A stretch of DNA of 64,000 nucleotides, taken from positions 1,045,001-1,109,000 of the forward strand of contig NZ_CP014517.1 in the NCBI RefSeq assembly GCF_001577265.1, given 5' to 3'. A program made the position numbers and the translations under genes. Below are positions 1 to 64,000 of the stretch, piece by piece. The notes under the pieces were generated by a model. It was not told the origin of the DNA and did not search any database. It worked only from the letters and a program-made list of their open reading frames with translations. Source of the stretch: Variovorax sp. PAMC 28711. GTDB taxonomy: Bacteria > Pseudomonadota > Gammaproteobacteria > Burkholderiales > Burkholderiaceae_C. The first letter of the stretch is position 1, and each line of letters opens with the position of its first letter.

Positions 1-1701
1 GATGCGCAGGCCGCCGAGCGACTTCACGAACTCGTGGTCCTTGGTCCACTCGGCGCGAATGCGCGCGACTTCGGCGGCCTTGCCGGCCTCGTCGAGCGAC
101 TCGTCGTTCTCGACCGCTTCGATCACCTTCTCGATGTTGCCGCCGAGCACGATGTCGGTGCCGCGACCGGCCATGTTGGTCGCGATCGTGATCATCTTCG
201 TGCGGCCGGCCTGCGCCACGATGTCGGCTTCGCGCGCGTGCTGCTTGGCGTTCAGCACCTGGTGCGGCAAGGCCGCCTTGTTGAGCAGCTCGTCGATGAT
301 TTCCGAGTTCTCGATCGACGAGGTGCCGACCAGCACGGGCTGGCCCCGGTCGTAGCACTCGCGAATGTCCTGAATGGCGGCTTCGTATTTTTCGCGCGTC
401 GTCTTGTAGACGCGATCGAGCTGGTCGTCGCGCTTGCTGTGACGGTTGGGCGGAATGATCGTCGTCTCGAGCCCGTAGATTTCCTGGAATTCGTAGGCTT
501 CGGTATCGGCCGTGCCGGTCATGCCGGCCAGCTTGCCGTAGAGCCGGAAATAGTTCTGGAAGGTGATCGAGGCCAGCGTCTGGTTTTCCGCCTGGATGTT
601 CACGCCTTCCTTGGCTTCGACGGCCTGGTGCAGACCATCGCTCCAGCGCCGACCACTCATCAGCCGGCCGGTGAACTCGTCGACGATGACGACCTCGCCT
701 TCCTGCACCACGTAGTGCTGGTCGCGGTGATACAGGTGACGCGCGCGCAACGCGGCGTTCAGGTGGTGCATCAGCGTGATGTTGGTGGGGTCGTACAGCG
801 ACGCGCCTTCGGGCAACAGCTTGAACTCGGTCAGGATGCGCTCGGCGTTCTCGTGGCCGTCTTCGGTCAGGAACACCTGGTGCGTTTTCTCGTCGACCGT
901 GAAATCGCCCGCCTTGATCACGCCTTCGCCGGTGCGAGGATCGGCTTCGCCTTCCTGTTTGGTCAGGAGCGGCACCACCTTGTTGATCGCCAGGTAGGTG
1001 TCGGTGTGGTCTTCGGCCTGGCCGCTGATGATGAGCGGCGTGCGGGCTTCGTCGATCAGGATCGAGTCCACCTCGTCGACGATCGCGAAATTGAGGCCGC
1101 GTTGCACCCGATCGCCGGGCTCGTACACCATGTTGTCGCGCAGGTAATCGAAGCCGTATTCGTTGTTGGTGCCGTAGGTGATGTCGCTGCCGTAGGCTTC
1201 CTGCTTTTCTTCGCGCGGCATCTGGGGCAGGTTGATGCCGACGGTCAGGCCCAGGAAGTTGTAGAGGCGGCCCATCCACTTGGCATCGCGACTTGCGAGG
1301 TAGTCGTTCACCGTGACCACGTGCACGCCCTTGCCGGACAGCGCGTTCAGGTACACCGGCAAGGTTGCGGTGAGCGTCTTGCCTTCGCCCGTGCGCATCT
1401 CGGAGATCTTGCCGTTGTGCAGCGCCATGCCGCCCAGCAATTGCACGTCGAAGTGGCGCATCTTCATGATCCGCTTGGAGCCTTCGCGCACGGTGGCGAA
1501 TGCCTCCGGCAGGATGTCGTCGAGCGACTCGCCCCGGGCGACGCGCTCCTTGAACTCCACCGTCTTGGCACGCAGCGCGTCGTCGCTGAGCTTCTCGAAG
1601 TCCGGCTCCATCGCATTGATGCGATCGACCGTCTTGCGATATTGCTTGAGGAGCCGGTCGTTGCGACTGCCGAAAATTTGGGTCAGGAAGTTGTTGGCCA
1701 T
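1..1701 (-). CDS. secA: Preprotein translocase ATPase SecA, C-terminal part beyond window
   Basis: SecA is the ATPase motor that drives unfolded preproteins through SecYEG at the inner membrane. Reading leftward from ATG 1701 the protein begins [20 protein letters not shown] and stays open to base 1, giving 567 residues of a protein usually near 900. The Walker A segment MRTGEGKT lies at about residues 102-109, and the [15 protein letters not shown] stretch follows about 100 residues later. The nucleotide-binding and preprotein cross-linking regions are present; the scaffold, wing and zinc-binding tail are off the edge. No purine-rich Shine-Dalgarno is obvious before the start. It diverges from the DUF721 gene at 1886. 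Confidence 0.97.
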
Positions 1702-1719
1702 GGATGGAGGAAGGAACGA

Positions 1720-1738
1720 GCATCTGGAAGTCAGATGC
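1720..1738. promoter_or_regulatory. Inverted repeat in the secA 5' leader
   Basis: A perfect 7-bp inverted repeat (gcatctg at 1720-1726, cagatgc at 1732-1738, 5-base loop) lies 19-37 bases upstream of the secA start codon, between secA and the divergent DUF721 gene. In the secA transcript it would form a small hairpin just before a start that lacks a clear ribosome binding site. SecA translation is secretion-regulated in enterobacteria through SecM, but nothing here encodes SecM, so a regulatory role is only a guess. Confidence 0.3.
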
Positions 1739-1885
1739 CGCGACCGAATTCCCTAAGATATGGTGAATGCAGTTGGGCGCCCCCGGCCGTAAAGCAAGTG
1801 GGCCCGGTTCGCACTGAACGGCCGACACACGCATGTCGGCAAACCTGGCATTTTAGCCGCCCCGCCCAAGCCCTCGTGCTCTCCC

Positions 1886-2191
1886 ATGAACCGTCGCACC
1901 GCCCCTTTCACCCTGCAGCAAGCCGCCCACGAGTCGCCCACGCTCGCCAGCTTGCTCGCGCGGGCGCGCGATGCGTCCGAAAGGCTGAAAGCCGTGGAGG
2001 AGCTGATCCCCGTGGACATGCGCGCGGCGCTGCAGCCGGGCCCTGCCGAGGGCGATGTGTGGTGTGTGCTGGTCACCGGAAGTGCCGCCGCCGCCAAGCT
2101 GCGACAGCTCTCCCCGATGCTCGTCACACGGCTGAAATCAAGGGGATGGGATGTCGCGACGATCCGGATCAAAGTCCAGGCGCGCCGCTGA
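1886..2191 (+). CDS. DUF721 / DciA-like protein
   Basis: A 101-residue protein of the DUF721 family. Family members include DciA, the widespread replicative-helicase loader or operator of bacteria lacking DnaC. Visible family features are an N-terminal helical segment (LASLLARARDASERLKAVE) and a later part with short hydrophobic strands ending in basic residues (RIKVQARR). The gene diverges from secA, a neighbour arrangement I associate with Burkholderiales. The family has no catalytic motif to check, so a function in helicase loading is inferred from the family. The start ATG has no strong Shine-Dalgarno. Confidence 0.75.
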   Translation: MNRRTAPFTLQQAAHESPTLASLLARARDASERLKAVEELIPVDMRAALQPGPAEGDVWCVLVTGSAAAAKLRQLSPMLVTRLKSRGWDVATIRIKVQARR

Positions 2192-2223
2192 GAACGGCGC
2201 GGTCCTGACGGGGTCGAATAGGG

Positions 2224-2247
2224 TGGTGCCGCCTGTCTGACTCGAAC
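2224..2247 (-). repeat. Left attachment site: partial copy of the tRNA-Thr 3' end
   Basis: These 24 bases match the 3' end of the tRNA-Thr gene at 18048-18071 with 2 mismatches. The first 14 bases, tggtgccgcctgtc, are identical and cover the CCA end, the acceptor strand and the edge of the T arm. It is the outermost feature before the integrase gene. Together with the right copy it delimits the integrated element. The mismatches lie outside the 14-bp core, as expected if crossover occurred within the core. Confidence 0.85.
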
Positions 2248-2288
2248 ATGGCCCGCCAACCCGCATGAATGCTTGAAGTCGTCAGAGC

Positions 2289-2319
2289 GGGGGCAGAATC
2301 TGCCCCCAAATGTGCCCCC
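2289..2319. promoter_or_regulatory. TGCCCCC heptamer cluster beside the integrase (candidate arm sites)
   Basis: Three copies of the heptamer TGCCCCC lie within 31 bases: inverted at 2289-2295, direct at 2301-2307 and direct at 2313-2319. The last two form a 19-bp block repeated exactly at 17915-17933, near the other end of the element. The position, 20-50 bases before the integrase start and 40-95 bases inside the left att core, fits arm-type integrase or excisionase binding sites. It might also autoregulate the integrase promoter. No consensus is proven from sequence alone. Confidence 0.6.
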
Positions 2320-2338
2320 ACCCTGCGACGGATGCCCG

Positions 2339-3568
2339 ATGAAATTGACAGATGCGAAGCTTCGCAACCTCACCCTGCCCGGCAAGCATGCCGACGGCGG
2401 GGGCCTTTATTTGGAGGTCCTTCCGACTGGCGGGCGGTACTGGCGATTGAAGTACCGATTCGGCGGCAAAGAAAAGCGCCTTGCGTTTGGTGTTTACCCC
2501 GCCGTTGGCCTGAAAGACGCTCGAGAGCAGCGCGAGATTGCCAAGCAGTTTCTCGGTCGCGGTGAGGATCCAGGCGAAGCGCGCAAGGCCGCAAAGGTCA
2601 AGGTATCAACAGAGGCAGCCAACAGCTTTCAGGCGGTGGCGCTTGACTGGCACAAGGCCAACTCCAAGAGATGGTCGAACGTAACCGCGGCAAAAACGAT
2701 GACGCATTTGCTGTCCGACGTCTTCACGGTCATCGGCAACCGCCCGATCGCAACGGTTACCCCGCCCGAATTGCTGGCGATGCTACGAAAAGTAGAGAGT
2801 CGCGGCGCAGCCTACACAGCAACCCGACTGCGGGAACTGTGCGGCCAGATATTCCGCTATGGCATCGCCACCGGCCGAGCTACATACAACCCGGCCGCCG
2901 ATTTGGTGAAGACGATCGTGCTACCCGGCGTCAAGCACCGGCCGGCGATCACTGACCGCCGGGAATTTGGCACGCTGTTGCGGGACCTACAGAGTTATCA
3001 AGCGGCCGACAGACTCACCTTGCTTGCAACTCGCCTGGCGCTGCTCACGTTCGTGCGCTCGCAAGAGTTGCGGTTGGCTCAATGGCGAGAAATCGACTTC
3101 GATAGCCGCGAGTGGCGCATTCCTGCAGCCCGCATGAAGATGGGCAAGGGTCTAAATCAAGCGCACATCGTTCCACTATCTCAGGCTGCCGTCGAGACGT
3201 TGAAAGCCATCCATCTACTGACCAGCGACACGACCAACGTCTTCCCCAACAGCTTCGGCGCTGACGGCTTTATGAGCGAGAACACAATCGGGCGCATGCT
3301 GATCCGGATGGGATATCAAGGCAGGCAGACACTGCATGGCTTCCGTGCGTCTGCACGGAGCTTACTTTCAGAAAGAGGCTGGAGTGTGGCTGCACTGGAG
3401 CGTCAGTTGGACCACGCCGAACGCAGCAAGGTAGTGGCAGCTTACGCCCGGAGCGAGCACCTTAGTGAGCGGCGCCTGATCATGGACGATTGGGGTGCAT
3501 TAGTGACGGCGCTTGAGGCTGGACAATCTGGTAGCCCCATCCTCACCAGCGAGGGTTCGGATCGTTAA
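2339..3568 (+). CDS. P4-type tyrosine integrase
   Basis: A 409-residue site-specific recombinase that inserts and excises the element at tRNA-Thr. The N-terminal 85 residues are a DUF4102-type arm-DNA-binding domain (ADGGGLYLEVLPTGGRYWRLK). A core-binding domain follows, then the catalytic domain with R240 (in FVRSQELR), H333 and R336 (in HGFR), H359 (in LDHA) and Y369 (in AAYAR), so the full RHRHY set is present. The ATG at 2339 is preferred over the upstream in-frame 2273 start because the family begins MKLTDAKLRN. The gene lies next to the truncated att copy, not next to the intact tRNA. Confidence 0.95.
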   Translation: MKLTDAKLRNLTLPGKHADGGGLYLEVLPTGGRYWRLKYRFGGKEKRLAFGVYPAVGLKDAREQREIAKQFLGRGEDPGEARKAAKVKVSTEAANSFQAVALDWHKANSKRWSNVTAAKTMTHLLSDVFTVIGNRPIATVTPPELLAMLRKVESRGAAYTATRLRELCGQIFRYGIATGRATYNPAADLVKTIVLPGVKHRPAITDRREFGTLLRDLQSYQAADRLTLLATRLALLTFVRSQELRLAQWREIDFDSREWRIPAARMKMGKGLNQAHIVPLSQAAVETLKAIHLLTSDTTNVFPNSFGADGFMSENTIGRMLIRMGYQGRQTLHGFRASARSLLSERGWSVAALERQLDHAERSKVVAAYARSEHLSERRLIMDDWGALVTALEAGQSGSPILTSEGSDR

Positions 3569-3662
3569 ACAACTCCCGGTCTGTGTTGTGCGAAGTCAGC
3601 CAAGTGAATCCGGGAAAGTTCGACCCCCCTTGAATAGGGAAAAAATGTGGTAACACTTCAGA

Positions 3663-3687
3663 ACCTTGTACAACTACATATCAAGGT
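3663..3687. promoter_or_regulatory. Short inverted repeat upstream of the AlpA-like gene
   Basis: accttg (3663-3668) and caaggt (3682-3687) form a 6-bp inverted repeat with a 13-base spacer, ending 6 bases before the GTG start of the HTH gene at 3694. It could be the operator of that regulator or a weak hairpin. Evidence is limited to symmetry and position. The rest of the 3569-3693 gap shows no other recognisable element. Confidence 0.25.
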
Positions 3688-3693
3688 ACCCAA

Positions 3694-4014
3694 GTGGCCA
3701 CAAACGGACATCATTGGAAGCTCGCTCCCTTAGCGAACCTCCCAACTCTGGGGATGCCCAGCAGACGCCCCCTGCCCCTGCCCCGAGCGGTTCCTCCTGT
3801 CAGCGCAAAGGTTCTTCGCCAACCGATTGAGGCGGCAAACAATCCTGCTGCGCTCCTTCGACTCGACACCGTTGCGGCGCTCACCGGGCTGAGTCGGTCG
3901 ACTCTGTACGCAAAAATAAAGGCTGGGACTTTCCCCGCGCCGATCAAGCAGGGAGCGCGCTGCACGCGATTCCGTGCGAGCACTGTCACAGCCTGGCTCG
4001 AGTCGGTGAACTGA
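3694..4014 (+). CDS. AlpA-family helix-turn-helix regulator / excisionase-like protein
   Basis: A 106-residue DNA-binding protein with an AlpA/MerR-like winged HTH at residues 55-104: LLRLDTVAALTGLSRSTLYA is the HTH, followed by KIKAGTFPAPIK and a C-terminal TAWLESVN helix. AlpA-family proteins in P4-like islands activate the integrase or act as recombination directionality factors. The N-terminal 45 residues are proline- and arginine-rich and look unstructured. The annotated start is GTG 3694; ATG 3751 is an equally possible start that keeps the whole HTH. Its stop lies just before the primase start, which implies a co-transcribed replication/regulation module. Confidence 0.8.
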   Translation: MATNGHHWKLAPLANLPTLGMPSRRPLPLPRAVPPVSAKVLRQPIEAANNPAALLRLDTVAALTGLSRSTLYAKIKAGTFPAPIKQGARCTRFRASTVTAWLESVN

Positions 4015-4015
4015 G

Positions 4016-4861
4016 ATGCCCAACATGAACCCCAGCATTCAATGGGCCGAGTTCTCTGTTGGAGGGCATCGAGTATTTTGTCCAGCCTGTCCGGGGAAAC
4101 GGAGCGATAAAACGATGGGTCTCACCGTGGCTGCCGATGATCACGGGATAGCCCATTGTTTTCGGTGTGGCTACGTGGAAACCCGTCATCACGAGCGCAC
4201 GCTGACACCATCTGCACGGAAAACCTTGGCATTGCGCATCGACGCTCTTCGTCGCCAACACAGTGAAGAGCAGCGCAAGCGCCAGTCCGATGCAGCGGTT
4301 GCCGCCCTGATTCGCTGGACTGCCGCGTCCCCTGTTGAGGCGCATCCCTATCTAAGTTCCAAGGGCGTTCGCGCTTACGGCATACGGGTCGAGATGAATG
4401 ACACGCTGCTGATCCCTGTGCGTGACGCACAAGGCCGCATGCACAGCTTTCAGGCTATTGCCTTCGATGGCACGAAACGCTTTCAGCCCGGAGGCAAGGT
4501 CAAGGGCTGCTATCACGCTATTGGCCAGCCTCGTGGGAAGCTGGCGATCTGCGAGGGTTACGCCACTGGCGCCACCCTTCACGAAAATACGGGACATGCC
4601 GTGGCAATCGCGTTCAATTCCGGCAACCTGCTGGCCGTTGCGCAGGCGCTGCGCGCAAAGTACCCTGGCATCACGCTCGTGCTCTGCGCCGATGACGACT
4701 GGAAGACCGAAGGCAACCCAGGTCTTACAGCAGCTACTGAGGCGACCCGCGTCGTGGGGGGCCTGCTGGCGGTGCCGATATTTACCGGATTGCCCCGCGG
4801 CGAGGAGGACACTGACTTCAACGACCTGCACCGGCTGGCAGGCCAAGCGGTTTCAGCATGA
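4016..4861 (+). CDS. Zinc-finger/Toprim primase (P4 alpha N-terminal type)
   Basis: A 281-residue protein combining a CHC2-like zinc ribbon (C22-x2-C25 and C48-x2-C51) with a DUF7146/Toprim catalytic core: PYLSSKGV at about 111, the Toprim glutamate in ICEGYATG (E180), and the acidic cluster ADDD near 225-228. This is the primase half of a P4-alpha-like replication protein, with the helicase-type partner encoded by the next gene. The ATG overlaps the end region of the HTH gene, and the stop overlaps the next start as ATGA. It likely primes replication of the excised element, as in satellite-type islands. Confidence 0.9.
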   Translation: MPNMNPSIQWAEFSVGGHRVFCPACPGKRSDKTMGLTVAADDHGIAHCFRCGYVETRHHERTLTPSARKTLALRIDALRRQHSEEQRKRQSDAAVAALIRWTAASPVEAHPYLSSKGVRAYGIRVEMNDTLLIPVRDAQGRMHSFQAIAFDGTKRFQPGGKVKGCYHAIGQPRGKLAICEGYATGATLHENTGHAVAIAFNSGNLLAVAQALRAKYPGITLVLCADDDWKTEGNPGLTAATEATRVVGGLLAVPIFTGLPRGEEDTDFNDLHRLAGQAVSA

Positions 4862-6414
4862 GCACGGTCCTTGACTCAAGGGGCACTGTTCGCGCTGCCT
4901 TCGAAACCGCGCGGGTAGTTCCTGAAGAGTGGCCTGAGCCAACGCCTTTGCCCGATGCCCTGCCGCCGGTGCAGTCCTTCGACCCCGAGCTATTGCCGTC
5001 GAACCTGCGCGGATGGGTGGTTGACATTGCTCACCGCATGCAATGCCCGCCCGACTTTGCCGCCGTTGGCGCAGTTATTGCTGCGTCCAGCCTGATCGGC
5101 GCGCGTGCAGTAGTGCAGCCTAAAGAGTTCGATGACTGGCAAGTGGTGCCCAATCTATGGGGCCTGATTGTGGGTCGCCCCGGCGTCATGAAATCTCCGG
5201 CGTTGGGGGAGGCTTTAAAACCCTTGTTTCATTTGCAATTGGCTGAATTTGAACTGCACGAAGCCGCGCATGAGGCTTGGACGCTTGACAGCAAAGTCGC
5301 CGAACTGGCCAGTGCCGAGCGGGAGAAAAAGGCCAAAGGACTCGCATCAAAAGACCCGGCGGCGGCGCGTTCGCTTTTGATTCCCGAAGTAGTAGCTGCC
5401 GAGCCTATCGCCCGCCGCTTCACCGTAAACGATGCCACGGTGGAGAAGCTGGGGGAACTGCTGAATGCCAACCCATGGGGCATCCTGAGCTACCGGGATG
5501 AGCTGTACGGCTTGCTCACAAGCATGGACAAACAAGGCCAAGAAGGTGCACGCTCGTTCTACCTGCAAAGCTATGACGGCAATCAAAGCTACACCTTTGA
5601 TCGCATCGGCCGCGGCACAGTGCATATCCCTCGAATCTGCCTCTCGATGATCGGTGGCATCCAGCCGGGACGGGTGCAGGAGTATGTTCGGGGAGCCGTA
5701 GCAGGGGGCAGTGCTGATGACGGCTTGCTGCAGCGATTCGGCCTCACCGTATGGCCGGATACGGCTGGGGCTTTCGTCCATGTCGATCAATGGCCTGACA
5801 CAGCTGCAAAAGCGCACGCATGGGAAGCGTTTAAGCGGCTGGCAGATCTTCAACCTGCCAGCGACACCGAGCCCCAAGTTTGGCGATTCGACCCCAAGGC
5901 ACAAGCTCTGTATGTGGAATGGAGCACGCATTTGGGCCAGGAACTGAAGCTCGGGGAGCTGCACCCTGCGATGGAAGGCCACCTCTCGAAATACCGCAAG
6001 CTGATCCCAGCCCTGGCGCTAATCTTTGCGCTGCTGGAAAACCCAGATACGCAGCTGATCAAAGAGGGAGACCTACTCCGAGCACTGGCGTGGTGTGACT
6101 ACCTTCGCAGCCATGCCGAGCGCCTCTATAGCGCGGCGACGACGCCAGAAACCGGGGCGGCCGCGGGGCTTCTGCGAAAGATCAAGGCCGGCGCCCTGAT
6201 CGATTCATTTACGCCGCGTGAGGTCGCGGTGAAGGGCTGGACCGGCATGCCGACGCCCGAAGCTGTACGCAAGGCGGCTGACCTGCTCTGCGACTTCGAC
6301 TGGCTGCGGCGAGATGTGATCCAAGGAGGTGCGGCAGGCGGCAGGCCGAGCGAGCGATATCGGATCAACCCCTCTGCAAAGGGACGGGCGATAAGAGCTG
6401 GCTTGCCCGACTGA
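4858..6414 (+). CDS. DUF3987 (YfjI-like) replication-associated ATPase
   Basis: A 518-residue DUF3987 protein, a family found beside Toprim primases in integrative elements and thought to be an ATPase/helicase-like replication partner. The Walker A-like segment GRPGVMKS lies at about residues 106-113, after a conserved first domain; the middle has the family's SYRDELYGLL segment. The start overlaps the primase stop (ATGA). The stop at 6412-6414 lies inside a second reading frame that continues open from about 6280 to 6869 with no usual start codon (see findings). The C-terminal portion resembles a winged-helix (GGRPSERYRIN). Confidence 0.88.
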   Translation: MSTVLDSRGTVRAAFETARVVPEEWPEPTPLPDALPPVQSFDPELLPSNLRGWVVDIAHRMQCPPDFAAVGAVIAASSLIGARAVVQPKEFDDWQVVPNLWGLIVGRPGVMKSPALGEALKPLFHLQLAEFELHEAAHEAWTLDSKVAELASAEREKKAKGLASKDPAAARSLLIPEVVAAEPIARRFTVNDATVEKLGELLNANPWGILSYRDELYGLLTSMDKQGQEGARSFYLQSYDGNQSYTFDRIGRGTVHIPRICLSMIGGIQPGRVQEYVRGAVAGGSADDGLLQRFGLTVWPDTAGAFVHVDQWPDTAAKAHAWEAFKRLADLQPASDTEPQVWRFDPKAQALYVEWSTHLGQELKLGELHPAMEGHLSKYRKLIPALALIFALLENPDTQLIKEGDLLRALAWCDYLRSHAERLYSAATTPETGAAAGLLRKIKAGALIDSFTPREVAVKGWTGMPTPEAVRKAADLLCDFDWLRRDVIQGGAAGGRPSERYRINPSAKGRAIRAGLPD

Positions 6415-6584
6415 AGAAGCTGGACGGGCCCGGGTCGCTCCCTACGAAACCAACGAAACCCAGATTTGTAGGTTTTGTAGGCCCTTCCCCGGGGCATCTA
6501 AAGAATTTCGACTCGGCGGGGCAACCACCGGCTAACGATTTCAGAGATGACCCTGATCGTGATTGCTGGCCACACACAAGCGCA

Positions 6585-6869
6585 ATGAATACCGGCGAGC
6601 TTGACCGAATGGTGGCGCGCGTCGATCAATTCTTCAATCGTGGCATCAGCCTCAAACATGCAATCGCAGTTGCTGATGCGTTGGTAATTCGTGATCGGGG
6701 TAGTGATGACAGGCGCCTTTGTCTGGAATGCTCAAACATACGCGGCACCATCGATCGTTCTCGCTGCACAGTTTGGCTACAAGCCGACATTAGTAGACAG
6801 GAGATGGGCGAACTGGTCAGCATGCCGCAGCGATGCCCTGCATTTTCTGATACCGGGAGCGTCCGCTGA
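6585..6869 (+). CDS. Small cysteine-containing island protein, start uncertain
   Basis: A 94-residue hypothetical protein from ATG 6585, with MNTGELDRMVARVDQFF, a helical ADALVIRDR segment, then RRLCLECSNI and a later Cys before QRCPAF; two or more cysteine pairs could bind metal. I associate this type of protein with positions downstream of DUF3987 genes in P4-like islands. The reading frame is open for about 100 codons upstream of the ATG and reads plausibly (TKPTKPRFVGFVG), but contains no ATG, GTG or TTG. The true start may therefore be non-canonical or depend on frameshifting or re-initiation from the DUF3987 gene. Confidence 0.6.
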   Translation: MNTGELDRMVARVDQFFNRGISLKHAIAVADALVIRDRGSDDRRLCLECSNIRGTIDRSRCTVWLQADISRQEMGELVSMPQRCPAFSDTGSVR

Positions 6870-6870
6870 T

Positions 6871-7014
6871 TGGGCTGGGGGGGCGCTCGACGAGCGATTC
6901 GGAGATGTACGCGCGCGCGTGCGAGACGCTGCCGCTCCCGATGAGTCGGAGGAGCAGATCCCCGTCGGCGACATCCGTGGGCGCGCCGCTTACCTCACAC
7001 AGGATACTCAGTGA
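6871..7014 (+). CDS. Possible short ORF or ORF remnant
   Basis: Directly after the preceding small gene, another frame reads LDERFGDVRARVRDAAAP then IPVGDIRGRAAYL to a stop at 7012-7014. It has the feel of coding sequence (charged helix, then a compact C-terminus) but no convincing start; the frame is open from GTG 6691, within the previous gene. It may be a real small island gene or a decayed end. It overlaps the convergent DUF3883 gene by 7 bases. Confidence 0.25.
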   Translation, partial: WAGGALDERFGDVRARVRDAAAPDESEEQIPVGDIRGRAAYLTQDTQ

Positions 7015-7901
7015 CTATCAGCGCAGCCAAGTCTCGCGCCGTGCCCAACCGTGCGCTCAAACAGTGGAGCGAAAGTTGCAAAGGGAATCACAACTTCGCC
7101 CCATTGTCCCTCGCCGACGTCGAGAGAGACATGCTCGCCAACCTCTGGTCGAGACACGACGGCCAAGGTCGGACTTCCATTTTTTGACAGATCCCACAGG
7201 TGAAATTGATGCAGTGGCATCAACTCTGTTGCGTCCCATTCGTTTCGAGTCAGATGGAAGGTTCCACGCATCCCCATTCGCGACGCCTTTACCTCTATAG
7301 GCAGTTGTTGAAGGTCGCTGGCCGACGCAACGGAAAGCACGTCGTAGCCGTCGCTGTTGCTCTCTACAGACCTCCACTTCGGTTCACGCCCCGTTCGCTC
7401 GCGCTCAAAGGCCAACGTTAGCCGCTCCCCCTCGCGACCGATTTCGCCGAGTTCGGCGTTCCTAAGCCCCCGGGCGATCGCCGCCAGTCGGTCCCAAAAG
7501 TGGACGACGTCGTTCTCGTAGCCGCGGGCAAGCTCCGCCTCGATCAATGATTGCGCGACCTCGGTCGGCGAGAAGCTCAGCACCTTTAAACGCCCGTCGA
7601 TCGCATTTTTGATCCAGGGTGGCCGGATCGTCTCGACGTAGTCGAGCAGAGCCTGCCGGAGCTTCAAGTAATCCAAGTCAATGCCGAGCAGCCGCGCCCC
7701 GGCCGGCGTCAGGACTGCAATGCCACAGTCATTGGCGCGCAGCCAGTGCAGCTCCTGCGCCACTTCCAACAATCGCCCAACCTCCATGCCGCCCTGGCGA
7801 GGGAGCTCCGAGCGCAGTTGCTGAAACGGCATGGGGTGCTCGTCGGCCAGGCGCAGCAAGTTGAAGCAACCATATGCGATGCCAGGCGACAACGCGATCA
7901 C
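7008..7901 (-). CDS. DUF3883-type PD-(D/E)XK nuclease-like protein, last gene of defence-type operon
   Basis: A 297-residue protein. Residues 1-75 look like a winged-helix region (LTPAGARLLG). Residues 150-250 form a DUF3883-like restriction-endonuclease fold: IGREGERL (E157), D187 in GYDVLS, and E203/K205 in PIEVKAS, followed by TRNEWDA, the usual order for this family. DUF3883 domains occur in restriction and antiviral loci, often beside SNF2 helicases. The ATG at 7901 overlaps the helicase stop at 7898, so it is translationally coupled as the final gene of the five-gene operon. Nuclease activity is inferred from the E/D/ExK residues. Confidence 0.8.
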   Translation of the reverse strand: MIALSPGIAYGCFNLLRLADEHPMPFQQLRSELPRQGGMEVGRLLEVAQELHWLRANDCGIAVLTPAGARLLGIDLDYLKLRQALLDYVETIRPPWIKNAIDGRLKVLSFSPTEVAQSLIEAELARGYENDVVHFWDRLAAIARGLRNAELGEIGREGERLTLAFERERTGREPKWRSVESNSDGYDVLSVASASDLQQLPIEVKASRMGMRGTFHLTRNEWDATELMPLHQFHLWDLSKNGSPTLAVVSRPEVGEHVSLDVGEGQWGEVVIPFATFAPLFERTVGHGARLGCADSH

Positions 7902-9724
7902 GCAAACCCCTTTTCGAGGTCGCGCAACAGCGCCTCAATATCCTCTTCCTTCAATCCCACCGAGTAATAGTCGTAGTCCTCAATATCGTTTGGATCGAGC
8001 GCGATGGGGTCGACGCCGAGCGCCGAATCGTCAAGGGCTGCGGCCATCTGCTTGATTTTGTAGTCGAGGCGCTCGAGGACGGTTTCGTCGACGGTCTCCT
8101 CGCACTCAACGATCTCGATGATCGTTTCTTCATCCGCGGAGAGGCCGAAGCGATGAATTCGATCCTCGGATTGCAGGTAGTGGGCCGCGTTGAAAGTGCG
8201 GTCGAGATACATGGCGTGATGGCAGACACGATGCAAGCTAATGCCCTCGCCTGCGGCGGCAGGGTTTGCCACCATAACCATGGTGTTTCGGTCGTCGTGA
8301 AAGAGCTTGATTTTGCCCTCCCGCGTCTCATCGTCGTCCTCGTCCCCCGCGTCCACTCCTCCATGGATGTAAACAGCCCCCAGGTCCGACAGACGCGCCG
8401 CGATGTATTCGACGTTCCGCACATAAGACGACCAGATCAACACCTTTTTGCCTTCGAGCGCGAGCTGCCGCGCGCGACGCAAAACGTATCGCAACTTGGG
8501 CCCGTCACCCTCTTCAAGAACGGCGGCCAGCAAGTCAGGGTGCGCGAAGCCGAACTCGGATGCGAGCAGCGCAGGGTTCGATACAAACTGCAAGAGCCGT
8601 GTCACCGACCGCCCGAGTGCTCGAAACGACTGTTTGCTTCGAATACTTAACGCCGATGCAGCCTCGCGGGCGACCTCGTGCTTCATCAAGCGATATAGCT
8701 CGCGCTGCAGAGGAGCCAGAGGCAGGCGAACTCGCTGGCGAGTGATCGGCGGCAACCCCAGTTCTGTCTTGTTCGTCCGCACGTATACGGCTTTGATCAG
8801 GTCGACAACATTGTCAACATTCGCATCGATCTCGGGATAGAGAAAAAAGAACTGCGGTATCAGGTCGTCGACGGCCTGCGGCATCGGCGTGCCGGACATC
8901 ACCAGCTTGCCGACAGGCAAATGGGCCAACGAGAGCACGGCTCTTGCGGTGCGTTTTGCAATGCCGCTTTTGATACGGTGACTTTCGTCCAGGAAGACGA
9001 AGACCTTGTGACGCGCGCAATGGGCCGCGAGCATGTCGCCCACGTTCACCAGCTGCTGGTAGGTGATCAGCATAAAGCGAGGATCGTCCATCAGCATCCG
9101 CTCGATCTTGTCCCGGCCTCCACGAAGACGCACAAACTGCCTCCCCAGTTGCGGCATGCAGTCGACGATTTGCTCGTCCCACGCTGCGAAGGCGTTCTTA
9201 GGGGCGACAACCAGCAGACGCTCCGAGTCCCGTGCCTTGAAGAAAAAGAAGGACAGCGCCTCGGTAGTCTTGCCCGCGCCAGGAACGGAAAAAGTCGCGG
9301 CTGCCGGCAGCGACGCCATCTTGGCCACGTTGCGAGCCTGCTGCGGTGACAGGTCGCGGGCAAAGCCGAGGGATTTCAGCTCGGAGCGTAGGACCGCTTG
9401 GTCCACCCACTCCTGCCTGACTGCGGCGTCGTATCCCGCCGCCGCGCGCGCCGACCTGAGCAGGAGCTCCCGCGCGGCCGGGCCCACCTCGTAGCCGACA
9501 CCGAGGCGCAGCCCATACGTGCTGAGGATGTTGAGCATCGAGCCGCGCAGCGAGGCGAAATTCCACCAGGGCATCGACAGCTCGCGACTGCCCTCCTGCC
9601 GCGCGTTCGGTGTGTGGTCCATCGCCAGCCGGCGGACGAGCGAGGGCCACTCCTGCCCGTCGTCCTCCGGCTCCCAGCGCATGAACGCCGAGAGATCGCC
9701 TTCACGATAGTCGATCCTCAGCAT
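7898..9724 (-). CDS. SNF2-like superfamily 2 helicase/translocase
   Basis: A 608-residue SF2 ATPase. Walker A is VPGAGKTT (147-154), motif II is DESH (246-249), motif III is SGTP (277-280), and the C-terminal RecA domain carries AGEGISLH (491-498) and the arginine motif SEDRIHRFG (519-527). The N-terminal 120 residues (MPWWNFASLRG region) are an extra domain of unknown role. Such DNA translocases power restriction and antiviral systems (type I/III R-M, DISARM). The start overlaps the end of the ParB-like gene, and its own stop overlaps the next start. An acidic tail (DPNDIEDYDYY) ends the protein. Confidence 0.93.
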   Translation of the reverse strand: MLRIDYREGDLSAFMRWEPEDDGQEWPSLVRRLAMDHTPNARQEGSRELSMPWWNFASLRGSMLNILSTYGLRLGVGYEVGPAARELLLRSARAAAGYDAAVRQEWVDQAVLRSELKSLGFARDLSPQQARNVAKMASLPAAATFSVPGAGKTTEALSFFFFKARDSERLLVVAPKNAFAAWDEQIVDCMPQLGRQFVRLRGGRDKIERMLMDDPRFMLITYQQLVNVGDMLAAHCARHKVFVFLDESHRIKSGIAKRTARAVLSLAHLPVGKLVMSGTPMPQAVDDLIPQFFFLYPEIDANVDNVVDLIKAVYVRTNKTELGLPPITRQRVRLPLAPLQRELYRLMKHEVAREAASALSIRSKQSFRALGRSVTRLLQFVSNPALLASEFGFAHPDLLAAVLEEGDGPKLRYVLRRARQLALEGKKVLIWSSYVRNVEYIAARLSDLGAVYIHGGVDAGDEDDDETREGKIKLFHDDRNTMVMVANPAAAGEGISLHRVCHHAMYLDRTFNAAHYLQSEDRIHRFGLSADEETIIEIVECEETVDETVLERLDYKIKQMAAALDDSALGVDPIALDPNDIEDYDYYSVGLKEEDIEALLRDLEKGFA

Positions 9725-11031
9725 GCCTTCGACGCGATGAATTCCCTGATCTTTGCGATCTGGGCCTCCAACCTGTCCAACTGGCCGGCGACGCCCTCGA
9801 CCTTCGTCTCGGCGCCCAGGCCGAGCTTGATGCCGTCCTCAAGCGCGCCGGTCGCTCGTGCGCAGCAGTCGAGCAGCTTCTCAGCCGACTTCGTGTCGCG
9901 TTTGAGCTGCTTTTGGCTCTCGATGAACTCGACGATGATTTGGCGCGCGGCGCCGGCGTTATCGCCCTTACAGATCTCTTTTGAAAGTGCCAGGTCGTCA
10001 GCTTCGCCGCTCGACTTGGCCGGCCCGCCGCCGAACAGGTCCGTCGTTTCGTCGTCGACTGCAACAGTGGAAATCGGAAAGGCGGCTTTGAGCTTCTCGA
10101 TGATTGGCCCGATGTGCTGCGCCATGCCGTTGATAGCGTCGTGCAGGCTGTCCTTGACCTCGTCGGGCTTGTCGATCAACGCGAACGCCGCCTCCTTGAA
10201 AAGCTGCTGCCTTCCAGTACCGCCGACTTTGCCGCGGGATGTGACGATCCTGCGAAAGGCAAGCTCGCCGCCCGCGACAAGGGACCACATGTTGTCCTTG
10301 CCACGCGACAGGAGCCAGTCGTGGGCGTAATCCCGCATGTCGAGCAGCTCCTTGATATCTGCTTCCTTCATTCCATACACCTCGCCCAGTTCCTTGTCGG
10401 AGTAGCCCTCGCGCTGGCGCTTGGCCAGCATCATGTTGGCTTTCGAGTCCCACGAGTAGTCGGCCTTGATGTCCTTCTCGATTTGAAGTTCTGCCTCCAG
10501 GCGGTCGATCGCTTTCGTGTCCACAGGTGGCAAGACCGCAACATCGATGTATTCGAAATGCCCGAATTTGCTCGAATCCGAATGAAAAAGATCGCGCCAG
10601 GTGGCGAGCCGGCGGTTCCCATTGATCACGAAGCCGTGCTCGTCGAGCAGGATCGGGTCGACCTGCTTGTTGGCAGCGTTCTCGAAATACTTTCGAAGGT
10701 CGGACTTCTCGGCCAGCTTCAAAAGGAGGGCGTGCTGTATTTCCTGCGCCTTCCAAAGCTCAGGGTCGTCCAAGAACAAGCCAACTGACTCCTGCGGATT
10801 CTTCGCGAGGTGCTCTACTTGGGCGGACGCCGTGCGCCCGTTCTCAAGTCGGTATTTGGGCACGTTTTGATGGACGCGGATGATCTTGATGTCCTGCGTC
10901 TGCCCTTGGATCACCACTCGATGCGTTGCGCCATTGGCGGCCACCAGCTTTTTGCCGAACTCTTCAATGCGAGCGGCCTTCGTCCAGCCGAAGCGAGAGT
11001 CTTTTGGGTTCAGAGGCAACGATGTGAGCAT
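9718..11031 (-). CDS. ParB/DGQHR-like protein with HTH, in defence-type operon
   Basis: A 437-residue protein. Residues 125-148 (DPILLD then GFVINGNRRLATW) match the core of ParB/sulfiredoxin-fold domains, where a G-x-R-R nucleotide/DNA-binding signature is typical. A helix-turn-helix-like segment follows (GYSDKELGEVYGMKEADIKE), then a long helical C-terminus. ATG 11031 is chosen because it lies 1 base after the upstream stop (TGACATG); the longer frame upstream would overlap the endonuclease gene. No partner ParA is present, so plasmid-type partitioning is unlikely. A role in DNA recognition or NTP-dependent loading for the operon's nucleases is inference. Confidence 0.8.
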   Translation of the reverse strand: MLTSLPLNPKDSRFGWTKAARIEEFGKKLVAANGATHRVVIQGQTQDIKIIRVHQNVPKYRLENGRTASAQVEHLAKNPQESVGLFLDDPELWKAQEIQHALLLKLAEKSDLRKYFENAANKQVDPILLDEHGFVINGNRRLATWRDLFHSDSSKFGHFEYIDVAVLPPVDTKAIDRLEAELQIEKDIKADYSWDSKANMMLAKRQREGYSDKELGEVYGMKEADIKELLDMRDYAHDWLLSRGKDNMWSLVAGGELAFRRIVTSRGKVGGTGRQQLFKEAAFALIDKPDEVKDSLHDAINGMAQHIGPIIEKLKAAFPISTVAVDDETTDLFGGGPAKSSGEADDLALSKEICKGDNAGAARQIIVEFIESQKQLKRDTKSAEKLLDCCARATGALEDGIKLGLGAETKVEGVAGQLDRLEAQIAKIREFIASKAC

Positions 11032-11032
11032 G

Positions 11033-11491
11033 TCAAGATTCCATTGCAAAAACGAGCGTGGGGACGTGATAGGCCTTCTTGAAAATCGCGAGCTCGCGCT
11101 CCAATCGCTTTGCCTGCGCGAGGTTGTCACCGAGCAGTTTGGCCATGTCCTGAGAGGGCAAAATAATGATTGCGCCCTTGACGAGGTTGTCCAAATACAT
11201 GGCCTGCAGCTTCATCAGGTCCGCGTAGACGCGCGAGATGTTCCCGGTCTGTATGCACAAGCCAATGTCGTCTTTGGCCGCTGTAATCGTCATGTCCGAA
11301 TCGGCGGAGACGCACACCTCACCAGACCATCCCGTGGCCTTAAGCTGAGAGAGCAACTGACCGCGAATGCGCGTCGCGGCGCCAGGCCCCGCTTTTTCAG
11401 TAACGCTGGTGATCGCGTCGGCGACGGTTTTGCGCAAAGCCGCTGATATGCATTTGTCGCCAGCGCAGTGGCTTAGCGTGAAGTGCTTCAC
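11033..11491 (-). CDS. BglII/BstYI-like restriction endonuclease candidate
   Basis: A 152-residue protein whose second half follows the BglII/BstYI pattern: an acidic pair (DD at 74-75), then IQTGNISRVYADL (80-92), a helix, then GAIIILPS, and a C-terminal YHVPTLVFAM strand. In characterised relatives the motif before the Gln is Glu-x-Gln; here it reads C79-I80-Q81, so one expected catalytic acid is replaced by Cys. It sits between a DNA methyltransferase (start/stop overlap) and the ParB-like gene, which supports a restriction role. It could instead be a noncatalytic specificity subunit. Family assignment is from memory of the fold pattern, hence moderate confidence. Confidence 0.6.
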   Translation of the reverse strand: MKHFTLSHCAGDKCISAALRKTVADAITSVTEKAGPGAATRIRGQLLSQLKATGWSGEVCVSADSDMTITAAKDDIGLCIQTGNISRVYADLMKLQAMYLDNLVKGAIIILPSQDMAKLLGDNLAQAKRLERELAIFKKAYHVPTLVFAMES

Positions 11492-12522
11492 CTTGAGCCC
11501 TCGTCCGTCGGGGCAGAGACGGAGGGCGGCGTCTTCGACAGCGAGCTCTGGGTATGGTCGTAAATCGGCCGGTCATGAGGCCGATAGATGGCGTTGCCGT
11601 CGAGTGCGGCCTGCATGCGCTGCCTGCCCACCTCGGCATAATCCGCATCCAACTCGCAACCCCAAAAGCGACGTCCATGAATCGCGGCAGCGACGCCCGC
11701 GGACGCGACGCCTGCAAACGGGTCGAAAACGAGATCCCCCGGATTAGTTAGCGCGAGGGTGAGGCGCTCGATAAGCCCAACCGGAAACTGGCAGGGGTGG
11801 ATGGTTTTTTCAACGTGGTTGCTTTTCACGTTGGGAATATTCCAGACATCCTCGGGATTCTTGCCCAGGGGATTGCCCGAAAATTGGCCTGCGTTGGGCC
11901 CCTTGAAGTGCTTCTTGCCCGGATACTTTGATGGCACCCTTACCTCATCGAGGTTGAAGGTGTAATCGTCCTTTTTTAACCGAGTCTTCGTATACCAGAG
12001 AACGACTTCATAGCGCCCCGAGAAGCGGCGCTGCGTGTGGAGCCCATGGCCAAACGTCCAAATGATACGGTTGCGCATTTGAAGCTTGTGTCTTTTGAAG
12101 ATCGGAGCGAACTCGATGTCCAAAGGAAATATCTGGCTGTCTACCACGAAGTTGCCGACCTGCCAGCAGAGGCTCCCACCGTCTTTGAGACGCGGGATCA
12201 ACTCATCGATGATGCTGGCCTGCCATTCCAAATAGGCCTCCAATCCCTGCTTACTCTCGTACTCCTTGCCGATGTTGTAGGGCGGGGAAGTCACGATGAG
12301 GTCGAACACTGGCTCAGCAGGCAGGCCCTTCAGAAACGCAAGAACATCGCCCAGCCATATGGCACTCGCCTCGCCGATCAAAGCCTCAGGTTTGGCCTTC
12401 TTCCCTGGCTTGATTAAACGGGAAGTGGGCGGCACGCTATCCGTGCCTTTTCGCGCTGCTCGCGCGGTGTCGGTCGCCATCAATGCGTCCATTTCTGCTT
12501 CTATCGGTTCTTCGAAATGCAT
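11488..12522 (-). CDS. Beta-class DNA methyltransferase (N4-cytosine or N6-adenine)
   Basis: A 344-residue amino-methyltransferase. The catalytic motif IV TSPPY (78-82) comes first and the AdoMet-binding motif I DPFAG (267-271) near the C-terminus, the beta-class order. The Ser before PPY leans to N4-cytosine but does not settle it. A target-recognition region lies between (KKHFKGPNAGQFSGNP). ATG 12522 is chosen because ggagg lies about 10 bases upstream, whereas the longer in-frame ORF lacks this. It is the first gene of the five-gene operon and would protect host DNA from the encoded nuclease(s). Confidence 0.92.
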   Translation of the reverse strand: MHFEEPIEAEMDALMATDTARAARKGTDSVPPTSRLIKPGKKAKPEALIGEASAIWLGDVLAFLKGLPAEPVFDLIVTSPPYNIGKEYESKQGLEAYLEWQASIIDELIPRLKDGGSLCWQVGNFVVDSQIFPLDIEFAPIFKRHKLQMRNRIIWTFGHGLHTQRRFSGRYEVVLWYTKTRLKKDDYTFNLDEVRVPSKYPGKKHFKGPNAGQFSGNPLGKNPEDVWNIPNVKSNHVEKTIHPCQFPVGLIERLTLALTNPGDLVFDPFAGVASAGVAAAIHGRRFWGCELDADYAEVGRQRMQAALDGNAIYRPHDRPIYDHTQSSLSKTPPSVSAPTDEGSR

Positions 12523-12712
12523 CTTGCTGCCTCCAATGATGACCGCTGCGGCCGCAACCACCAGGCATCTGATCGATTATGGAAATACCACGAGCGGCGC
12601 CAGGCCACTTCAACGCGCTCCTCCGCTTCTCAGTATGAGCTTGATACGTTGAAGCGAGCTGCCCAGACTCTACAGGGTGGCGGATTCGGTTCTCAGGCCG
12701 TAACATTACGGA

Positions 12713-12991
12713 ATGGAGATTCCCTTCCCACTTAACGCGCTCCATCCGTTCACCGCGGTCGACATCGAGTTGATGGCCGAGTGGGCAGAATGGCGAAAAT
12801 ACCGCGACCCTGATTTCCCGTTGATCGCCTGCGGAGGAATTCAGAGGGATATCGCTACTGGAGAGTCTCCTCAAACTCCTGAAAAAGTCGGAATGTGGGT
12901 CAGGCCACCTGAATTGCCCAACCGACGCCTGGCGACCATTTTGGGCGGCACCGCACCGATCATCCAGAGTAAGGCCGGAACCTCACCTTAG
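12713..12991 (+). CDS. Possible small hypothetical protein in the 12.52-12.96 kb gap
   Basis: The gap 12523-12959 between the methyltransferase start and the next gene would contain the operon promoter. The only plausible ORF is this 92-codon frame: MEIPFPLNALHPF, then AEWAEWRKYRDPDFPLIACGG. It begins inside a ccgtaacattacgg palindrome region (12700-12713) and overlaps the 3' end of the convergent gene at 12960 by about 32 bases. I do not recognise it, and it may be chance. No clear -35/-10 pair for the methyltransferase operon was seen. Confidence 0.3.
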   Translation: MEIPFPLNALHPFTAVDIELMAEWAEWRKYRDPDFPLIACGGIQRDIATGESPQTPEKVGMWVRPPELPNRRLATILGGTAPIIQSKAGTSP

Positions 12992-13877
12992 GCGGCCGAA
13001 AGAAGGCCGACTCGGGCGGCTCATGCACAGCCCGCTCGGGTCGCCAATCAGGGTTGCCCGTACGCTTGCTGCGATCGATGCGAAGTACCACCCAGTACTT
13101 CAAAGCGAGGCGATGCTTCACGTGGGGCGGACAACACTCGAATAGCCAGCGCAGCTTGGACAGCATTGCCCCAGGACAGGTCGCCAGCCGCAGCGCGCGC
13201 TGGTCGGCGGGTAGCAACACACCCTCGTAGCAGCTTTGCTCCAGACCCAGCCACAACCCGTTCTCCAGAATGAACTCGTTCCACTCCTCGCATGAATCCT
13301 CGAAACGGGGATCGCTGTCGGCCACCACCTGAAACAACGCAAGCTCCTCGGCGAGTTCAGCATCGTGCGCTACACGCTCCTCGTACCAGTCGTACCGCCA
13401 ACGGTCCCGCTCGTCGAGCCACAGGCTCTCGGTTTGCGCCCGCGAGATGCGCCCATAGTCGACCGACGATGCGCTGCTGGGCGAATCATCGACCACGTCC
13501 AAAGCTATCCGCATGGGATCGAGCTGCTCGATGATTCCGGCAAGCCCGCACTCCGGCCCATCAGTCACCAACCCCGGCAGGCTCCAGTCAATGCGGCACA
13601 TCAAGGGATCGACCGCATCGCAGCGGGAGAGGGCGTCCCCCCATTCGCTGGGGCTGGTCTCCATCGCGATCGCCCACGTGGCTGGTGAGTGCTCGACCGA
13701 CATCTCCATGGCGTAGCGGGCTTCTCCTGGATCTGAGTCGACCAAAGCCTGAATGTGTTGGGACCAAAGCCGTCTGAACAGTCCAGGCTGGGGCTTGCGT
13801 GAGCCCGGAATCGCCAAGGCTTGCGCAGCGGACTCGCTGAGTCGCGCCCCTTGTGGCTGCCAAAAGAAGTCGTCCAT
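12960..13877 (-). CDS. Hypothetical protein, element cargo
   Basis: A 305-residue protein I do not recognise. It is acidic and tryptophan-rich (WLDERDRWRYDWYEERVAHDAELAEEL), with no signal peptide, membrane segment or known motif. ATG 13877 is chosen: gggag lies about 10 bases upstream, and the codon before it is TTG. It stands alone on the minus strand between the methyltransferase operon and the resolvase. Coding reality is supported by length and amino-acid composition. It could be a host-interaction or antiphage factor carried by the element, but nothing in the sequence shows this. Confidence 0.6.
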   Translation of the reverse strand: MDDFFWQPQGARLSESAAQALAIPGSRKPQPGLFRRLWSQHIQALVDSDPGEARYAMEMSVEHSPATWAIAMETSPSEWGDALSRCDAVDPLMCRIDWSLPGLVTDGPECGLAGIIEQLDPMRIALDVVDDSPSSASSVDYGRISRAQTESLWLDERDRWRYDWYEERVAHDAELAEELALFQVVADSDPRFEDSCEEWNEFILENGLWLGLEQSCYEGVLLPADQRALRLATCPGAMLSKLRWLFECCPPHVKHRLALKYWVVLRIDRSKRTGNPDWRPERAVHEPPESAFFRPPKVRFRPYSG

Positions 13878-13981
13878 CAAGTTGCTCCCGTACAGGCGAA
13901 GGCCGCGTTTGCCGGACTTGTACGGCTATGCCCGGCGTCCGGGGCACTGCGAACACTTAGAAGGTCGCGGAACATTACGGC

Positions 13982-14533
13982 TCAGGCAGTGGTCTTGAGG
14001 TATTCGTAGACCGTTGCCCGGGAAATGCCAAGCGTGGATGCGATTTGCGCTTTGGGAATCCCGTTTACAGCCATGTCGCGCAGCGTCTCGGCAGCTTCCT
14101 TGTTTAAGGCCGGCTTGCGGCCCTTGTAGACCCCGCTGGCTTTTGCGATCGCAATGCCTTCGCGCTGTCGCTCCTTGATAAGCGCGCGTTCAAACTGGCT
14201 CACGGCACCGAGGAGCTGCAGCATCAACGTGGCCATGGGGTCATCGCTGCTGGTGAACTTCATGCCTTCCTTCACGAACCAGACGGACACGCCGCGGTCG
14301 GTCAGCCCCTTGACCACGTCTTGCAAATCCCGAAGCGAACGCGACAGGCGGTCCATGCTGTGAACGAATAGGCAATCGCCTTCCCGCACGAACTCGAGCA
14401 TGGCTTTGAGTTGCGGCCGTTCCGTGTCCTTGCCGCTCGCTTGGTCGGCGAAAGTTTTATCGAGGGGTACTCCGTCCAGCTGACGTGCATCGTGCTGGCC
14501 GGCGGTGGAAACCCGGACGTAGCCGACGCGCAT
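13982..14533 (-). CDS. Serine resolvase/invertase (Tn3/Hin type)
   Basis: A 183-residue serine recombinase. The catalytic serine lies in the N-terminal VRVSTAGQ, the resolvase core includes DRLSRSLRDL and FERALIKERQREGI, and the C-terminal DNA-binding HTH is GIPKAQIASTLGISRATVYEYL. Length is normal for the small resolvase family and the protein looks intact. The 387-base gap upstream is a natural place for a res site. No Tn3 transposase is nearby, so this is either a stand-alone resolution/inversion function or a leftover of a transposon within the element. Confidence 0.93.
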   Translation of the reverse strand: MRVGYVRVSTAGQHDARQLDGVPLDKTFADQASGKDTERPQLKAMLEFVREGDCLFVHSMDRLSRSLRDLQDVVKGLTDRGVSVWFVKEGMKFTSSDDPMATLMLQLLGAVSQFERALIKERQREGIAIAKASGVYKGRKPALNKEAAETLRDMAVNGIPKAQIASTLGISRATVYEYLKTTA

Positions 14534-14920
14534 GCCTTTGAACGGATGGTTCGACGGCGCTGTGGAAGCTGTCAGAGATTCAATCTCATTTTGTATGGAT
14601 AGACTCTAAGGCTTATTCCAGAATATGTCACTTATTTGAGAAGGGACCCTCTCCATACACTTTTGTGCGTGTCGTGGAACGTCCGCTATGGGTGTAGCTC
14701 ACTTGGACGACGGTACTTGTGGATCAGTAGCTGCTACATCGTGGTCTTCGTATCTCCTTGCCTAAGACGACGAGGGCCCGGCGGAGCCGTGCATGGTGCC
14801 GCTCACAGCTTCCCTACAACCTTTTTCGTGAAAAACCTAACGTGGCTGGGGTAAGCTTCACACTCACAATCTGACTGATACTAGTGCTTACATTACTAGC
14901 GGCGGTCCAAAGGAGTTTCG
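14534..14920. other. Noncoding AT-richer gap between resolvase and unknown operon
   Basis: This 387-base stretch has no convincing ORF. It holds a short inverted repeat (tattc/gaata around 14614-14625), two nearby cttatt repeats, and then the likely promoter region of the plus-strand operon at 14921. It lies immediately upstream of the divergent resolvase gene, so it could contain its res or inversion site. I could not define three res subsites by eye. Confidence 0.4.
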
Positions 14921-15673
14921 GTGGCAGATGGCAATACGAAGTGGAGCGCGGATCATGTTCGCATCACACTGTTTTCTAGCGTCATATGGCCTGAAGACCC
15001 AAGCATCGTGGTTCGTGCACTGACCGGCGGTGAACCGGCAGAGACGGGCTCTCGCCCTGTTATGTCGGAGCGAGTTGCGAGTGCCCCGCTGGACGCCCGC
15101 CGTCGTATTGAGATTAAGTTCACCATGAATCGTATGGACTGCGTCGTGCAGCCTAGGTTGGACGTGATGCCCGAATCCATACCCCCTGTACTCTTCGATG
15201 CCGTGGAAGAGATAAGAGATCTCGCAAGGCGCTTGGAAGCCTGGCTCTCAGGGCAGCAAATGCCCATCTACCGGGTGGCCATCGGCGGAGGCGCGCTTTT
15301 TCCAGTTGCAGATCGCGATGCCGGATATAGAAAGCTCGCGGAGCTTCTGTCGTTTGTTAACCTTGATTCCTCGCGACATAAAGACTTTCAACTTCGGGTA
15401 AATACGCCTCTGGCGTCGGCACTGATTCCCGACCTGCAGATTAATGCGTTGGCCACATGGGCAAGCATTTTCGTCAATGCATCGATGTTCGATGGGACTG
15501 CGCCGACAACAGGGATTGCGTTGAACACAATTCAGAACAGTTATGTCCAGTCCATCTTGGATGTAAATACTGATGCAGATCGGAACCAACCAATCCCGCG
15601 AGAGAAAATAGTTGGTGTTATCTCCGAACTGGCTAGCGTTTGCGACAACATTCTCAACAAGGGCATGCAATGA
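14921..15673 (+). CDS. Hypothetical protein, first gene of unknown three-gene operon
   Basis: A 250-residue protein I do not recognise. It starts at GTG 14921 with a good ribosome site (aaaggag about 6 bases before). The sequence mixes a beta-rich N-terminal half (RRRIEIKFTMNRMDC) with helices later (VLFDAVEEIRDLARRLEAWL; INALATWASIFVN). No signal peptide or clear membrane span. Its stop overlaps the next start (ATGA), so the two are translationally coupled. Base composition is clearly more AT-rich than the flanking chromosome, which points to horizontal origin. Confidence 0.65.
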   Translation: MADGNTKWSADHVRITLFSSVIWPEDPSIVVRALTGGEPAETGSRPVMSERVASAPLDARRRIEIKFTMNRMDCVVQPRLDVMPESIPPVLFDAVEEIRDLARRLEAWLSGQQMPIYRVAIGGGALFPVADRDAGYRKLAELLSFVNLDSSRHKDFQLRVNTPLASALIPDLQINALATWASIFVNASMFDGTAPTTGIALNTIQNSYVQSILDVNTDADRNQPIPREKIVGVISELASVCDNILNKGMQ

Positions 15674-16272
15674 TCAACCCGCAGCCCTCGTCATCCACGG
15701 ACGAAGAATTTTTCTTAACCGCATGTCGGACTCTGGAACGCGATCGGCGCAAAAGCCATTCTTATTGGGCTGAAAACAGCCTCACCACTCCTGTAGTTGA
15801 TCCGCATCAGCGGCCTGCATTGGTTTGTTTTGCTAGTGCGCCAACAACAAATATCTTTGCCTCAGCTTTAGAGCAATTAGCACTTGTTGCGGATTCTCGA
15901 GCTCAAACAGCTCTGTCTACTGCGAATAGAGTTGTAGCTGCTGCACTGTCGATCGCGTACAAGCTTGAAACCGAAAAACTCTCAAGGGATGCTGCAAAGC
16001 AGCTGATGCGTTTTGTTGAATCGAATGCTCAGTCGCACGAATGGTTTGCCACGAACAAGCTATTAGCTGACGTTGATACTGCTCGCCTCAGTAGTAAAGC
16101 TCTTACTGGTTTAATACGTGCCACGGCGCGGACTCAAGAGGCTTTACCGGCGTGGAAGAAGACGTATCGACGCGCTTGGGATGCAATCGAAGAGAAGGGG
16201 AAAAGTCCACAAGCGATGTTCGTGGGTATGGAGAATCCGTCGGCGGGGGAAAGTGTTGATTCGCCCACCTGA
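15670..16272 (+). CDS. Hypothetical helical protein, second gene of unknown operon
   Basis: A 200-residue, largely helical protein starting at ATG 15670, which overlaps the upstream stop as ATGA; an in-frame ATG at 15640 would overlap more and is less likely. It contains runs such as ASALEQLALVADSRAQTALS and KLETEKLSRDAAKQLMRFVE, suggesting a helical bundle, and no recognised motif. Its 3' end overlaps the GTG start of the third gene by 20 bases. Function unknown; tight coupling suggests it works with its two neighbours. Confidence 0.6.
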   Translation: MINPQPSSSTDEEFFLTACRTLERDRRKSHSYWAENSLTTPVVDPHQRPALVCFASAPTTNIFASALEQLALVADSRAQTALSTANRVVAAALSIAYKLETEKLSRDAAKQLMRFVESNAQSHEWFATNKLLADVDTARLSSKALTGLIRATARTQEALPAWKKTYRRAWDAIEEKGKSPQAMFVGMENPSAGESVDSPT

Positions 16273-16939
16273 AGAAACTCCATTCACCCAAAAAAACGTC
16301 CTCGGTATCGCCATAGCGGGAAGCTCTCTTACAAGAGAACGGGGACAGCGTCACGTCGCGCTCGTCTACAAGCAGGCTTCCAGAGCTCTTGTGATGTTGC
16401 ATTTAGGCTGGAACAAGACTCTGCTTTACCAACGGTGGGAGGCCCGCCATTATAGCTGGATTGAGATGGACGGGATTGATCCAGATGTACAGGAATTGTT
16501 TTGCGATTGGGCTGAGATAGTTGCGATTTCATCTCGCACAGGAATTCATCCAATTCCGTACAGTGCTTTCTTCCGTCCGACCGGAAATTTTGATGCAAGT
16601 GGCAATTTTGTCAATATGCAAGACGGGAGTGGATTAACGTGCTCCACTTTTATCTTAGCTTTGTTTTCAGACTATAAACTCCCGTTGATCGATGCAGCGT
16701 CCTGGCCAGCTCGCATCGAGGATGCTCGTTGGTTCCGCAAAATTTGGGGGAAGTTACGTCGTATTGACCCTATCTTGAGTAAAATTGATTTAATTTTACA
16801 ATTCAAGCGACGACGGCAGTTACGACGGTTTCGACCTGAGGAAGTTCTGGCCGCAGGATCACTGTATTCTGGTTCGGAGCTAAATTTCGCATCTGTCTCG
16901 CAGCGAGTTTCAAGCTTTTCAACAGCTCTACCTCGCTAA
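16253..16939 (+). CDS. Hypothetical protein, possible permuted NlpC/P60-like cysteine enzyme
   Basis: A 228-residue protein from GTG 16253, preceded by ggcgggggaa. It carries a His in RHVALVYK (about residue 30) and, about 105 residues later, a Cys in GLTCSTFILALF. A hydrophobic strand with His first and a helix-starting Cys second is the order in circularly permuted NlpC/P60 (YiiX/LRAT-like) cysteine peptidases and acyltransferases. That is a pattern-level suggestion, not a firm family call. The C-terminus is basic (FKRRRQLRRF). The upstream in-frame ATG at 16118 would overlap the second gene by 150 bases and is rejected. Confidence 0.6.
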   Translation: MLIRPPEETPFTQKNVLGIAIAGSSLTRERGQRHVALVYKQASRALVMLHLGWNKTLLYQRWEARHYSWIEMDGIDPDVQELFCDWAEIVAISSRTGIHPIPYSAFFRPTGNFDASGNFVNMQDGSGLTCSTFILALFSDYKLPLIDAASWPARIEDARWFRKIWGKLRRIDPILSKIDLILQFKRRRQLRRFRPEEVLAAGSLYSGSELNFASVSQRVSSFSTALPR

Positions 16940-17150
16940 AGCCAGTAGTCCTTATCATGGCGCGTTCATCATCTGAAAACGCGTTCGTCAAGGAATTGCG
17001 CTGAGCGGGTTTAATAGCATGCTGGAAGCTCTCTTGCATTATCGAATATCCGCTAATTAGCCCAAGCGCGCTAGGTGCTGAGTTGCACAATAGGTTATTT
17101 CCGCAGAGGCGGGAGGCTGGAGGCTTTTAGCCCAGGGCCGAGTGCGGCCG
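16940..17150. other. Gap without supported gene
   Basis: Between the end of the unknown operon and the IS481 remnant. A minus-strand frame (16803-17090) reads protein-like near NAFSDDERAMIRTTGFSEVE but overlaps the plus-strand gene by about 140 bases and has no family resemblance I can name. I see no terminator with a U-tract and no IS end here. Confidence 0.3.
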
Positions 17151-17800
17151 TCAGGTGTTGTAGTAGCTCAGGAAGGCTGGCAGGGATGCAGTGCGCTCCG
17201 CGTTGTTGGTCCAGACGCTTCCATAGCCCACTCGCGCAGGCACGTCTGGATGAATCGCTCGGCCTTGCCATTGGTCTTCGCGTGGTAAGGCTTGGTTAAG
17301 GTGTGGTTGATACCAGGGCTCGGCAAACAGCTGCGATCGGTAGGCCGAGCCGTTGTCCGTGCTCAGGCGATTGATCTTCACGCCCGGCGACTCGTAGTGC
17401 GCCACCGCCGCCAGAAGGAAGATCGCGACCGAACCTTTGCGCTCGTTGGTATGCGTCTGCACGAAGCTCACGCGCGGGTGGTCGTCCATGGCCACATGAA
17501 CAAACTCCCAGCCGGCGCCTCGTGTGCGGCATCGCGACGGTCGCCCGTCACACGGTGGCTGGGCTGCACGATGCGCCCGAGCTTCTTGGTGTCAATGTGC
17601 AGCAGCCCGGCGGTCGCTTCTCGCTCGTAGCGAAGGATTGGCGCAATAGGCTCAAGCGCCTTCATGCTAGCCAGGCCCAGACGTTGGAGCAGGCGACAGA
17701 CAGTGGACACGCTGCGCCCGACGATGAAGCGATGCGGCGCATGGGCATGCGCGAGCGGCGCAACTGCTCGATGCGCTCGTGCCGTGCGACTTCCACTAAT
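17151..17800 (-). pseudogene. IS481-family transposase remnant, frameshifted
   Basis: Fragments in two reading frames match the order of IS481-type DDE transposases: HERIEQLRR near 17780, then the HTH partly replaced, LLQRLGLASMKALEPIAP and LLHIDTKKLGRI, HRVTGDR near 17540, then MAMDDHPRVSFVQ, LSTDNGSAYRSQLF, and a C-terminal LSYYNT. The N-terminus is missing, the reading frame is broken near 17480-17510, and parts of the rve domain are altered (QALPREDQW where TRPY is usual). The element is dead. It sits about 250 bases from the right att site, inside the integrative element. Confidence 0.8.
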
Positions 17801-17894
17801 GCCACTAGATACTGTTGTGCACCCTTCGTTCTGTACAGCGCGAGCAAGCGCCTATACGGCTCGAACAGTCTTCGTGTGCGAGCAGTTACCGATA

Positions 17895-17933
17895 TGCCCC
17901 CAGGCAAAAATTGGTGCCCCCAAATGTGCCCCC
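17895..17933. promoter_or_regulatory. TGCCCCC heptamer cluster at right end (candidate arm sites)
   Basis: Three direct copies of TGCCCCC at 17895-17901, 17915-17921 and 17927-17933. The last two, with the 5 bases between them, form a 19-bp block identical to 2301-2319. The cluster lies about 115 bases inside the right att core. Matching clusters at both ends of one element are expected for integrase/excisionase arm sites in attL and attR. Confidence 0.6.
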
Positions 17934-18010
17934 GAGCATAGCCGGACTACGGCATACTTCGATGGACGACTTCGGACGGGAAAAGTAAGGCTGTACAGCG
18001 AAAAGAAACA

Positions 18011-18042
18011 AAGCCCGGACAACGTCGGATGTTGCCGGGCTT
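18011..18042 (-). terminator. Rho-independent terminator after tRNA-Thr
   Basis: On the minus strand the stem aagcccgg-caac pairs with gttg-ccgggctt (one bulged base) around a 7-base loop and is followed by a T-rich run (ctttgtttctttt). It begins 6 bases beyond the tRNA 3' end. Because it lies on the element side of the att core, this terminator was probably supplied by the integrating element. Confidence 0.85.
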
Positions 18043-18047
18043 AAATT

Positions 18048-18071
18048 TGGTGCCGCCTGTCGGAATCGAAC
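18048..18071 (-). repeat. Right attachment site within the tRNA-Thr 3' end
   Basis: Same 24-base segment as 2224-2247 with 2 differences; the first 14 bases are identical. It covers CCA, the 3' acceptor strand and part of the T arm. Integration here leaves the tRNA functional, because the element carries a matching 3' end. Confidence 0.85.
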
Positions 18072-18123
18072 TGACGACCTTCCGCTTACAAGGCGGGTGC
18101 TCTACCAACTGAGCTAAGGCGGC
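18048..18123 (-). tRNA. tRNA-Thr (anticodon UGU)
   Basis: Reading the minus strand gives a 76-nt cloverleaf with encoded CCA. The acceptor stem pairs GCCGCC with GGCGGC, the D-arm has TAGCTCAGTTGGTAGAGC, the anticodon loop is CTTGTAA (anticodon TGT) and the T-arm has GTTCGATTC. The first anticodon-stem pair (27-43) is a C-A mismatch. It decodes ACA and by wobble other Thr codons. The gene is intact, and its 3' end (18048-18071) is the attachment site of the element. Confidence 0.97.
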
Positions 18124-18158
18124 ACGGAAAAAGAATTCTAGCGGTGCAGGCTCGATGC

Positions 18159-18704
18159 CTACTTGATGCGTTTCAGCGAAGGCTTGGCGCCGCCGGTCGC
18201 CGGTGGCGGTCGGGGCGGTTCACCATCTCCCGCCGAGGCATCGGCGACGGATTCGTCGGTCAGTTCGTCACCGGTGACCAAGTGCATGATTTTCGGATCG
18301 CCGTCCGGACGCGACGCATCACGCAGCGCCGGTGCCGGGCCGTCGACTGAAGCGGGCTGGCCCGGTGCCGAAGCTGCGGAGGCCGGCGCAGGGAACGCCA
18401 TGCCCTGCCCGTTTTCACGCGCATAGATCGCGATGACGCGCCCGATCGGCACGTTGATCTCGCGCGCGGTGCCGGCGAACCGCGCCTTGAACGCGATGAA
18501 GTCGTTGCCCAGCTTCAGCGAGCTGGTGGCATCAAAACTGATGTTCAGCACGATCTCGCCGTTCTTCACGTACTCCCGCGGCACCTGAACGGTGTCGTCG
18601 ACCTGCACCGCGACATACGGCGTGAAACCGTTGTCGGTGCACCATTCGTACAGCGCCCGGATGAGATACGGGCGCGTGGAAGACGATTCGAGCGCGTTGA
18701 TCAT
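18159..18704 (-). CDS. sspB: ClpXP protease specificity-enhancing factor SspB
   Basis: A 181-residue adaptor that binds ssrA-tagged and other substrates and delivers them to ClpXP. The N-terminal substrate-binding domain is clear: RPYLIRALYEWC, then TPYVAVQVDD, VQVPREYV and EIVLNIS, ending in VIAIYAREN. The C-terminal 70 residues are a low-complexity linker rich in Ala/Pro, ending in the short basic motif (PSLKRIK) that SspB proteins use to dock on the ClpX zinc-binding domain. It directly follows sspA, the standard sspAB pairing. Confidence 0.95.
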   Translation of the reverse strand: MINALESSSTRPYLIRALYEWCTDNGFTPYVAVQVDDTVQVPREYVKNGEIVLNISFDATSSLKLGNDFIAFKARFAGTAREINVPIGRVIAIYARENGQGMAFPAPASAASAPGQPASVDGPAPALRDASRPDGDPKIMHLVTGDELTDESVADASAGDGEPPRPPPATGGAKPSLKRIK

Positions 18705-18720
18705 GTCGGCGAGAACGCGC

Positions 18721-19332
18721 TTACTTGCGCATGACCTTTTCGGAAGGCGTCAGCGCTTCGATGTAGGCCGGGCGCGAGAAGATGCGCTCGGCGTACTTCA
18801 GCAGCGGCGCAGCGTTCTTGCTGAGATCGATGCCGTAGTAGTCGAGGCGCCACAGCAGCGGCGCGATCGCGACGTCGAGCATCGAGAAGTTGTCGCCCAG
18901 CATGTACTTGTTCTTCAGGAACACCGGCGCCAGCTGCGTGAGGCGGTCGCGGATGTGCGCACGCGCTTTTTCAAGCGCCTTGTCGTTGCCCTTGGCCGTG
19001 CGGTTCTCGAGCGTCGAGACATGCACGAAAAGTTCCTTCTCGAAGTTGAGCAGGAACAGTCGCACGCGGGCGCGGTCGACCGGGTCGCCGGGCATCAGTT
19101 GCGGATGCGGGAAGCGCTCGTCGATGTACTCGTTGATGATGTTCGACTCGTACAGGATCAGGTCGCGCTCGACCAGTATCGGCACCTGACCGTACGGGTT
19201 CATCACGCTGATGTCTTCCGGCTTGTTGTAGAGGTCGACGTCGCGAATTTCGAAATCCATGCCCTTCTCGAACAGCACGAAGCGGCAGCGGTGGGAAAAG
19301 GGGCAGGTTGTTCCTGAATACAGCACCATCAT
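18721..19332 (-). CDS. sspA: Stringent starvation protein A (GST-fold transcription factor)
   Basis: A 203-residue SspA homologue with glutathione-transferase fold. It associates with RNA polymerase under starvation or acid stress in gamma-proteobacteria. The N-terminal thioredoxin-like domain begins MMVLYSGTTCPFSHRCRFVL and has YGQVPILVERD and LYESNIINEYID; a helical C-terminal domain follows (LRYAER-type end as LLKYAERIFSRPAY). Start 19332 or the adjacent ATG 19329 are both possible, with taggag about 10 bases before. It precedes sspB in one operon. Confidence 0.95.
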   Translation of the reverse strand: MMVLYSGTTCPFSHRCRFVLFEKGMDFEIRDVDLYNKPEDISVMNPYGQVPILVERDLILYESNIINEYIDERFPHPQLMPGDPVDRARVRLFLLNFEKELFVHVSTLENRTAKGNDKALEKARAHIRDRLTQLAPVFLKNKYMLGDNFSMLDVAIAPLLWRLDYYGIDLSKNAAPLLKYAERIFSRPAYIEALTPSEKVMRK

Positions 19333-19346
19333 GGCGAAAGACTCCT

Positions 19347-19385
19347 AAAAATCAAAAAGAGTGGGATGCGTGCGCAGCCCACTCT
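19347..19385 (-). terminator. Rho-independent terminator of the petABC operon
   Basis: On the minus strand agagtggg pairs with cccactct around a 12-base loop and is followed by tttttgattttt. It lies 40 bases after the cytochrome c1 stop and 15 bases before the sspA start codon, separating petABC transcription from sspAB. Confidence 0.9.
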
Positions 19386-19425
19386 GAGGGACCGGACGCG
19401 TCAGCATCCGATCGGGAAAAACGGA

Positions 19426-20181
19426 CTACTTGACGTCTTTCCAGTAAGAGGCGCTCAGACGCCAGACGAAGATCATCGCCATCGTGAGGAACAGCAAAAC
19501 CCAAACCCCGATGCGCACGCGCTGGTTCTGCGCCGGCTCGGCCATCCACTGCAGGTAACCCACCAAGTCACCCATGGCCTGGTCATATTGAAGCGGCGTC
19601 ATGGTGCCGGGGCTCACCTGCTCCCAGCCCTTGAAGACTTCGGTTTCGTGGCCGTGCTGTTCCATCTTTTCGAACACCGGGCGACGGTCGCCTTGAAGTT
19701 CCCAGAGCACATGCGGCATGGCCACGGCGGGGAAAGCCATGTTGTTCCAACCCGTGGCCTTGGTGTCGTCACGGTAGAAGGTGCGCAAATAGGTATAGAG
19801 GTAATCCGCGCCTGTGCCGCCGTGGCCGGCACGCGAGCGCGCCACCAGCGTGAGGTCCGGCGGGTTGGCGCCAAACCAGTCCTTGGCCTGCTTCGGATCG
19901 ATGTTCGCCTTCATGGTTTCGCCGACCTTGTCGGTCGTGAACAGAAGGTTGTCCTTGATCTGCTGCTCGGTGATGCCGAGATCCTGCAGGCGGTTGTAGC
20001 GCATGAAGGCAGCCGAGTGGCAGTTCAGGCAGTAATTGACGAACAGCTTCGCGCCGTTCTGCAGCGACTGGACGTCGTTGGTCTTGTTCGGCGCCTTGTC
20101 CCAGGCCAGGCCGCCTTCGGCCGCTTGTGCGCCGGTGACGATGCCCAGTGCGGCGATCAGCGTGAGGATCAGTTTTTTCAT
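19426..20181 (-). CDS. petC: Cytochrome c1 of the bc1 complex
   Basis: A 251-residue membrane-anchored c-type cytochrome that passes electrons from the Rieske protein to soluble or oxidase-bound cytochrome c. A signal peptide covers residues 1-20 (ending AQA). The heme site CLNCH is at 51-55, and a C-terminal anchor helix is VWVLLFLTMAMIFVWRL. The axial Met is likely in the AMPHV region near residue 150. It follows petB by 16 bases as third gene of petABC; a terminator lies just beyond. Confidence 0.97.
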   Translation of the reverse strand: MKKLILTLIAALGIVTGAQAAEGGLAWDKAPNKTNDVQSLQNGAKLFVNYCLNCHSAAFMRYNRLQDLGITEQQIKDNLLFTTDKVGETMKANIDPKQAKDWFGANPPDLTLVARSRAGHGGTGADYLYTYLRTFYRDDTKATGWNNMAFPAVAMPHVLWELQGDRRPVFEKMEQHGHETEVFKGWEQVSPGTMTPLQYDQAMGDLVGYLQWMAEPAQNQRVRIGVWVLLFLTMAMIFVWRLSASYWKDVK

Positions 20182-20197
20182 TCTTCTGCTCTCCAGC

Positions 20198-21598
20198 TCA
20201 ATGCGCAGAGAACGTCACGCGTTCCGGCACCGGCTTGAATTCGCCCAGACGACTCCACCACGGCATCAACAGGAAGAAGCCGAAATAGAACAACGTACCG
20301 ACCTGCGACACGCGCTCGCCGATCGGCGAAGGAGGCTGAACACCCAGGTAGCCCAGCACCACGAAATTGATGACGAACACGCCGTAGAGATACTTGTTCC
20401 AGCTCGGGCGGTAGCGGATCGACCGCACATGACTGTGGTCCAGCCAGGGCAGGAAAAACAGGATGATGACCGCGCCACCCATCACCACGACGCCCCAGAA
20501 CTTGGCGTCGATGTTGAGCATCAGCACGATGGCGATCACGGCCATCGCAACCGCAACGCCCTTCAGGAGCGCGGCCATGCGGGACTTCCAAACGGCATAC
20601 ACGGCCGCGCCCGCGACGCAAGCCATCAAGGCGTACATCATCTCGCCGGTGATGGCGCGCAGCATCGAATAGTAGGGCGTGAAGTACCAGACCGGCGCGA
20701 TGTGATTGGGCGTCTTGAGCGAATCGGCCGGAATGAAATTGTTGTACTCGAGGAAATAGCCGCCTGCTTCCGGCGCGAAGAAGATCACGGCCGAGAAGAT
20801 CGTCAGGAACACCACCACGCCGAAGATGTCGTGGACCGTGTAGTAGGGGTGCGAAGGGATGCCGTCGAGCGGATGCCCATCCGGCCCACGGTTCGCCTTG
20901 ATCTCGATGCCATCGGGATTGTTCGAACCCACTTCATGCAGCGCGATCAGATGCGCCACCACCAGGCCCAGCAGCACCAGCGGCACAGCGATCACATGGA
21001 AGCTGAAGAAGCGGTTCAGGGTGGCATCGCTCACCACGTAGTCGCCGCGGATCAGCAGGGCGAGGTCCGGACCCACGAAGGGAATCGCGGCGAACAGATT
21101 CACGATCACCTGCGCGCCCCAGTAGCTCATCTGCCCCCAAGGCAGCAGGTAGCCCATGAAGGCTTCGGCCATGAGGCACAAAAAGATGGCGCAACCAAAG
21201 ATCCAGATCAGCTCACGCGGCTTGCGGTAGCTGCCGTAGATCAGCCCGCGGAACATGTGCAGGTACACAACGACGAAAAAGGCCGAGGCCCCGGTCGAGT
21301 GCATATAGCGGATCAGCCAGCCCCACGGCACGTCGCGCATGATGTATTCGACCGATGCGAACGCGAGGCTGGCGTCGGGCTTGTAGTGCATCACCAGGAA
21401 GATGCCGGTCACGATCTGGATCACGAGGACCAGCATCGCGAGCGAGCCGAAGATGTACCAGAAGTTGAAGTTCTTCGGCGCGTAGTACTTCCCCCATTGG
21501 TCATTCCAGAGCTTGGTCAGGGGAAAGCGGTTGTCGACCCAGTTGAGGGCCTTTGCGCCGACCGGCGCGTTCGGGGAAATGTCCTTGAATTCAGCCAT
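20198..21598 (-). CDS. petB: Cytochrome b of the bc1 complex
   Basis: A 466-residue integral membrane protein, the quinol-oxidising core of complex III. Heme ligands are H100 and H114, and H201 and H216; the second pair is 15 apart, against 14 in mitochondrial types. The Qo-site motif reads PVWY (302-305) instead of PEWY, a variant known in beta- and gamma-proteobacteria. Several hydrophobic helices are evident, and length is typical of the bacterial full-length (non-split) type. It lies between petA and petC with 10- and 16-base gaps. Confidence 0.98.
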   Translation of the reverse strand: MAEFKDISPNAPVGAKALNWVDNRFPLTKLWNDQWGKYYAPKNFNFWYIFGSLAMLVLVIQIVTGIFLVMHYKPDASLAFASVEYIMRDVPWGWLIRYMHSTGASAFFVVVYLHMFRGLIYGSYRKPRELIWIFGCAIFLCLMAEAFMGYLLPWGQMSYWGAQVIVNLFAAIPFVGPDLALLIRGDYVVSDATLNRFFSFHVIAVPLVLLGLVVAHLIALHEVGSNNPDGIEIKANRGPDGHPLDGIPSHPYYTVHDIFGVVVFLTIFSAVIFFAPEAGGYFLEYNNFIPADSLKTPNHIAPVWYFTPYYSMLRAITGEMMYALMACVAGAAVYAVWKSRMAALLKGVAVAMAVIAIVLMLNIDAKFWGVVVMGGAVIILFFLPWLDHSHVRSIRYRPSWNKYLYGVFVINFVVLGYLGVQPPSPIGERVSQVGTLFYFGFFLLMPWWSRLGEFKPVPERVTFSAH

Positions 21599-21608
21599 GT
21601 CGTGTCCC

Positions 21609-22226
21609 TCAGGCCTTCTTCTTGTCGTCGCCGATCACGAGGCGCGTGTCGGAGAGATACATATGCGGCGGTACCGGCAGGTTGTCGGGCGCGGGCTTGT
21701 TCTTGAAGACGCGGCCGGCCAGGTCGAAAGTGGAGCCGTGGCAGGGACAGAGGAACCCGCCTTCCCAGTTGTCGGGCAACGATGCTTGCGGACCGGTCTG
21801 GAACTTGTCTGTGGGCGAGCAACCGAGGTGCGTGCAAATGCCCACCACGACCAGCACTTCCGGCTTGATCGAGCGGTTTTCATTGCGCGCGTATTCCGGC
21901 GTGAACTCGTCGGGGTTGCGCTTGGATTGCGGGTCGGCCAATTGGCCGTCGAGCTTGGGCAATTCAGCCAATTGCGCAGGCGTGCGCTTGAGGATCCACA
22001 CGGGCTTGCCGCGCCACTCGACCGTCATCTTCTCGCCGGGCTGGAGCGCGCCGATGTCGACTTCGACCGGGGCGCCCGCTGCCTTGGCCTTTTCGGAAGG
22101 CTGGAACGTGCTCACGAAAGGGATGGCGGTGGCCACGCCACCCACTGCACCGGCACAACCGGAGGCGATCAACCACGTCCGCTTGCTGCTGTCGATACGG
22201 GGGGCGCCGACGGGGATGTCACTCAT
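21609..22226 (-). CDS. petA: Rieske iron-sulfur subunit of the bc1 complex
   Basis: A 205-residue Rieske protein. A twin-arginine-less N-terminal membrane helix (WLIASGCAGAVGGVATAIPFV) anchors it; the fold's cluster boxes are CTHLGC (131-136) and CPCHGS (160-165), giving ligands C131/H133 and C160/H163 with a C136-C162 disulfide. It accepts electrons from quinol and passes them to cytochrome c1. First gene of petABC, divergent from mscL, so its promoter lies in 22227-22387. Confidence 0.97.
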   Translation of the reverse strand: MSDIPVGAPRIDSSKRTWLIASGCAGAVGGVATAIPFVSTFQPSEKAKAAGAPVEVDIGALQPGEKMTVEWRGKPVWILKRTPAQLAELPKLDGQLADPQSKRNPDEFTPEYARNENRSIKPEVLVVVGICTHLGCSPTDKFQTGPQASLPDNWEGGFLCPCHGSTFDLAGRVFKNKPAPDNLPVPPHMYLSDTRLVIGDDKKKA

Positions 22227-22387
22227 GGGGGGTCCTCAATCTTCTCGCTGGGGCTGGGGTCAACCGGCGATTGTAGCGGAGCGTAAGAGGCGAATTCATC
22301 GCGCAACAGGGTGCGCGCGACACCTCGGATGCCAAGACTGCGCCCCTATACTGACCGCCTTCTGCCCACCCCAAGAAGAGGATCGCC

Positions 22388-22819
22388 ATGAGCGTGCTGA
22401 AGGAATTCCGCGAGTTTGCCGTCAAGGGCAATGTGATCGATCTGGCTGTTGGCGTGATCATCGGGGGCGCATTCGGCAAGATCGTCGATTCGCTGGTCGC
22501 CGACATCATCATGCCGCTGGCGGGCATGGTGTTTGGCAAGCTGGATTTCTCCAATTTGTTCATCGTGCTCGGCACCGTTCCGGCCGGCGTGGCGAGCAAC
22601 CTCGCCGACCTGAAGAAAGCCGGCGTTCCGGTGCTCGCTTACGGCAACTTCATCACCATTGCGGTCAACTTCGTGATCCTCGCGTTCATCATTTTCATGA
22701 TGGTCAAGCAGGTCAACAAGATGCGCAAAACCGAAGAAGCAGCGCCCGCCGCGACGCCGGAAGACGTCGTGCTGTTGCGCGAAATTCGGGACAGCGTCCG
22801 ACGCCCGTCATCACGCTGA
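22388..22819 (+). CDS. mscL: Large-conductance mechanosensitive channel
   Basis: A 143-residue MscL that opens under membrane tension to release solutes on hypo-osmotic shock. The N-terminus [20 protein letters not shown] and first helix [23 protein letters not shown] (in two parts) are characteristic; the second transmembrane helix is [18 protein letters not shown]. The ribosome site is agagg, 7 bases before the ATG. A tatact -10-like hexamer sits about 40 bases upstream without a strong -35. Its 3' end overlaps the convergent pdxA gene by 9 bases. Confidence 0.97.
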
Positions 22820-23839
22820 CGCGCCCACCAGCGTGCGAGCCATGCGAAGCGCTTCGATGAGGCTGGACGCATCGGCGCGCCCGCTGCCGGCAATGTCGAA
22901 TGCGGTGCCGTGATCGGGACTGGTCCGCACCAGGGGCAGACCAAGCGTCACGTTCACGCCCTTCTCGACGCCCAGGTATTTGACCGGGATCAATCCCTGG
23001 TCGTGGTACATCGCCACCACCACGTCGAACTCACCGCGCCGGGCCCGCATGAAGACCGTGTCCGGCGCATGCGGGCCTTGCGCATCCAGCCCCGCGGCCC
23101 GCGCTGCCGCAATGGCCGGCGCGATGATGTCGCGCTCTTCGCTCCCGAACAGACCGCCCTCGCCCGCGTGCGGATTGAGCCCCGCCACGCCGATGCGCGG
23201 CGCGCGGCCCAGCGCGGCCGACAGCGCGCGGTGCGTGATGTGCAGCGTCTGCAGCACGCTGTCGAAGGTGACCGCATCGATCGCATTGCGCAACGACATG
23301 TGGATGCTCACCAGCACCGTGCGCAGCTCGTCGTTCGCCAGCATCATGCGCACCGGCACGTCGGCCAATGTGCGGCCGAGATGAGCCGCCGACTCAGCCT
23401 GCAGAAGTTCGGTGTGGCCAGGATAGGGAAAGCCTGCCGCGGCGAGCGCTTCCTTGTGGAGCGGCGCGGTCACGATGGCGGCAACCTCTCCGCGCAGTGC
23501 TGCGCGCGCGGCCCAGACGACGCACTCGCCCGCCACGCGGCCCGCCTCGGCACTGACCTGGCCCATCACCACGCCGGTCGGTGGGGCGACCACCTGCAGC
23601 ACCGGAATGCAATGCGGCGGCGCATGCCGGGCTGCTTCGGGACCGTCGATCTGCGCGATGGGCCATGCCGGCTGTCCGTCCTTTCGCAGCGCCTGAGACG
23701 CGGCGCGCACCGTGCCGACGTCGCCGGCCACGAAGCAGCCGCGGGTCCATTGCGGCGCATCGTGAAAGGCCCTGACGATGATCTCCGGGCCGATGCCGGC
23801 GGGATCCCCTAGCGTGATGGCGATCGGCAGCCCGCTCAT
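22811..23839 (-). CDS. pdxA: 4-hydroxythreonine-4-phosphate dehydrogenase
   Basis: A 342-residue NAD-dependent dehydrogenase of DXP-dependent pyridoxal phosphate synthesis. It oxidises 4-phosphohydroxy-threonine before condensation by PdxJ. Family motifs are [13 protein letters not shown] at the N-terminus, [23 protein letters not shown] and [11 protein letters not shown], which supply substrate and divalent-metal ligands. ATG 23839 overlaps the upstream stop as ATGA. The much longer in-frame ORF is rejected because it would run through the neighbouring gene. Confidence 0.97.
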
Positions 23840-24609
23840 GCCGGGTTGTCGATGTCGATGAATTCGTGTGCCAGACCGAGCTGGGCAGCAACGTGTCCGG
23901 CCACGGCCGCCGCGCCGTAGCGCTCGGTCGCGTGGTGACCGCAGGCGAGATAAGCGACGCCCATCTCGCGCGCATAGTGCGCCTGGGGCTCCGAAATCTC
24001 GCCGGTGATGAAGGCATCCGCACCGGCGGCGATGGCGTCTTCGAAGTAGCCCTGCGCACCGCCCGTGCACCAGGCGATCGTCTGGAGGGGGCGCGAGGCG
24101 CCGTCCACCATCGTGACCGGGCGCCCCAGCATTGTTTCGACATGCGCAGCGAGCGCCCTCGCGTCGGCGAACGATTCCCCGTTGGCGCGGCCACCCAGGA
24201 AGCCCAGGTCCTGCTTGCCGAAGCGCCCTGCCGATGCGGGGTGCGCCAGCAGACCCAGCTTCAACCCGAGCTGGGCGTTGTTGCCGAGCTCGGGATGCGC
24301 ATCGAGCGGCAGGTGGTAGGCGAACAGATTGACATCGTCACCGAGCAGCAGCCCGAGGCGCTGCTTCATCCAGCCCGTGACACGCCCGTCCTGCCCGCTC
24401 CAGAACAGACCGTGGTGCACGAAGATCGCGTCCGCTTCGGCATGGATGGCCGCCTCGATCAGTGCACGGCTTGCCGTGACGCCCGACACGATCTTGCGGA
24501 CCACGGTGCGGCCCTCCACCTGCAGTCCGTTCGGTCCGTAGTCCTTGAAGCGCTCGGGCGCCAGCAGCAGATCGAAGGCGTGCAGCAGCTCGTGGCGTGT
24601 GGTGCTCAT
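23836..24609 (-). CDS. Nif3-like dinuclear metal centre protein (DUF34/YbgI family)
   Basis: A 257-residue Nif3/YbgI-type protein. It has the family's metal-binding segments IFVHHGLFWSG (HH near residue 64), YHLPLDAHPELGNN, ITGEISEPQAHYA, and the C-terminal GHHATERYG. The biochemical role of the family is not settled; GTP cyclohydrolase-like or metallochaperone roles have been proposed. ATG 24609 is chosen because the conserved N-terminus begins MSTTRHELLHAFDLLL. Forms an ATGA-coupled pair with pdxA and diverges from the DegS-like protease gene. Confidence 0.92.
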   Translation of the reverse strand: MSTTRHELLHAFDLLLAPERFKDYGPNGLQVEGRTVVRKIVSGVTASRALIEAAIHAEADAIFVHHGLFWSGQDGRVTGWMKQRLGLLLGDDVNLFAYHLPLDAHPELGNNAQLGLKLGLLAHPASAGRFGKQDLGFLGGRANGESFADARALAAHVETMLGRPVTMVDGASRPLQTIAWCTGGAQGYFEDAIAAGADAFITGEISEPQAHYAREMGVAYLACGHHATERYGAAAVAGHVAAQLGLAHEFIDIDNPA

Positions 24610-24746
24610 GCGCCGATTGTGGCCGCACGGCGCAGCGAGTCGGCATCTGCTGCCTGACCCCTGCCGGAAGCGCCCGCCTACAAGGCGCCCGGCCGACGCT
24701 GGGAGACAATGCACTTTTCCAAGCATCCTTTCCCGAATCTCCCAAA

Positions 24747-25922
24747 ATGAAACGCACCTGGCTGCTGTTTGCACAAGCCGTGACTGTCCTGCTCGCGGCT
24801 TATTTCGTTGTCGGCACGCTCAAGCCCGAATGGCTCAACAAGCGATCGACATCGCTCGGCGGCGTGGTGTCGGTGGTCGAGGCCCCGAACGGCGGCGCCA
24901 GTTCGATCGCACCCGGCAGCCTCAGTGCCGCGGCCAGGAAGGCCTCGCCGGCCGTGGTGAGCATCAACACCAGCAAGGCCGCGCGCCGCAATCCGCGCAG
25001 CAACGACCCGTGGTTCAAGTTCTTCTTCGGCGACCAGGGCGAAGACCAGGCGCAGGTGGGCCTGGGCAGCGGCGTGATTGTGAGCACCGATGGCTACATT
25101 CTCACCAACAACCATGTCGTCGAGGGCGCCGACGAGATCGAGGTCACGCTGAACGACGGCCGTCACACCACCGGCAAGGTGATCGGCACCGACCCCGACA
25201 CCGACCTGGCCGTGCTGAAGGTCGAGCTCGACAAACTGCCCGTCATCGTCCTCGGCAATTCCGATGCGCTGCAGGTCGGCGACCAGGTGCTGGCCATCGG
25301 CAATCCGTTCGGCGTCGGGCAAACCGTGACGAGCGGCATCGTGTCGGCGCTGGGCCGAAACCAGCTCGGCATCAACAACTTCGAGAACTTCATCCAGACC
25401 GATGCCGCCATCAACCCCGGCAACTCGGGCGGCGCGCTGATCGACGTCAACGGCAACCTCCAGGGCATCAACACGGCGATCTATTCGCGCTCTGGCGGCA
25501 GCATGGGCATCGGTTTCGCGATCCCCGTGTCGATGGCGAAGATCGTGCTCGAAGGCATCGTGAAGGAAGGCCAGGTGCGCCGCGGCTGGATCGGTGTCGA
25601 GCCCAACGACCTGTCGCCCGAACTGGCCGAAACCTTCGGTGTGAAAGCCGACAGCGGCGTGATCATCACCGGCGTGCTGCAGAACGGTCCGGCGGCCAAG
25701 GCCGGCATTCGGCCGGGCGACGTGGTCACCACGGTGGGCGACAAGCCCATCGAGAACGTCCAGCAGTTGCTGACCGCGGTGGCGGGCCTCAAGCCGGGCG
25801 AAACATCACGCTTCGCGTTGCGGCGCGGGGGCGACAAGATGGAACTCGACGTGACACCGGGCTTGCGCCCCAAGACCACCAACCGGCGCGCACCGACGAC
25901 GCCGACGCCCGAGACCGAATAG
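24747..25922 (+). CDS. HtrA/DegS-like periplasmic serine protease with one PDZ domain
   Basis: A 391-residue trypsin-like protease anchored by an N-terminal helix (AQAVTVLLAAYFVVGTL). The catalytic triad is H123 (NNHVVEGADE), D153 (DTDLAVLKV) and S227 (NPGNSGGAL); one PDZ domain follows at about 285-375. A single PDZ and a membrane anchor resemble DegS/AlgW, the site-1 proteases of envelope-stress signalling. The substrate here is unknown because no rseA/mucA gene is in the window. The start is the ATG that exposes the anchor; it diverges from the Nif3-like gene. Confidence 0.93.
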   Translation: MKRTWLLFAQAVTVLLAAYFVVGTLKPEWLNKRSTSLGGVVSVVEAPNGGASSIAPGSLSAAARKASPAVVSINTSKAARRNPRSNDPWFKFFFGDQGEDQAQVGLGSGVIVSTDGYILTNNHVVEGADEIEVTLNDGRHTTGKVIGTDPDTDLAVLKVELDKLPVIVLGNSDALQVGDQVLAIGNPFGVGQTVTSGIVSALGRNQLGINNFENFIQTDAAINPGNSGGALIDVNGNLQGINTAIYSRSGGSMGIGFAIPVSMAKIVLEGIVKEGQVRRGWIGVEPNDLSPELAETFGVKADSGVIITGVLQNGPAAKAGIRPGDVVTTVGDKPIENVQQLLTAVAGLKPGETSRFALRRGGDKMELDVTPGLRPKTTNRRAPTTPTPETE

Positions 25923-25930
25923 TCAGACGA

Positions 25931-26740
25931 TCAGGGGTTCGGCGAAGAGTCGACCTCGGTCGACACGGTGTCTTCGTCCGGCGCCTTGCTGTGCTTCACG
26001 AAATACTTCGACGCGATGATGCCGATCTCGTAGAGCAGGCACATCGGTATCGCCAGCGCGAGCTGCGAGACCACGTCGGGCGGCGTCAGCACGGCAGCGA
26101 CCACGAAGGACACCACGATGAAATAGCCGCGGAACGAGCGCAGCTTTTCGACCGTCACCATCTCGAACTTCACGAGCAGCATCACGACGATCGGCACCTG
26201 GAACGCGACGCCGAACGCGATGTAGAGCGACAGGATCGCCTCGACGTACGACGAAATATCGGGCGTCGCGGCCACCGCGGCCGGGGTGAACTTCTGGATG
26301 AAGTTGAACATCTTGTCCAGCACGAAGAACTGGACGAATGCGATGCCGCTGTACGCCAGCAGGCTGCCGAAGAAGATCAGCGGCAGGGCGAACTTCTTTT
26401 CGTGGCTGTAGAGCCCCGGCGCGACGAACATCCAGACCTGGTACATCAGCCAGGGCAGCGCGAGCAGCACCGAGGTCATGCCCAGCACCTTGAGCGGCAC
26501 GAAGAACGGCGAGAACACGCCGATGGCGATCAGCTTGGCGTCCGGCGGCATGTGCGCCCGGATGGGCACTGCGATGAGATCGATCAGACCGCCCGGGCCG
26601 GGCCAGATCGCAAGCAGCGCGGCCGCCACGGCCAGGCCATAGGCGCAGTACAGAAGGCGGTCGCGCAGCTCGACCAGGTGCGCCACGAACGGCTGCTCGG
26701 TGCCTGCGAGTTCGTCTTCTTTGTCTTTAGTGTCGGCCAT
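25931..26740 (-). CDS. tatC: Sec-independent translocase subunit TatC
   Basis: A 269-residue polytopic membrane protein that recognises twin-arginine signal peptides and forms the Tat receptor with TatB. Starts MADTKDKEDE, with the conserved PFVAHLVELRDRLLYC segment before the first helix; several further helices follow (VLGMTSVLLALPWLMYQVW; YFIVVSFVVAAVLTPPD; ALAIPMCLLYEIGII). It is last of tatABC, and 3'-to-3' with the DegS-like gene across 8 bases. Confidence 0.98.
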   Translation of the reverse strand: MADTKDKEDELAGTEQPFVAHLVELRDRLLYCAYGLAVAAALLAIWPGPGGLIDLIAVPIRAHMPPDAKLIAIGVFSPFFVPLKVLGMTSVLLALPWLMYQVWMFVAPGLYSHEKKFALPLIFFGSLLAYSGIAFVQFFVLDKMFNFIQKFTPAAVAATPDISSYVEAILSLYIAFGVAFQVPIVVMLLVKFEMVTVEKLRSFRGYFIVVSFVVAAVLTPPDVVSQLALAIPMCLLYEIGIIASKYFVKHSKAPDEDTVSTEVDSSPNP

Positions 26741-26785
26741 GAGAAAGGTGCATTGGCCTTTGCGGCGGCCGGCGCGTGAAGACGC

Positions 26786-27247
26786 TCAATTGATCTTGTG
26801 GGGACGAAAGCGCGCGACACGTGCGGCGCCCGAAAGCGCCTTGGTGCGCACACCATTGCGCGCCTTGTACCACTGCGGGGTGGCGCCTTGCTTCAGGCGC
26901 CAGTTCTTGCGGGGATGCCGATACTCGGGCGGGATCGCGTCGGGCTCGGCCAGGGCCGAGAGCGTTTCGCCGCTGGCGCCTGAAAGCTCCTTCTCAAGAT
27001 CGCTCGCGCCGGAATGAATGGTGTGCTCGACGTCGCGCGCGGCGTCTTCCACCGTGCTCTTCATCTTGCGCAGCTCGTCGAGCTCCATGGAGCGATTCAC
27101 TTCCGACTTGACGTCGTTCACGTAACGCTGCGCCTTGCCGAGCAACATGCCGACGGTGCGCGCGACACGCGGCAGCTTTTCGGGACCGATCACGACCAGC
27201 GCGACCACGCCGATCAGCGCCATCTTCTCCAGACCGAGATCGAACAC
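26786..27247 (-). CDS. tatB: Sec-independent translocase subunit TatB
   Basis: A 153-residue TatB. The N-terminal helix [20 protein letters not shown] carries the Glu typical of TatB, followed by the hinge [13 protein letters not shown] and an amphipathic helix ([16 protein letters not shown]). It pairs with TatC to bind cargo. Located between tatA and tatC, 13 bases after tatA. Confidence 0.96.
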
Positions 27248-27260
27248 GTCGTGTGACGGA

Positions 27261-27494
27261 TCAGGACTTCTGGCGAGCTTCGACGTCGATCGTCGACTTG
27301 TCGGTCGCCGGATTCGATGTCACCTGGCCGGCGGGCGGCGTCGGCGTGTCGCTCGAACCGTCTTTCATGCCGTCCTTGAAACCTTTGACCGCGCCACCGA
27401 GATCCCCACCCATGTTGCGCAGCTTCTTGGTGCCGAAAATCATGACAACGACCAGCAGCACGATCAACCAGTGCCAAATTGAAAAAGAACCCAT
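27261..27494 (-). CDS. tatA: Sec-independent translocase subunit TatA
   Basis: A 77-residue TatA that oligomerises to permit passage of folded proteins. One N-terminal helix ([19 protein letters not shown]), then an amphipathic helix ([17 protein letters not shown]), then a short charged tail. First of tatABC, after hinT in the same direction. Confidence 0.97.
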
Positions 27495-27539
27495 GAATGA
27501 CTCCTGAAGAATGTGTCTAATTTTACCGGGCGACTGGCA

Positions 27540-27902
27540 TCAGCCCCTGAGCCATGGGCGCGGGCCGCCCATGACGTGAACGTGGAGATGATGAACTTCC
27601 TGTCCGCCTTCGTTGCCGGTGTTCACCACCACACGGAAGCCGCCGTCCGGATAGGGACGGCAACCTTCGTCGAGCGCCAGCTTCGGCGCGAGCGTCATGA
27701 TGCGCCCCATCAACGCTGCATCGTCCGGCGTGAGTTGCGCCATCGAGGGGATGTGCTTTTTCGGCACGATCATGAAATGCACCGGCGCCCACGGTGCGAT
27801 GTCGTGGAACACGAAGATTTCATCGTCCTCGTAGACCTTGCGCGAAGGAATCTTGCCTTCGATGATCTTGCAGAAAATGCAGTTCGGATCGGTCGACGCC
27901 AT
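27540..27902 (-). CDS. hinT: HIT-family nucleotide hydrolase (HinT-like)
   Basis: A 120-residue histidine-triad protein; HinT cleaves AMP from phosphoramidate-type substrates. N-terminal IFCKIIEGKIPS and the C-terminal triad HHLHVHVMGG are diagnostic. It follows the small membrane-protein gene with stop and start abutting (27903/27902), and lies between the his genes and tat, an order I associate with beta-proteobacterial his-tat clusters. Confidence 0.95.
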   Translation of the reverse strand: MASTDPNCIFCKIIEGKIPSRKVYEDDEIFVFHDIAPWAPVHFMIVPKKHIPSMAQLTPDDAALMGRIMTLAPKLALDEGCRPYPDGGFRVVVNTGNEGGQEVHHLHVHVMGGPRPWLRG

Positions 27903-28280
27903 TCAGGACTCCACGGTGCGGCCCGCGTTCATGCGGACCATGCCCTTGACGATGCGGTAGAGAAACCACAGCGAGATCAACGCCCAGGCGATCCAGCCCG
28001 GCACCAGCAGCAACAACCAGAGCCACGACGTCAGCAAATAGAGCACGCCCGCCCACAGCACGGAGCGGATGCGCCAGCTGAAATGTGACGCCTGCCAGGT
28101 GCCTGTGGCTTCGTCACGCTTGACCAGGTCGATCACCAACGCGATGAGCAGCAGCAACACCGACACCTGCGCGCCCGGCAACACCGCGGCCACCGCCACG
28201 ACCAGGTGCAACACATAGCTCACCCAGCCCCAGGTCTTGAGCGAGTCGTTCGGGGTCACGTCAATGATTTCGTTGGCCAT
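27903..28280 (-). CDS. Small DUF4870-like membrane protein
   Basis: A 125-residue protein with three to four hydrophobic helices (WGWVSYVLHLVVAVAAVLPG; VSVLLLLIALVIDLV; AGVLYLLTSWLWLLLLVPG; WALISLWFLYRIVKG), matching the DUF4870 pattern. Function unknown. ATG 28280 is taken because it overlaps the hisE stop (TGATG); a GTG lies one codon earlier. Encoded between hisE and hinT, so it is co-transcribed with histidine genes. Confidence 0.8.
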   Translation of the reverse strand: MANEIIDVTPNDSLKTWGWVSYVLHLVVAVAAVLPGAQVSVLLLLIALVIDLVKRDEATGTWQASHFSWRIRSVLWAGVLYLLTSWLWLLLLVPGWIAWALISLWFLYRIVKGMVRMNAGRTVES

Positions 28281-28672
28281 CACGCATCCTTGTCAGAGTT
28301 TTCGGCGGCTTCCCGCTGCTGCGACTTGCGCAGGGCTTTTTCCTCGATGCCGCTGGTGCCTTCGCGGCGCGCCAACTCGGCGATCACCTCGGCCGGCCTG
28401 AGTCCGTAATGGGCCAGTGCCACCAGGCAGTGAAACCACAGGTCGGCGACCTCGTCGACGATCTTGCTGCGATCGCCACCGTGGTCGGCGTCCTTCGCGG
28501 CCATCACGACCTCGGTCGCTTCTTCCCCGATTTTCTTCAGGAAGGCATCGGGACCCTTGTGCAGCAACCGTGCCACATAGCTCGTGTCGGGATCGCCGCC
28601 CTGCGCGGGCAAGCGGCTTTCGATCACGGTCGCCAGCCGATCCAGCGCGTCGGTGTTCGTCGTCGTCTTCAT
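28280..28672 (-). CDS. hisE: Phosphoribosyl-ATP pyrophosphatase
   Basis: A 130-residue HisE that removes pyrophosphate from phosphoribosyl-ATP, step 2 of histidine biosynthesis. Conserved: [31 protein letters not shown], and the metal-binding [13 protein letters not shown] 28672 overlaps the hisI stop (ATGA). Separate from hisI, as usual in beta-proteobacteria. Confidence 0.97.
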
Positions 28673-29061
28673 GATGTGTAGATGCTTTTCGGGTCTTTCA
28701 AGACCGGCTCGACCGCGGTCCATTGCCCTTTGTCGTACTTGCTGAAGAAGCAGCTGTGGCGTCCGGTGTGGCAGGCGATGCCGGGCTCATGCCCGAGTTG
28801 CGTGACCTTGAGCAGCACGACGTCGTTGTCGCAATCGAGCCGGATCTCGTGCACCGTCTGCACATGGCCCGACTCTTCGCCCTTGAACCACAGTTTGCCG
28901 CGCGAGCGGCTGAAATACACCGCGCGACCGAGCTCGGCGGTCTTGGCGAGCGCCTCGCGGTTCATCCACGCGAACATGAGCACGTCGTTGCTGCCCTGCT
29001 CCTGCGCGATGACCGGCACCAGGCCGTTCGCATCCCATTTCACTTCGTTGAGCCAATCCAT
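28669..29061 (-). CDS. hisI: Phosphoribosyl-AMP cyclohydrolase
   Basis: A 130-residue HisI that opens the purine ring of phosphoribosyl-AMP. Motifs: [35 protein letters not shown], and zinc ligands in DCDND and [12 protein letters not shown] 29061 chosen as the family N-terminus is [10 protein letters not shown] 43-base gap separates it from hisF. Confidence 0.97.
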
Positions 29062-29104
29062 CAAAGCATTGTCGCAAACCGTCGTGACCGAGCGGCGAAC
29101 AGGC

Positions 29105-29884
29105 TCAAAGCCGCACCGGAATACCGCGCGCAGCCATCTGCGCCTTTGCCTCGCCCACCGTGAATTCGCCGTAGTGAAAGATGCTGGCGGCCAGCACCGC
29201 ATCGGCGCCGCCGATCTGGATGCCGTCCGACAGATGGTCGAGCGCGCCGACGCCGCCCGAAGCGATCACCGGCACGCCGACCGCGTCGCTCACCGCACGG
29301 GTCAGCGCCAGATCGAAACCACTCTTGGTGCCGTCGCGGTCCATGCTGGTCAGCAGGATCTCGCCGGCGCCGCGGCGCGCCATCTCGACCGCCCATTGCA
29401 CGGCATCGAGCCCGGTGTTCTTGCGGCCGCCGTGGCTGTAGACGTCCCAGCCCGGACCGCGCGTGGCCGCTTCCTCGGGGCTGCGCCGCTTGGCGTCGAT
29501 GGCGACCACGATGCACTGCGCGCCGTACTTCTGCGAGGCGTCTTCGATCACTCGCGGGTCCGCGATGGCGGCCGAATTGAAGCTCGTCTTGTCGGCGCCC
29601 GCATTGAGCAGCCGGCGCACGTCCTCGACCGTGCGGACCCCGCCACCGACCGTCAGCGGAATGAAGACCTGCGAGGCCACGGCTTCGATGATCGGCAGGA
29701 TCAGGTCGCGGCCATCGCTGGTGGCGGTGATGTCGAGGAAGGTGAGCTCGTCGGCGCCCTGGGCGTTGTAGCGCGCGGCGATCTCGACCGGGTCGCCGGC
29801 GTCGCGCAACTCGAGAAAGTTGACGCCCTTGACGACACGGCCACCGGTCACGTCGAGGCAGGGAATGATGCGTTTGGCGAGCAT
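29105..29884 (-). CDS. hisF: Imidazole glycerol phosphate synthase cyclase subunit
   Basis: A 259-residue TIM-barrel protein. HisF uses ammonia from HisH to make imidazole glycerol phosphate and AICAR. Catalytic Asp residues lie in [14 protein letters not shown] (D11) and in [11 protein letters not shown] (about D130). The start [11 protein letters not shown] is typical. It lies 8 bases after the mutarotase gene. Confidence 0.97.
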
Positions 29885-29892
29885 GGGAATTT

Positions 29893-30726
29893 TCAGATCA
29901 CGGTCAGTTGTTGCCAGCCCAGCCACTCGGCACCGGGCGCGAGCAGCACGTTGTCGTCGATGCGCGCGGCCTCCACGCAGAGCATGTGGCGGTAGCCGTC
30001 GTCGGGCATGTCGGCCAGCCTGGCGGCGAGCGCGGCGCCAGGGTTCCAGACCACGGTTTCGGTGCAGCTCGCGCTGTGTTCGATTTCAAGGATGCCGGCG
30101 CGTTGCACCAGCTTGAGCGGCGCGGCCGGCGCGGCGTAGACGCTGTCGAACTCGCCGTCGAAGCGCAGCGCTTCGGCCATCTCGACCTGGCGCTCGTCGC
30201 GCACCGCGTCCCAGCGGTTGGCGCCCTGGAGGCCTTCGAGCCGAACCGCGGCGATGTCGGCGACCGCCAGATAGCTGTGCAGCGCGGCAGTGAAGCGCCA
30301 TGGGATGCCATCGGTGTTCTGGACGGTCAATGCGATGCGCAGGCTGCGGGGCGCGAGCGTCACGGCCAGCCGCAGACGGAACGCATGCGGCCAGAGGGCG
30401 CGGGTGGCCTCGTCGTCCTGCAGCACCAGCGCGAGCTCGCCCTCCGTTGCGTCGGTGGCAGGCTGCCACGGCAGGTTGCGCGCGAAACCGTGCTTGGGCA
30501 ACGCGCCGCGCTGGTTGAACTGCGGCCAGCAGATGGGCACGCCGCCGCGGAGGGCGGCCTTGCCGTCGAACACCGCATCGGGGCTCAGGTAAAGACGCTC
30601 GACGCCGTCGGCCGGGGTCCAGGAGAGCACATGCGCACCGTGCAGCGCCACGACGGCGCGCTCGCCGCTCGGCAGGGCGAGCGCCAGCGCCGGCTGGCCG
30701 CGGAAGTCGAGGGATTGGATCGGCAT
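29893..30726 (-). CDS. Glucose-6-phosphate 1-epimerase-like (YeaD) mutarotase
   Basis: A 277-residue galactose-mutarotase-fold protein of the D-hexose-6-phosphate epimerase group, which interconverts alpha and beta anomers. Motifs: [29 protein letters not shown] with a catalytic His, and VWNPG then the ending WQQLTVI. Encoded between hisA and hisF, an unusual position, with no histidine-pathway role expected. Start ATG 30726 follows the family N-terminus. Confidence 0.9.
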
Positions 30727-30742
30727 GCGCCCGACGCGCCGC

Positions 30743-31486
30743 TCAGGTGCCGGCGAGTTCGTCGGCACGGGCCTGGGCCGCTGCGAAGTCGAGGTCGCCG
30801 GAATAGATCGCGCGGCCGCAGATCACGCCTTCGATGCCTTCGAATTCGACGGCGCACAAGCCGTCGATGTCGGCCATGTTCGACAGGCCGCCCGAGGCGA
30901 TGACGGGAATCGTGAGCGCCTGCGCCAGCTTGACGGTGGCTTCGATGTTGATGCCCGAGAGCATGCCGTCGCGCCCGATGTCGGTGTAGATGATCGACTC
31001 GACGCCGTAGTCCTCGAACTTCTTGCCGAGGTCGGCCACCTCGTGGCCGGTGAGCTTGCTCCAGCCATCGGTGGCGACCTTGCCGTCTTTCGCGTCGAGG
31101 CCCACGATGATGTGGCCACCGAAGGCGACGCAGGCGTCCTTCAGGAAGCCCGGATTCTTGACGGCGGCGGTGCCGATGATCACGTAGCGCAGGCCGTCGT
31201 CGATGTAGCGCTCGATGGTGTCGAGGTCGCGAATGCCGCCGCCCAGTTGCACCGGGATTTCATCGCCGACTTCCCGCAGGATCGCCTTGATGGCCGCGTG
31301 GTTCTGCGGTTTGCCGGCGAAAGCGCCGTTCAGGTCGACCAGGTGGAGGCGCCGCGCACCGGCTTCGACCCACTTGCGGGCCATCGCGGCCGGGTCTTCG
31401 CTGAAGAGGGTGGACTGGTCCATGTCGCCCTGTTTCAGGCGAACGCAGTGACCGTCTTTGAGATCGATGGCGGGAATCAGCAGCAT
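30743..31486 (-). CDS. hisA: Phosphoribosylformimino-AICAR ribotide isomerase
   Basis: A 247-residue TIM barrel that performs the Amadori rearrangement of ProFAR. Starts [17 protein letters not shown] with the catalytic Asp, and has [23 protein letters not shown] and [13 protein letters not shown] short gap separates it from hisH. Confidence 0.97.
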
Positions 31487-31509
31487 GGCGACAGGCAAGC
31501 CCGGAAGGG

Positions 31510-32145
31510 CTAGGGGTTCCAGTGGAGAAAATTGCGATAGAGCTGCAATCCGTGGTCCGCACTCTTTTCGGGGTGGAACTGGGTCGCAAAAATATTATCG
31601 CGGGCGATCGCGGCCGTGAAGGTCGCGCCGTAGTCGGCCTCGCCCACGCTGTGCTTCACATCGGTCGGCCGCGCGTAGAAGCTGTGCACGAAATAGAAAT
31701 AGCTGTTGTCGGGCACGCCGGCCCACACCGGATGCGGCTCGGCCTGCCGCACCTGGTTCCACCCCATCTGCGGCACCTTGAAGCGGCTGCCGTCGGGTTG
31801 CAGGCGGCCCAGCAGGTCGAACTTGACGACCTCGCCCGGAATCAGGCCGAGCCCGTCGGTCGGGCCTTCGTCGCTGCGCGACAGCAGCATCTGCATGCCG
31901 ACGCACACGCCGAAGAGCGGTTTTTTGGCGGCGGCCTCAAGCACTGACTCCTGCAGGCCCGATTCGCGCAGTTCACGCATGCAATCGGGCATCGCGCCCT
32001 GCCCCGGCAGCACGACGCGCGTGGCCTTGCGCACCACCTCGGGATCGGACGTGACGAAGACCTGCACGCCGACCTGGTCGGCCGCGTGCTGCACCGCCTG
32101 CGACACCGAGCGCAGGTTGCCCATGCCGTAGTCGACGACGGCCAC
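31510..32145 (-). CDS. hisH: Imidazole glycerol phosphate synthase glutaminase subunit
   Basis: A 211-residue class I glutamine amidotransferase that feeds ammonia to HisF. The nucleophile Cys is in [10 protein letters not shown] and the His/Glu pair in TQFHPEKS. The start is GTG 32145 ([10 protein letters not shown] region); no ATG lies between it and the hisB stop 11 bases upstream. Confidence 0.97.
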
Positions 32146-32156
32146 TGTGTTCGTGG

Positions 32157-32786
32157 TCAGAGCGAGCCTTTCGTCGAAGGAATGACGCCGACCGAGCGCG
32201 GGTCGAGCTCAAGCGCAGAGCGCAACGCGCGCGCGAAGGCCTTGAACACCGTTTCGCACTGGTGATGCGCGTTGACACCCTTCAGGTTGTCGATGTGCAG
32301 CGTGACGAAGGCGTGGTTCACGAAGCCCTGGAAGAATTCGTAGGTGAGCTGGCTGTCGAAGGTGCCGATCATTCCGCTGGTGAACGGCACATGCATCACC
32401 AGGCCCGGACGCCCCGAGAAGTCGATGACGACACGGCTCAGCGCTTCGTCGAGCGGCACGTAGGCGTGGCCGTAGCGGCGAATGCCCTTCTTGTCGCCGA
32501 CGGCCTGGGCGACCGCCTGGCCAAGCGTGATGCCGACGTCTTCGACCGTGTGATGGCCATCGATGTGCAGGTCGCCCTGGCAATCGATGGCGATGTCGAT
32601 CAGGCCGTGGCGCGCGATCTGGTCGAGCATGTGGTCGAAGAAGCCGATGCCGGTGGACAGCTTCGCCCGGCCGGTGCCGTCGAGGTTGACGCTGGCGGTG
32701 ATCTTCGTTTCGGCGGTGTTGCGCGTGACGGTCGCGGTCCGTGCGCCGGCCGCGACGACGGCTTCGGGGGCGGTGGGAGTGTTCAT
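32157..32786 (-). CDS. hisB: Imidazoleglycerol-phosphate dehydratase
   Basis: A 209-residue monofunctional HisB without the N-terminal phosphatase of enterobacterial HisB. Manganese-binding motifs are [22 protein letters not shown] and [13 protein letters not shown] NAHHQCET. The first 25 residues before [12 protein letters not shown] are a non-conserved extension. ATG 32786 overlaps the hisC stop. Confidence 0.97.
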
Positions 32787-33859
32787 AGTGAGGCTTCGAG
32801 GGCGGCGAGCAGCTGCGCGTTTTCGTCGGCCGTTCCGACGGTGAGACGCAGGCAATTTGCCAGCAATTCGTGCATTTTAGAAACGTTCTTCACGAGCACG
32901 CCGCGCGCCTTCAGGCCGTCGAAGGTCTTTGTCGCGTCCGGTACACGCACCAGGACCATGTTCGCGTCGCTCGGCCACACCTTCAGGCCGGGCAGCGCCG
33001 CCAGCCCGGCCAGCAGCGTCGTGCGTTCGGTCCGGATTGCCTCGGCCTGCGCCTCGAACACGTCGGCGTGCTCGAGGGCAAAGAGCGCGCACTCGCAATT
33101 CAGCACGCTGATGTTGTAGGGCGGGCGCACCTTGTCGACTTCGGCGATCAGCGCCGCCGGCCCCATCAGGTAGCCGAGCCGCACGCCCGCGAGGCCGAAC
33201 TTGCTCAGCGTGCGCATCAGCAGCACGTGGCCGTGGCGCTCGATGCGGTCGAGGTAGCTGCGCGAGGCGAACGGCTGGTAGGCCTCGTCCATGACGACCA
33301 GTCCACCCTGGGCGCCCTGCGCTTCGACGATCTTCTCGATCACGGCGTCGTCCCACAAATTGGCCGTCGGGTTGTTGGGATAGGCGAGGTAGACGATGGC
33401 CGGCTTGTCGCGCGCGATGGCGGCGAGCATCGCGGCCGCGTCGAGCGCGAAGTCGGCGGTGAGCGGCACGCCGATGAACCGGAGACCCTGCAACTGTGCG
33501 CTCATCGCGTACATCACAAAGCCGGGGACCGGCGCGAGGATGGCTGCACCGGGCAGGTCGCAGGCCATGGCGAGCAGCGAGATGAGTTCGTCGGACCCGT
33601 TGCCGAGCATCAAGGCGAAGCCTTCAGGCAGGTGCGCGTGGATGGCCAGCGCGCGCTTCAGATCGTCGCCGCGATCACCGGGATAGCGGTTGAGCGCGAG
33701 CGCGCCGAGCCGCGCGCCGAGCGCCGCCTGCAACGCCGGCGGCAAACCGTAGGGGTTCTCCATGGCGTCGAGCTTGACGAGGCCGCGCGCGTCCTGCACG
33801 GCATAGGCGTGCATCGACTGCACATCGGGGCGAAAGCGCGCCAGCGGGGAAACGGTCAT
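32783..33859 (-). CDS. hisC: Histidinol-phosphate aminotransferase
   Basis: A 358-residue PLP enzyme converting imidazole acetol phosphate and glutamate to histidinol phosphate. Motifs: [30 protein letters not shown], and the PLP lysine in [16 protein letters not shown]. Upstream lies a non-histidine gene block, so hisC is separated from hisD by about 2 kb. Confidence 0.97.
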
Positions 33860-33872
33860 GGGAAAAAAGTGG

Positions 33873-34262
33873 TCAGTGCGTGCAGCGGTAGCTGTTGCCC
33901 AGCGCGTTCGACATCACGAGCTGCACCGGCATGTCGGCCTCGTAAATATCGGCATGGCGCGCGAGTTCGGTCTGGTAGAGCGAGCGCGCCATCGACGGCT
34001 CGATCTTCCGGTTTTCAATGCAGAACGATGGCTTCTGGCCGTTGCGCAGCGACGCGTCGCTGGCTTCGCGCAACCCCTCCATCACGCCGACAAGGTAATA
34101 GCTGGCGTAGGCCTTGCCGTTTTTCTTCTCCTGCGTCTCGAGGGTGCGGAATTCGCGAAGGGTCATCGCGTGGGTGACACCGATCGCCAGCAGCATCACG
34201 GCGCCCACCACGAGGCGGAGGCGCCGGGCTAGTCGCGCCGCCGCGGCTTGATCAGCGCGCAT
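33873..34262 (-). CDS. Small exported protein, Rap1a/Tai-like
   Basis: A 129-residue protein with a likely signal peptide (RRLRLVVGAVMLLAIGVTHA). The mature part has SYYLVGVMEGLREASD, SFCIENRK and ends NALGNSYRCTH; two cysteines probably pair. The layout resembles Rap1a/Tai immunity-protein domains, but that match is by pattern only. ATG 34262 overlaps the acetyltransferase gene by 34 bases. Part of a three-gene block within the his operon. No effector gene is nearby to support an immunity role. Confidence 0.65.
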   Translation of the reverse strand: MRADQAAAARLARRLRLVVGAVMLLAIGVTHAMTLREFRTLETQEKKNGKAYASYYLVGVMEGLREASDASLRNGQKPSFCIENRKIEPSMARSLYQTELARHADIYEADMPVQLVMSNALGNSYRCTH

Positions 34263-34780
34263 GGATTCCCCGCATAAACAGTCCATCCCTCGAGATCGCG
34301 CGTCACGACCGAACGCGCACCGACCACCGCACCGTCGCCGATCGTGACGCCAGGGCCCACGAAACTCTGCGCCGCCAGCCACACACCGTCGCCGACGCGG
34401 ATGTCGTCCCAGATCAACGGAAAGTTGGGCACGTTGTAATCATGCGAGCCGGTGCACAGCCACACGCCCTGCGAGACGCAGGTGTTCTTGCCGATGTGGA
34501 CCTGGCCGAAGTTGTAGATGTCCACTCCCTCGGCGACGGCCGTGAATGCGCCGATGTTCAGGTGCCAGGGCATCAGCACCTTGATCGCCGGGCAGATCAG
34601 CACGCCCTCGCCGATCGTCGCGCCGAACATGCGCAGCAGCAGGATCCGCATCGGTGAAAAGGCACGCGGCCCGAAGCGGCCCAGCACGTTCCAGACCAGC
34701 ATCCAGGTCGCCCTGCGAAGCTTGTGGCCGAGACTCCAGTGGTGCCTGCTGTTCTGTAGATCCAATGATTCCGGTTTCAC
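34229..34780 (-). CDS. WcaF-like hexapeptide acetyltransferase
   Basis: A 183-residue left-handed beta-helix O-acetyltransferase of the colanic-acid WcaF group. Hexapeptide repeats run from about residue 55 (ATIGEGVLICP, NIGAFTAVAEG, VHIGKNTCVSQ) to VGARSVVTRDLEGWTVYAGNPCALI; the active-site His is likely in CTGSHDYN. It would modify a polysaccharide. Overlaps the glycosyltransferase stop as ATGA, implying they act together. Confidence 0.9.
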   Translation of the reverse strand: MKPESLDLQNSRHHWSLGHKLRRATWMLVWNVLGRFGPRAFSPMRILLLRMFGATIGEGVLICPAIKVLMPWHLNIGAFTAVAEGVDIYNFGQVHIGKNTCVSQGVWLCTGSHDYNVPNFPLIWDDIRVGDGVWLAAQSFVGPGVTIGDGAVVGARSVVTRDLEGWTVYAGNPCALIKPRRRD

Positions 34781-35823
34781 GATGCCCCCATCCGTGCGAT
34801 CACTTTTGCGGTGGTGACGATCGACCGATGGTCGATGTGCGCCTGCGTGGCTTGCGCCCCTGCGGGCCGAAGTGCGATGCCGATCGCCCGCTGTACGCAG
34901 TCGACCAGTTCCGACCGATCCTTATAGCAAACGCCCGCCGGCAAAGGCAGCCCGACCTGATCACGCAGCGTCGGCAGGTCCGGCGTGACCACGAGGCAAC
35001 CCAGCGCCACAGCTTCGGACAGGACGCCCGACACTCGCCAGCTGTATGACAGTTCGTCGTAGGGCAGCACCACCATGTCGCAGGATTCAAGTGCGCGCAG
35101 GTAATCGGCTCGGGTCGTAGTGTCGATCACTGCCGCCCGGTCCCGCCAGCGGTCGAGGAATTCCGCGTCGGCTGTGCCGATCAGGATGTCGATCGCCGGC
35201 GTGAAACGCCCCTCGGCGCTGGCCCTGGCGATCGCATCGAGCGCCCAGAGCGGCGACTTCTCTGCCCTGAAATTGCCGATGAACCCGACCACGATGCGGC
35301 GCCCGGCAAGCTCGCGCACCGGCGCCCGCCGAACCACGCTGGGGATCGGGTGGGGCAATGCGATCACCCGTGCAGGGTCCGGGTGCGCAGCCACCGGCGT
35401 CCAGGTGTCGAGCGACTCGTAGACGACGAAGCGGAAACCCACTGCAGCGAGCGTGCGCATCATGAAGCGATGCACGGGCCGCTTGGCCGCCTGCCCGATG
35501 TTGTGGTTGCACAGGAACCACATCGCGCGCCGGCGTGGCCAGAGCACCGGCGCAACCAGGAACAACGGAACCGTCAGGAATTCCCGGACGAGAAGCGCCC
35601 GCCCGCCGGACGCATAGGCCTTCGGAACCAGCCTCATATGGCCAAACATTCGGCCGAGCATCACCTTGGCGCGGGGCGGCACGGCGGCACTGTCGAGCAA
35701 CACCGGATGCATCGGCACCCGCACGAGCTGAACGGTGTCGACCTGGCGACAGGCCGGTGCCAACATTCCCAGCGCGCCGTGCGGATCACGGTAGCGTCTC
35801 AGGTAGCCGACGGTATTGAACAT
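34777..35823 (-). CDS. Glycosyltransferase (GT4/GT-B-like)
   Basis: A 348-residue GT-B-type enzyme. The C-terminal half has the donor-binding pattern VVGFIGNFRAEKSPLWALDA and DMVVLPYDELSYSWRVSGVLSEAVALGC, where the last Glu is the family's nucleotide-sugar-binding residue. The N-terminal half is the acceptor domain with a hydrophobic stretch (LTVPLFLVAPVLW). Acceptor and sugar are unknown. Lies 20 bases after hisD, the first of three inserted genes. Confidence 0.85.
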   Translation of the reverse strand: MFNTVGYLRRYRDPHGALGMLAPACRQVDTVQLVRVPMHPVLLDSAAVPPRAKVMLGRMFGHMRLVPKAYASGGRALLVREFLTVPLFLVAPVLWPRRRAMWFLCNHNIGQAAKRPVHRFMMRTLAAVGFRFVVYESLDTWTPVAAHPDPARVIALPHPIPSVVRRAPVRELAGRRIVVGFIGNFRAEKSPLWALDAIARASAEGRFTPAIDILIGTADAEFLDRWRDRAAVIDTTTRADYLRALESCDMVVLPYDELSYSWRVSGVLSEAVALGCLVVTPDLPTLRDQVGLPLPAGVCYKDRSELVDCVQRAIGIALRPAGAQATQAHIDHRSIVTTAKVIARMGAS

Positions 35824-35843
35824 GGCCTGCAGGCTATCGCGAA

Positions 35844-37166
35844 TCAGCTCGTGCGCAAACGCAATTCGGCGGCCCGGGCGTGCGCTTGCAAACCCTCGCC
35901 CTCCGCCAGCGTGACGGCGATGCGGCCGAGCACTTGCGCGCCCTGCTCGCTCACCTCGATCAAGCTGGATCGCTTTTGGAAATCGTAGACGCCAAGCGGC
36001 GAGCTGAAGCGCGCGGTGCCGCTGGTCGGCAACACATGGTTCGGGCCGGCGCAGTAGTCGCCGAGGCTCTCGCTCGTGAACGCGCCCAGGAAAATCGCGC
36101 CTGCATGCTTGAGCAGCGGCTCCCAGCGGTGCGGCTCGCTGCTGCTGACTTCGAGATGTTCAGGCGCGATGCGGTTGCTGATCTCGCAGGCCTCTTCCAT
36201 GCTGCGCGTGTGGATCAGCGCGCCGCGGCCGTTCAGGCTGGCCGCAATGATGTCGGCGCGCTGCATGGTCGGCAGCAAGCGGTCGATTTCGGCCTGCACG
36301 CGATCGATGTAGGCCGCGTCGGGGCACAGCAGGATGCTTTGGGCGAGCTCGTCGTGTTCGGCCTGGCTGAACAGGTCCATGGCGACCCAGTCGGGCGGCG
36401 TGCTGCCGTCCGCCAGCACGAGGATTTCGCTCGGGCCCGCAATCATGTCGATGCCCACGGTGCCGAACACCCGGCGCTTGGCGGCGGCCACGTAGGCGTT
36501 GCCCGGACCGGTGATCTTGTCGACGGCCGGCACGGTGACGGTGCCATAGGCCAGCGCCGCCACCGCCTGCGCGCCGCCGAGCGTGAAGGCCCGCGTGACG
36601 CCCGCCACGTACGCGGCTGCCAGCACCAGCGGATTCTTCTCGCCGCGCGGCGTCGGCACCACCATGATGATTTCGCCGACGCCCGCAACGTGCGCCGGAA
36701 TCGCGTTCATGAGCACGCTCGACGGATAAGCGGCCTTGCCGCCCGGCACGTAAATGCCGACGCGGTCGAGCGGCGTGACCTTCTGGCCGAGCAGCGTGCC
36801 ATCGGCGTCGCGGTAGCTCCAGCTCTCGCCGGACGCTTTTTTCTGGGCCTCGTGGTAGCTGCGCACGCGGGCCGCGGCAGCTTCGAGGGCTTCGCGCTGG
36901 ACGGCGGGGAGCGACTCGAAAGCCGCCTTCAGTTCGGCCTGCGTGAGCTCGAGCTGCGCGACCGACACGGCGCCCAGTCCGTCGAAGCGGTTCGTGTATT
37001 CGAGCACCGCGTCGTCGCCGCGCCGCTGCACGTCGGCGAGGATGTCGGCCACGACTTTTTCGATGGCCGCATCCGCATCGGCCGACCAGTGCAGCCGCGC
37101 CTTGAACTCTTCGTTGAAGGTGGCGGAAGCCGTCGACAGACGGGCGGGAGCAGCGACCAATTTCAT
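35844..37166 (-). CDS. hisD: Histidinol dehydrogenase
   Basis: A 440-residue zinc- and NAD-dependent enzyme for the last two oxidations to histidine. Motifs: [60 protein letters not shown] and [17 protein letters not shown]. Second gene of the his operon after hisG. Confidence 0.98.
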
Positions 37167-37170
37167 GGCG

Positions 37171-37821
37171 TCAGGACTGTGAGGACTGTGGGATGGCCGA
37201 CGCGAACGCGTCGATGATGCGGCGAATCGGTTCGCGCTTGAGCTTGAGCGCGGCCTGGTTGACGACGAGGCGCGCGCTGATGTCCATGATGTGCTCGACC
37301 TCGACCAGGTTGTTCGCGCGCAGCGTGTTGCCGGTCGAAACGATGTCGACGATGGCGTCGGACAGGCCCGTGAGCGGCGCGAGTTCCATGCTGCCGTAGA
37401 GCTTGATCAGGTCGACGTGCACGCCCTTGTTGGCGAAGAAGTCGCGCGCGATGCCGACGAACTTGGTGGCGATCTTGAGACGCGAGCCCTGGCGCACCGC
37501 ATGCGCGTAGTCGAAGTCGGCACGCGCTGCCACGCTCATGCGGCAGGCCGAGATCTTGAGGTCGAGCGGCACGTAGAGCCCGGCGTTGCCGTGCTCGATC
37601 ATGGTGTCGAGGCCGGTCACGCCGAGGTCGGCGCCGCCCCACTGCACGTAGGTCGGCACGTCGGACGCGCGGACCAGCACGACGCGCACGTCCGGCTGGT
37701 TGGTGGCCAGGATGAGCTTGCGCGATTTCTCGGGGTCTTCGGTCACCTCGATGCCGGCGGCAGCCAGCATCGGCAGCGTCTCGTCGAAGATGCGGCCCTT
37801 CGACAGGGCGAGGGTGATCAC
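37171..37821 (-). CDS. hisG: ATP phosphoribosyltransferase, short (HisZ-dependent) form
   Basis: A 216-residue HisG catalysing the first committed step, ATP plus PRPP to phosphoribosyl-ATP. At this length it is the short form lacking the C-terminal regulatory domain, which needs HisZ for activity and feedback inhibition; hisZ is not in the window. Motifs: [23 protein letters not shown], and the PRPP loop [14 protein letters not shown]. Start is GTG 37821, overlapping the murA stop (GTGA). Confidence 0.97.
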
Positions 37822-39101
37822 GCCGCCGCTCCGGTCACACGTTCGATGTCGGCGCCCAGACCGCGCAGCTTGGCTTCGATGCGGTCGTAGCCGCGGTCGA
37901 GGTGGTAGATGCGGTCGACCATGGTTTCGCCGTCGGCCACGAGGCCGGCAATCACGAGGCTGGCGGAGGCGCGCAGGTCGGTGGCCATCACGGTCGCGCC
38001 CGACAGCTGGTGCCCGCCTTCGACCACGGCCACCTTGCCGTCGACATGGATGCTGGCGCCGAGCCGCACGAGCTCGTTCACGTGCATGAAGCGGTTCTCG
38101 AAGATGGTTTCGGTCACGGCCGAGGCGCCTTGCGCCACGCAGTTGAGCGCCATGAACTGGGCCTGCATGTCGGTCGGAAAGCCGGGGTATTCGGTCGTGC
38201 GAAAGCCCTGGGCCTTCAACGCGCTGGCACCGGCCGACGCCACGTGGATGCCGCCCTCGACCGCGTCGACAGTGCATCCCGCTTCGCGCAACTTGTCGAT
38301 CACCGCATCGAGGTGGTCGGCGCGCGCGTGGCGCAGCACGGCATCGCCGCCGGTCGCGGCCACCGCGCAGAGGAAGGTGCCGGCTTCGATGCGGTCGGCC
38401 ACCACGGCGTGCTCGCAGCCGTGGAGCTTGTCAACGCCCTGGATCCGGATGTGGCTCGTGCCGTGGCCTTCGATCTTCGCGCCCATCTTGATGAGCATTT
38501 CGGCGAGATCGACGATCTCCGGCTCCTGTGCCGCGTTTTCGAGCAGCGTCTCGCCATCGGCCAGCGCCGCGGCCATGAGGAAGTTTTCGGTGCCGGTGAC
38601 GGTGACCATGTCGGTCAGGATGCGCGCGCCCTTGAGGCGCGTCTGCCCCGCCGGCAGCTTGGCGATCATGTAGCCGTGCTCCACGACAATTTCGGCGCCC
38701 ATCGCCTGCATGCCCTTGATGTGCTGGTCGACCGGACGCGAACCGATGCCGCAACCGCCCGGCAGCGACACGCGTGCATGGCCGAAGCGCGCGAGCAGCG
38801 GGCCCAGTGCGAGCACCGAGGCGCGCATCGTCTTGACCAGTTCGTAGGGCGCTTCGGGGTTGCTCAGGTCGCCGGCGTCCAGGCGCACGGTGCCCTTGTC
38901 GTCGCGCTCGCTGGTCACGCCCATGTGGTGCAACAGCTTGAGGATGGTCGACACGTCCTGTAGACGCGGCACGTTGTGCAGCGTGACCGGCTGGTCGGTC
39001 AAGAGCGCGGCGCACAGTTCGGGCAACGCGGCGTTCTTGGCACCGGAAATGAATACCTCGCCGCTGAGCGTGCGCCCACCGCGAATCAGGAGTTTGTCCA
39101 T
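37818..39101 (-). CDS. murA: UDP-N-acetylglucosamine 1-carboxyvinyltransferase
   Basis: A 427-residue enzyme committing UDP-GlcNAc to peptidoglycan by enolpyruvyl transfer; the fosfomycin target. N-terminal [27 protein letters not shown] and the catalytic loop [13 protein letters not shown] with its Cys, so it is expected to be fosfomycin-sensitive in structure. Coupled to hisG by overlap and 10 bases after the BolA gene. Confidence 0.98.
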
Positions 39102-39111
39102 GGAATAAGGC

Positions 39112-39354
39112 TCAGGGGTTGAGAGCAGCCCACTCGGTGGGCGTGTAAGTCTTCATCGACAGCGCGTGCACTTCGTCGGTCTGCATTTTCGCACCCAGGG
39201 TCGCGTAGACGCGCTGGTGGCGCTGAATCGCGCGCTTGCCCTCGAACTCGCCCGACACGATGGTCGCGTACCAGTGACGGCCGTCGCCTTCGAGCGCGAT
39301 GTGTTCACAGGGCAGGCCGCCCTGGATGATGGTTTGCAGTTCTTCAGCGGTCAT
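39112..39354 (-). CDS. BolA-family protein (IbaG-like)
   Basis: An 80-residue BolA-fold protein; IbaG/BolA partners of monothiol glutaredoxins bind Fe-S clusters and affect acid stress and envelope. Conserved: [24 protein letters not shown], including the C-terminal ligand His in [13 protein letters not shown]. IbaG is often next to murA and mla genes, as here. Confidence 0.92.
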
Positions 39355-39360
39355 GTCGGT

Positions 39361-40121
39361 TCATCCACGAATCTTGTAGCCGATGCGCAGCAGGTGCACC
39401 GCGATCGCGCTGACCACCAGCCAGGCCGTGCCGACGATGCCCAGGCTGAGCCACGGCGACGCATCGCTCACGCCGAAGAAGCCGTAGCGGAAGCCGTCGA
39501 TCATGTAGAAAAACGGATTCAGGTGGCTCACCTTCTGCCAGATCGGCGGCAGCGAGCCGATCGAATAGAACACGCCCGAGAGGAAGGTCATGGGCATGAT
39601 CAGAAAATTCTGGAACACGGCCATCTGGTCGAACTTCTCGGCCCAGAGCCCGGCAATGAGGCCGAGCGTGCCGAGCATCGCCGAGCCCAGAAACGCGAAC
39701 ACGATGATCCAGCCCGGCGCTGCGAAGGTCGGCATCGCGAAGAAAATCGTCACGAGAAACACGCCGAGGCCCACAGCCAGCCCGCGGATGACCGACGAAC
39801 CCACGTAAGCAAAGAACCAGCCCCAATGCGACAGCGGCGTGAGCAGCACGAAGACCAGGTTGCCCATGATCTTGCTCTGGATGATCGACGACGAGCTGTT
39901 GGCGAACGCGTTCTGCAGCACGCTCATCATCACCAGCCCGGGCACCAGGAACTGCGTGTAGCCGATCGTTCCGTAGACCTTGACGTGGTCGCCGAGTGCG
40001 TGGCCGAACACCAGCAGATAGAGCAGCGCGGTCAACACGGGCGCGCCGACGGTCTGGAATCCGACCTTCCAGAAGCGCAAGGTTTCCTTGTAGAGCAGCG
40101 CCTGCCAACCCGTGACGGCGA

Positions 40122-40125
<4 letters not shown>
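39361..40125 (-). CDS. ABC-2 type transporter permease
   Basis: A 254-residue six-helix permease of the ABC-2 (YadH/NodJ-like) exporter class: ETLRFWKVGFQTVGAPVLTALLYLLV in the first part, the PMTFLSGVFYSIGSLP segment and WQKVSHLNPFFYMIDGFRYG. It partners the ATPase immediately upstream (ATGA overlap). Substrate unknown; neighbours in the mla-bolA-murA cluster suggest an envelope lipid or glycan. Confidence 0.93.
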
Positions 40126-41069
<944 letters not shown>

Positions 41070-41103
41070 GGGAAGCCGGCGATTTTACGGGCCAGCGGTT
41101 TTC

Positions 41104-41385
41104 CTAGGGGGCGGCGGGCAAAAGGCCGGCGACGCCGTACAGGGAAGCCAGCTCACGCAGCCTCGCAGAAAGGCCCTTGACCGCGAACCCGCGACCGAGG
41201 GCGCTGGCCTCGCGACGGACCTCGAGCAGCACCGCGATGGCCGATGAGTCGAACTGTGCCAGCGCGCTCGCATCGATCACCGCGGCCGATCCGGCGTCGG
41301 TCTGCCCCGCCAGCCCCTGTTGCAGCATGCGCATGCAGGCTGGGGCTTCTTCGTGGGTGAGACGGGCAGGCAGGACGAGCATCAT
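41104..41385 (-). CDS. mlaB: MlaB, STAS-domain subunit of the phospholipid transporter
   Basis: A 93-residue STAS protein that binds MlaF in the MlaFEDB inner-membrane complex. Pattern: VIDASALAQFDSSAIAVLLEVRREA, with the Ser of the STAS site, then a C-terminal helix. Last of mlaFEDACB. Starts at 41385 or the next ATG. Confidence 0.9.
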   Translation of the reverse strand: MMLVLPARLTHEEAPACMRMLQQGLAGQTDAGSAAVIDASALAQFDSSAIAVLLEVRREASALGRGFAVKGLSARLRELASLYGVAGLLPAAP

Positions 41386-41410
41386 GGTGTGGGCAACCTG
41401 AGCGCGTCGC

Positions 41411-42067
41411 TCAACTCTTCACGCTGCTCTTGTTGCGCGCAGCCAGCGTGGCGATCAGGCCGTCGATGCCCTTGCTGTTGATCTGCTCGGCGAACTGGGT
41501 CCGGTAGGTGTCGACCAGCCACACACCCAGCACATTCAAGTTGTAGACCTTCCAGCCGCCCGCCGCGCCGGGCGTCTTGACCAGGCGGTAATCCAGCTGC
41601 ACGGGATCACCCCGACCGGTGATTTCGGTGCGGATCAACACCTCCTTGTCGTCCACAGAGCCGCGGAACGGTTTGACCGTGACCGTCTGATCGCTCACCT
41701 GGTCGAGCGCGCCGGCGTAGGTGCGCACCAGCAGCGTCTTGAATTCATCCTGGAGCCGGGTCTTTTGCTCCGGTGTCGCCTGGCGCCAGGCCGGACCGAC
41801 CGCCGAGGCCGTCATGCGCGCGAAATCGAGGTTCGGCAGGATCTTGCTGTCGACCAGCGCCATGATTTTCTGGGTCTCGCCCGCCTTGATCGACTTGTCG
41901 GACTTGATGGTCTCGAGCACATCGGTCGTCAGCCGCTTCACCAGCGCATCGGGCGCCTCGTCAGCCGCGTGCGCACCGCGCGAAAGGCCGACCGCACCGC
42001 CGACCAGCAAGGCGCCGGCGAGCAGGAAATGACCAAGAGTACGACGGTGCAGGATTGTCTGATTCAT
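41411..42067 (-). CDS. mlaC: MlaC, periplasmic phospholipid carrier
   Basis: A 218-residue Tol-Ttg2-type shuttle moving phospholipid between MlaA and MlaFEDB. Signal peptide RRTLGHFLLAGALLVGGAVG ... AHA, then DALVKRLTTDVLETI and the conserved LDFARMTASAVGPAWRQATPEQ. ATG 42067 chosen for the signal peptide. Confidence 0.95.
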   Translation of the reverse strand: MNQTILHRRTLGHFLLAGALLVGGAVGLSRGAHAADEAPDALVKRLTTDVLETIKSDKSIKAGETQKIMALVDSKILPNLDFARMTASAVGPAWRQATPEQKTRLQDEFKTLLVRTYAGALDQVSDQTVTVKPFRGSVDDKEVLIRTEITGRGDPVQLDYRLVKTPGAAGGWKVYNLNVLGVWLVDTYRTQFAEQINSKGIDGLIATLAARNKSSVKS

Positions 42068-42150
42068 TGAAATAAGTCCCCGAAAATGAAACGGTTCAGT
42101 GGTTGCAACCCGTTGGAGGCGCGCCATGCCGAGACAGTTCCCCGGCCGGG

Positions 42151-42894
42151 CTATTGCCCGCCATCGCCGGGGGGATTGCCGTCGTAGACCTCGCTCTGAC
42201 GCCGTTGCAGGAACGCATCCCGGGTGAACGAGTATTTGTCGAGTGCGGCGTCTTCGAGCATCTGGCTCACGCGCAGCAGGTTGGCACGCCCGTCGACCAC
42301 GCGCAGGGCGTAGAAAGAATTGCGCCAGGCAATGTCCTGGATGGCACCGACGCCATCACCATAGCTGTCGACCGGCAAGGCTGCAGTGTCGCGCACGGTC
42401 GACGGGCCCAGAAGGGGCAGCACCAGATAGGGGCCGGCCGGAACACGGTAATGACCCAGCGTCTGGCCGAAATCCTCGCGATGCCGCTCGATGCCGAGGT
42501 CACCCGCCACGTCGAGCAAACCGCCCAGCCCGAAGAAAGTATTGACGTTCAGGCGCATGAACGTTTCCGCGCTGTTTTGCACCTTGAGCTGCAGCACATT
42601 GTTGGCAAGGCTCCAGACATCGCTGATGTTGCCGAAGAAATTGCTCACGCCAGTGCGCACCAAGGAGGGCACCACATTGCGATAGGCGGTCGCCGTCGGG
42701 CGCAACACCGCGTTGTCGATGCCGTCGTTGAAGCGCATGACGCTGCGATTCATCGGCTCGAACGGATCTGCGGGGTTGGCATTCGGACCGGTGGCACAAC
42801 CGGCCAACAAGGCAAAGGCGACGGCTGCGCCTGTCGCGCTGGCGTATCGCGCTATCTTTTTAGTAGCAAGAGGAAATGGCTTCAACGTGTTCAT
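42151..42894 (-). CDS. mlaA: MlaA (VacJ) outer-membrane lipoprotein
   Basis: A 247-residue lipoprotein removing phospholipid from the outer leaflet. Lipobox ALLAGC (C33), then DPFEPMNRSVMRFNDGID, GVSNFFGNISDVWS, and GHYRVPAGPYLVLPLLGPSTVRD, all diagnostic. Its start overlaps the mlaD stop (ATGA). Confidence 0.97.
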   Translation of the reverse strand: MNTLKPFPLATKKIARYASATGAAVAFALLAGCATGPNANPADPFEPMNRSVMRFNDGIDNAVLRPTATAYRNVVPSLVRTGVSNFFGNISDVWSLANNVLQLKVQNSAETFMRLNVNTFFGLGGLLDVAGDLGIERHREDFGQTLGHYRVPAGPYLVLPLLGPSTVRDTAALPVDSYGDGVGAIQDIAWRNSFYALRVVDGRANLLRVSQMLEDAALDKYSFTRDAFLQRRQSEVYDGNPPGDGGQ

Positions 42895-43376
42895 TTTTTG
42901 GGTGCAGTCCCTGGCGACGCACTTCCGTCCGCCTTGCTGTAGAGGAATTGGCTGATCAGATTTTCGAGCACGACGGCAGATTGCGTCGACGTGATCGTGT
43001 CGCCCGCCTGCAGATTTTTTTCGTCTGCACCAGCCTCGATACCGATGTATTGCTCACCGAGCAGGCCGCTGGTCAGGATCTTGAGCGAGCTGTCCTTCGG
43101 GAAACTGTAACGGCTCTGTAACTCAAGCGTGACGCTGGCCTGAAAATTCTTGTCGTCGAACGTGACCGATTCAACACGCCCGACCACAACGCCTGCGCTT
43201 TTAACCGCAGTTTGTTGCTTGAGTCCGCCGATGTTGTCGAAACGTGCCGTCACGGCATAGGTTTTCTGGAAATTCAGGTTCAACAGGTTGGCCGACTGGA
43301 GCGCAAGAAAGAGCAGTGCCGCCGCGCCGATCAATACGAACAGCCCGACCCAAATATCGTTGTTGGAGCGTTGCAT
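42891..43376 (-). CDS. mlaD: MlaD, MCE-domain subunit
   Basis: A 161-residue MCE protein with an N-terminal helix (NDIWVGLFVLIGAAALLFLAL) and one MCE domain (YAVTARFDNIGGLKQQTAVKSAGVVVGRV, in two parts; SGLLGEQYIGIEAG). It forms the hexameric lipid channel of MlaFEDB. Follows mlaE by 19 bases. Confidence 0.97.
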   Translation of the reverse strand: MQRSNNDIWVGLFVLIGAAALLFLALQSANLLNLNFQKTYAVTARFDNIGGLKQQTAVKSAGVVVGRVESVTFDDKNFQASVTLELQSRYSFPKDSSLKILTSGLLGEQYIGIEAGADEKNLQAGDTITSTQSAVVLENLISQFLYSKADGSASPGTAPKK

Positions 43377-43395
43377 AAGTGTGTCTACTTTCGTG

Positions 43396-44178
43396 TCAGA
43401 TGCTGAACATCATGGCTGTCAGCAAAAAGTCCAGCCCGAGCACGGCCAACGAGGCCACGACCACGGTTCGCGTGGTGGCACGCGCGACCCCTTCAGGCGT
43501 CGGTTGGGCCGCGTAGCCCTGCAGCAACGCCACGAACGTCACGGTGAAGCCGAAGACGATGCTCTTGATGACGCCGTTGCCGACATCCCGCCACACGTCG
43601 ACCCCGTTCTGCATCTGGCCCCAGAAGGCGCCCGGGTCCAGCCCGAGCATCAGCACGCCCACCACGTAACCGCCCATCACGCCCACGGCGCTGAACACCG
43701 CGGCCAGCAGTGGCATGGTGATGACGCCAGCCCAGAATCGCGGCGCCAGAATCCGCTTGACGGGATCGACCGCCGTCATTTCCATGTAGCTCAGCACCTC
43801 GTCGCGCTTCATGATGCCCACCTCGGCCGTCAGCGACGTGCCGGCGCGGCCCGCGAAAAGCAAGGCCGCGACCACCGGCCCGAGTTCACGCACCAGGCTC
43901 AAGGTGACGAGCAGGCCGAGCGCCTCTGACGCGCCGTAGCGCTGCAGCGTGTAGTAGCCCTGCAACCCCAGCACGAAGCCGACGAACAGGCCGGAGACCG
44001 CAATGATGAGCAACGAGTAGTTGCCGAGAAAATGGATCTGGTCGCGAACCAGCGAGAACCGGCGCAGCGACGAGCCGGCCGAGCCGAGGAGGCGCGCGAA
44101 CAGCCGCGCCGCGCTGCCGATATCGGCCAGCTTGTTGCGCGCGGCCAACCCCACGTCGGAGGGTCGCCACCAGCTCAT
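43396..44178 (-). CDS. mlaE: MlaE, permease of the phospholipid transporter
   Basis: A 260-residue MlaE permease. Conserved: LVRELGPVVAALLFAGRAGTSLTAEVG (in two parts), MKRDEVLSYMEMTAVDP and PLLAAVFSAVGVMGGYVVG. Start ATG 44178 overlaps the mlaF stop (ATGA). Works with mlaF, mlaD, mlaB. Confidence 0.97.
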   Translation of the reverse strand: MSWWRPSDVGLAARNKLADIGSAARLFARLLGSAGSSLRRFSLVRDQIHFLGNYSLLIIAVSGLFVGFVLGLQGYYTLQRYGASEALGLLVTLSLVRELGPVVAALLFAGRAGTSLTAEVGIMKRDEVLSYMEMTAVDPVKRILAPRFWAGVITMPLLAAVFSAVGVMGGYVVGVLMLGLDPGAFWGQMQNGVDVWRDVGNGVIKSIVFGFTVTFVALLQGYAAQPTPEGVARATTRTVVVASLAVLGLDFLLTAMMFSI

Positions 44179-45002
44179 GCGCGACCTCCGTTGGCGTTGC
44201 CGAAATCGTCCGCGACGCTCACGCCGGGATAGTGAAAGTGCACCGGGCCTTCGGGCAGCGCGTTGACGAACTGGTGCACCAGCGGATCGCTGCTTTGACG
44301 CACATCCTCCGGTTTGCCCTGGGCCGCAATGCGGCCGTTCGCCAGGATGATCACGTGATCGGCGATCCGGAAAGTTTCTTCGAGGTCGTGCGACACGATG
44401 ATGCTGGTCAGGCCCAGCGTGTCGTTCAACTGGCGGATCAGCCGGGCGGCCGTACCGAGCGAAATCGGATCGAGCCCGGCGAACGGTTCGTCATACATGA
44501 CGAGTTCGGGATCGAGCGCGATCGCCCTGGCCAGCGCCACGCGACGCGCCATCCCGCCGGAGATTTCGCTCGGCATCAGGTCGCGCGCATTGCGCAGCCC
44601 GACCGCCTCCAGCTTCATCAGCACGATGTCGCGCACCAGCGCCTCAGGCAGCCGGGTGTGTTCCCGCAGCGGAAACGCGACGTTTTCCAACACGCTGCTG
44701 TCGGTGAACAGCGCCCCAAACTGGAACAGCATGCCCATGCGGCGCCGCGCCGCATACAAAACGTCGGACGCCATGCCACCGACGTTCTGGCCGTCGAACA
44801 GCACTTCGCCGCGCTGTGCGCGCTGCTGGCCGCCGATCAGGCGCAGCACCGTGGTCTTGCCGCCGCCGGAAGCACCCATCAACGCCGTCACCTTTCCGCG
44901 GGGCACCTCGAAAGAGACGCCATCGAGGATCGCGCGCGCGCCGTAGCCGAACACGACATCGCGAAATTCAACGAGAGAGGGAGAAGAAAGGGCGGTGTCC
45001 AT
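44175..45002 (-). CDS. mlaF: MlaF, ATPase of the phospholipid transporter
   Basis: A 275-residue ABC ATPase. Walker [13 protein letters not shown], signature EISGGMARR, Walker [16 protein letters not shown]-loop [10 protein letters not shown]. The MARR variant of the signature is typical of MlaF. The start ATG 45002 has no Shine-Dalgarno; it sits 6 bases after the U-tract of a terminator (see findings). First gene of mlaFEDACB. Confidence 0.96.
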
Positions 45003-45008
45003 GGAAAC

Positions 45009-45043
45009 AAAAAAAGCCGGGGCACCTTCTCAGGCATCCCGGC
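45009..45043 (-). terminator. Rho-independent terminator after gltBD, next to mlaF
   Basis: On the minus strand gccggg pairs with cccggc around a 16-base loop, followed by ttttttt. It lies 50 bases after the gltD stop and ends a few bases before the mlaF ATG, so it separates gltBD transcription from mlaF. A second small stem (ccctt/aaggg, 45053-45069) lies just upstream of it. Confidence 0.9.
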
Positions 45044-45095
45044 GTGCGGTTCCCTTCATGATAAAGGGAGCACCGTTGTGGCTTCGCGACAGTCA

Positions 45096-46574
45096 TCAGC
45101 GCGGCAGATCGCTGAAGCCCATCAGGAACTCGTCCACCGAGCGCGCGGCCTGCCGCCCTTCGCGGATGGCCCATACCACCAGCGACTGGCCGCGCCGCAT
45201 GTCGCCTGCGGCAAACACCTTCGGCACGTTGGTCGCGTAGCCACCAATGAAATCGACGCTCGCCCTGGCATTGCCGCGTGCATCTTTCTCGATGCCGAAA
45301 GCGTCGAGCACGGTGGCCACCGGGTTCACGAAGCCCATGGCCAGCAGGACGAGGTCGGCCTTCAGGATTTGCTCGCTGCCTGCGACCTCGACCATCTTGC
45401 CGTCCTTCCACTCGACCCGAACGGTCTTCAGGCCGGTGACCTTCTTTCCGTCGCCGATGAACTCCTTGGTCGAGATCGCGAACTCGCGCTCGCAGCCTTC
45501 TTGATGGCTGGAGCTGGTGCGCAGCTTGATGGGCCAGTAAGGCCAGGTCATCGGCCGGTTTTCTTCCTCGGGCGGCTGCGGCATCACCTCGAACTGCGTG
45601 ACGCTGACCGCGCCGTGGCGGTTGCTGGTGCCCACGCAGTCGGAGCCGGTGTCGCCGCCGCCGATCACGATGACATGCTTGCCGTCGGCGCGCAGTTGGC
45701 CCTTGAGCTTGTCGCCCGCGTTCACGCGGTTCTGTTGCGGCAGCATTTCCATCGCGAAGTGAATGCCGTCCAGTTCGCGGCCGGGCACCGGCAGGTCGCG
45801 CGATTGCTCCGAGCCGCCGGTGAGCAGCACCGCGTCGAATTCCTTGTCGAGCTGCTCGGGCGTAACGGTTTCCTTGGCCAGGTTCGTGACCTTCGAGCCC
45901 TTGCCCATCGGGTCTTTGGCGGCACCGACGACGACGCTGGTGCGGAACACCACGCCTTCGGCCTGCATCTGCTCGACGCGACGGTCGATGTGCGTCTTCT
46001 CCATCTTGAAGTCGGGAATGCCGTAACGCAGCAAGCCGCCGATGCGATCGTTCTTCTCGAACAGCGTGACGTCGTGGCCCACGCGCGCGAGCTGTTGCGC
46101 CGCCGCCATGCCGGCAGGCCCGGCACCGACCACGGCGACCTTCTTGCCGGTCTTGTGCTGGGCCACGCGCGGCGTGACCCAGCCTTCATCCCAGGCGCGG
46201 TCGATGATCGCGTGCTCGATCGACTTGATGCCGATGGCGTCGTCGTTCACGTTCAGCACGCACGCCGCTTCGCAGGGCGCGGGACAGATGCGACCGGTGA
46301 ACTCGGGAAAGTTGTTGGTCGAATCCAGCACCGCGAAGGCGTTCTGCCAGTCATTGCGATACACCAGATCGTTGAAATCAGGAATGATGTTGTTGACCGG
46401 GCAGCCGCTGTTGCAGAACGGCGTGCCGCAGTCCATGCAGCGCGCGCCCTGTACCTTCGCCTCTTCCGGCGTCAGGCCGACCACGAATTCCTTGTAATGC
46501 TTGAGACGCTCGTCCACGGGCTTGTAGCCCTCTTCGATACGCTCGTGCTCCATGAAGCCGGTGATTTTTCCCAT
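45096..46574 (-). CDS. gltD: Glutamate synthase small subunit
   Basis: A 492-residue FAD/Fe-S subunit supplying electrons from NADPH to GltB. Iron-sulfur cysteines: [15 protein letters not shown] and [13 protein letters not shown] site [15 protein letters not shown] and NADPH site [13 protein letters not shown], both Rossmann type. Start [13 protein letters not shown]. Downstream of gltB with a 46-base gap. Confidence 0.98.
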
Positions 46575-46620
46575 CGTGCTGTCCTCTGTTCTTCGCTGTT
46601 CTTCGTTTCGCTGCGGCCGC

Positions 46621-51360
<4,740 letters not shown>

Positions 51361-51408
51361 GGGGGCGCACTCCTTCATTTTTTCGCTGCAATTTCTCGGG
51401 GGAAGGTG

Positions 51409-51437
51409 AGCATATTGCGATGCACAAACAATGCCAA
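51409..51437 (-). promoter_or_regulatory. Sigma-70-type promoter for gltB
   Basis: On the minus strand TTGGCA (51437-51432) and TATGCT (51414-51409) are separated by 17 bases. The spacing is optimal, with 5 of 6 and 4 of 6 consensus matches. It lies about 50-75 bases upstream of the gltB start. Confidence 0.75.
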
Positions 51438-51513
51438 ATAATTTATTCGGGGTCGGATTCACATTAAATCCCCGAGCTTCCGGTTCTCATTAAATTGGGG
51501 ACATATCAAAATT

Positions 51514-51534
51514 CATAGCGCTATGCGGCGCCGC
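51514..51534. repeat. Two adjacent perfect palindromes beside a RAYT gene
   Basis: A 12-bp perfect palindrome (catagcgctatg, 51514-51525) directly adjoins a 10-bp perfect palindrome (gcggcgccgc, 51525-51534), 9 bases beyond the 3' end of the RAYT transposase gene. RAYTs act on short palindromic REP elements. Two copies of cattaaat (51472-51479, 51488-51495) lie nearby. Could also be part of a terminator, though no U-tract follows. Confidence 0.5.
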
Positions 51535-51542
51535 TGCGGGCG

Positions 51543-52253
51543 TTATGCCGCTTTCTGAAATGCCGAGTTCGCAGAGGATGGCCGGCCCGCCCTGGATTTG
51601 ACCACCCGCCGCTCGGTGGCCTTCTGCAGCGATTCGAGGAACTGCTCATCGCCTGCCGCCCAGCCCCGAAGCGTGGCTTCGTCCAGGGCGGCCTCGTCGG
51701 CAGCGGACACGCCGGCGTGCACCAAATCGGCATAACCGGCTTCGCGCGCGAAGGGGGTGTTGCCGAGCGCCCAGTACAAGGCGTGGGGCGTGACGAGGCG
51801 GTCGTTCCGAGAGCCGGCGTAGTGGCCATGACTGGACCACGCAAATGCGCCGGCTTCCTCCACGAGACCGGCACGAACCGGGCGCAGGTCGATGCTCACC
51901 ATGCAGGGCAACAAATATCGGTCCGCCTGGATCAGCGTCGACCGATACCGGCCGTCCCACAGCGTGCCGCTCCGGCCGTGGCGATCGTTGAAGTAGCGCA
52001 CATAGCCCCGGCCGACCGCCTGCATGAACTGCGACATGCCATCCGGCCCCGATGGCGTGGCGAGCAGGTGGAAGGCGTTGTCGAGCAGCACGTAAGCGTG
52101 GATCGCCACGCCGAAGCGCGTCGCACTGTCGGCCATCAGAAAGAGCAAACGCTCTCGGTCGTCACGGTCGATGAAGATCGGCTGGCCGTTGTGCCCGCGC
52201 TGGATCACCTGATGCGGATGGTCCGCCAGCGTGAGTCGGGGCAGGCGCGCCAT
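51543..52253 (-). CDS. RAYT / IS200-like transposase, probably inactive
   Basis: A 236-residue REP-associated tyrosine transposase-like protein: PRLTLADHPHQVIQRGHN at the N-terminus and YVRYFNDRHGRSGTLWDGRYRS. The HUH metal site normally reads NHxH; here it is N59-A60-F61-H62, so the first His is Ala. Catalytic Tyr candidates are Y84/Y87. Such single-copy chromosomal RAYTs can be domesticated. It ends next to palindromic repeats. Start ATG 52253, 8 bases after the methyltransferase stop. Confidence 0.9.
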   Translation of the reverse strand: MARLPRLTLADHPHQVIQRGHNGQPIFIDRDDRERLLFLMADSATRFGVAIHAYVLLDNAFHLLATPSGPDGMSQFMQAVGRGYVRYFNDRHGRSGTLWDGRYRSTLIQADRYLLPCMVSIDLRPVRAGLVEEAGAFAWSSHGHYAGSRNDRLVTPHALYWALGNTPFAREAGYADLVHAGVSAADEAALDEATLRGWAAGDEQFLESLQKATERRVVKSRAGRPSSANSAFQKAA

Positions 52254-52261
52254 GATTCTGT

Positions 52262-53131
52262 TCAGGACAAGCGAAAGCGCGTCTCGAGCAGCGACGCAAG
52301 ACCGAACTCGCCCAGCAGGCTCTTCAGCCGCTCGGCCGCGCTCGTCTTCGCGTGGCCGGTGCGGCGCGCGATGATCAGTTCGTTCTTCATGCTGTGCTCC
52401 CAGCCCACCAACTCGGTCACGGTGACCTGGTAACCGTTCGCCTCGAGATAGAGGCAGCGCAGCACGTTGGTGAGCTGGCTGCCGATTTCGCGGGTGTGGA
52501 GCGGATGGCGCCACAGCTCGGCGAGCGGCGTGCGCGACAGCGCGAGCGCCTTGGTCTCCCGCAGGCAGGCCGCCACCTCGGCCTGGCAGCACGGCACCAG
52601 CACCATGAAGCCGGCCTGCTTCGCGAGGCCGAACGCGATGGCGTCGTCGGTCGCGGTGTCGCAGGCGTGCAGCGCAGTCACGACGTCGATGCGCGGCGGC
52701 AGTTCGGCCGCGTGCGCCGACGCCGCCACCGTGAGGTTGAGAAACGACATCCGGTCGAAGCCCAGATGCCTTGCCAGCACGCGCGACTTTTCGACCAGCT
52801 CCGCGCGCGTCTCGATGCCGTAGACGTGGCCGTCCTGCAACGCCTTGAAAAACAGGTCGTAGATGATGAAGCCAAGGTACGACTTGCCCGCACCGTGATC
52901 GGCCAGGGTGGCGTGCGCGCCGCCGTCGGGCAGTTCGCGCAGCAGCTTCTCGATGAACTGGAACAGGTGATAGACCTGTTTGAGCTTGCGTCGCGAATCC
53001 TGGTTGAGTCGCCCTTCGCGCGTGAGGATGTGAAGCTCCTTGAGCAGCTCCTGCGACTGCCCGGGTCGCAATTCGGCCAGCACGTCGGCCTCCGCCTTGG
53101 CGGCTTTCGAGGGCTTGGCGACAGCGTTCAT
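52262..53131 (-). CDS. Class I SAM-dependent methyltransferase
   Basis: A 289-residue methyltransferase of the Methyltransf_32 type. LADHGAGKSYLGFIIYDLFF holds the SAM-binding glycine loop; VVTALHACDTATDDAIAFG and LVPCCQAEV follow. The substrate is not evident; relatives have been linked to rRNA or small-molecule modification. Coupled to the DUF1415 gene by overlap. Confidence 0.9.
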   Translation of the reverse strand: MNAVAKPSKAAKAEADVLAELRPGQSQELLKELHILTREGRLNQDSRRKLKQVYHLFQFIEKLLRELPDGGAHATLADHGAGKSYLGFIIYDLFFKALQDGHVYGIETRAELVEKSRVLARHLGFDRMSFLNLTVAASAHAAELPPRIDVVTALHACDTATDDAIAFGLAKQAGFMVLVPCCQAEVAACLRETKALALSRTPLAELWRHPLHTREIGSQLTNVLRCLYLEANGYQVTVTELVGWEHSMKNELIIARRTGHAKTSAAERLKSLLGEFGLASLLETRFRLS

Positions 53132-53703
53132 CGGTGTGCGCCTCCCGGGCCGACGTCGAGCGCAGCCCAGCCGGCCGCACCCAGCGATTCGAGCGTCTCG
53201 ATGTTGCGCTCGAAGATGTCCCCGGCGTCGGGGAAGGCCTCGACGGCCCGGCTTACGCTGTCTTCGCGCAGCAGGTGCAGCGTGGGGTACGGCGCGCGGT
53301 TCGTGGCATTCGCGAGGTCGTCGGGTTCGCTGCCTGCGAACTGGAATAGAGGATGGAAACTCGCGAGCTGGAACACGCCCTCGAAACCGGCACGCGTCAG
53401 CCGGCGTTCGGCGCGAAGCGTGAAGTCGTTGAAATCGAGAAAGTCGGTCAAGGTGTTCGGTGCGATCAAAAGGGTGGTGTCCCGCAAGGACGGCGCGCTG
53501 TCTGCAAGCGCCCGAGCTTCGGCGAGCAGCGCGTCCATCAAGCCCGCATCGCCGCCATCGAGATACGTCGCGTAGTGGACCTGCTGCTTCACGTGCACGG
53601 CCTTGGCGAACGGGCAGAGGTTGAGGCCGATCACCGCGCGCTCCAGCCAGTGCCGCATGTCTGCTTCAGCCTGTGCCGCACTGATTGTGGCAGCGCCGCT
53701 CAT
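53128..53703 (-). CDS. DUF1415 family protein
   Basis: A 191-residue conserved protein of unknown function. Family motifs VIGLNLCPFAKAV near the N-terminus, TLLIAPNTLTDFLDFNDF, FQLASFHPLFQFAG and APYPTLHLLREDSV are all present. ATG 53703 overlaps the MFS stop (ATGA); its own stop overlaps the methyltransferase start. Confidence 0.92.
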   Translation of the reverse strand: MSGAATISAAQAEADMRHWLERAVIGLNLCPFAKAVHVKQQVHYATYLDGGDAGLMDALLAEARALADSAPSLRDTTLLIAPNTLTDFLDFNDFTLRAERRLTRAGFEGVFQLASFHPLFQFAGSEPDDLANATNRAPYPTLHLLREDSVSRAVEAFPDAGDIFERNIETLESLGAAGWAALDVGPGGAHR

Positions 53704-54965
53704 CCTGCGCGCCCGGGAGGGTCGGCTTGCACCAGTCGTCCGGCCAGCACGATGCCGGCGACCGAGCACGCGAGCGTGACGACCCATGTCCATTGCCATC
53801 CGCCGACGCGGTGCGCCACCCACGCCACCACCGGCGGCGCGATGAACTGGCCCAGCGCCGACGCCTGCTGCATGAAGCCGACCGTGGTCGACACGGTCGA
53901 CGGGCCCGGCGCGAGGCGCACCGCCAGCATGAAGAGCGTGGCGGGTACGACACCACCGCCCAATGAAAAGAGGCAAACCGCGGCGTAGCGCCAAGCGGGT
54001 GGCAACGCGATTGCGTCGGCGCCCTGCCCCCACTGCGCAAAGGCGGCGATGCTGCCCAGCGCCATCAGCGCGAAGCCCCGTCGCAACAGCCGCGATGGCG
54101 CGACGCCGCGCTGCAGCAGCCGCCCGCCCGCGAGGTTGCCGACGATGTTCATGGCCGCAGCGAGCGCCGTCAGCACGGCATTCCAGCCGGGTGGCACGCC
54201 GGCCTCGGCATAGATCGCCGGGAGAAATCCGATGACGGCCATCCACTGCGAGGAATAGACCGCGAATGCCAATGCCACACGCCGTGGCCCGCTGGCCCGC
54301 ACGGTGTCGAGCAGCCGCGCGCGCCAACCGGCCACGCTGACCGCTTGCGTCGCGGCAGCACGCGCCCGGTCGTCGGGCACCTGCACGACCACCCAGACCG
54401 CCGCTGCGGCCGACACCAGCGACAACGACCACCACCAACCCGACCATCCGGCCCGGGCGATGATGGCCGGGCCAAGCAGCAGCGCCAGCGCCACGCCCAG
54501 CGGCATGTAGGCGCCCCACAAACCCAGCGCCCCCTTGTCGGCGCCAGGCGGGACCAGCGCGCGGATGAGGCCGGGGCCGGGCATCACGGCGAGCAGGAAG
54601 CCCACGCCTTCGAGCGCGCGCAGTGCAAGGAGCCAGGCGACGGCCGCCGGTCCCGGCTGCACGAGACCGCCCGCTGCGCTCGACAGCGTCACGATGACCA
54701 GGCCAATCAGCATGCTGCGCCGCAACCCGATCGAATCTGCAGCGAGGCCCGCAAACACGCCGAGCGTCATGCCGGCGCCCTGCACCAGCGACAGCAAAAA
54801 GCCGGCCTCGACCCACCCGACGCCCAGCGAGGCCTGCAACGCGGGCACGGCCGGCGGCAACTTGCCGAGATGCAGCGCGGCACTCACGCCCGCGAACAAC
54901 ACCGCCAGCGCGGCGGCCGGCACTTTGGCCACGGCGCCCGCCGTCGCTGAGCTCACACGACCCAC
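53700..54965 (-). CDS. MFS transporter (CynX/NimT-like)
   Basis: A 421-residue 12-helix major facilitator: the signature-like loop GLAADSIGLRRSMLIG after helix 2, and helices such as AAVWLVVQ and WMAVIGFLPAIYA. Substrate unknown; CynX-type carriers move cyanate, nitrate or organic acids. GTG 54965 overlaps dgt by 13 bases. Encoded between dgt and DUF1415. Confidence 0.85.
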   Translation of the reverse strand: MGRVSSATAGAVAKVPAAALAVLFAGVSAALHLGKLPPAVPALQASLGVGWVEAGFLLSLVQGAGMTLGVFAGLAADSIGLRRSMLIGLVIVTLSSAAGGLVQPGPAAVAWLLALRALEGVGFLLAVMPGPGLIRALVPPGADKGALGLWGAYMPLGVALALLLGPAIIARAGWSGWWWSLSLVSAAAAVWVVVQVPDDRARAAATQAVSVAGWRARLLDTVRASGPRRVALAFAVYSSQWMAVIGFLPAIYAEAGVPPGWNAVLTALAAAMNIVGNLAGGRLLQRGVAPSRLLRRGFALMALGSIAAFAQWGQGADAIALPPAWRYAAVCLFSLGGGVVPATLFMLAVRLAPGPSTVSTTVGFMQQASALGQFIAPPVVAWVAHRVGGWQWTWVVTLACSVAGIVLAGRLVQADPPGRAG

Positions 54966-56086
54966 CGCCGTCCGGTGAGGCGCTCGTGCTCGCGCATGGC
55001 GAAGCGGTCGGTCATGCCGGCGATGTAGTCGGCCACGGCCCGATGCCGATCGGCGCGCTCCGCGAACGAAGGGCGCATGTCGTCGGGCCGGTCGAGGTAG
55101 GCATCGAACAGTTCACGGACCACGTCGCTCGCCTGTTCGGTCGTCGCCATCACCTGCGGGTGGCGGTAGAGGTTGGCGAAAAGAAAGCGTTTGAGCGCCG
55201 CCGACTGCACGCGCATCGGCTCGCTGAACGCCACGATCGGCGCTGCTCGCCGCACCGCGTCGGCATCGACCGGCGCCGCCGCCGCCAGGGCCGCGCGCGT
55301 GGCGTCGATCACGTCGTACACCTGCGCGCTGAGCATGCGGCGGATGGTTTCGTAGAGCACCCGGCGGCCGGCGAGTGCCGGGTATTCGTCGAGGGCCTGC
55401 TGCCGATAGTGGGCGAACAGCTCGACCTCGGCCAGGCTCTCCATGCTGATGAGGCCGGAGCGCACGCCATCATCGATGTCGTGGGCGTTGTAGGCGATCT
55501 CGTCCGCGAGATTGCACAGCTGCGCCTCGAGCGACGGCTGCGTGCGGTCCAGAAAGCGCCGCGCCACGCCGGCGGGTTCGCCGGCTTCGATGCGCTCGAC
55601 ATTGACGCGCGAGCAGTGCTTCAGGATGCCTTCGCGGGTCTCGAAGCTGAGGTTGAGCCCGTCGAATTGGGGGTAGCGCAGCTCCAGCGCGTCGACCATG
55701 CGCAGGCTTTGCAGGTTGTGCTCGAAGCCGCCGTGCGCATGCATGCAGACATCAAGCGCGTCCTGCCCGGCATGGCCGAACGGCGTGTGACCCAGGTCGT
55801 GGGCCAGCGCAATCGCCTCGACCAGATCTTCGTTCAGCTGCAGGGCGCGCGCGATCGACCGGCCGAGCTGAGCCACCTCGAGCGAGTGCGTGAGCCGCGT
55901 GCGAAACAGATCGCCCTCGTGGTTCAGGAACACCTGCGTCTTGTAGACCAGCCGGCGGAACGCGGTGGAGTGCACGATGCGGTCGCGGTCGCGCTGGAAG
56001 GCGTCGCGGGTCGGAGCGGGCGGCTCGGTGTGGCGGCGTCCGCGAGACTGCGCCGGGTCACAGGCGTAGGGCGCGAGGCGGCTCAT
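54953..56086 (-). CDS. dgt: Deoxyguanosinetriphosphate triphosphohydrolase-like protein
   Basis: A 377-residue HD-domain dNTPase that converts dGTP to deoxyguanosine and tripolyphosphate. Metal motifs: RTRLTHSLEVAQLGR, LAHDLGHTPFGHAGQD, and LCNLADEIAYNAHDIDDG. This is the shorter Dgt type common in beta-proteobacteria. Start ATG 56086; lies 22 bases after aroB. Confidence 0.95.
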   Translation of the reverse strand: MSRLAPYACDPAQSRGRRHTEPPAPTRDAFQRDRDRIVHSTAFRRLVYKTQVFLNHEGDLFRTRLTHSLEVAQLGRSIARALQLNEDLVEAIALAHDLGHTPFGHAGQDALDVCMHAHGGFEHNLQSLRMVDALELRYPQFDGLNLSFETREGILKHCSRVNVERIEAGEPAGVARRFLDRTQPSLEAQLCNLADEIAYNAHDIDDGVRSGLISMESLAEVELFAHYRQQALDEYPALAGRRVLYETIRRMLSAQVYDVIDATRAALAAAAPVDADAVRRAAPIVAFSEPMRVQSAALKRFLFANLYRHPQVMATTEQASDVVRELFDAYLDRPDDMRPSFAERADRHRAVADYIAGMTDRFAMREHERLTGRRWVV

Positions 56087-56108
56087 GGCGTCCACGACAT
56101 ACAGGAGT

Positions 56109-57209
56109 TCAGGCGGTGCAGCACTGCACGAGAACCTCGCGCACCATTGCATCGGGTGCGCTGCGAACGACGGCCGAACCGGGCTTGTCGATGACAACGA
56201 AGCGGATCTCGCCGGCCTCTGATTTCTTGTCGATGCGCATCAATTCCAGATAGCGCGCGTCGCCGAGCGCGGGCCCGACGATGGGCAGCCCGGCGCGCTC
56301 GATCAGGCGAGTGAGCCGCTCGACGAAAGCGGCGTCGACGCCGCCGAGGCGCTGTGACAGATGCGCTGCCATGACCATGCCGCAGCCGACCGCCTCGCCG
56401 TGCAGCCACTCGCCGTAGCCCAGGCCCGACTCGATCGCATGGCCGAAGGTGTGGCCGAAATTCAGGATCGCGCGCAGGCCGTTTTCGCGCTCGTCCTGGC
56501 CGACCACTCCCGCCTTGATCTCGCAGCTGCGCTTGACCGCATGCGCCAGCGCCGCCGGATCGAGCGCGACCAGTGCGTCAACATTCGCCTCGATCCAGTC
56601 GAAGAACGCCATGTCGGAGATCGGGCCGTACTTGATCACTTCCGCCAGCCCGGCGCTGAGCTCGCGCGGCGGAAGCGTTTGCAACGTCGCAAGATCGCAC
56701 AGCACCAGCTGAGGCTGGTAGAACGCGCCGATCATGTTCTTGCCCAGCGGGTGGTTGATGGCCGTCTTGCCGCCGACCGACGAGTCGACCTGGGCCAGCA
56801 AGGTGGTCGGCACCTGGACGAAAGGCACGCCACGCATGTAGCTCGCGGCGGCGAAGCCGGTCATGTCGCCCACCACGCCGCCGCCCAGGGCGAAGAGAAC
56901 GGTCTTGCGGTCCGCCCCATGGCGCAACAGTGCATCGAATATCAGGTTCAGCGTCGCCCAATCCTTGTAGACCTCGCCGTCGGGCAGCTCGAGCACATGC
57001 ACCGCGCGAAACCGCGCGGTCAACGTGTTGCGCAAGGCTGCCAGGTACAGCGGCGCTACCGTCGTGTTGGTGACGATGAGCGCGGTGGCCGCGGCCGGGG
57101 TCGCCGCAAAGGCGTCGAAATCACCGAGCAGATCGGTGCCGATCAAAATCGGATAGCTGCGGTCGCCGAGGTCGATATCGACCCGGTCACGAAAGGCGGT
57201 CAATGGCAT
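56109..57209 (-). CDS. aroB: 3-dehydroquinate synthase
   Basis: A 366-residue NAD- and metal-dependent enzyme for step 2 of the shikimate pathway. Motifs: [35 protein letters not shown] (in two parts), [20 protein letters not shown] and [12 protein letters not shown] with metal-binding His. Downstream of aroK by 57 bases. Confidence 0.98.
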
Positions 57210-57266
57210 GGGGAGAGTGTAGAGGCGCGGACCTCGGCCGGCCCCGACCCGTCGATCCGCAGGCCG

Positions 57267-57812
57267 TCAGGGCGGCGGCTCGGCTTGCGGATCCGACAGG
57301 GTCACGCCGGCGAGTTCGAGCTGCATCAGGATGATGTTGACGAGCATGGAGACGGAGGGCCGGCCGGTTTCGACGACGTCGTGCGCCGTCTCGCTGTAGA
57401 GCGGATCGCGCACCGAATGAAGTTCGCGCAGTCGACCGAGCGGATCGGCCACCTGGAGCAAGGGGCGCTTCACATCGTGGCGCAAGCGCCGAAAGAGATC
57501 TTCCGGCGAAGAGCGCAAATAGATCACGTGAAAGCGGTCGCGCAATTGGACGCGATTCGGCTGGCGCAACACCGCACCGCCGCCGGTTGCCACCACGCCG
57601 CGCGCGTTGGCGGCGAGATCAGCGATCACCGACTGTTCGACATCGCGGAAGTTCGTCTCGCCTTCGCGGTCGAAATACTCGCGGATCGAGCAGCCGATGC
57701 GCTGCTCGATGACATGGTCACTGTCGACGAAAGGAAGCTGCAGGCGCTGCGCCAGCCGCCGGCCCACCGCGGATTTTCCGGCGCCGGGCAACCCGACAAA
57801 TGCGACCGCCAC
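57267..57812 (-). CDS. aroK: Shikimate kinase
   Basis: A 181-residue kinase making shikimate 3-phosphate. Walker A GLPGAGKSAVGRRL, DSDHVIEQRIGCSIREYF with the substrate-binding Asp, and GGGAVLRQPNR. Lies just after pilQ; pilQ-aroK-aroB is a common beta/gamma-proteobacterial order. Confidence 0.97.
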   Translation of the reverse strand: MAVAFVGLPGAGKSAVGRRLAQRLQLPFVDSDHVIEQRIGCSIREYFDREGETNFRDVEQSVIADLAANARGVVATGGGAVLRQPNRVQLRDRFHVIYLRSSPEDLFRRLRHDVKRPLLQVADPLGRLRELHSVRDPLYSETAHDVVETGRPSVSMLVNIILMQLELAGVTLSDPQAEPPP

Positions 57813-57836
57813 GCGTATCGCTGCGACGCCCGCGCG

Positions 57837-59996
57837 TCAGCGCGCGGCGTTGCGGTCGGTAATCATCTTCGGAGTGATAAAGACGAGCATTTCGGTCTTG
57901 TTGGCAACGCGGTTGCGCGTCCGGAACAGTGCACCGAGGACAGGCACTTCACCCAGGACCGGAATGCGCGACTCATCGTTGGATTCGGTGAGTTCGAAGA
58001 TACCACCGATGACCACCGTGCCGCCGTTCTCGACCAGCACTTCGGTCTGCACGTGCTTGGTATTGATCGCGAAACCTGCCGTCGTCGCCTGGCCGACCGT
58101 GTCCTTGTTGACGTCCAGCGTCAGGATGATGTTGCCTTCGGGCGTGATCTGCGGCGTCACTTCAAGCTTCAGGTTCGCCTTGCGAAACGCGATCGATGTG
58201 GCGCCGCTCGACGTCGCGACCTGGTAGGGCAGCTCGGTGCCCTGCTCGATCAGCGCCTTGGTCTGGTCGGCCGTCACCACACGCGGGCTCGACACGACCT
58301 TGCCCTTGCCGTCGGCCTCGAGCGCGGAAATTTCAAGATTCAACATGCGCGAAAAGCTGCTGTTGAACAGCGAAATCGCGAAGGTGCCTGCGGCGTTGCC
58401 GTTGCCGGACACGCCGGTCGACGGCAGGTTGATGAAGTTGCCCTGGGTGAACTGCGGGAACGTGACCGTCGGGCTGGTGCTGGTCGAGCTGATCACGCCG
58501 TTGGTGTTCGTCGTGACCGTGCCGCCACCGGTGACCGAGGGGAACGTGCCGAGCGAGTTGCGGTTGTTCACCGCGCCGCCGCCGAGCTTCACGCCGAGCG
58601 ACTTGCCGAACGTGTCCGAGGCTTCCACGATGCGCGCTTCGATGAGCACCTGTCGCACCGGGATATCGAGCTTCTGAATCAGTTCGGCGACCTGCGAGAG
58701 GCGTGACGGAATGTCCGACACGAACAGTTGGTTGGTGCGCGCTTCGGCGATGACACTGCCCCGCGCACTCAGGATGCGCGTCGTGCTGCCCGAACCACCA
58801 CCGCCACCCGACGAAGCACCGCTGCCGGTCAGACCCTGGGCAATCACCAGCGCCTTGGTGTAGTTCAGCTGGAAGGATTGCGTGCGCAGCGGCTCCAGGT
58901 TCTGGATCGCTGCCTGCGCTTCGAAGTCGAGCTTTTCCTTGGCGTTGATTTCATCCTTGGGCGCGATCCACAGCACGCTGCCGTTCTTGCGCATGCCGAG
59001 GTTCTTGGCCTGCATGATGATTTCGAGCGCCTGGTCCCACGGCACGTCCTTGAGGCGCAGCGTCAGCGATCCGGTGACCGAATCCGAGGTCACGATGTTG
59101 AAGTTCGTGAAGTCGGCAATCACCTGGAGCAGCGAGCGGACGTCGATGTTCTGGAAGTTCAGCGAGAGCTTCTCGCCGTTGTAGCCAGCGCCTTGCGTCA
59201 GTTTGGTCGGGTCGATCTTGCGGGGGCGAACTTCCACCACGAACTGGTTTTCGCTCTGGTAGGCGCTGTGTTCCCACTCGCCCTTCGGCTCGATGACCAT
59301 GCGCACGCGGTCGCCCGATTGCTGCGTGGTGATGAGCTGCACCGGCGTTCCAAAATCGGCCACGTCGAGACGGCGGCGCAGGCCTTCTGGCAACGTCGAC
59401 TTGGTGAACTCGACCACCAGGTTCTTGCCCTGCTGACGAATGTCCACACCGGTCTGGTTGTTGGCGAGATCGACGATCACGCGGCCGGTGTTGTCCGAAC
59501 CCAGGCGGAAGTCAACATCACGCAAAGGCACCATGTCGCGGTTGCGGTTCTCGGCAAACGCCGTGGCGGTGGAGGCGGCGAGTGCAGTGCCTGCAACCGG
59601 CTCCAGCGACACCAGCAACGACTTGCCCTGAATTTCGGTCTTGTACGCCGTGGCTTCCTTCAGGTTCAGCACCAGACGTGTTCGCTCACCCGCCTGGACG
59701 ACGTTCACCGAACGCAGGTTGCCCTGATTGACGTCGATCGCCGTGCGGCCGATCGCGTTGATCACGCCCGGGAAGTCCAATGCGATGCGCGCCGGCGTCT
59801 GAATGACGAAGCCGGTCGGTACGACCGTGAGCGGCTGTGCCAGATCGATCTTCAGGACTTCAGCCCCCGACTGGGTCGAGCTCGTGACGGCTTGAATGGA
59901 ATTCTGCGCATGGACCCAAACGGCCGAGGTCAGCGCGAGAAGGGTCACGCCCGCGGCGCGCAGCCACAGTGCGGTGATCGGGTTTTGTCGGTTCAT
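57837..59996 (-). CDS. pilQ: Type IV pilus secretin PilQ
   Basis: A 719-residue outer-membrane secretin through which the pilus exits. Signal peptide LWLRAAGVTLLALTSAVWVHA; two AMIN-type N-terminal domains; a secretin/STN domain (KLSLNFQNIDVRSLLQVIADF) and the C-terminal secretin core with QVLIEARIVEAS, LEADGKGKVVSSPRVVTAD, and ENGGTVVIGGIFE. A glycine/serine-rich loop lies near residue 425. ATG 59996 overlaps the pilP stop (ATGA). Confidence 0.98.
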   Translation of the reverse strand: MNRQNPITALWLRAAGVTLLALTSAVWVHAQNSIQAVTSSTQSGAEVLKIDLAQPLTVVPTGFVIQTPARIALDFPGVINAIGRTAIDVNQGNLRSVNVVQAGERTRLVLNLKEATAYKTEIQGKSLLVSLEPVAGTALAASTATAFAENRNRDMVPLRDVDFRLGSDNTGRVIVDLANNQTGVDIRQQGKNLVVEFTKSTLPEGLRRRLDVADFGTPVQLITTQQSGDRVRMVIEPKGEWEHSAYQSENQFVVEVRPRKIDPTKLTQGAGYNGEKLSLNFQNIDVRSLLQVIADFTNFNIVTSDSVTGSLTLRLKDVPWDQALEIIMQAKNLGMRKNGSVLWIAPKDEINAKEKLDFEAQAAIQNLEPLRTQSFQLNYTKALVIAQGLTGSGASSGGGGGSGSTTRILSARGSVIAEARTNQLFVSDIPSRLSQVAELIQKLDIPVRQVLIEARIVEASDTFGKSLGVKLGGGAVNNRNSLGTFPSVTGGGTVTTNTNGVISSTSTSPTVTFPQFTQGNFINLPSTGVSGNGNAAGTFAISLFNSSFSRMLNLEISALEADGKGKVVSSPRVVTADQTKALIEQGTELPYQVATSSGATSIAFRKANLKLEVTPQITPEGNIILTLDVNKDTVGQATTAGFAINTKHVQTEVLVENGGTVVIGGIFELTESNDESRIPVLGEVPVLGALFRTRNRVANKTEMLVFITPKMITDRNAAR

Positions 59997-60535
59997 TTTT
60001 TCGGCCCTTCTTGCAACTGCAACGTCGCCACGCGTTCGATCCACTCACCGGCGGCGTCCTGCACGATTTCACGCAAGGCGAGTTCGGTTTCACTGATTTT
60101 GGTGATCAGGCCGTAATTCAGGCCCAGATGATTGCCCACACGCACCTGATACAACAATTTGTCCACGCTGATCAACGCCACCGGCTGGTTGTTGCGGTTC
60201 AGGCTGCCGACCATCGCCATCGAATCCAGCGGAAACGCCTCGAGCGATTCCTTCCGGCGCGACAACTCGGGCGCGATCAATCCGGAAGTGCTGGGCTGCG
60301 CCGAATCACGGCGCAGCGCCTGGGTCAACTTCTGGCTGTTGAAGGGTTCAAAGGCCGCAACTTCGGTGTAGGCCTGTGGCGTGAATTTTTTGGGTTCCGA
60401 GATCGGCGGCACCGTGGGCTTGACCTGTGCGCGCTGGTCGGCCATCCATTTTTGCAGATCGTCGCGGTCCGACGAGCCGCATCCGGCGAGGGCCAATGCC
60501 ATCAGGCAGAAGCCGGTCCAAAGGAGTGCTCTCAT
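59993..60535 (-). CDS. pilP: PilP, pilus assembly lipoprotein
   Basis: A 180-residue lipoprotein linking inner-membrane PilNO to PilQ. Lipobox ALAGCGSS; then the HR-like folded domain GLIAPELSRRKESLEAFPLDSMAMVGSL. Ends KITKISETEL-like ITKISETELALREIV. Coupled to pilQ and pilO. Confidence 0.95.
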   Translation of the reverse strand: MRALLWTGFCLMALALAGCGSSDRDDLQKWMADQRAQVKPTVPPISEPKKFTPQAYTEVAAFEPFNSQKLTQALRRDSAQPSTSGLIAPELSRRKESLEAFPLDSMAMVGSLNRNNQPVALISVDKLLYQVRVGNHLGLNYGLITKISETELALREIVQDAAGEWIERVATLQLQEGPKK

Positions 60536-61206
60536 TGCTTGACCTTCGGATTCGCCGCAGCTTTTTGTGCGGCCTGCTCTTCCGAGTCCAGGTAGCGGAA
60601 GGTGCGTGCCGTCGCGTCCATGGTCAAGGCGCCATCCTTCTGCGGCACGATGGCGATGTTGTTCAGCGTGACGATGCGCGACAGGTTGGCGACGTCGGCA
60701 GCGAAGGCGCCCATGTCGTGGTACTTGCCGGTGACCCGCAGCGCGATCGGCAACTCGGCGTAGTAGTCCTTCACCGAGATCTGACCCGGGCGGAACAGTT
60801 CGAACTGAAGGCTGCGGCCGAGTCCAGCCTGATTGATGTCCGACAACAAGGCGTCCATTTCGGCCTTGCTGGGCAACTGCTTCTCGAGCAGCGTCACGTA
60901 TTGCTGAACCTGCTCACGCTGCTTCTTCAAGAGATCGAGATTGGCCGCTTGGCCCACCTTCTTGGTGTAGTCGACTCGGAGCGCCACTTCCTTGGCGCGC
61001 TCGGATTCGAGCTCGTCGTTGGACCCGGTCAGCCAGACGAACCACAAGGCGACCAGCACCAGGAGCGTGACTGCCAGGCACAACGCATAGCGCGGTGCCG
61101 CCGGCCATACGGAAGGGTCGTTCGGGTTGAGGCCCTGGAACTGACTGCCGAAACGACGCAGGGAAGCTGCGACATCGATATTGCTGGATGGGCGTCGTAT
61201 TGCCAT
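60532..61206 (-). CDS. pilO: PilO, inner-membrane alignment protein
   Basis: A 224-residue PilO. One N-terminal helix (ALCLAVTLLVLVALWFVWL), a coiled coil (ERAKEVALRVDYTKKVGQAA) and a C-terminal ferredoxin-like domain (ELPIALRVTGKYHDMGAFAAD). Forms heterodimers with PilN. Confidence 0.96.
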   Translation of the reverse strand: MAIRRPSSNIDVAASLRRFGSQFQGLNPNDPSVWPAAPRYALCLAVTLLVLVALWFVWLTGSNDELESERAKEVALRVDYTKKVGQAANLDLLKKQREQVQQYVTLLEKQLPSKAEMDALLSDINQAGLGRSLQFELFRPGQISVKDYYAELPIALRVTGKYHDMGAFAADVANLSRIVTLNNIAIVPQKDGALTMDATARTFRYLDSEEQAAQKAAANPKVKQ

Positions 61207-61215
61207 GCTGACCCC

Positions 61216-61833
61216 TTAACCCTTCACCGCGGCGGAGGCCGTTGCGGCGGCGCCGACAGCCTTTTCCGCGTCCGTCGGCCGCTTGACGCCGATTCGCATC
61301 GTGAAGCTCGCCACGCGGCGCTGATCACGCGGCGTGAGGTTCACATTGGCCGCGGTGATCTCGACCAGTTCGGGCTTGACCAGCCACGGGCTGTTGTTGC
61401 CGAGGTTGCGCAATAGTTCGGAGACACGTTCGTTCGACTGCGCCATTCCCTGGAGCGTGACGACCTGGTTGTCCTGCTTCATGCTGGTGAGGTAGACGCC
61501 GTCCGGCAGTTGCCGAACGAGTTCGTTCATGAGGTGGACCGGCAGATTGCGGTCGCCCTGCAAATCTTCCACCGCTTGCTGGCGCGCACGCAATGCCGTG
61601 ATTTCGCCCTGCAGCGTCGAGATTTCCTTGATCTCCACTTCCAGCTTCTGGATTTCTGACTGGAGATAGGTGTTCTTGGACTGCTGGCCTGCAATCTGCG
61701 CCTGATACCAGACATAGGCGCCACCGGCGATCAAGCCACCCAGCAGGGCGGCAGCGCCGAGCGTGGCATAAAAGCTCTCCTTGCGGCGTTTTCGCGAAGC
61801 CTCGCGGTGCGGCAATAGATTGATGAGGATCAC
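61216..61833 (-). CDS. pilN: PilN, inner-membrane alignment protein
   Basis: A 205-residue PilN with the signature INLLPHREASRKRRK that binds PilM, a helix (LGAAALLGGLIAGGAYVWYQ), a coiled coil (IQKLEVEIKEISTLQGEI), and a Fimbrial-assembly domain. Start GTG 61833 overlaps the pilM stop (GTGA), better than the longer ORF. Confidence 0.95.
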   Translation of the reverse strand: MILINLLPHREASRKRRKESFYATLGAAALLGGLIAGGAYVWYQAQIAGQQSKNTYLQSEIQKLEVEIKEISTLQGEITALRARQQAVEDLQGDRNLPVHLMNELVRQLPDGVYLTSMKQDNQVVTLQGMAQSNERVSELLRNLGNNSPWLVKPELVEITAANVNLTPRDQRRVASFTMRIGVKRPTDAEKAVGAAATASAAVKG

Positions 61834-62909
61834 TGCAGGAACCTCCGCATCGCCAGTCCACACGACGTCAGATAGGAAGGCGCTTCACGGCGCACTTTCT
61901 TTTCGCGAATGCCGGCGCCGATTTCCATGCCGTCGAACGGGTTCACGAGCGAGCACGCGAAAGACGTTTGACGCGTGACTGCGCTGGTGAGGCCCGGCAG
62001 CGCGGCCGACCCGCCCGCCAGCAGCACGTAGTCGACACGGTTGTGCGGCGTGCTGGTGAAGAAAAACTGGAGCGCCCGGGCTATTTCCTGGGCAATGCTG
62101 GCCACAAAGGGCTTCAGGACGCCGGAACCGTAGTCGTCGGGGAGATCGCCGCTGCGCTTTTTCGTTTCGGCCTCTTCCGCCGAGAAGCCGTACTGGCGCA
62201 CGATCAGTTGCGTGAGTTGCGCGCCGCCAAAAGCCTGGTCGCGGTCGTACAGCACTTCCTGGTTGCGCAACACCTGCATGCTGGTGGTGAACGCGCCGAC
62301 TTCGAAAAGTGCGACGACGGCATCGCGGCCCTGGTTGGGCAGTTGCTCGATCAAACGCGCGGTTGCGAGCCGGGACGCATACGACTCCACGTCCAGAATC
62401 ACCGCTTTCAGACCGGCCGCTTCGGCCAGCCCCTGGCGGTCCTGGACTTTTTCCTTGCGCGAAGCGGCAATCAGCACCTCGACGTCGCCGGTGGAGTTGG
62501 CGCTCTGGCCCATCACGCAGAAGTCGAGACTCACTTCGTCCAGCGAGAACGGAATGTATTGGTTGGCCTCGGACTCGACCTGAATTTCGAGTTCCTGCTC
62601 GCTCATGCCGCCGGGAAGCACGATCTTCTTCGTGATCACCGCAGAAGGCGGAAGCGCGAGCGCGACATTTTTGGTGCGCGTGCCGCTTTTTCGGACGACA
62701 CGACGGACTGCTTCAGCCACCTCATCGAACTTCTCGACGTTGCCATCGGTGATCCAGCCACGCTCCAGCGGTTCAATCGCGCAACGCTCCAGCACCAGCT
62801 TGCCAGAGGCATCGCGGCCAAGTTCGACCAGCTTGACGCTGGAAGAACTGACGTCCAAACCGAGCAATGGCGCGGGTTGACGGCGAAAAAGCGATCCCAA
62901 GGCGGTCAA
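61830..62909 (-). CDS. pilM: PilM, actin-like pilus assembly protein
   Basis: A FtsA/actin-like ATPase (359 residues from TTG 62909) that organises PilNOP at the cytoplasmic face. Motifs: LGLDVSSSSVKLVELG, ALALPPSAVITKKIVLPG, ALFEVGAFTTSMQVL and LAGGSAALPGL. Most relatives begin at a short xLGSLF segment, fitting TTG 62909 with a nearby aggaca; ATG 62960 would add 17 residues (MQPLANIS) and is a real alternative. Confidence 0.9.
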   Translation of the reverse strand: MTALGSLFRRQPAPLLGLDVSSSSVKLVELGRDASGKLVLERCAIEPLERGWITDGNVEKFDEVAEAVRRVVRKSGTRTKNVALALPPSAVITKKIVLPGGMSEQELEIQVESEANQYIPFSLDEVSLDFCVMGQSANSTGDVEVLIAASRKEKVQDRQGLAEAAGLKAVILDVESYASRLATARLIEQLPNQGRDAVVALFEVGAFTTSMQVLRNQEVLYDRDQAFGGAQLTQLIVRQYGFSAEEAETKKRSGDLPDDYGSGVLKPFVASIAQEIARALQFFFTSTPHNRVDYVLLAGGSAALPGLTSAVTRQTSFACSLVNPFDGMEIGAGIREKKVRREAPSYLTSCGLAMRRFLQ

Positions 62910-63111
62910 GGTACTGTCCTGTCGTTTGTAACGATTGGAAATATTTGCGAGTGGTTGCATGCTAGCAGCAACAATCGTGACCGGCCAAGCGTCCAAACGC
63001 GGAGGCCCGGCAATCGTTGTCAAAAGGTCACGCCGCTTGCAACTTAGGTCACGAATTGACGGGAGCGGCCCTTTTGTAGCGTACCTGACCGGCCCCTGAA
63101 CGCCGACTTTT

Positions 63112-63117
63112 TATAAT
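63112..63117 (+). promoter_or_regulatory. TATAAT -10 box before ponA
   Basis: A perfect TATAAT sits 23 bases upstream of the ponA ATG in the 231-base gap shared with divergent pilM. No good -35 lies at 16-18 bases; a TTGTAG further upstream is too far. The transcript would have a short leader. On the opposite strand a TTGACA (63018-63023) lacks a matching -10. Confidence 0.5.
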
Positions 63118-63140
63118 GTGCGGAGACTCCCCACCGCTCC

Positions 63141-64000
63141 ATGCCCGAAAAAACAAGCCCTCCGGGCCCCCGCAAGCCGCCTCCCTCCACTCGACCCACA
63201 TGGCTCAAGTGGCTGATGAGAATCGTTTTCTGGAGCGCGGGCATCGTCGCCGCCGGCGTCGTGTCACTGATGTGCGTGGTCGCCGTCGCGCTCGCCGTGG
63301 CCTACCCCAACCTGCCGGACATTTCCGAGCTGTCGGACTATCGGCCCAAACTGCCGCTTCGCGTTTTCTCGGCCGAAGGCACATTGATCGGCGAGTTCGG
63401 CGAGGAGCGTCGCAACCTGACACCGATCTCCACGATCCCGAAAATCATGAAGGACGCTGTGCTGGCTGCAGAAGATGCGCGCTTCTATGAGCACGGTGGC
63501 GTCGATTACAAGGGCGTGGTGCGCGCAGGCCTCGCGAACGTCAACAAGATGAAGAGCCAGGGCGCCTCGACCATCACGATGCAGGTGGCCCGCAACGTCT
63601 ACCTGAGCTCCGAGAAAACGCTCACACGCAAGATCTACGAGATCCTGCTGACCTTTAAGCTGGAGCACTTGCTGAGCAAGGACCAGATCTTCGAGATCTA
63701 TCTCAACCAGATCTACCTGGGCAACCGCGCGTATGGATTCGCCGCGGCGTCGGAAGCTTATTTCGGCAAGCCGCTGCAGGAGATCACCATCGCCGAGGCT
63801 GCGATGCTGGCCGCGCTTCCGAAGGCGCCGGGCGCCAACAACCCGGTTAACAACCCAACGCGTGCGCGCGCTCGCCAGGTCTATGTGATCGGCCGCATGC
63901 AGGAAGCCGGTTTCATCACCGCCGAGCAGGCCGCCGATGCGAAGAAGGAAGAATTCAAGCTGCGCGACGCCTCCGACACGACGCGCCTCCACGCGGAATA
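63141..64000 (+). CDS. mrcA: Penicillin-binding protein 1A, N-terminal part (right edge)
   Basis: The first 286 residues of a class A bifunctional PBP (ponA/mrcA); the transpeptidase domain is off the window. An N-terminal proline-rich cytoplasmic tail and a helix (GIVAAGVVSLMCVVAVALAV), then the GT51 glycosyltransferase domain: catalytic E111 in AAEDARFYEHGGVDYKG, GASTITMQVARN, IYEILLTFKLE and IYLNQIYLGN. It polymerises lipid II. Diverges from the pilM operon. Confidence 0.97.
   Translation, partial: MPEKTSPPGPRKPPPSTRPTWLKWLMRIVFWSAGIVAAGVVSLMCVVAVALAVAYPNLPDISELSDYRPKLPLRVFSAEGTLIGEFGEERRNLTPISTIPKIMKDAVLAAEDARFYEHGGVDYKGVVRAGLANVNKMKSQGASTITMQVARNVYLSSEKTLTRKIYEILLTFKLEHLLSKDQIFEIYLNQIYLGNRAYGFAAASEAYFGKPLQEITIAEAAMLAALPKAPGANNPVNNPTRARARQVYVIGRMQEAGFITAEQAADAKKEEFKLRDASDTTRLHAE

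Follow-up and report, generated by a model that had tools for sequence, protein, structure and literature searches.

Type II restriction operons of the BstYI/BglII/BamHI group contain a beta-class DNA methyltransferase together with a BglII-fold protein, and in types I and III modification, a superfamily 2 motor and a nuclease are separate functions. A methyltransferase and a SNF2-type helicase occur together in DISARM. Dpd and Dnd contain a ParB-superfamily protein (DpdB and DndB, as described in the literature), and Dpd also has a SNF2 helicase, DpdE. The ParB N-terminal fold, an NGNRR/GERR motif and an HTH are shared by KorB, Noc and ParB.

The operon described here is located in the window, the 64,000-nucleotide stretch of the Variovorax sp. 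PAMC 28711 contig NZ_CP014517.1 (positions 1,045,001 to 1,109,000) that was analyzed. Five genes joined by overlaps or a 1-base gap were confirmed on the minus strand (7008-12522, 5.5 kb) in the order methyltransferase, BglII-like protein, ParB-like protein, SNF2 motor and DUF3883 protein (Table 1). The operon is cargo of a 15.8-kb element inserted in tRNA-Thr, as the initial annotation had stated and as is borne out by the coordinates, the att-like repeats and the insertion site being empty in three of 12 genus mates (G398, G400 and G403). Relatives of the operon are also plasmid-borne.

Table 1. Features of the operon and of its carrying element in the window.
Feature	Position	Strand	Characteristics
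DNA methyltransferase, 344 aa	11488..12522	-	beta-class, TSPPYN motif, N4-cytosine or N6-adenine type
BglII/BstYI-fold protein, 152 aa	11033..11491	-	D and E replaced (T70, C79), Q81 retained; predicted recognition subunit
ParB-like protein, 437 aa	9718..11031	-	ParB N-terminal fold, NGNRR N137-R141, HTH, long C-terminal helices
SNF2-family ATPase, 608 aa	7898..9724	-	intact motor motifs
DUF3883 (NOV_C) protein, 297 aa	7008..7901	-	complete PD-(D/E)XK-type site; putative nuclease
attL-like direct repeat of tRNA-Thr 3' end	2224..2247	+	
attR-like repeat	18048..18071	+	within tRNA-Thr (18048-18123, minus strand)
Tyrosine integrase of carrying element	2273..3568	+	Pfam Phage_integrase 8e-17, Arm-DNA-bind_3 3.9e-24

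Compared with the type II group, the operon differs by the lost catalytic carboxylates of its BglII-like protein and by the added ParB-like and SNF2 genes, nearly always accompanied by DUF3883; a methyltransferase was found, whereas a restriction enzyme with intact catalytic residues was not. The prediction of separate modification, motor and nuclease parts, with a motor from superfamily 2, agrees with types I and III; the operon differs from them in its SNF2-type motor, in having the self-standing DUF3883 protein as predicted nuclease and in the additional ParB-like protein. Neither HsdS, HsdM or HsdR (16 bits against a cut-off of 284) nor the Res family of type III was detected in the five proteins. 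Of the DISARM components, DrmB and DrmC were not found by PADLOC in the ten proteins scanned, and DrmA and DrmD matched the helicase part only. For Zorya, too, the match (to ZorD) was confined to the helicase part, and the scan of ten proteins yielded neither ZorA nor ZorB. The scanned proteins gave no match to DpdA or DndA/C/D/E (DpdE matched the helicase part only, at 57 bits), and the modifying enzyme is a DNA methyltransferase, which sets the operon apart from Dpd and Dnd. PglZ and BrxC of BREX were not found in the proteins scanned either, BrxH matching the helicase part only at 27 bits. In contrast to KorB, Noc and ParB, the ParB-like gene has no ParA among the five genes and has a SNF2 neighbor in 73 of the 80 best-ranked loci among 115.

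The whole set received no assignment from PADLOC, NCBIfam or Pfam, in line with the initial annotation, which had been unable to place it in DISARM, BREX, type I/III or Dnd; generic type II models of PADLOC matched two of the five genes. No paper describing the gene set was listed in searches of the open-access literature. By its predicted functions, the operon would work like an ATP-dependent restriction system that, by its subunits, is neither type I nor type III and that falls outside type II by its catalytic residues.

Co-occurrence of the five genes

A genome collection was scanned with the ParB-like alignment as query, and the best 80 of 115 loci were used. A SNF2 gene was regarded as lying just downstream if it was on the same strand and at most 3 kb away. 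With profile models that were built from loci found in the same analysis and with mechanical gene calls, SNF2 was detected just downstream of the ParB-like gene in 73 of the best 80 of 115 loci; the ParB-like relatives without SNF2 were seven, two being fragments. Among these 73 ParB-SNF2 loci (from the best 80 of 115), DUF3883 was present in 69, two others were cut by contig ends and no DUF3883 was found in L060 and L083. A methyltransferase was present in 71 of the 73 (62 of the N4/N6 type and nine of the C5 type, the enzyme counted in L083 and L088 being a remote relative on the opposite strand), and both negative loci were cut at a contig end. The BglII-like gene was found in 61 of the 73. 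It was not found in the other 12, of which eight were scored as absent (L040, L042, L060, L063, L070, L072, L077, L083) and four lacked it near a contig end (L031, L039, L064, L082); L039 is a true absence, because its methyltransferase abuts ParB. Duplicates were removed before the synteny table was made (L001, L090, L091, L114, L115, L079, L100, L104-L107, L110-L113).

Viral contigs were scanned from two other starting points. When SNF2 was used first (best 79 of 333 loci), ParB lay upstream in 20/20 loci with SNF2 scores of at least 350 bits, 19 of which also had DUF3883, in 2/3 loci at 170-350 bits and in 0/56 loci below 170 bits. When the BglII-like protein was used first, ParB adjoined in eight of ten loci, the remaining two being the phage remnants L102/L180 and L103. 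Pairwise distance matrices of the five families were correlated (Pearson 0.72-0.96), as compared with 0.09-0.22 for the best of 500 permutations.

The five-gene system is not common: among 398 genomes drawn from the phylum, the ParB-like model matched four and the BglII-like model two, the source genome counted in both cases. By record title the hosts belong to Pseudomonadota, Verrucomicrobiota, Planctomycetota, Acidobacteria, Spirochaetes, Bacteroidota and Bacillota, where many loci are metagenome assemblies whose labels are unsure and possibly wrong. The gene set is also present in cultured isolates, e.g. Inhella crocodyli and Sulfurisoma sediminicola.

Co-occurrence of the five proteins, which had been suggested as a check when the operon was first noticed, was far above chance in these best-ranked loci (SNF2 downstream in 73/80; ParB upstream in 20/20 versus 0/56), and the idea of a conserved, self-marking, restriction-type unit is thereby supported at the level of sequence. 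The constant core is the ParB-SNF2 pair, nearly always with DUF3883, and the modification and recognition parts attach to this core.

Methyltransferase, ParB-like protein, motor and DUF3883 protein

The methyltransferase matched Pfam N6_N4_Mtase (4e-48) and PADLOC MTase_II (2.8e-75), its PDB relatives include the RsrI, MboIIA, CcrM and PvuII methylases, and the SPPY motif was present in 57 of 58 aligned relatives. On a tree of 88 rows made by a quick method, methyltransferases of five-gene and two-gene systems interleave. In nine loci a C5-cytosine methyltransferase (Pfam match 1.1e-41) is encoded instead, by a convergent gene placed after DUF3883. The ten rows with this enzyme form a single clade (SH-aLRT 99) on the SNF2 tree (53 rows, quick method), nested in a group whose other members carry the N4/N6 enzyme, which reads as a one-time replacement of the putative self-marking N4/N6 methyltransferase by an unrelated C5 enzyme.

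Membership of the ParB-like protein in the ParB superfamily is supported, by alignment and by a structure model, through the N-terminal fold with an arginine-rich phosphate motif and through the HTH. The NGNRR columns were conserved in 82-84 of 84 rows. The structure model was of moderate quality, and the structural match comes from the VIA list, in which the C-terminal helices had no match to ParB chains. With the sequence profile no convincing PDB chain was obtained (best E 0.74), and no relatives were found among 50,697 phage records. Proteins of the ParB fold are reported to bind CTP, ATP or GTP, and 11 of 28 purified proteins bound an NTP (PMC12704722). Nucleotide binding and clamp behavior of the ParB-like protein are assumed here from its modeled fold. 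The role as a link between recognition and motor that was initially suggested for it would fit the pairing with SNF2.

In the SNF2 protein, G, G, K and T of the GAGKT motif were conserved in 74/74 rows and A in 68/74, and D246, E247, H249, R522 and R525 in 74/74. E159, E166, D187, E203 and K205 of DUF3883 were each present in 65/65 aligned rows, and D187, E203 and K205 match the pattern D...(E/Q)xK of a nuclease site. These counts, like those of the methyltransferase motif, refer to rows above 150 bits and of set lengths, with distant forms such as L003-L009 excluded. Among PDB chains, the best match to the DUF3883 profile had an E of 0.94, which is not convincing. In a remark in PMC3710099 DUF3883 is called a REase domain, and DUF3883 is predicted to be the nuclease of the system. 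An assignment of the DUF3883 protein to PDC-S36 of PADLOC was rejected, as a score of 33 bits is too little. On two Gram-positive plasmids a ParB-SNF2 pair was observed near a methyltransferase (L008) and near C5 methyltransferases and Sau3AI-family nucleases (L009).

Active-site residues of the BglII-like protein

Over 150 residues, the fold of the BglII-like protein is that of 1sdo, 1d2i and 1bam (BstYI/BglII/BamHI); its match to PADLOC REase_II was weak (2.6e-7). The active site of the BglII group has the form D...ExQ or ExE. Both catalytic D and E were missing in 63/63 BglII-like rows, with C (29), Q (28), H (4) or N (2) at the E position. These rows comprise 62 distinct sequences (52 when clustered at 90% identity, 35 when clustered at 70%), and L079 was kept among them though it is one of the removed duplicates. 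The two residues were also missing in 11/11 further rows, of which L099 and L100 are near-copies, and in the divergent L166, which has a ParB match. In total, the carboxylates were lost in 75/75 module-linked rows, while both were kept in 22/22 two-gene systems of the same methyltransferase family (21 at 90% and 18 at 70% identity). These controls were taken from 70 loci by a match to the BglII model above 25 bits and no ParB match, L180 being excluded as a remnant; one of them is a BstYI orthologue (1.2e-90).

The tree of BglII-like proteins contained 23 five-gene and 21 two-gene rows. It carries a long-branch warning, and L046/L047 are rows of unusual composition. L046/L047 have N at both catalytic positions, yet they are nested among active enzymes on this tree, and the BglII-like protein was therefore inactivated at least twice; inactivation by a single change was obtained in 0/200 bootstrap trees. 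Absence of the BglII-like gene requires at least four changes on the SNF2 tree. On the alphaproteobacterial plasmids L003 and L005 its position is occupied by a protein of 280-320 aa, which had no Pfam match.

Initially, the BglII-like protein had been counted among the nucleases of the operon, a role that is not supported in view of the carboxylates, missing in every copy examined and kept in stand-alone relatives. Because of this difference, the protein is more likely a recognition subunit than a cutter, and the cutting job would thereby move to DUF3883. Since 12 of the 73 loci gave no match to the BglII-like protein, it cannot be the sole reader; in loci without it, the methyltransferase or the HTH of the ParB-like protein would have to recognize the site.

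Predicted mechanism and phage-borne methyltransferases

The five genes probably constitute an ATP-dependent restriction-modification system that combines a type II system with a ParB-SNF2-DUF3883 module. As suggested by family and context, the methyltransferase would methylate a short palindromic site, and self DNA would thus be marked. A GATC core of this site is no more than a guess, made from the kinship to BstYI, BglII and BamHI and from their sites. A dimer of the BglII-like protein would bind the same site when unmethylated, acting as a reader rather than a cutter. The ParB-like protein might be loaded at the site as a nucleotide-switched clamp and relay the signal, the SNF2 ATPase would translocate on or remodel DNA, and DUF3883 would cut DNA away from the recognition site. 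We tentatively propose, as a possibility somewhat short of an even chance, that a repeatedly captured type II enzyme, stripped of catalysis, became a methylation-sensitive reader that loads a ParB-type nucleotide clamp on unmodified DNA, through which the SNF2 motor and DUF3883 are recruited.

A different division of labor is conceivable but unlikely: the methyltransferase could be the recognition subunit, like Mod of type III, the BglII-like protein accessory or regulatory, and ParB, SNF2 and DUF3883 could respond to a methyltransferase complex at an unmethylated site. The lack of a detectable BglII-like gene in 12/73 loci, together with a methyltransferase in all 71 loci that are not cut upstream, is consistent with this; a methyltransferase acting as structural core is hard to square with the clade in which it was swapped for a C5 enzyme and the other four genes were retained. 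Restriction systems can serve as addiction modules, and the operon, whose carrier is here an element integrated in a tRNA gene and in relatives can be a plasmid, could maintain its element rather than confer immunity, either by killing cells that lose the element and with it the protecting methyltransferase or by controlling transfer. We regard this as decidedly improbable, as closely related phage methyltransferases point to pressure on incoming DNA, although the two roles are not exclusive. There is very little to be said for an ordinary type II pair of methyltransferase and cutting BglII-like enzyme beside an unrelated ParB-SNF2-DUF3883 module. Matches to Pfam and to the type II models of PADLOC (MTase_II strong, REase_II weak) speak for it, as do the genuine two-gene systems of methyltransferase and BstYI-like enzyme, whose methyltransferases are close kin; the fixed gene order, the matching distance matrices and the carboxylates lost in 75/75 module-linked and kept in 22/22 free-standing rows speak against it, and the plain type II pair was rejected because the active site is lost. 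A divergent form of DISARM, Dpd, Zorya, BREX, Dnd or type I/III is scarcely credible, as the weak PADLOC matches concern helicases (ZorD 70 bits, DpdE 57, DrmA 30, DrmD 28, BrxH 27), no non-helicase component was found among the proteins scanned and the NCBIfam cut-offs are far away (DrmD 34/610 bits, ZorD 19/1500, HsdR 16/284); the DISARM, Zorya, Dpd, BREX and type I/III identities were rejected on these scores.

If the ATP-dependent restriction-modification reading with a ParB-type clamp is true, it would be the first example known to us in which self/non-self recognition is coupled to restriction through a ParB clamp. It suggests a possible route from two-gene restriction to an ATP-dependent multi-subunit machine, with the blade lost at least twice beside a motor and another nuclease, and gives direct experimental access to how type II and ATP-dependent restriction are related. 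It also suggests that a ParB-fold protein may act in immunity instead of DNA segregation; roles of the fold beyond segregation are a topic opened by a 2025 survey (PMC12704722).

Orphan methyltransferases are common in phages and also serve against other restriction systems. The viral contigs L102/L180 and L103 encode a methyltransferase that shares 80% identity with the L055 enzyme across 271 residues; next come a 5' remnant of the BglII-like gene of about 115 aa and then a terminase on the opposite strand. Terminase, DNA polymerase clamp and Holliday resolvase were assigned on these contigs with PHROGs, and ParB and DUF3883 had no match in the available stretches of L102, L103 and L180. In L117/L118 (terminase and head protease in L117) and L139 (integrase and endolysins) the methyltransferase stands alone, in clades with system methyltransferases. 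Five of the 31 solo methyltransferase rows fall within five-gene clades on the tree (L117, L118, L119, L139, L180) and 26 outside. The direct phage tie to the five-gene system is thus only that of L102/L103/L180, through the BglII-like remnant. A matching methyltransferase on a phage is what counter-defense against the five-gene system would look like. The phages with the methyltransferase alone, together with its presence in 71 of 73 loci, the C5 swap included, support the part originally ascribed to this enzyme, the marking of self DNA.

Suggested mobility of the operon, and the tRNA-Thr site

To the recombinase gene listed in the table, related resolvases were also found near the operon at other loci (e.g. 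L005, L022, L066 and L073 of the profile scans). Since such genes accompany the operon both in the window and elsewhere, it is suggested that the operon moves within elements. In the genus mate G402, approximately 24 kb separate the sequences that flank the tRNA-Thr site on either side. This is the site into which the element carrying the operon is integrated in the window, and in G402 it may therefore be occupied by another element.

Mobility-related feature near the operon
Feature	Window position	Location
Resolvase-type recombinase	13982-14533	upstream of operon

Variation of the module

In four alphaproteobacterial plasmids (L003, L004, L005, L006), the BglII-like position upstream of ParB-SNF2-DUF3883 is occupied by a protein of approximately 280-320 aa, for which Pfam gave no match (L003 and L005 copies) and which may be another recognition part. 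Genes for a C5 methyltransferase and a Vsr-type nuclease were located nearby in L003 and L006. A highly divergent version, L166, encodes two methyltransferases followed by the ParB-like, SNF2, DUF3883 and, lastly, BglII-like proteins, and here too the BglII-like protein is missing the catalytic carboxylates. A more distant ParB-SNF2-DUF3883 branch (SNF2 approximately 390 bits) was detected in viral contigs (L194-L202, L206), in which the methyltransferase and BglII models gave no match. ParB-like relatives of approximately 450-520 aa were present at L068, L081, L086, L089 and L093, loci with no SNF2 match. As judged by eye, the surrounding genes in L081 and L086 resemble sugar-nucleotide and polysaccharide genes.

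Two-gene systems in viral contigs

BstYI/BglII-like restriction-modification systems, each complete with its two genes and with intact catalytic residues, were identified in viral contigs (L128-L132, L136-L138, L140-L144, L151, L152, L154-L158, L161, L170). L142 and L143 agree in length and place with the Burkholderia phages BcepIL02 and DC1.
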